Of a stretch of DNA of 23,638 nt, positions 1-23,638 are shown in pieces (the first letter of the stretch is position 1; every line of letters starts with the position of its first letter). Source of the stretch: Cochliopodium minus (taxonomy: Eukaryota; Discosea; Himatismenida; Cochliopodiidae); assembly GCA_024220525.1 (NCBI GenBank), contig JAMYWO010000299.1, positions 1 to 23,638 of the forward strand, in the 5' to 3' direction. The notes under the pieces were generated by a model. That model ran no database searches. It was given only the letters and a program-made list of their open reading frames with translations, and was not told the origin of the DNA. The translations under genes and the position numbers were made by a program.

Positions 1-65
1 AAAAATAAAAAATAAAAAATAAAAAATAAAAAATAAAAAATAAAAAATAAAAAATAAAAAATAAA
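1..65. repeat. (AAAAAAT)n heptamer microsatellite inside an intron
   Basis: About nine near-perfect AAAAAAT units at the left edge. On the coding (minus) strand they are ATTTTTT units in the intron after exon 8 of carboxypeptidase 1. The matching intron of copy 2 (2965-3085) carries a similar but shorter and less regular run. Confidence 0.8.
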
Positions 66-122
66 ATTAAAAAATAAGAAAAAAAAAATGAAAATAAAAA
101 TCAATTAATTTTAGGGGATTAC

Positions 123-1680
123 AATCATCAGGATCCAAATCAGGTTGGTTAGGGTTAGCAACCAACAACTCTTGGTCAATGACTCCAACTTGTCCGACAA
201 TGACGTTATTGAGGGTTTGGCATTCAGAGGAGTTGTAGTTGGTTCTGCATCCCAAAGTGTTCCACTTGTCATAGTTCTCATAAGAGACCTTTTTTTCAAA
301 AAAAAAAAATGAACAAAAAAAATTAAAAAAATAAAAAAAATAAAAAAAATAAAGTAAAAATATAAAATAAAAAATAAAATTTTAAAAAATAAATGAATAA
401 AAAAATGGAAAATAAAAATAAAATCGTTTTTTTGTTTTACCAATCCGTGCCAGTACAAGATCTCGTTTTGAACATTGATATCGGTGATCAAATTTGCGGA
501 CTTGCAAAAGAAGACAGGGTTTCCAGCAGTGAATCCTACCCAAAAGAAAAATAAAATTAGAAATACAAATAAAAAATTTAAAAATAAAATAAAATTAAAA
601 AAATAGAAAATAAAAAATATAAAATAAAAAATAAATTAAAAATAAAAATAAAAAATAGAAAAAAATAATTGTTTACCTTGGAATTGTTTGTAGATAGGAG
701 AAGTAGAGTTGGAGAGAATGAGTTCAGTGAGGGTTGGAATGTAGACTCCCGCATAGGATTCTCCCGCGATCCAGAAGTCTCTGGTGGAGTACTTTGGATA
801 TCTCTTCATAAATGATTGGACAAATCTGTAATTATCATTCGCAGCTCTTGTACTATTTAAAAAATAAAAATAAAATAAATTAAAAAATAAAATTTATTCA
901 AATATTAATATAAAACAAAGTTGATTGAAGGATATAATGTTACTCGTTTGTGTTGTAGTCATCTTTGTCGTTAGAGTAAGAGAAACCAACTCCTGCTGGT
1001 GATTCAACCCATAACTGCCAAAAAAAAAAAAAAAGGATAATTAATTTATAAAATGAACATTCGATAAGATAGATGATTATAAGATATGTGGTAGCATTCT
1101 TGATTTATTCTCGAAATAATGAGTTTTCATTTTCTTTATAGTTTTTTATAGTTTCTTTTTTTACCATGTTTGCAAATCTGGTGTAGGAGAGACCGTTGTA
1201 ATCAACATTTCCTTGGCTATTGACTCTCAAAGGACCATTTTCTTGGAATAATCCAGCGAGGGAACTGCATCCAGGTCCTCCATTCAACCTATACATTGAT
1301 AAATTAAAGGATAATAATGAATGAGGAGACATAAAAGCAAAAACTATATAATTACCACATCACCTATTATCGTTGAACAAAAGTTAAAATTTGTTTCATT
1401 TATTATTTTTTTAATTCTTTTTCTCACCAATGGTGCTTGATCAGGATTTACTTCTGCTTCAATCAACCAATAAAACAAGTTTCTTCCATGGAATGGATCA
1501 ACAGTGATATATCCTGACTCCATATTCAATTTTGGACCATTATATCCTGGCAAATTAGTGATAGGCTTTATTTTTTTTTGGAAGATAAAGATAGATAAAA
1601 AGATAATAAGAATTATAGACAAATATTACATCACAAAATACTGCAAAGAGAAATAAAGAGATAAATAAAACAGTTCTCAT
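123..1680 (-). CDS. Serine carboxypeptidase (peptidase S10), copy 1, 3' end off-window
   Basis: Secreted S10 serine exopeptidase that removes C-terminal residues from peptides, probably in the phagolysosome or outside the cell. Eight exons are visible on the minus strand: 1630-1680, 1428-1565, 1356-1363 (8-nt micro-exon), 1165-1288, 944-1014, 677-852, 441-535 and 123-288. The rest lies left of position 1. Start: ATG at 1680, followed by a hydrophobic signal peptide (MRTVLFISLFLFAVFCD) that fills exon 1. Visible motifs are NLPGYNGP, HGRNLFYW, WLNGGPGCSS (oxyanion and substrate loop), WVESPAGVGFSYS and GESYAG with the nucleophile at about Ser163. All eight exon lengths equal those of the downstream paralog. 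About 167 nt separate it from the stop of copy 2. The Asp and His of the triad cannot be seen here. Confidence 0.93.
1356..1363 (-). other. 8-nt micro-exon of carboxypeptidase 1
   Basis: Same eight bases and same splice junctions as in copy 2. Inclusion yields PLVMWLNGGPGCSS in frame; skipping gives a frameshift in the substrate-binding loop. Confidence 0.87.
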
Positions 1681-1736
1681 TTTTTTTTTTTTTTGATTTA
1701 TTTGCTTGTGAAAGAAGTTTCTATTTCCTTTTCCAA

Positions 1737-1776
1737 AATTATAAATATAAAAAAAATCATACTTTCAACCAAACAA
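1737..1776 (-). promoter_or_regulatory. Core promoter of carboxypeptidase 1 (TATA-like box plus conserved upstream motif)
   Basis: Reading the minus strand, TTGTTTGGTTGAAAGT (1761-1776) precedes a TATA-like ATATTTATAATT (1737-1748) some 57-68 nt before the ATG. Both are conserved upstream of copy 2. The assignment rests on conservation and position only. Confidence 0.5.
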
Positions 1777-1847
1777 TTACTTTTTTTTGATAGAAGAATC
1801 GAAAATCTCCGATAAAGAAGGAGGAAGTATTTTTAATTTTTTAAACT

Positions 1848-3005
1848 TTAATTTCTCTTGTTTCTGATTTGTTTGATAGCACTTCTCAACCAGTGGGATT
1901 GAGATTTCTTAGGTTGACGCTTAGCAATAGGACGAGGTTCGATATCAGTCAAGTTTTGGCGGGTAATAAATCTTTTAATTTTTCCAAGAAAAAAAAATAA
2001 AAAAAAAAGGATTAATAAACGATGTCTTTTACCTTTGGAACATGTTGAGAGAAATGAGAGGTTGGTATTGTGGTGCTAATGGAAAAAAAAAAAGTTTTAG
2101 TTTGGATTTAAGAATAAAAAAAAAAGAGGATTTGAAAATACTTTCGTGTCCTGCTCCCTTGACTGTGCAGAATGTCTTTTTTTTAGAATTAAAATTAAAA
2201 ATTGATTTAAAATCAAACAAAAAAAAAAGAAAATCTTGAAGTATTTCAAAAAGAATTTTTTTTAAAAAAAATGTTATTTACATAAGTGTCGTGATATTCA
2301 ACATAACCTCTATTATTATTTTTATTTTTTTTAGTAAAAAAAAATATTTTATTTTAATTTAGTTTTAAAATTTTAGTTTTTATTAAAAAAAGAGAGAAAG
2401 GTTGTTACGCGTGAGCAGTGTTGACATACCATGGTTGCCATGCGCTGACGGTAGGTCTTTGCAATTCGTTCAAACATCTTTGGGTGAATTGACTTTGGGA
2501 AAAAAAAAAATATTAAATTAATATGCAAAGTGAAAAAATAAAATAAGGATTACAAAGGGACTGTCATGATATCAATATCTCCACTATAAACCTAAAAAAT
2601 AAAAAATAAAAAATAAAAAATAATAAATAAAAATTAAAAAAATTATTTTACGAGAATCTTGACACCAGGCTTTTGTTGTGGGAATTTAGCATAGAGAGGA
2701 ACCATGGATTCATAAGAAGCGGTGTAGTTGATGTTGCTGGTACAGAAGACCCAGTCGGTAATTCTGATAGAGTGGATTGCTTGTTGGACATCTGCTCTGT
2801 TTAAGTAGTTGGACAATGCAAGGTAACCGTCTTGGCATTCTAAAAAATAATTTAATTAAAATTTAAAAATTTTAAAAAAATAATAAAAATTTTTTTACTT
2901 GGCCAGTTGATGGAAACACTTGCAAAATCAAGGGTACCATTTCCAGTACAGAAATCTTGGTACACTACAAAAAATAAAAAATTAAATTTAAAAATAAAAA
3001 TAAAC

Positions 3006-3038
<33 letters not shown>

Positions 3039-4694
3039 AAATAAAAAATAAGAAAAATAAAAAATCAATTAATTTTAGGGATTACAATCATCAGGATCCA
3101 AATCAGGTTGATATTGGTTAGGAACCAACAACTCTTGGTCAATGACTCCAACTTGTTTGATGATGAGGTTGTTGAGAGCTTTGCAATCAGAGGAGTTATA
3201 GTTGGTTCTGCATCCCAAAGTGTTCCACTTGTCATAGTTCTCATAAGAGACCTTTTTTTCAAAAAAAAATAATTAAAATTTAAAAATGGAATAAAAATTT
3301 CAATAATAATTTTTTAAAAAAAAAATAAAATAATAAAATAATAAAATAATAAAAAATAAAAATTATAAAAAATAAAAAAACTTTATTTTTTGTTTTACTA
3401 ATCCGTGCCAGTACAAGATCTCGTTTTGAACATTGGTATCGTACAACAAATCAGCAGATTTGCACCAAAAGACAGGGTTTCCAGCAGTGAATCCTACCCA
3501 AAATAAAAATAAATTAGAAATACAAATAAATAAAAAATTTAAAAAAATAAAAAAAATATAAAATATAAAAATTAAATCTTAAATGATTAAAATTAAAAAA
3601 TCATACAAAAAAAATAAAAATAAATAATAAAATATTGTTTACCTTGGAATTGTCTGTAGATGGAAGTGGTAGGGTCAGAAAGAATGAGGTTAGTGAGTGT
3701 TGGAATGTAGACTCCCGCATAGGATTCTCCTGCGATCCAGAAGTCTCTGGTGGAGTATTTTGGGAATTGCTTCATGAATCCTTGGATGAATCTGTAATTA
3801 TCATTCGCAGTTCTTGTGCTGAAAAAAAATTATTTGAATTTAAATTAATTAAAAAATATGTTATAATAATAAAATAAAAATAAAAATGAAAAAATTAATA
3901 TATTAATTTAAATATAAAAAATGAAGTTACTCATTGGTGTTGTAGTCACTCTTGTCATTAGAGTAAGAGAAACCAACTCCTGCTGGTGATTCTACGTACA
4001 ACTGTTTTACAAATCAAATAAAATTAAGGTTTGATCATGAGAAGTAAAAGGTTGATAATCATTATGATGAAAGATATAAAAGGTAATTTATTTATCAAAA
4101 AGCATTATTCTGAAATTTTTCTGGATAATGTTTTCATTTTCTTTATATTTTTTTTTTGATGATTTATTTTTTTACCATGTTTGCTGCTTTGGTATATGCA
4201 AGATTGTGGAAACTTACGGTTCCTTGGCTATCAACTCTCAATGGACCATTCTCCAAAAACAAACCTGCGACTGAACTGCATCCAGGTCCTCCATTCAACC
4301 TATACATAGATAAATTAAAGGATAATAATGAATGAGAATACATAAAAGCAAAAACCATTTAATTACCACATCACCTATTATGGTTGAACAAAAGTTAAAA
4401 TTTGTTTCATTTTAATTTGTATTTGTATTTCTTTTTCTTACCAATGGTGCTTGATCAGGATTTACTTCTGCTTCAATCAACCAATAAAACAAGTTTCTTC
4501 CATGACTTTCATCTACATTAATATATCCTGAATCCATATTCAATTTTGGACCATTATATCCTGGCAAATTAGTGATAGGCTTTATTTTTTTTTGGAAGAT
4601 AAAGATAGATAAAAAGATAATAAGAATTATAGACAAATATTACATCACAAAATACTGCAAAGAGAAATAAAGAGATAAATAAAACAGTTCTCAT
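1848..4694 (-). CDS. Serine carboxypeptidase (peptidase S10), copy 2, complete, 16 exons
   Basis: Complete paralog of the previous gene. Exons: 4644-4694, 4442-4579, 4367-4374, 4176-4299, 3931-4001, 3643-3818, 3399-3493, 3086-3251, 2899-2964, 2652-2839, 2554-2591, 2409-2492, 2282-2309, 2142-2175, 2033-2075 and 1848-1971. They sum to 1434 nt (477 aa plus TAA), a multiple of three, which supports the model. Signal peptide at residues 1-17; WLNGGPGCSS at 66-75; GESYAG with Ser163; YSGDIDI with catalytic Asp about 368; VKGAGHETP with His421. All three triad residues are present and the length is typical of S10. Odd points are the 8-nt micro-exon coding part of the Trp in WLNGG, several exons under 45 nt, and a basic C-terminal tail after the last helix. 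Probably secreted or lysosomal. It faces glutamine synthetase 1 across a shared intergenic region. Confidence 0.95.
4367..4374 (-). other. 8-nt micro-exon of carboxypeptidase 2
   Basis: Minus-strand GTGATGTG lies between an acceptor (ATAATAG) and a donor (GTAATT). Joined to the flanking exons it gives L-V-M-W-L-N-G-G-P-G, restoring the Trp that precedes NGGPG in this family. Without it the frame is lost. Confidence 0.87.
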
Positions 4695-4757
4695 TTTTTT
4701 TTTTTTTTTTTGATTTATTAATTTGCTTGTGAAAGAAATTTCTATTTCCTTTTCCAA

Positions 4758-4794
4758 AATTATAAATATTCAAATCACACTTTCAACCAAACAA
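4758..4794 (-). promoter_or_regulatory. Core promoter of carboxypeptidase 2
   Basis: The same pair as in copy 1: TTGTTTGGTTGAAAGT (4779-4794) followed by the TATA-like box (about 4758-4769), and then a well-conserved leader that runs to a T-run/A-run next to the ATG. Confidence 0.5.
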
Positions 4795-5725
4795 ATACTC
4801 TTTCTTTAACAATTTCTCCATTTATCAAAAATTATTTTGGATATACCATCTTTAAAAGATTCTATCAATCATAACACTTCTTTGTATCAAATATAACAAT
4901 CAATTTTTAATTAATATATATACCTTTGAAAAATCCTTCTTTCAATTTTAAAATCATTTGCCCGATGACCTATTCTTTGAAACGGAGCCATAATTTTAAC
5001 CCCGAGATTATTCATATAATAAGGATATTTAGGAAAGAAATTGAATCTTTAAATTCAATGCATAAAGTGTTACCATCAAATCCATTAACTCAAATATGAT
5101 GCAAAGATTGATTATTCAAGAATTATTTCAATTATCCGCTTTAATTAAATTATATAATTTTTGTTTTCAAATTTTTTGTTTTTAAAAAATTCCAAACAAT
5201 AAAATAGAAATTTAATCTTTCATATTCCTAAAGCGAAACACAACTATTTACCAAGTGTAATCATGAAACTATTCAATCTTTAATTGAATGAGATTTTATG
5301 GAAATATTTAAAAGTTTAAAAAGAATGATCGGATTCTTGCGTTCAAATGACTGAAAGTGGATTAAAAATTTCAAGCAAAAAAAATTGAGTAAATTTGGTT
5401 CAGGTATACAACAATTAGGGGTTTTTAGGTGAACTTAGTAATCTATGGTAATTTGGGAGATTTAAAAATTTTGAAATTTTTCAAAACAATTCTCAAATTT
5501 TTTTTAAAATTTTTTGATTAAAATCATAAAAAATTTTATATTTTTAATTCAAATGATTACGTAATAAATATCATTTTTGATTCAAAAGTTGGATAGTTCA
5601 TAATCTGTGGATGATTTGATATGAAATAGAATTTCGAAATTTTTTTTGAAATTGTTTCATATTTTTCTTCATTTTATAAATTTAATAAATATTAAAAAAT
5701 AAAAAAAAACTAGTTTATTCTAATA
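4795..5725. other. Intergenic region between divergent carboxypeptidase 2 and glutamine synthetase 1
   Basis: About 930 nt with no convincing exon on either strand. It holds the bipartite element at 4973-5008 and a second stretch near 5270-5310 that resembles sequence upstream of glutamine synthetase 2. The segment 5450-5700 is A/T-rich low-complexity sequence. The region should carry promoters for both genes. Confidence 0.6.
4973..5008 (+). promoter_or_regulatory. Bipartite upstream element of glutamine synthetase 1
   Basis: TTCTTTGAAACGGAG, then 12 nt, then CCCCGAGAT. The same two blocks at identical spacing lie upstream of glutamine synthetase 2 (8474-8509). The blocks are GC-richer than their surroundings and the 12-nt spacer is not conserved, which is the pattern of a transcription-factor site. 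The factor is unknown. Confidence 0.55.
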
Positions 5726-8236
5726 ATGAAGCAATTTTCTAAAAAGATAACCAAATACACCAAGATTGGTACAAACAATATTCTCAAAAGATTCGGATCT
5801 AATGAAACAGTTCCAAAAGTAAAGAAGAATTTAAAACATTATTTAATATTAGAGTTAAAAATATGCACAAATTACTTTATAATTAGTTATTAACACCATC
5901 TTTTTTCCTTTTATTTTTATTTGGGGAAAGGAAGAAATATTTAAAAAAAATTGTTAATTTCTTGTTTTCATATTAATTTAAATTATTTGCTTAGATCTTT
6001 GGGTTGAATGTATTCAACAATGAAAGATTGGAATCAAGACTTCCAACTGAAGTATACAAGAGATTCCTCAGATATGTAGAAAATAGAGAAGAGAAATTGG
6101 ATCCACATACTGCAGATTTGATTGCAACAGCACTCAAAGATTGGTGTGAATCAAGGGGAGTATCTCATTTTTCTCATTGGTTCCAACCTTTGACTGGAGC
6201 AACAGCAGAAAAACATGATTCATTCATCAAACACGTGAGAGGACATGTCATCAATAATTTCAGTGGAAGCAGATTATGTGAAGGAGAGCCTGATGCATCA
6301 TCATTTCCAAATGGAGGATTGAGACCAACACATCAAGCAAGAGGATATACAGTATGGGATCCATCATCTCCACCATTCATCATGGAATCAGCAGGTGTTC
6401 CAACTTTATTCATTCCAACTGTATTTTTTTCATGGAAAGGACATGCATTGGATACCAAATTACCATTATTACGCGCACAAGCATCAATGAATAATTCTGC
6501 AAAGAGATTATTTACAATTGCAGGATTTCCTGAACACAACAAATTCCACAGTGATAGTGGAGTTGAACAAGAATTCTTCTTGATCGATTTGGAACAATAT
6601 CAAAAAAGACCTGATCTCGTTTTATCAGGAAGATCATTGCAAGGAGCAGCTCCATCAAAAGGACAAGAATTATGTGATTCTTACTTCGGACCTATCTCCG
6701 AAAGAGCATGGAAAGCAATCAATGAAATGGAAAAGGTATTGTGGAAATTGGGAGTGCCAATCACAACCAGACACAGAGAAGGAGCACCAAATCAATATGA
6801 ATTGGCCCCAATTTATGAACCGACCACCATCGCTACCGATCACAACATGATCACCATGGAAGTGATGCACAGAGTCGCAGCAAAACACGGATTGGCAGTT
6901 TTGCTTCACGAGAAACCCTTCAAAGGAGTTAATGGATCAGGAAAACACAACAATTGGTCTCTCGGCTCCAACAAAACAGGATCCCTCTTCAATCCAGGAA
7001 GCGATCCAATTAACAATTTGCCTTTCCTCATGACCCTTGCAGCTACCATCAGAGGAGTAGATCTCCACCAAGATCTCTTGAGATTCTCCATCTCAGGAGC
7101 TGGTAACGATCATCGTCTCGGTGCCAACGAAGCCCCACCTGCCATCTTCTCCATCTATCTCGGAGATGATCTCGATAAAGTTGCAAATGCCATCATTCAA
7201 GGAGATAGCAAGAAATTGGATCTTTTAGGTAAATACGTTGACTTCAATGTTCCTTTCTTGCCTGAATTCCAATCTTCCCCAACTGATAGAAATCGTACCT
7301 CTCCTTTCGCTTTCACTGGTAACAAATTTGAGGTCAGGGCTGTCGGTTCTTCTCAGTCTCCTGCTTTCTCCAACATCATCTTGAACACCATGATCGCTGA
7401 GAGTTTTGATTTCATGGCCACAAGTATCGAAAAGAAAGTACAATTCGGACAATCACCTGAAAAGGCAGTCAGAGAAGTTATCAAAGAAATCTTTGTAAAT
7501 AATTTTTTGATTAGAAATTTCAATGCACCTTTTATCAGGCATATAAATTTCATTATGAAAGAAATTATCAAAGAATCATCTTTTAATTTTTAATTTTTTT
7601 TTTGCAGACAAAACATCAAAGAATCATCTTCAACGGAAACGGATACAGCGAAGAATGGCAAATTGAAGCAAAGAAAAGAGGTCTCCTCAACTTGAGAACC
7701 ACTCCTGATGTTCTCGAGATCGTACAAAACGAAAAGAACAACACATTGTTCGAAGAAACTGGTGTCTTGAACAGAGAAGAGTTCAACACCTATGTAGATG
7801 TAGGGTTTGACAACTATTCCAAGAGAATTTCCCTCGAATCTTTCTGTCTTGCAAACATGTCCAACCAAAATCTTTTGCCTGCAGCTGTATCTTATTTGAA
7901 TGAATTGAATCAAGGTAAAAAATTTTTCAAATAAAAGTTAATCGTAAAATTAATTCTTACCTTTTTTTAATAGCTAAATTAACAGATAGAGCAAACAGAG
8001 TCAACAAATTGGTTGAATTAGGATTCCAACAAACAGATACTTTGACCAAAGCTGCAGAAGAACTTGAACATCTCATTGAACAAGATGTCAGAAAGGCTTC
8101 TCGTTTCGCAGTTGATAATGTCATTCCTCTCATGGTTGAAACCAGAAACACTCTTGATACTCTTGAGAAGCTTGTTCCAAAGAATTACTGGCCTATTCCA
8201 AGATATGAAGAAATTCTTTTCCATCAACATCTTTAA
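5726..8236 (+). CDS. Glutamine synthetase type III, copy 1
   Basis: ATP-dependent ligation of ammonium to glutamate, the main ammonium assimilation step. Four exons: 5726-5818, 5995-7494, 7608-7914 and 7974-8236, totalling 2163 nt (720 aa), the usual length for the GSIII (GlnN) family and far longer than GSI or GSII. Residues 32 on begin IFGLNVFNNERL. The metal-binding GVEQEFFLID block lies at about 220-229, the HREGAPNQYELAPIYEP block near 291, GSGKHNNWSL near 345, and NRTSPFAFTGN near 460. The C-terminal GSIII domain ends YWPIPRYEEILFHQHL. The start is set by ATG plus 31 residues strongly conserved in copy 2. Introns are GT-AG. Read-through of intron 2 would stop early at 7593. Tandem with copy 2, 712 nt downstream. 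Confidence 0.97.
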
Positions 8237-8948
8237 AAAATTCATCGACAAAATTAAAAAAAAAAATGTTTATTTAAAAATTTTATACAAGTTTTTTTTT
8301 AATTTATTCATCTTGTTCCAATCTCAGTTCACTTTTCATTTTTTTAAAGGCAAGGTTTCATTTATTATTTTATTTTTTTTTTTGGACTTAAAATTAAAAT
8401 TAATTAAATATATTGTTTTATCTGAACGGATCTTTTCATTTAATTTTTTTTTATTATTTTGGCGATTGACTTTTTCTTTGAAACGGAGTTTTCTTTCTTT
8501 CCCCGAGATAAATTCAAATAAAATTGATTAAAATAATTGAATTATCTACCACTCACAACCAACTAAGAGGAAACTTTCTTGAAAGAATTGAACTCATTTT
8601 AACATCATCTTGAAATCTAAAGATAAAGTAAAAAGATTGTGAAATATTTCTCATTCTAATTTTATCAATCCTTAATTGAAATGAAATTTGATTGGAAATT
8701 ATTTTTTGCTTCAAATAAAAATAGATATATATATGAATTGCTACACAAGATATTACTTTACTGAAACAATATATGAAAGAACTTATAGAAAAACTAGAGG
8801 GATGTGATTGGAAAAGAAAAGCAAATTTTTTTTAATAATTTTTTCATTTATTTCTAAATTAATTTTTTATTTGATTTAATCGACAATTAATAATAATTAA
8901 AAAAATATAAAAAAAAAACTACTTAGTTAATTTAAAGAAGGGAAACAA
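8237..8948. other. Intergenic region between the two glutamine synthetase genes
   Basis: The first 200 nt are T-rich 3' flanking sequence with only chance frames. The bipartite element lies at 8474-8509. A stretch around 8665-8700 (beginning ATCAATCCTTAATTGAAATG) resembles 5271-5310 upstream of copy 1, so the duplication seems to have included promoter DNA. Confidence 0.6.
8474..8509 (+). promoter_or_regulatory. Bipartite upstream element of glutamine synthetase 2
   Basis: TTCTTTGAAACGGAG, 12-nt spacer, CCCCGAGAT, about 440 nt before the ATG (about 720 nt in copy 1). Similarity extends 5' into CGAT-GAC, so the conserved unit may be about 45 nt. Confidence 0.55.
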
Positions 8949-11563
8949 ATGAAGCAATTTTCTAAAAAGTTAACCAAATACACCAAGATAGGTACAAACA
9001 AAATAATTAAAAGATTCGAATCAAGAGAAACAGTTCCAAAAGTAAGAAAAATAAATTATTTTAATTAGAAGCTTTGATAATCAAAAAAAACAAATCTTTA
9101 TTTTTTCGCCATATTTTAATAAATGAATACAAAGAAATATAAAAAGAAAATAAAAAAAAAATGACCTTGTTATCTTAAAAATATATAATTCATATAAATG
9201 TATCTCATTCATAGATCTTCGGGTTGAATGTATTCAACAATGAAAGATTGGAATCAAGACTTCCAACTGAAGTATACAAGAGATTCCTCAGGTATGCAGA
9301 AAATAGAGAAGAGAAATTGGATCCGCATACTGCAGATTTGATTGCAACAGCACTCAAAGATTGGTGTGAATCAAGAGGAGTATCTCATTTTTCTCATTGG
9401 TTCCAACCTTTGACTGGAGCAACAGCAGAAAAACATGATTCATTCATCAAACACGTGAGAGGACATGTCATCAATAATTTCAGTGGAAGCAGATTATGTG
9501 AAGGAGAAGCAGATGCATCATCATTTCCAAATGGAGGATTGAGACCAACACATCAAGCAAGAGGATATACAGTATGGGATCCATCATCTCCACCATTCAT
9601 CATGGAATCAGCAGGTGTTCCAACTTTATTCATTCCAACAATTTTCTTTTCATGGAAAGGACATGCATTGGATACCAAATTACCATTATTACGCGCACAA
9701 GCATCGATGAATAAATCTGCAAAGAAATTATTCGCCACTGCAGGACTTCCTGAACACAACAAATTCCACAGTAATAGTGGAGTTGAACAAGAATTCTTCT
9801 TGATCGATTTGGAACAATATCAAAAAAGACCTGATCTCGTTTTATCAGGAAGATCATTGCAAGGAGCACCTCCATCAAAAGGACAAGAATTGTGTGATTC
9901 TTACTTCGGACCTATCTCCGAAAGAGCATGGAAAGCAATCAATGAAATGGAAAAGGTATTGTGGAAATTGGGAGTGCCAATCACAACCAGACACAGAGAA
10001 GGAGCACCAAATCAATATGAATTGGCCCCAATTTATGAACCGACCACCATCGCTACCGATCACAACATGATCACCATGGAAGTGATGCACAGAGTCGCAG
10101 CGAAACACGGATTGGCAGTTTTGCTTCACGAAAAACCCTTCAAAGGAGTTAGCGGATCGGGAAAACACAACAATTGGTCTCTCGGCTCCAACGAATCAGG
10201 ATCCCTCTTCAGCCCAGGTGAAGATCCGATCAACAACATTCCCTTCCTCCTCACCCTTTCTGCCACCATCAGAGGAGTAGATCTCCACCAAGATCTCTTG
10301 AGATTCATGATCTCCGGTGCAAGTAACGATCATCGTCTCGGATCCCACGAAGCCCCACCTGCCATCTTCTCCATCTATCTCGGAGATGATCTCGATAAAG
10401 TGACAGATGCCATCATCAAAGGCAATGTCGACAGTTTGGATCTTTCGGGCAAGGTTGTCGAGTTCAATGTTCCTTTCTTGCCCCAATTCCAATCTTCCCC
10501 AACTGATAGAAATCGTACCTCTCCTTTCGCTTTCACTGGCAACAGGTTTGAGGTCAGGGCTGTCGGTTCTTCTCAGTCTCCTGCTTTCTCCAACATCTTC
10601 TTGAATACTTTGATTTCTGAGAGTTTCGATTACATGTCAACTCAAATTGAGAAGAAAGTAAAGTCTGGTCAATCAACCGATAAAGCAACAAGAGAAGTTA
10701 TCAAAGAAATCTTGGTAAAGAGAAATTTTTTTTTTCAAAGATATCTGTCAATTTAATACTCAACAATATGTTTCATTATTGATATATTTAATTTTATTTA
10801 TTTTTGAATTATTGTATTTAATTTAATTTATCTTCTTTTTAATTTTTAATTTTTTATTTATGAATTTTTTTAAAGACAAAACATCAAAGAATTCTCTTCA
10901 ATGGAGACGGATACAGCGAAGAATGGAAAAGCGAAGCAAAGAAAAGAGGTCTCCTCAACTTGAAAACCACCCCTGATGTCCTCGAAGTGATCCAAAACGA
11001 AAAGAACTACGAGTTACTCGAAAAGACTGGTGTTTTGAACAGAGAAGAGTTCGACATTTATGTTGATGTGGGTTTTGACAACTATTCTAAACGTGTTTCT
11101 CTTGAATCTGAAATCCTTGCAAACTTGGCAAATCAAAATCTTTTGCCTGCAGCTGTATCTTATTTGAATGAATTGAATCAAGGTAAAAAAAACTTTTTTT
11201 TAAAATAAAATATTCATATTTTTTTCATTTTTTTAATTTTTTTCAATTTTTTTAATCTTTTTTAATTTTTTAATTTTTTTAAATCTTTTTTTTTTAAAAG
11301 CAAAATTAACTGATAGAGCAAACAGAGTCAACAAATTGGTTGATTTGGGATTCCAACAAACAGATACTTTGACCAAAGCTTCTGAAGAACTTGAACGTCT
11401 CATTGAAAAAGACACCAAAAAGGCTTCACGTTTTGCAGTTGACAATGTCATTCCTCTCATGGTTGAAACCAGAAACACTCTCGATTCTCTTGAGAAACTT
11501 GTTCCAAAGAACTACTGGCCTATTCCAAGATATGAAGAAATTCTCTTCCATCAACACCTTTAA
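8949..11563 (+). CDS. Glutamine synthetase type III, copy 2
   Basis: Tandem paralog with identical exon lengths: 8949-9041, 9215-10714, 10876-11182 and 11301-11563 (2163 nt, 720 aa). It carries all the GSIII blocks of copy 1, including GVEQEFFLID, HREGAPNQYELAPIYEP, GSGKHNNWSL and NRTSPFAFTGN, so it should be active. By eye, exon 2 differs from copy 1 by about 10 residues over its first ~310 codons but by about 36 over the next ~190, an uneven pattern that suggests gene conversion. Introns are at the same positions but have unrelated sequence and different lengths. The gene converges on the NACHT/ankyrin gene, 145 nt away. Confidence 0.97.
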
Positions 11564-11708
11564 TTTATTTTTCTTTTTCATCATTTGTTCAAAAAAAAAA
11601 AAAACTAATTATAAAAACAAAATAAACCAAAATTAAAAAGAATTTTTATAGTAAAGGTTTTAAAATTGTACTTAAGGTTGTTAATTTTCTATTTGTTTTA
11701 TTCTTTTT

Positions 11709-13475
11709 TTATTTTCTGAAAAGAAATTTTTTTGATTCAATTTGAATAGGGCCGTATTGAATCAAATATGCAGGAGAATATCCGTCATTATCTCTAATAT
11801 GTAAATTACCTTTATTTTCAATCAAATATTCGATAAGTATTTCACAAAATTTAGATTAATAGAGTAAGAAAAGTTTTTTGAATGTTGATATTTCTCATTC
11901 ATTTCTTTAATAATTTTCAAAACATTTATTTTTGTATTTTCTTCGTAATATTCTTCCAAACCCAAACAGATTTCTTTTTCAATCTCGAAAAATTTGTGAA
12001 GTAATAAATCCTCTATTACATATTTTTTTAAAATTTCAGGAAAAATAAGATTAAAAAAATCAAAATATTTTTTAAGAGTTTTTTTAAAAAGAAAAGATAA
12101 AAAAGGAGGAATCATGGTAGTATATTTCCACCTATTTCCTGTTTTTTTGACCCAGTTTACCATTTCTTTGTTTTTATTTTCAGTTCTTTCATTTAGTTTT
12201 TTGAAAATATATCTCGAACAAAAATATTCTTGGAAAGAAAAATGAGAAAATTCAAAAATAAAATTGTTTTCGTTCAAAACATTTATTTTTTGAGATTTTA
12301 TTTTTTTGAATATTCCACACCTTTTTATTGATTCCATTATTTTGTTTTTTTCTTCGATTTTTTCTTTTTTGGAAAGATTAGAATGTTTTTTTGAATTTTG
12401 AATTTCTTTTTGAATTTCTTTTTGATTGAAACTAAATTTATTGTTTTGAAATGTTTCAAACGAAATCTTTTCAATCAGTTTTTTCGATTTTTTTCTATAA
12501 TATTCATCTTCAATATTTTTTTTAAATAAGATTTGGATCATTGTTTTGTAAATATCTCCCATTTTAATTGTTTCCTTTCCTTCATTTTCTTTATTTTCGA
12601 AAATCATGCAAATCATTTCAAGAAATAATGGAATGTGACACAATGATTCTATTGATTTATTATTCAAAATATTTGGTCTTTCAATGTCACTTTCTTGAAA
12701 ATATTTTTGAACGAAATTATGAATTTGGATTTTGTCGAAACCATTTATTGTTAAATTTAAAGAAATATTTTTTAATCTTGTTTTTATTTCAGGTCTTGAA
12801 GTGATGATCATATTTTCAAATATTACCAAATCATTCAAATATTCTATTATTTCCGTTAATTTTTTGTTTTGAGATAAAATTTCAATTTCATCCAATCCAT
12901 CAAACACAAACAAAATTTGATTTTTATGGTTCATTTCTTTCAATAAATTTTTTTTTTTCAAATTTTTCCGATTCAAAACTATCCTCAAAATAAAATTTAA
13001 AAATGTGTTGTAAAATAGACTCGTCATTTTCATCAATATTTTTCAAATCGACATAAAAAATGAACTCAAAATTTTCTTTTTCAAAAATTTTTTTGTTGAT
13101 GAATTGATGACAAATAAACTTGGAAAGTGTTGTTTTTCCTATTCCTGCTTTTCCTTCAATTAAAATTCTTTTTTTGTTTTTGTTTTTTATTTCTTGGAAA
13201 ATATCACTCAATTCTATTGTTTGTCCCTTTTTCATTTGCTTTTCAAATGAATCTTTTTTATTTTTTGTTTCCGTTCCTTTTAATTTTTCACCTTCAGAAT
13301 TTTTAATTTGGAGTGTAACAAAAGAATCCAATATTTTTCTTTCTTTTTCAAAATCAAGAGATGAAATTTCGATATTTTCTTCGAAATATTTTTTCAAAAA
13401 TAATCCAATTTCTTTTGTCAATTTCACTTTTTCATTTTTTTCAGTTAAAATTTGGTTTTGTTCTTTTTTTTTCAA
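11709..13475 (-). CDS. NACHT ATPase with C-terminal ankyrin-like tail (probably the C-terminal half of a caspase-NACHT gene)
   Basis: NLR-type STAND ATPase. Walker A (EGKAGIGKTTLSKF) at about 13120-13160 and Walker B (LFVFDGLDEIE) at about 12880-12915. Further on come an ITSRPE sensor motif, a GFDKIQIHNFVQKYF segment, and FEFSHFSFQEYFCSRY, typical of the NLR winged-helix end. The last ~50 codons in another frame read like one ankyrin repeat (NLHIRDNDGYSPAYLIQYG) and end with TAA at 11709-11711. The frame changes at an 11-A run (12948-12958) and again in a T run near 11846-11849. Either these are homopolymer assembly errors or the gene is decaying; coding signal continues across both. There is no good ATG at the 5' side (TTG at 13475), so it most likely continues from the caspase exon just upstream. 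Confidence 0.82.
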
Positions 13476-15440
13476 TCTAAAAATTTTTTGAATGAATTCT
13501 CAAGTAGATACGAATTAATTTTCAAAAAACAATTTTGAAAAGAAGAACAAATCAAAGGAATTCCAAGAAATTCATCATTCAAATTGCCAAAGCTAGGAAA
13601 AATTATTTTCCTTGAATCAATATCATTATTCATCAAATCCCTCATTTTATCAACAATTTGTTGAGGAGATAAATAAGTATTATGAGATTGCTCTTCCAAA
13701 ACTCTAACAAAATAAAAAGAGAAATCACTTCGCCATAAATCATGTCCCTTCTTCACTTCAAAAGACCGCTTGTCATTAATACTTGAAGTGATGCACCAAA
13801 TACCTTGGTGAAATGAATTTACAATTAAATCTCCCAATTCAATGATTTTTGGGATTTCACCCAACACATTTCCTGAAAAACAACAATCCAAAATCAATAA
13901 ATTGTGTTTGTATCCCATTTTCAAAATGATTTCTTTCATTTCTAAAAATTCTATACCTCCTACTTCAACATCCTCCAAATCAAAATCGACACAACAAATG
14001 TAAAACTTTTCTTCATTTATTTTGTCACTATGTCCATGCCCTGAAAAATAAAAAATCAACAAACTCTTTTCTTCATCTTTCATTTCTTCTTTCCTCTCGT
14101 ACCCTCTCAACATTTCCTTCATTTCTTCTTTTTTGGTATCGGTTTTTAATAATTTCACTGAAAAACTTTTTTCTATAAACAATTGATTGATGCTTTTACA
14201 GTCATTTATCGATCCATCTAATTTATTAATTTTTTCATAATCATTGTTTCCAAAAATAAAAACATCTATTCTATCATAAAAATTAAAACTCGCCCCCTTT
14301 TTTAAAATAATAAAAAATATTAGATGATTATTCAAGTTAAAAATCTAATTACATCCAAATTTCTGTAATTTTTGTCAGTATTCAATGAAGTAATCGATAT
14401 GTGATCTTCATCTTTATTATTTTCTTCTTCACCAAAAGAGAAATTCATCAGATCTTTTAGGGATTCTTGATCATAGGTGGAAATCTGATTTTTTTCAATT
14501 GATTCATTTTTATTTGTCTTATTTCTTTCTATTTCTTCCAATTTTTCAATTATCAATTTTTTCAATTTTTCATTTAATTTAGATAATAATTCATAATCTT
14601 CCTATAAACAAACAATAGGATATTGAATTTATAAGGGAAAAAATAATTTTTGATTTTTGTATATGGTTATTTTGTATTTTTTTTTTTAAATGAAGAAGAT
14701 TCAGCCTAAAAATATTATTTCGCAATAATGAATAGCCCATCGATTACCAGAAAGATTTAGCCAAAATGAATTCCCATAACAACACTTCTTAACATTAACC
14801 GATTCTCTTGCTCTGATACAGACATACAACTGCTTGCCTAAAGGATATCCCCATAGTGCAGCGGGATTGTACCATCAAATGCAGAGGGATCAGCTCTGAT
14901 CGTCCAAAGTTGATAAATGAAAACAACCACCTCTTTTAGGGAAATTGCTATTCTTTCAATTTACACATTACCTTGAACATGCTATCAGATATGAAGGAGT
15001 ATATTCCAGAGGAAACCCCAATCAATTGCTCCATGAATATCTGTAGAATCCTAATGACCAAATATCTGGGTTACCAGGAAAATTCTGCAAATAATATCAA
15101 AAAAAGGGAGTTTATAAAAAACTAAAAAAGAATTGGCAAATTCTCTTCCCTTTTTTTTTTAGGTTATTTTGTATTTTGGAATCATTAAAATGAAATAACA
15201 ATTGAGGAAAATATATAAAAAAAAATTATTTACCTTTATAATCTCATATTTTTCACAAATATTAAGGAATGTTTCTTTATTGTTGATTAGAGATTCAAGT
15301 GAATTTTTTGATTTTTGAGAAAAGTTTGAATTATTGGTCAAATCTGAGAAAAAGGAAATGAGGCCATTTTCTTTCAATAAATCTATGAATTTGTTGATAT
15401 CATCAACTGTTAATTTAAAATCAAGAAATTCTTCCTTCAT
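13472..15440 (-). CDS. Caspase-like (peptidase C14) protein with helical N-terminal region; probable N-terminal half of a caspase-NACHT gene
   Basis: Three phase-0 exons: 15234-15440 (69 codons from ATG), 14353-14601 (83 codons) and 14296 onward. Residues 1-150 are charged and helical, ending in an Asn/Lys/Glu-rich stretch. Residues about 160-420 form a C14 caspase/metacaspase fold. The catalytic His is in YFSGHG (His239) and the Cys in LDCCFSG (Cys291), both after hydrophobic strands, with IDVFIFGNNDY and the SINDCKSINQLF helix before them. The frame ends at TGA 13472-13474, while the NACHT coding frame starts at the same place. A 35-nt GT-AG intron (about 13467-13501) or one missing base in a homopolymer would link them, so I read both as one gene of roughly 1000 aa. 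The first intron is long and contains a degenerate coding-like segment. Divergent from the small membrane protein. Confidence 0.82.
14690..15100 (-). pseudogene. Degenerate coding-like segment inside the first intron of the caspase gene
   Basis: About 400 nt that are visibly richer in G and C than the neighbouring introns. Minus-strand frames give protein-like fragments, for example PGNPDIWSLGFYRYSW, DIHGAIDWGFLWNILLHI, PSAFDGTIPLHYG and YPLGKQLYVCIRARE, but the frame keeps changing and stops interrupt. Intron-like borders (TTTGCAG acceptor near 15086, CAAG/GTAATG donor near 14970) separate two blocks. The LYV-R/A pattern faintly recalls DM9-type repeats, but I would not assign a family. It looks like a decayed host gene or a second-hand copy. 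Confidence 0.5.
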
Positions 15441-15497
15441 TTTTTATATATTTTGATGAATTAACTACATTGGTTGATCAATTAAAAAAATTGGAAA
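15441..15497. promoter_or_regulatory. 57-nt bidirectional promoter region
   Basis: The only DNA between the ATG of the caspase gene (minus) and that of the small membrane protein (plus). It contains an AT-only TTTTTATATATTTT stretch and a palindrome TTGATCAA at 15474-15481. Transcription starts cannot be seen. Confidence 0.5.
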
Positions 15498-16098
15498 ATG
15501 AGCTTTCTTAAATATTCTATTTGCATTTGTTTTCTGATTTTATTCATTCTGATAGCATCTGAAAATGAATGGATAGAGATGAGAAGATATATCATCGAGA
15601 ATATGGAGACATATCTTCCCATCATCCACATCCTCGTGATCTATGAGATATTGGTGTTGTTGATGCTAGTGATAAAGTATAAAAATATGGATGAATATCT
15701 CTTCCATTTCCACGTGTTTTTTATCACCCCAAAATTTAATAGGTAAAAATAAGATATCAATTGAAATAATGGGTATTTGGTTAATTGGAATGACATTCAT
15801 CAAGAATTATCTTCCTCAAAAAATAAATTTGAACTGAAAAAAAATTCAATATATTTTAGGTTAATATTTTTAAATTGAATCTTAAATTCTTTTTAAAATT
15901 TCTTTCCTTTTTAGGATGTTCAACATCTTTGTAAAAATTACTCTTTTTGTTAATTTCATGGTACTCTTTTCCCTTTATTTCTTCGCCAAAAGATTGGTTT
16001 TGGTTACATTAAAGTGGCTCTTTTACTTCTCTCCAATCATTTCGATAGTGATAGCTGTATCCGTCCTAATATATGGTAACAATTTTATTTTGATTTAA
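15498..16098 (+). CDS. Small multi-pass membrane protein of unknown family
   Basis: Two exons, 15498-15742 and 15915-16098, giving 429 nt (142 aa plus TAA). The AG/G junction restores an Arg codon and keeps the frame. About four hydrophobic segments are visible: residues 5-21, 43-61, 84-103 and 113-140. The first is followed by an acidic/polar loop (SENEWIEMRRY). No family motif is recognised and the function is unknown. It sits head to head with the caspase-NACHT gene, so the two may share control, but that is inference. The second exon has an in-frame ATG of its own; the first exon's ATG is preferred because the hydrophobic pattern continues across the splice. Confidence 0.7.
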
Positions 16099-16316
16099 AA
16101 CTAAAAAAATAATTTGTGATAGTTTATTCAAATGTAAAATATTTAAATTTATTTAATTCTAAAATGTACTACAAAAAACTAATTTTTATGAACCAAAATA
16201 AAATTGAAAAAAAATTTAAAAAAATTTCAAAAAAAAATATTGTATAAAAAAATCTGAAAAAAAAACAAAAAATGAAAAAAATTTTTATAAAATAAATTTA
16301 ACATATTCAATTAAAA
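16099..16316. other. Intergenic spacer upstream of the GDPD gene
   Basis: A/T-only sequence with several short ATG frames that close at once. If the GDPD gene has a 5' exon it should be here, but I see no convincing one. Confidence 0.4.
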
Positions 16317-18067
16317 TTGAAAGGGGTGTATAATTTAACGAGACAAAAAAAGATTAAAAAGAGATTGTGGTACATTAACATTATTTCCATTTCTTCGTTG
16401 GTCTTCTTGTTCATTTTTGTTTTTTACGGATTGCCTAAACAGAAGCTCAACAATCCCATGTTGATTGCTCATAGGGGAGGAAGTTTGGATAGTGAGAATA
16501 CTATTGAATCTTTCAAGAAAATTTCAAAATATGTCAGCGTTTTTGAAACTGACATTAAATTCACGAAAGGTAAAAAACAAAAAATAAAAAAAATGAAAAC
16601 AAAATAAAATAAAAAAAAAAAAATTAAATTGAAAAACAATAAAAAAAAATTAAAAGTCAAAAAATTAAAAATTAAAAATTAAAAAAAAAAAATTTACAAA
16701 TTAAAAAAAATAAAAAATTTAAATAATTAAAAAATCAAAAATTAAAATAATAAATAATAAAATCAAATAAAAATAAAAAATAAAAAATAAAAAATTAAAA
16801 TTAAAATTAAAACGTCAAAAATTAAATAATTAAAAAATCAAAAAAAATTAAATTAAAAAAATTAAAAAAATGATAAAAGAAAAAAAATTTAAATAATTAA
16901 AAAATCAAAAAATTAAATTTACAAATTAAAAAAAATAAAAATTCAAAAAATAAAACAAAAAATTAAAAAAATTAAAATTAAAATTAAAAATAAATATTTT
17001 ATTTATGATAGACAGAGTTGCTGTTCTTTTTCATGATAAGACATTGTATCGAACCACCTCATATTACCTGCCCTACGAAACGAAAAAGAAGAGAATAGAA
17101 GAGCTGACCTACGAAGAGCTGGAGAAAATCGACTTTGGAGAATACTACGTCGAACAAGATCCCTTCAACGTCATCGCCAACAATCCCCTCTTCCAAAACC
17201 CCTCCAATCGGAACAACGAAGACGAAAAAATCGAGAAAACTAATCGAAATTTCATCAAAATCACGACTTTCGAAGAATTTTTGAAATTTTTGTTTGGTTT
17301 TTACGATGTTCGTTTCATTTTCGATTTACCTAATGACAGAGACGCTTCTTTGCAAGACATCAAACATGTTTATGGTCAGATCATTGAGTACAACCTTTTG
17401 AAGAGGGTTTATTGGCTCACAAGTCCCCTTAGGTTGCAGCGGGATTTGGAGTTTGCCAAGAAGCACAAAATCAAGTTTGTTTACAACTTGGATCCCTTTG
17501 TTGAATCTTCTGTGTCTCATCTAACAAAACTCAATGACAAGTAAAAAAAAAAATGTTACAAAATATTTTTAAAATTATTTTATTTTTTTATAATAATTTT
17601 TTAATTTTTTATTCTTTATTTTATCATTTTAAATTATTTTTAAATTATTTTTACTTAAACTGATTTTTCTTATTATTTGTTTCTATTTTTATTTTTATTT
17701 TTATTTTTCTTTTTTTGTTTTTGTTTTTTGTTTTTGTTTTCTATTTTTGTTTTTTTTATTTTATTTTTTAAAAAGAGATTTTCAGATGGTCAACACTCCT
17801 TTTTACTCTCTTGACTCTCACTTTACTTTCATCAAAGATACCAAAAAAATACGTGTAAATGTTTATGGTGTTAACGAATACTGGGCCTTCTACTACCTGA
17901 ACTGTATGGGTGTCGATTCTATCACCTCGGACGTTCCTCAATACTTCGCCGGCATTGGCAGGGTCTATTGTTTCCCTAGAAACTTCAATTTTTTGTGTTA
18001 TTATTTAGTTATTGCTTCCATTTTAAGTTTTTTCGTCGGATTTTTGTTTTTGAAGTATGAATATTGA
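16317..18067 (+). CDS. Membrane-anchored glycerophosphodiester phosphodiesterase (GDPD family)
   Basis: Hydrolyses glycerophosphodiesters to glycerol-3-phosphate and an alcohol. Exons: about 16317-16569, 17012-17540 and 17776-18067 (about 357 aa). An N-terminal membrane segment (residues about 21-38, ISISSLVFLFIFVFYGL) is followed by the GDPD signature LIAHRGGSLDSENTIESF (His52), FETDIKFTKD (Glu77, Asp79) and VLFHDKTLYRTT (His92), then the barrel up to GVDSITSDVPQYF. A second hydrophobic segment (LVIASILSFFVGFLFL) lies near the C terminus. Catalytic residues are all present. The 5' end is unresolved: no in-frame ATG precedes the HRGG motif after the upstream stop near 16302, so a short upstream exon (possible acceptor TTGAAAG at about 16323) or a non-ATG start is needed. 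Intron 1 (442 nt) is unusually A-rich on the coding strand. Confidence 0.88.
16570..17011 (+). repeat. A-rich low-complexity intron of the GDPD gene
   Basis: 442 nt built almost entirely of AAATTAAA- and AAAATAAA-type words, with degenerate repeats of AAAATTAAAAATTAAA. Apart from splice sites nothing else is visible. A-richness on the sense strand is opposite to most introns in this window. Confidence 0.7.
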
Positions 18068-18151
18068 TTTATTAATTTATTTAATTTATTAATTTAAATT
18101 ATTTTTGTAAATTTAACTGAAATTAAAAAAATAAAATTAAAATAAAAAAAT

Positions 18152-19753
18152 ATGAGACTTTCCCTTGTTTTTATTGTCTTCTCCATTTTCTTTTCTTGTT
18201 GCTTTGGTTATGATTGTACACCTACATTGGATGGAAAGAAATATGACTTTACTGCCTTGGCCAGAGAGTAATATATTTCCCTCCCCACAGTATCAAGTTA
18301 TTTATAACACATCTATCTTTTTTAATAGCTCTGATTATTTGATAACGAAGGAGGATTCTGGAAAAAGTAAAAATTTTTAAATTTGATTTTGAGATTTATA
18401 TATTCAATAAAATCAACATCCTTTATACAATTTGTCATTAATTTTGAGTCCCATTGATATTTTTGAATATAAATATTGAATTTTATGAAATTTTCCTTTT
18501 ATATCAGATGAATTCAAGAATATTCAAACAATCTGTTATAATTATTGATCAATTAATCACAATCTTTATAATACATTGATAATTTTTCAAAAATTTTTTG
18601 GGAAAACAATAGATGCCCATTATGCCCACAAATACAATAAACATATCTTTCTTAAGAAAAAGAAAAATTTCATTCATAACCAACAAAATTTAAACTGAAC
18701 AAAAATTTTGAAAATCTTTAAACTTCTCATTTGTTCATTAAAAAATTAAATAAAAAAATTTCTTTAAATTGTAATAAGATTGTTTGCTTAAACATTAATT
18801 TCAAAATAGATTGGGACATTTACTTGAACTTTTGTAGAGCTACATCGGAAACACAATATTGCACAGACCCAGACACAGCAATATGTCAGGTGTGGGACTA
18901 CAACTGCGTGGAAAAGGGGTGTGGAGCAGGTTCTTTGGGGTCTGTCAAGGAAGTCGCTTATTCTCTCGTAAATGGGGATGTTGTTTATTCTTACAAAGGT
19001 GGAAAAGATGATAGAAATTCTACCATCCGTTTCATATGTTCTCCTGGGTAAATAAAAAAAGAAAATTAATTGTTTTATTTCAAAATTAAAATTTTTTAAT
19101 CAGTAAAATGTTTATCAATAAAAATTTTTTAAAATAAAAATTATTTTTGGCATTTTTTTTTTAATCTTGATTATTTTTATTTATTATTTTTATTTATTAT
19201 TTTATTCTTTTTGTTTTACTTATTCTTTTTGTTTTAATAAATTAGAACAGGAGTGGGATTTCCAAAATTCGTGAGTGAAGACCCACTCAAAGAATACAAC
19301 TTCGAGTGGCCAACCCAATACGCCTGCCCTCCCAACCCCTCCAGCTGCACCTTCACGCTCTCCAACAGACAAATCTCCCTCTCCACCCTCCGCTCCTCCA
19401 CCGACTTCTACATCGCTCCCGACTACAGCATCAACATATGCGGATCTCTCATCAACAGATGCATTTCAAATGTTACTGATTCCATCGCTTGTCAACGTTT
19501 TCCTAACACGGAACTTTCTTTGGGAAGTTCCTCTCAATACTCTTATTCTTTTGATTCTCATCTCAGTTCTTTGAATATCACTTATGTAGGTGGTGACGCT
19601 GGCAGAAAGACCAACTTTGTCGTTTTATGCTCCAAAAATTATGAGGAGCCTTTCTTTTTGAATGAGAGCCCCGTTAAAGTGTACAACTTTATTTGGAGAA
19701 ACCCTTTGGTTTGTAATTCAACTAGTTTTGTTGATTCTTTTCTTAATAAATAA
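18152..19753 (+). CDS. Secreted or lumenal protein with two MRH (mannose-6-phosphate receptor homology) domains
   Basis: Four exons, 18152-18267, 18329-18366, 18810-19047 and 19246-19753 (900 nt, 299 aa). ATG is followed by a signal peptide (about residues 1-19, ending SCCFG). Domain 1 (about 20-155) begins YDCTPTLDGKKYDFTAL, includes WDIYLNFCRATS, the CQVW motif and STIRFICSPG, and closes with YNFEWPTQYAC. Domain 2 (about 156-295) begins CTFTLSNRQISLSTL, includes YSINICGS, IACQ and TNFVVLCS, and closes with YNFIWRNPLVC. The paired Cys, the Gln after Cys and the Arg before the late Cys fit the glycan-binding MRH fold. No C-terminal membrane anchor is seen, unlike cation-dependent M6P receptors or Atg27, so a soluble ER/lysosomal lectin is plausible. 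The 443-nt second intron is of higher complexity than the others. Confidence 0.8.
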
Positions 19754-20336
19754 AAAAAAAAATTTTTCTTTAAAAAACTTTTGACTTTCTTTGGTAGACA
19801 TGTCCAATATTTTCAACTTTGTTAGCGGATAATATTTTAAAACTAACAAATTTTGAATTGTAAAGTTTTGGACATATTTCTTTCTTTTGTAAATTTCTCC
19901 TCCTTTCTTTTTGGTTTTCAATTTGGAGAGGAGATTTTTATAAAAAATTAAATTACGAAAAAAAAGCTTTGGTGTTTATTTTCTAAAACAAACCTGAACT
20001 TGGTCTTATTTGAAGTCATCTCACTTGGTTTTTTATTGAGATAATTTTAAAAGTTTTAATTTGACACCATGATCATACTAATTAAATGAAGATTTTTGGT
20101 TCTTCTCCTTTCATTATGATTATCCAGAAAGTTCTTATTTTAAAAGGAGATCCTTGGAAAAAATAATAAACTTTAAATATTTTTTAAAGATTTTTTATTT
20201 TTTTATTATTTATACAATTTAAGAGGTCATCAAAAACTAATTTTGTAAATTCATAAATTCCAAACAATAAAATGACTTGAACCTATTTTCAAACCTTCAT
20301 CACTCTTCAATTGATGAATAATCAATTAAAAAAAAA
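19754..20336. other. Intergenic region between the MRH gene and the unknown 375-aa gene
   Basis: About 580 nt without a supported gene. A nested inverted repeat lies at 19800-19875, close after the MRH stop codon. The rest is A/T-rich with no exon signal. Confidence 0.6.
19800..19875 (+). repeat. Nested imperfect inverted repeat, possible 3'-UTR hairpin
   Basis: ATGTCCAA (19800-19807) pairs with TTGGACAT (19868-19875), and inside it TTTGTTAG (19818-19825) pairs with CTAACAAA (19843-19850). The loop is 17 nt and the two inter-arm spacers are unequal. In the MRH transcript it would form a two-step stem-loop 47 nt after the stop. Function unknown; chance is possible in AT-rich DNA. Confidence 0.4.
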
Positions 20337-21680
20337 ATGAAAGGAAAATTGTGTTCTATCAAAAAATCTCAAATAAAAAACTTAGGAGAAGATAATCAAG
20401 TATATTACATCAATCCTAAAGATATCATCCTGCACAATATCCACCAAAATTTTTTTATATTTCAAATATCTTACCCCAAAAGGATGATCTTGATAAATGC
20501 AGTGGATTATATAAAATCAGAGACAGAATTTATAGAAGTATATCCAACTAGTCCATCAACAGATATTAAATACATCTCAATAAAGTCATGGGAACAAAAT
20601 AAAACGATATATTTTTCGTTGAATTTTTTTATTTTTTATTTTTTTTTTTTTAATTAATATTTTAAATTAGAATAACCGAAACAAATTTCTTTTTCTTGAG
20701 TTTCACAAAGTTCTTTAAAGTCGGAAAAGGTTCTTTAGAAATTTGCCCGAAAATTAACGACTACTTGGTCAATGTCGTGAAAGTGGAAGGCATGACACAA
20801 AGTGAAATGAGGATTTTGTTGCTGTGTTTAAAGAGAAATAAAATAAAAATACCAAAATTTTTAAAAATACAAATTTACAACGATGCAAAAGGTTATTATT
20901 TTTTTTTTTTTATTAATTTACTTTTTTTTATTTATTTTTTTATTTATTTCCCCATTATTACATTTTTTTTATTTTTTTTTTTATTTTTTATTATGTAGAA
21001 AAAATTATCATATTTTTCCAAAATTTTATGTACGCATTCGAAAATGGAGGAATGACAAAGTTGGATAATTTTGAGAATACAAATCTGAATACTGCAATTT
21101 TTGAAAGGGGAAAAGCTAGTTTAATATCGAGAAGTGATTCAGGAAAAGTAAATAAAATTCTCAAATTTTTTATTCTTTTTTTGTAATTTTTTTTAAAAAA
21201 AAGTTTAAATTGGTTGATTTAAAAGGAAATTATTTTAATTCTTTCGAAATAACAAGTAAAAACTATACTATTTGCACTATTTTGCAGATTTCAATAAATG
21301 ATACCCCTCTTATTCTTTTCTTTTTCCGAATTTTGTTCGAGAAGGGGATTCATCTCAAAATATTCAACCCTTACATCCATAATTGCGAAGATTTGCTCGA
21401 TGAAAAGATTGTGTTCGAAAGAGAAAGCTATTTTCTGTTGGGTAGTAACAAGTTTGGCACAAGATTGGATAACAACATGATCACCTACTCGATTTCAGCT
21501 TCCAAAAAATTCCCAGAAAAATATGAGATTGTTCTCGAAGAAATAACCAAATTTTTCAAGTCTATAATTACCCATTTTATCAATCAAAATGAGTTTGTTG
21601 TAGAGTTTAAAGATAAATACAAAGTTTACAAAATAATTGAAGAGAAGAACGAAAACAAATTGAAGAGGAAATTAAATTAA
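20337..21680 (+). CDS. Unrecognised 375-aa protein
   Basis: Four exons, 20337-20617, 20671-20891, 20999-21147 and 21204-21680, totalling 1128 nt (375 aa plus TAA), with phases matching at every junction. ATG 20337 follows an A-run typical of leaders here. The sequence is lysine-rich with alternating strands and helices: an N-terminal part (about 1-95) with YYINPKDIILHNI and EFIEVYPTSP, a middle with a QSEMRILLLCLKRNKIKIP helix, and a C-terminal part with TPLILFFFRILFEKGIHLKIF and a helix-rich end (about 330-375). There is no signal peptide, and only one short hydrophobic run that looks like a buried core. Two donors are GTT rather than GTA. I do not recognise the family. It converges with the kinase gene, 55 nt apart. 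Confidence 0.68.
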
Positions 21681-21735
21681 TTTTTTTTATTTTTTATTTT
21701 TTTTTTTAATGAAGTAAATAATTAAAATTAAATTT

Positions 21736-23365
21736 TTAAAATTTTGATTTGGAAGTTTTTGAAATTTCTTCTAGGAGATCAAGCGTCTTTCTAGCAGAAA
21801 TTCTGTTATATCTCGACCACATTTTCTGGATGAGCGAAAGGTAAAGGGGAGAAGGGAAGTCTTGAGGGAGTGAGGGTCTTTCTCCCTTCATTATGTCGTC
21901 TTCCAACTGAAACATGAAAGAATTTGATTGTACTGATTTGTGATGACTAAAAGGGTATTCTCTTGATGTCTAAAAGAAAAAAAATCAATAATAAATTATC
22001 AAATAATCAAAAAAAATTAAAAAAATTTAAAAATAAATAAAAAATTTAAAAATTAAAATGAATATTTTTTACCATTTCCCAAAATACTATTGAAGCAGAA
22101 TAAATATCAACTTTCTCATCGTATGCGGTATTTTCCTTTTTAAAAATAAATTAATTTTAATTTTTGATGATTTTTTAAAATAAAATTTTACCATGATTTC
22201 GGGAGCCAACCATACTGGATTGTCAACATTACCTCTGCCATAAAAATAAGTCGAAACCATTCTCGACTCTCCAAAATCAGTGATCTTTAAAAATAAAAAA
22301 TTTGAGGAAAAAATAAAATAAACATTTTTAAATTTTAAATAAAATGAAAAATAAATGTTTTTGAAAAGATTACTTTTGCGATTATTTTGTCATTTTCATC
22401 GATTGAAGACAAAAGAATGTTAGGTGATTTTAGATCTCTAAAATTTAATTAAAAATAATTGAAAAAATAAACAAAATAAAAATAAAATAAAATAGACAAA
22501 ATAAAAATAAATTAAAAATTAAAAATTAAAATAATTAAAAAAATTAAAAATAAAAAATTAAAAATTAAAAATTAAAAAATTAAAAATTAAAAATTAAAAA
22601 TTAAAAATTAAAAAATTAAAAAATTAAAAAAATAAAATAAAAAAAAATTGGTAAATTTACCTATGTACAACTTTTGGAGATTGAGAATGCATGAAATCCA
22701 GGGCGGAGGCGATGTTTTTGGAAATAGTGTAGATCATTTTGAGAGGGAGTTGATTGTCTTTGTTGCTGATGTAGTCAAACAGATTTCCGTGCTCCACTAG
22801 TTCAAGGAGTATAGAATGCGTTGGAGTCATAGCATATCCTATCATTTCTATTATGTTTGGGTGTTTAAGGAAACTAACCAAATAAATGAAAAATAAAAAA
22901 ATCAAAAAATAAAAAAATAAAAAAAATAAAAAAATAAAAAAATAAAAAATCAAAAAATAAAAAAATAAAAATAAAAAAATAAAAATATTTTAAAATTGAA
23001 TAAAAAAATAAAAAATAATCTTTTTTTGATAATGATGATACTTATTAATTAATAAAATAAAAAAATAAAAAAATAAAATAAAATTTGAAATGATTAAGAA
23101 ATAAAACAAAAAATAATAAAATATTTTAATAATATTAAAAAAAGTTACTTAAGTAAAGTAATTTCTCTTCTAAATTCTCTAAAGTTTTCGTTTGAAACAC
23201 TAGAATTGAGTTGTTTCAAAGCAACTTCTTCGCTGTAATACTCTATCTCTTCTTCCTCCTCACTACTTTCCAACTCAGTTGATTCCTTGATACTTTCTAA
23301 ACTTCCGCTAATTGATTTCTCTTTGGGTCTGAGTGCCTCTGCTCTGAACACTTTTGCGAAAGCAC
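21736..23365 (-). CDS. TKL-like protein kinase, N terminus off the right edge
   Basis: Protein kinase that phosphorylates Ser/Thr (possibly Tyr). Exons: 23149-23365, 22661-22873, 22374-22437, 22192-22284, 22073-22135 and 21736-21969. The first visible exon starts within the glycine loop (G-AFAKVFRAEAL). VALKQL carries the ATP-anchoring Lys, FRREITLL the C-helix Glu, HPNIIEMIGY follows, then LLELVEHGNLFDYI, VVHRDLKSPNIL (catalytic loop), ITDFGESRM (DFG), PVWLAPEIM (APE), DIYSASIVFWEM, and RPSLPQ near the C-lobe end; stop TAA at 21736-21738. HRDLKSPN and WLAPEIM are TKL/tyrosine-kinase-like, and DFGESR resembles amoebozoan TKL kinases. A ~30-residue Ser/Glu-rich insert separates the glycine loop from the VALK strand. 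Domains N-terminal to the kinase are not visible. Should be active: Lys, Glu, HRD and DFG are present. Confidence 0.92.
22441..22660 (-). repeat. AATTAAAA-type low-complexity repeat in a kinase intron
   Basis: Near-tandem AATTAAAA and AAATAAAA words across about 220 nt (TTTTAATT on the coding strand). It fills the intron between HRD-coding exons; nothing else is visible. Confidence 0.7.
22874..23148 (-). repeat. A-rich (T-rich on the coding strand) repeat intron in the kinase gene
   Basis: AAAAAATAAAAAAT-like tandem words over about 180 nt of a 275-nt intron. The splice borders (GTAACT donor, TTAG acceptor) are intact. Confidence 0.65.
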
Positions 23366-23638
23366 CTAAATAAAATAGAAAAAAATAACAAAAATAAAAA
23401 TTTTAAAATAAATTAAAAAATAAAAAACTTTTCAAAAATTTATAATTAAAATAAATTCAAAAATTATTAATTTAACTGAGAAAAAAAATAAAAGAATAAA
23501 AATAAAAATAAAAAAAATAAAAAAAATAAAAAAAACTTTTTGAATTAAAAATAAAAAATCTAAATAAATATTAAAATGAAATTTCAAATGTAAAAATTCG
23601 TGATTGAAAACTTTTTATTGTTTTTTTATTTCTTAGAA
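23366..23638 (-). other. Intron sequence upstream of the kinase glycine loop exon, cut by the right edge
   Basis: The acceptor TTTAG at about 23366-23370 begins this intron on the minus strand. The remaining ~270 nt are A/T-rich with no exon signal, so the preceding exon lies beyond the window. Confidence 0.6.

Follow-up and report, generated by a model that had tools for sequence, protein, structure and literature searches.

A probably decayed C14–NACHT–ankyrin gene and its family of candidate one-protein NLR-like receptors in a protist

Results and discussion

The window, a 23,638-nucleotide stretch that is contig C296 of a 44.65 Mb assembly (C numbers denote contigs of this same genome), carries on its minus strand, from 15440 to 11712, two leading exons, one N-terminal and one charged and helical, then a C14 caspase domain, a NACHT domain split into two pieces, and lastly an ankyrin repeat. 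We consider it fairly probable that this locus belongs, as a decayed copy, to a family of protist receptors that are NLR-like, consist of one protein and comprise, in order, a helical N-terminal domain, C14, NACHT and ankyrin repeats. The C14–NACHT fusion is real in relatives of the window copy; as sequenced, the window copy itself cannot produce the fusion in a single frame.

The order of domains on one strand had been proposed in an initial annotation of this DNA and was confirmed. Exon 1 (15234–15440, minus strand, as are all features of the gene) carries the ATG and encodes a helical N-terminal domain of 69 residues; its donor position is the same in C13 and C86. The putative intron 1 (14602–15233, 632 nt, GTAA...TAG) is enlarged by an insert of roughly 480 bp (14679–15161), which is flanked by a 14-nt direct repeat (15162–15175 and 14665–14678). 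The insert shares 458 bp at 100% identity with C159:35584–36041 and has further partial copies at 75–100%; it is a recent mobile insertion. Exon 2 (14353–14601) encodes a charged helical linker, the start of which matches a profile built with exon 2 of C86 and C13, and is followed by a putative 56-nt intron 2 (14297–14352); the intron at the corresponding place in C13 measures 50 nt. The C14 domain (13475–14296) matches Peptidase_C14 of Pfam (PF00656) over 13475–14344 with E = 1e-21 and 78.1 bits against a curated cut-off of 21.4. Its His motif YFSGHG (14050–14033) and Cys motif LDCCFSG (13891–13871) are intact, as originally described. The NACHT domain occupies two overlapping frames. The first part (12927–13499; PF05729, E = 4e-8) lies in a second frame and contains Walker A (13154–13128), and the second part (11825–13042; PF05729, E = 1.6e-6) lies in a further frame and contains Walker B (12913–12887), a helical region and the end motif FSHFSFQEYF (12250–12221). 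Both Walker motifs and the end motif of the initial annotation were thus located, though Walker A and Walker B are split over two frames. The locus closes with a leftover ankyrin repeat and a stop (11712–11855). None of 200 Markov simulations of the window produced a run without stops longer than 176 codons, a length that the open frames of 290, 191 and 406 codons all surpass. The three main pieces are without internal stops and 44–56% identical to C13, the C14 domain being 55% identical over 271 columns.

Profile searches of the 44.65 Mb genome gave at least 24 matches to PF00656 and at least 26 to PF05729, including the two in the window. When paired by position and strand, C14 is followed by NACHT on the same strand at no fewer than 14 loci including the window, with gaps of 436–842 bases; at least 10 C14 matches have no NACHT partner and at least 11 NACHT matches have no C14 partner. 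C14 and NACHT share one uninterrupted frame at nine of the 14 loci (C13, C86, C250, C105, C126, C24, C46, C300 and C258). They lie in two frames at C108, where an intron was read just after the catalytic Cys, and at C80 and C129; at C461 and in the window the frame changes. A Pfam scan for ankyrin repeats took in eight of the nine single-frame loci and placed them in the same frame as C14 and NACHT in six (C13, C86, C46, C126, C258 and C300). The ninth, C250, runs into N bases and only its first 1127 residues were therefore used; ankyrin-type repeats were identified in C250 by eye. C105 and C24 gave no Pfam ankyrin match in the NACHT frame, and both frames break. Pfam also placed ankyrin repeats in the NACHT frame in C108, C80, C129, C118 and C461 (the NACHT of C461 being below cut-off), and TPR repeats after ankyrin in C86 and C258. 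Walker A and B are complete in the NACHT of the relatives (Pfam scans). Of the C14 domains listed by a motif script, which gave 14 and left out four of the 18 fetched C14 loci, 13 retain both catalytic positions. Two other arrangements were observed in passing. In C42 (L042 2–2983) ankyrin repeats precede C14 in one frame, the reverse of the usual order, and a single contig, C50, has three matches to NACHT plus two weak ones to C14.

The initial annotation placed a frame change at the caspase/NACHT border. This change is present, but there are three in total, at about 13475–13500, about 12945–12962 and about 11850. Aligned to single-frame C46, the window pieces cover residues 5–269, 269–464 and 437–840 without a gap. 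Since the pieces are collinear with intact relatives, the border change lies inside continuous coding sequence, and we reject two separate genes for C14 and NACHT. The fusion originally proposed is borne out at the nine single-frame loci, with which the window pieces are collinear, but effector, NACHT and repeats do not form one polypeptide in the window copy, the frames of which are broken. A 35-nt intron (13477–13511) that would join C14 to NACHT in an intact gene has GT...AG ends, and its removal shifts the frame suitably. It begins GTAT, however, whereas the 12 introns that we catalogued, with boundaries set by hand, all begin GTAA and, apart from the insert-bearing one, span 50–161 nt. 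The 35 nt align with residues that are coding in C46 and C250, and such an intron would leave the two remaining frame changes unexplained. We regard this intron as very improbable and, on the catalogue and the match to the relatives, rejected it.

The second NACHT piece aligns to residues 322–720 of C108, and the window repeat (11840–11748) aligns to an ankyrin repeat of C108 at residues 820–858 (41% identity; BLASTP E = 3e-7, six-protein database), hence nearly the whole array is missing. The ankyrin-like tail of the initial annotation is thus genuine in its homology, but amounts to about one repeat, in another frame and with no Pfam match, compared with several to many repeats in relatives. 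The three frame changes, together with the reduction of the array to about one repeat, indicate that the window copy is probably decayed, or else partly mis-sequenced. Each frame change lies close to A or T stretches 4 to 11 bases long and may be an assembly error. That all three are such errors and the gene is intact would also agree with the stop-free main pieces, with their identity to C13 and with the frame shifts in the relatives C105, C24 and C461. Assembly errors do not account for the near-total loss of the ankyrin array, and the neighbouring tandem glutamine synthetase genes retain frames of 532 and 513 codons. We therefore judge an intact gene unlikely and infer decay in preference to sequencing error.

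When spliced, exons 1–3 form one frame that meets its stop just past C14 and gives a 426-residue product of N-terminal domain and C14 with the catalytic motifs intact, perhaps a genuine short protein. If this were all that the locus now yields, the NACHT part would be dead sequence. The 10 of 24 C14 matches that have no adjoining NACHT match suggest that C14 without NACHT may exist in this genome. Against this, the NACHT frames are still stop-free over 191 and 406 codons, and we consider this reading quite unlikely. The same stop-free lengths imply that any decay of the window copy would be recent.

A profile made from the N-terminal domains of the window, C13 and C86 also matches C108 (1.8e-8), C250 (6.5e-8) and C46 (1.5e-5); three of the six carriers are thus independent of the profile. 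Pfam yields nothing for this domain above the curated cut-off. In animal NLRs its position is occupied by adaptor domains, and the protist domain may by analogy have such a role. For the C14 domain, a profile of nine family members was compared with solved structures. The nearest was MALT1 (5e-7), caspases and metacaspases matching weakly (4e-4 and above). AlphaFold, with 27 prokaryotic rows as input, gave a model of the window C14 with a mean pLDDT of 76.4 and a pTM of 0.75, the last 45 residues being poorly modelled. In Foldseek this model returned MALT1 at ranks 1–17 (best E 1.6e-11), then plant metacaspase and caspases. The structure prediction suggested in the initial annotation thus assigns the window C14 a predicted caspase fold, paracaspase-like. 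The superposition on MALT1 (TM-score 0.58, rmsd 5–6 Å, about 16% identity) indicates a shared fold and not close kinship.

One relative has a different effector. C118 (L052 1369–6304) combines, apparently in one gene, a degenerate C14, NACHT, ankyrin repeats, a kinase and a KEN ribonuclease. Its C14 domain is not reported by Pfam and reads YFRGSC and LDCVGLN in place of YFSGHG and LDCCYSG in C300; both catalytic residues are lost. The ankyrin frame ends with a kinase glycine-rich loop (by eye). The kinase is interrupted by two putative introns and is followed by a Ribonuc_2-5A match (E = 3e-16), one of three in the genome. An alignment of the last frame to IRE1 (3e-29) shows R, N and H preserved, which we take to be the KEN active-site residues. 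A 15-row NACHT tree (C188, which has no anchor motif, was dropped) groups C118 with C80, C300 and C129 at 100/100, a value to be read with an unsettled bootstrap and a long C118 branch. These three retain the C14 catalytic residues. A search for an OAS partner (OAS1_C, PF10421) gave no match in the genome, the control being silent too. Tentatively, and as a possibility rather than an expectation, we suggest that the C14–NACHT–ankyrin unit is one NLR chassis with exchangeable outputs, a protease in most copies, and that in C118 the NACHT switch may directly drive an RNase L-like enzyme without a 2-5A messenger.

By analogy with fungal CHAT-NLRs and bacterial metacaspase–NACHT–WD40 proteins, the intact proteins are probably sensor–switch–effector receptors. 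The ankyrin repeats would sense a ligand or a guarded protein, upon which NACHT would exchange nucleotide and oligomerise. The C14 domains so crowded would become active and cut substrates, and this cleavage would lead to death or an immune response; in C118 the same crowding would switch on the IRE1/RNase L-type kinase–KEN end. Sensing, oligomerisation, proximity activation and the death or immune role are here all inferred. The proteins might instead be signalling or housekeeping STAND proteases, and MALT1, the nearest solved structure, serves signalling. The many divergent copies, the frame-broken copies and the changed effector of C118 fit immune-type turnover, so we hold this alternative to be somewhat unlikely and retain the receptor reading.

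Comparison with known systems

In animals, NLRs are linked to caspases through separate adaptor proteins, a point also made in PMC10197012. Bacterial metacaspase–NACHT–WD40 proteins have been described (PMC2853523, PMC3501461), in line with the bacterial C14–NACHT fusions mentioned in the initial annotation. They resemble the protist family in that a single polypeptide joins a C14-type domain to NACHT and to repeats at the C-terminus. NACHT is carried by 15 of 671 prokaryotic metacaspases (PMC3501461). The repeats of the bacterial proteins are WD40, pentapeptide or HEAT, whereas those of the protist family are ankyrin, a word that does not occur in PMC3501461. The initial annotation had also cited fungal C14–NACHT fusions. 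Caspase-related NLRs do exist in fungi, but their protease belongs to the CHAT family and not, as in the protist, to C14 (PMC10197012, PMC12881547). These fungal CHAT-NLRs, described as contracted pyroptotic-like pathways (PMC10197012), are like the protist family in placing a caspase-related protease inside an NLR and in having ANK among their repeats (the same two papers). Gasdermin partners are known for the fungal proteins, whereas a search of the protist genome for a gasdermin substrate (PF04598) gave no match, control genomes being silent too.

Two further systems resemble parts of the family. MALT1, nearest to the protist C14 both by sequence profile and by predicted fold, is not known to carry NACHT or ankyrin repeats. 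RNase L shares with C118 the ankyrin repeats before kinase and KEN; C118 differs from RNase L and IRE1 in its extra dead C14 and NACHT. The KEN row of a table in PMC3710099 gives kinase, ankyrin, CCCH, UBI and BRCT, NACHT being absent from that row, and the same paper describes NACHT or STAND fusions, in animals and bacteria, for other RNases of the HEPN superfamily.

Prokaryotic relatives of the C14 domain were found at 78 loci, one of them archaeal and the other 77 labelled bacterial or unspecified, with 22–38% identity. Among the 900 frames of at least 150 residues at these loci, none had a protist-type NACHT in the C14 frame; the sole NACHT match was weak (E = 0.008) and in a frame other than that of C14. 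Bacterial NACHTs may escape the profile used, as it derives from protist ones. Of eight prokaryotic C14 frames scanned with Pfam, one (L058) has an AAA_35 ATPase ahead of C14 and two combine C14 with TPR. Within the 78 C14 loci scanned, no support emerged for a prokaryotic source of this domain order. Of 72,556 plasmid records, seven match residues 1–640 of C13, in the C14 part only and over at most 30% of the query.

A limited search of the open-access literature named no protist C14–NACHT–ankyrin protein or NACHT–KEN fusion. Bacterial C14 and fungal CHAT fusions are known; on that search, the protist C14–NACHT–ankyrin family and its RNase version are new. With at least 14 loci, the family offers a eukaryotic single-protein C14–NACHT–ankyrin version testable outside animals and fungi. 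C118, if functional, would couple the NLR switch straight to an output of RNase L type and would suggest that effectors are exchangeable on one chassis.

Genome context

The window and 20 fetched loci, a sample of the genome, are 73% A+T (27% GC); this composition and the spliceosomal-type introns fit a eukaryote. The value differs from the 80.65% A+T given for Anaeramoeba ignava (PMC11550330). PFO (PF01855) had no match in the genome, and the control matched 10 of 14 genomes; absence with a working control argues against an anaerobe. Elsewhere in the window, 5995–11563 holds type III glutamine synthetase genes duplicated in tandem, with GSIII_N on the first (Pfam), and fragments of GDPD-like and protein kinase genes lie at 16954–17541 and 22660–22989. 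A frame at 19241–19750 matches the CIMR (mannose-6-phosphate receptor) repeat with E = 1.5e-11.
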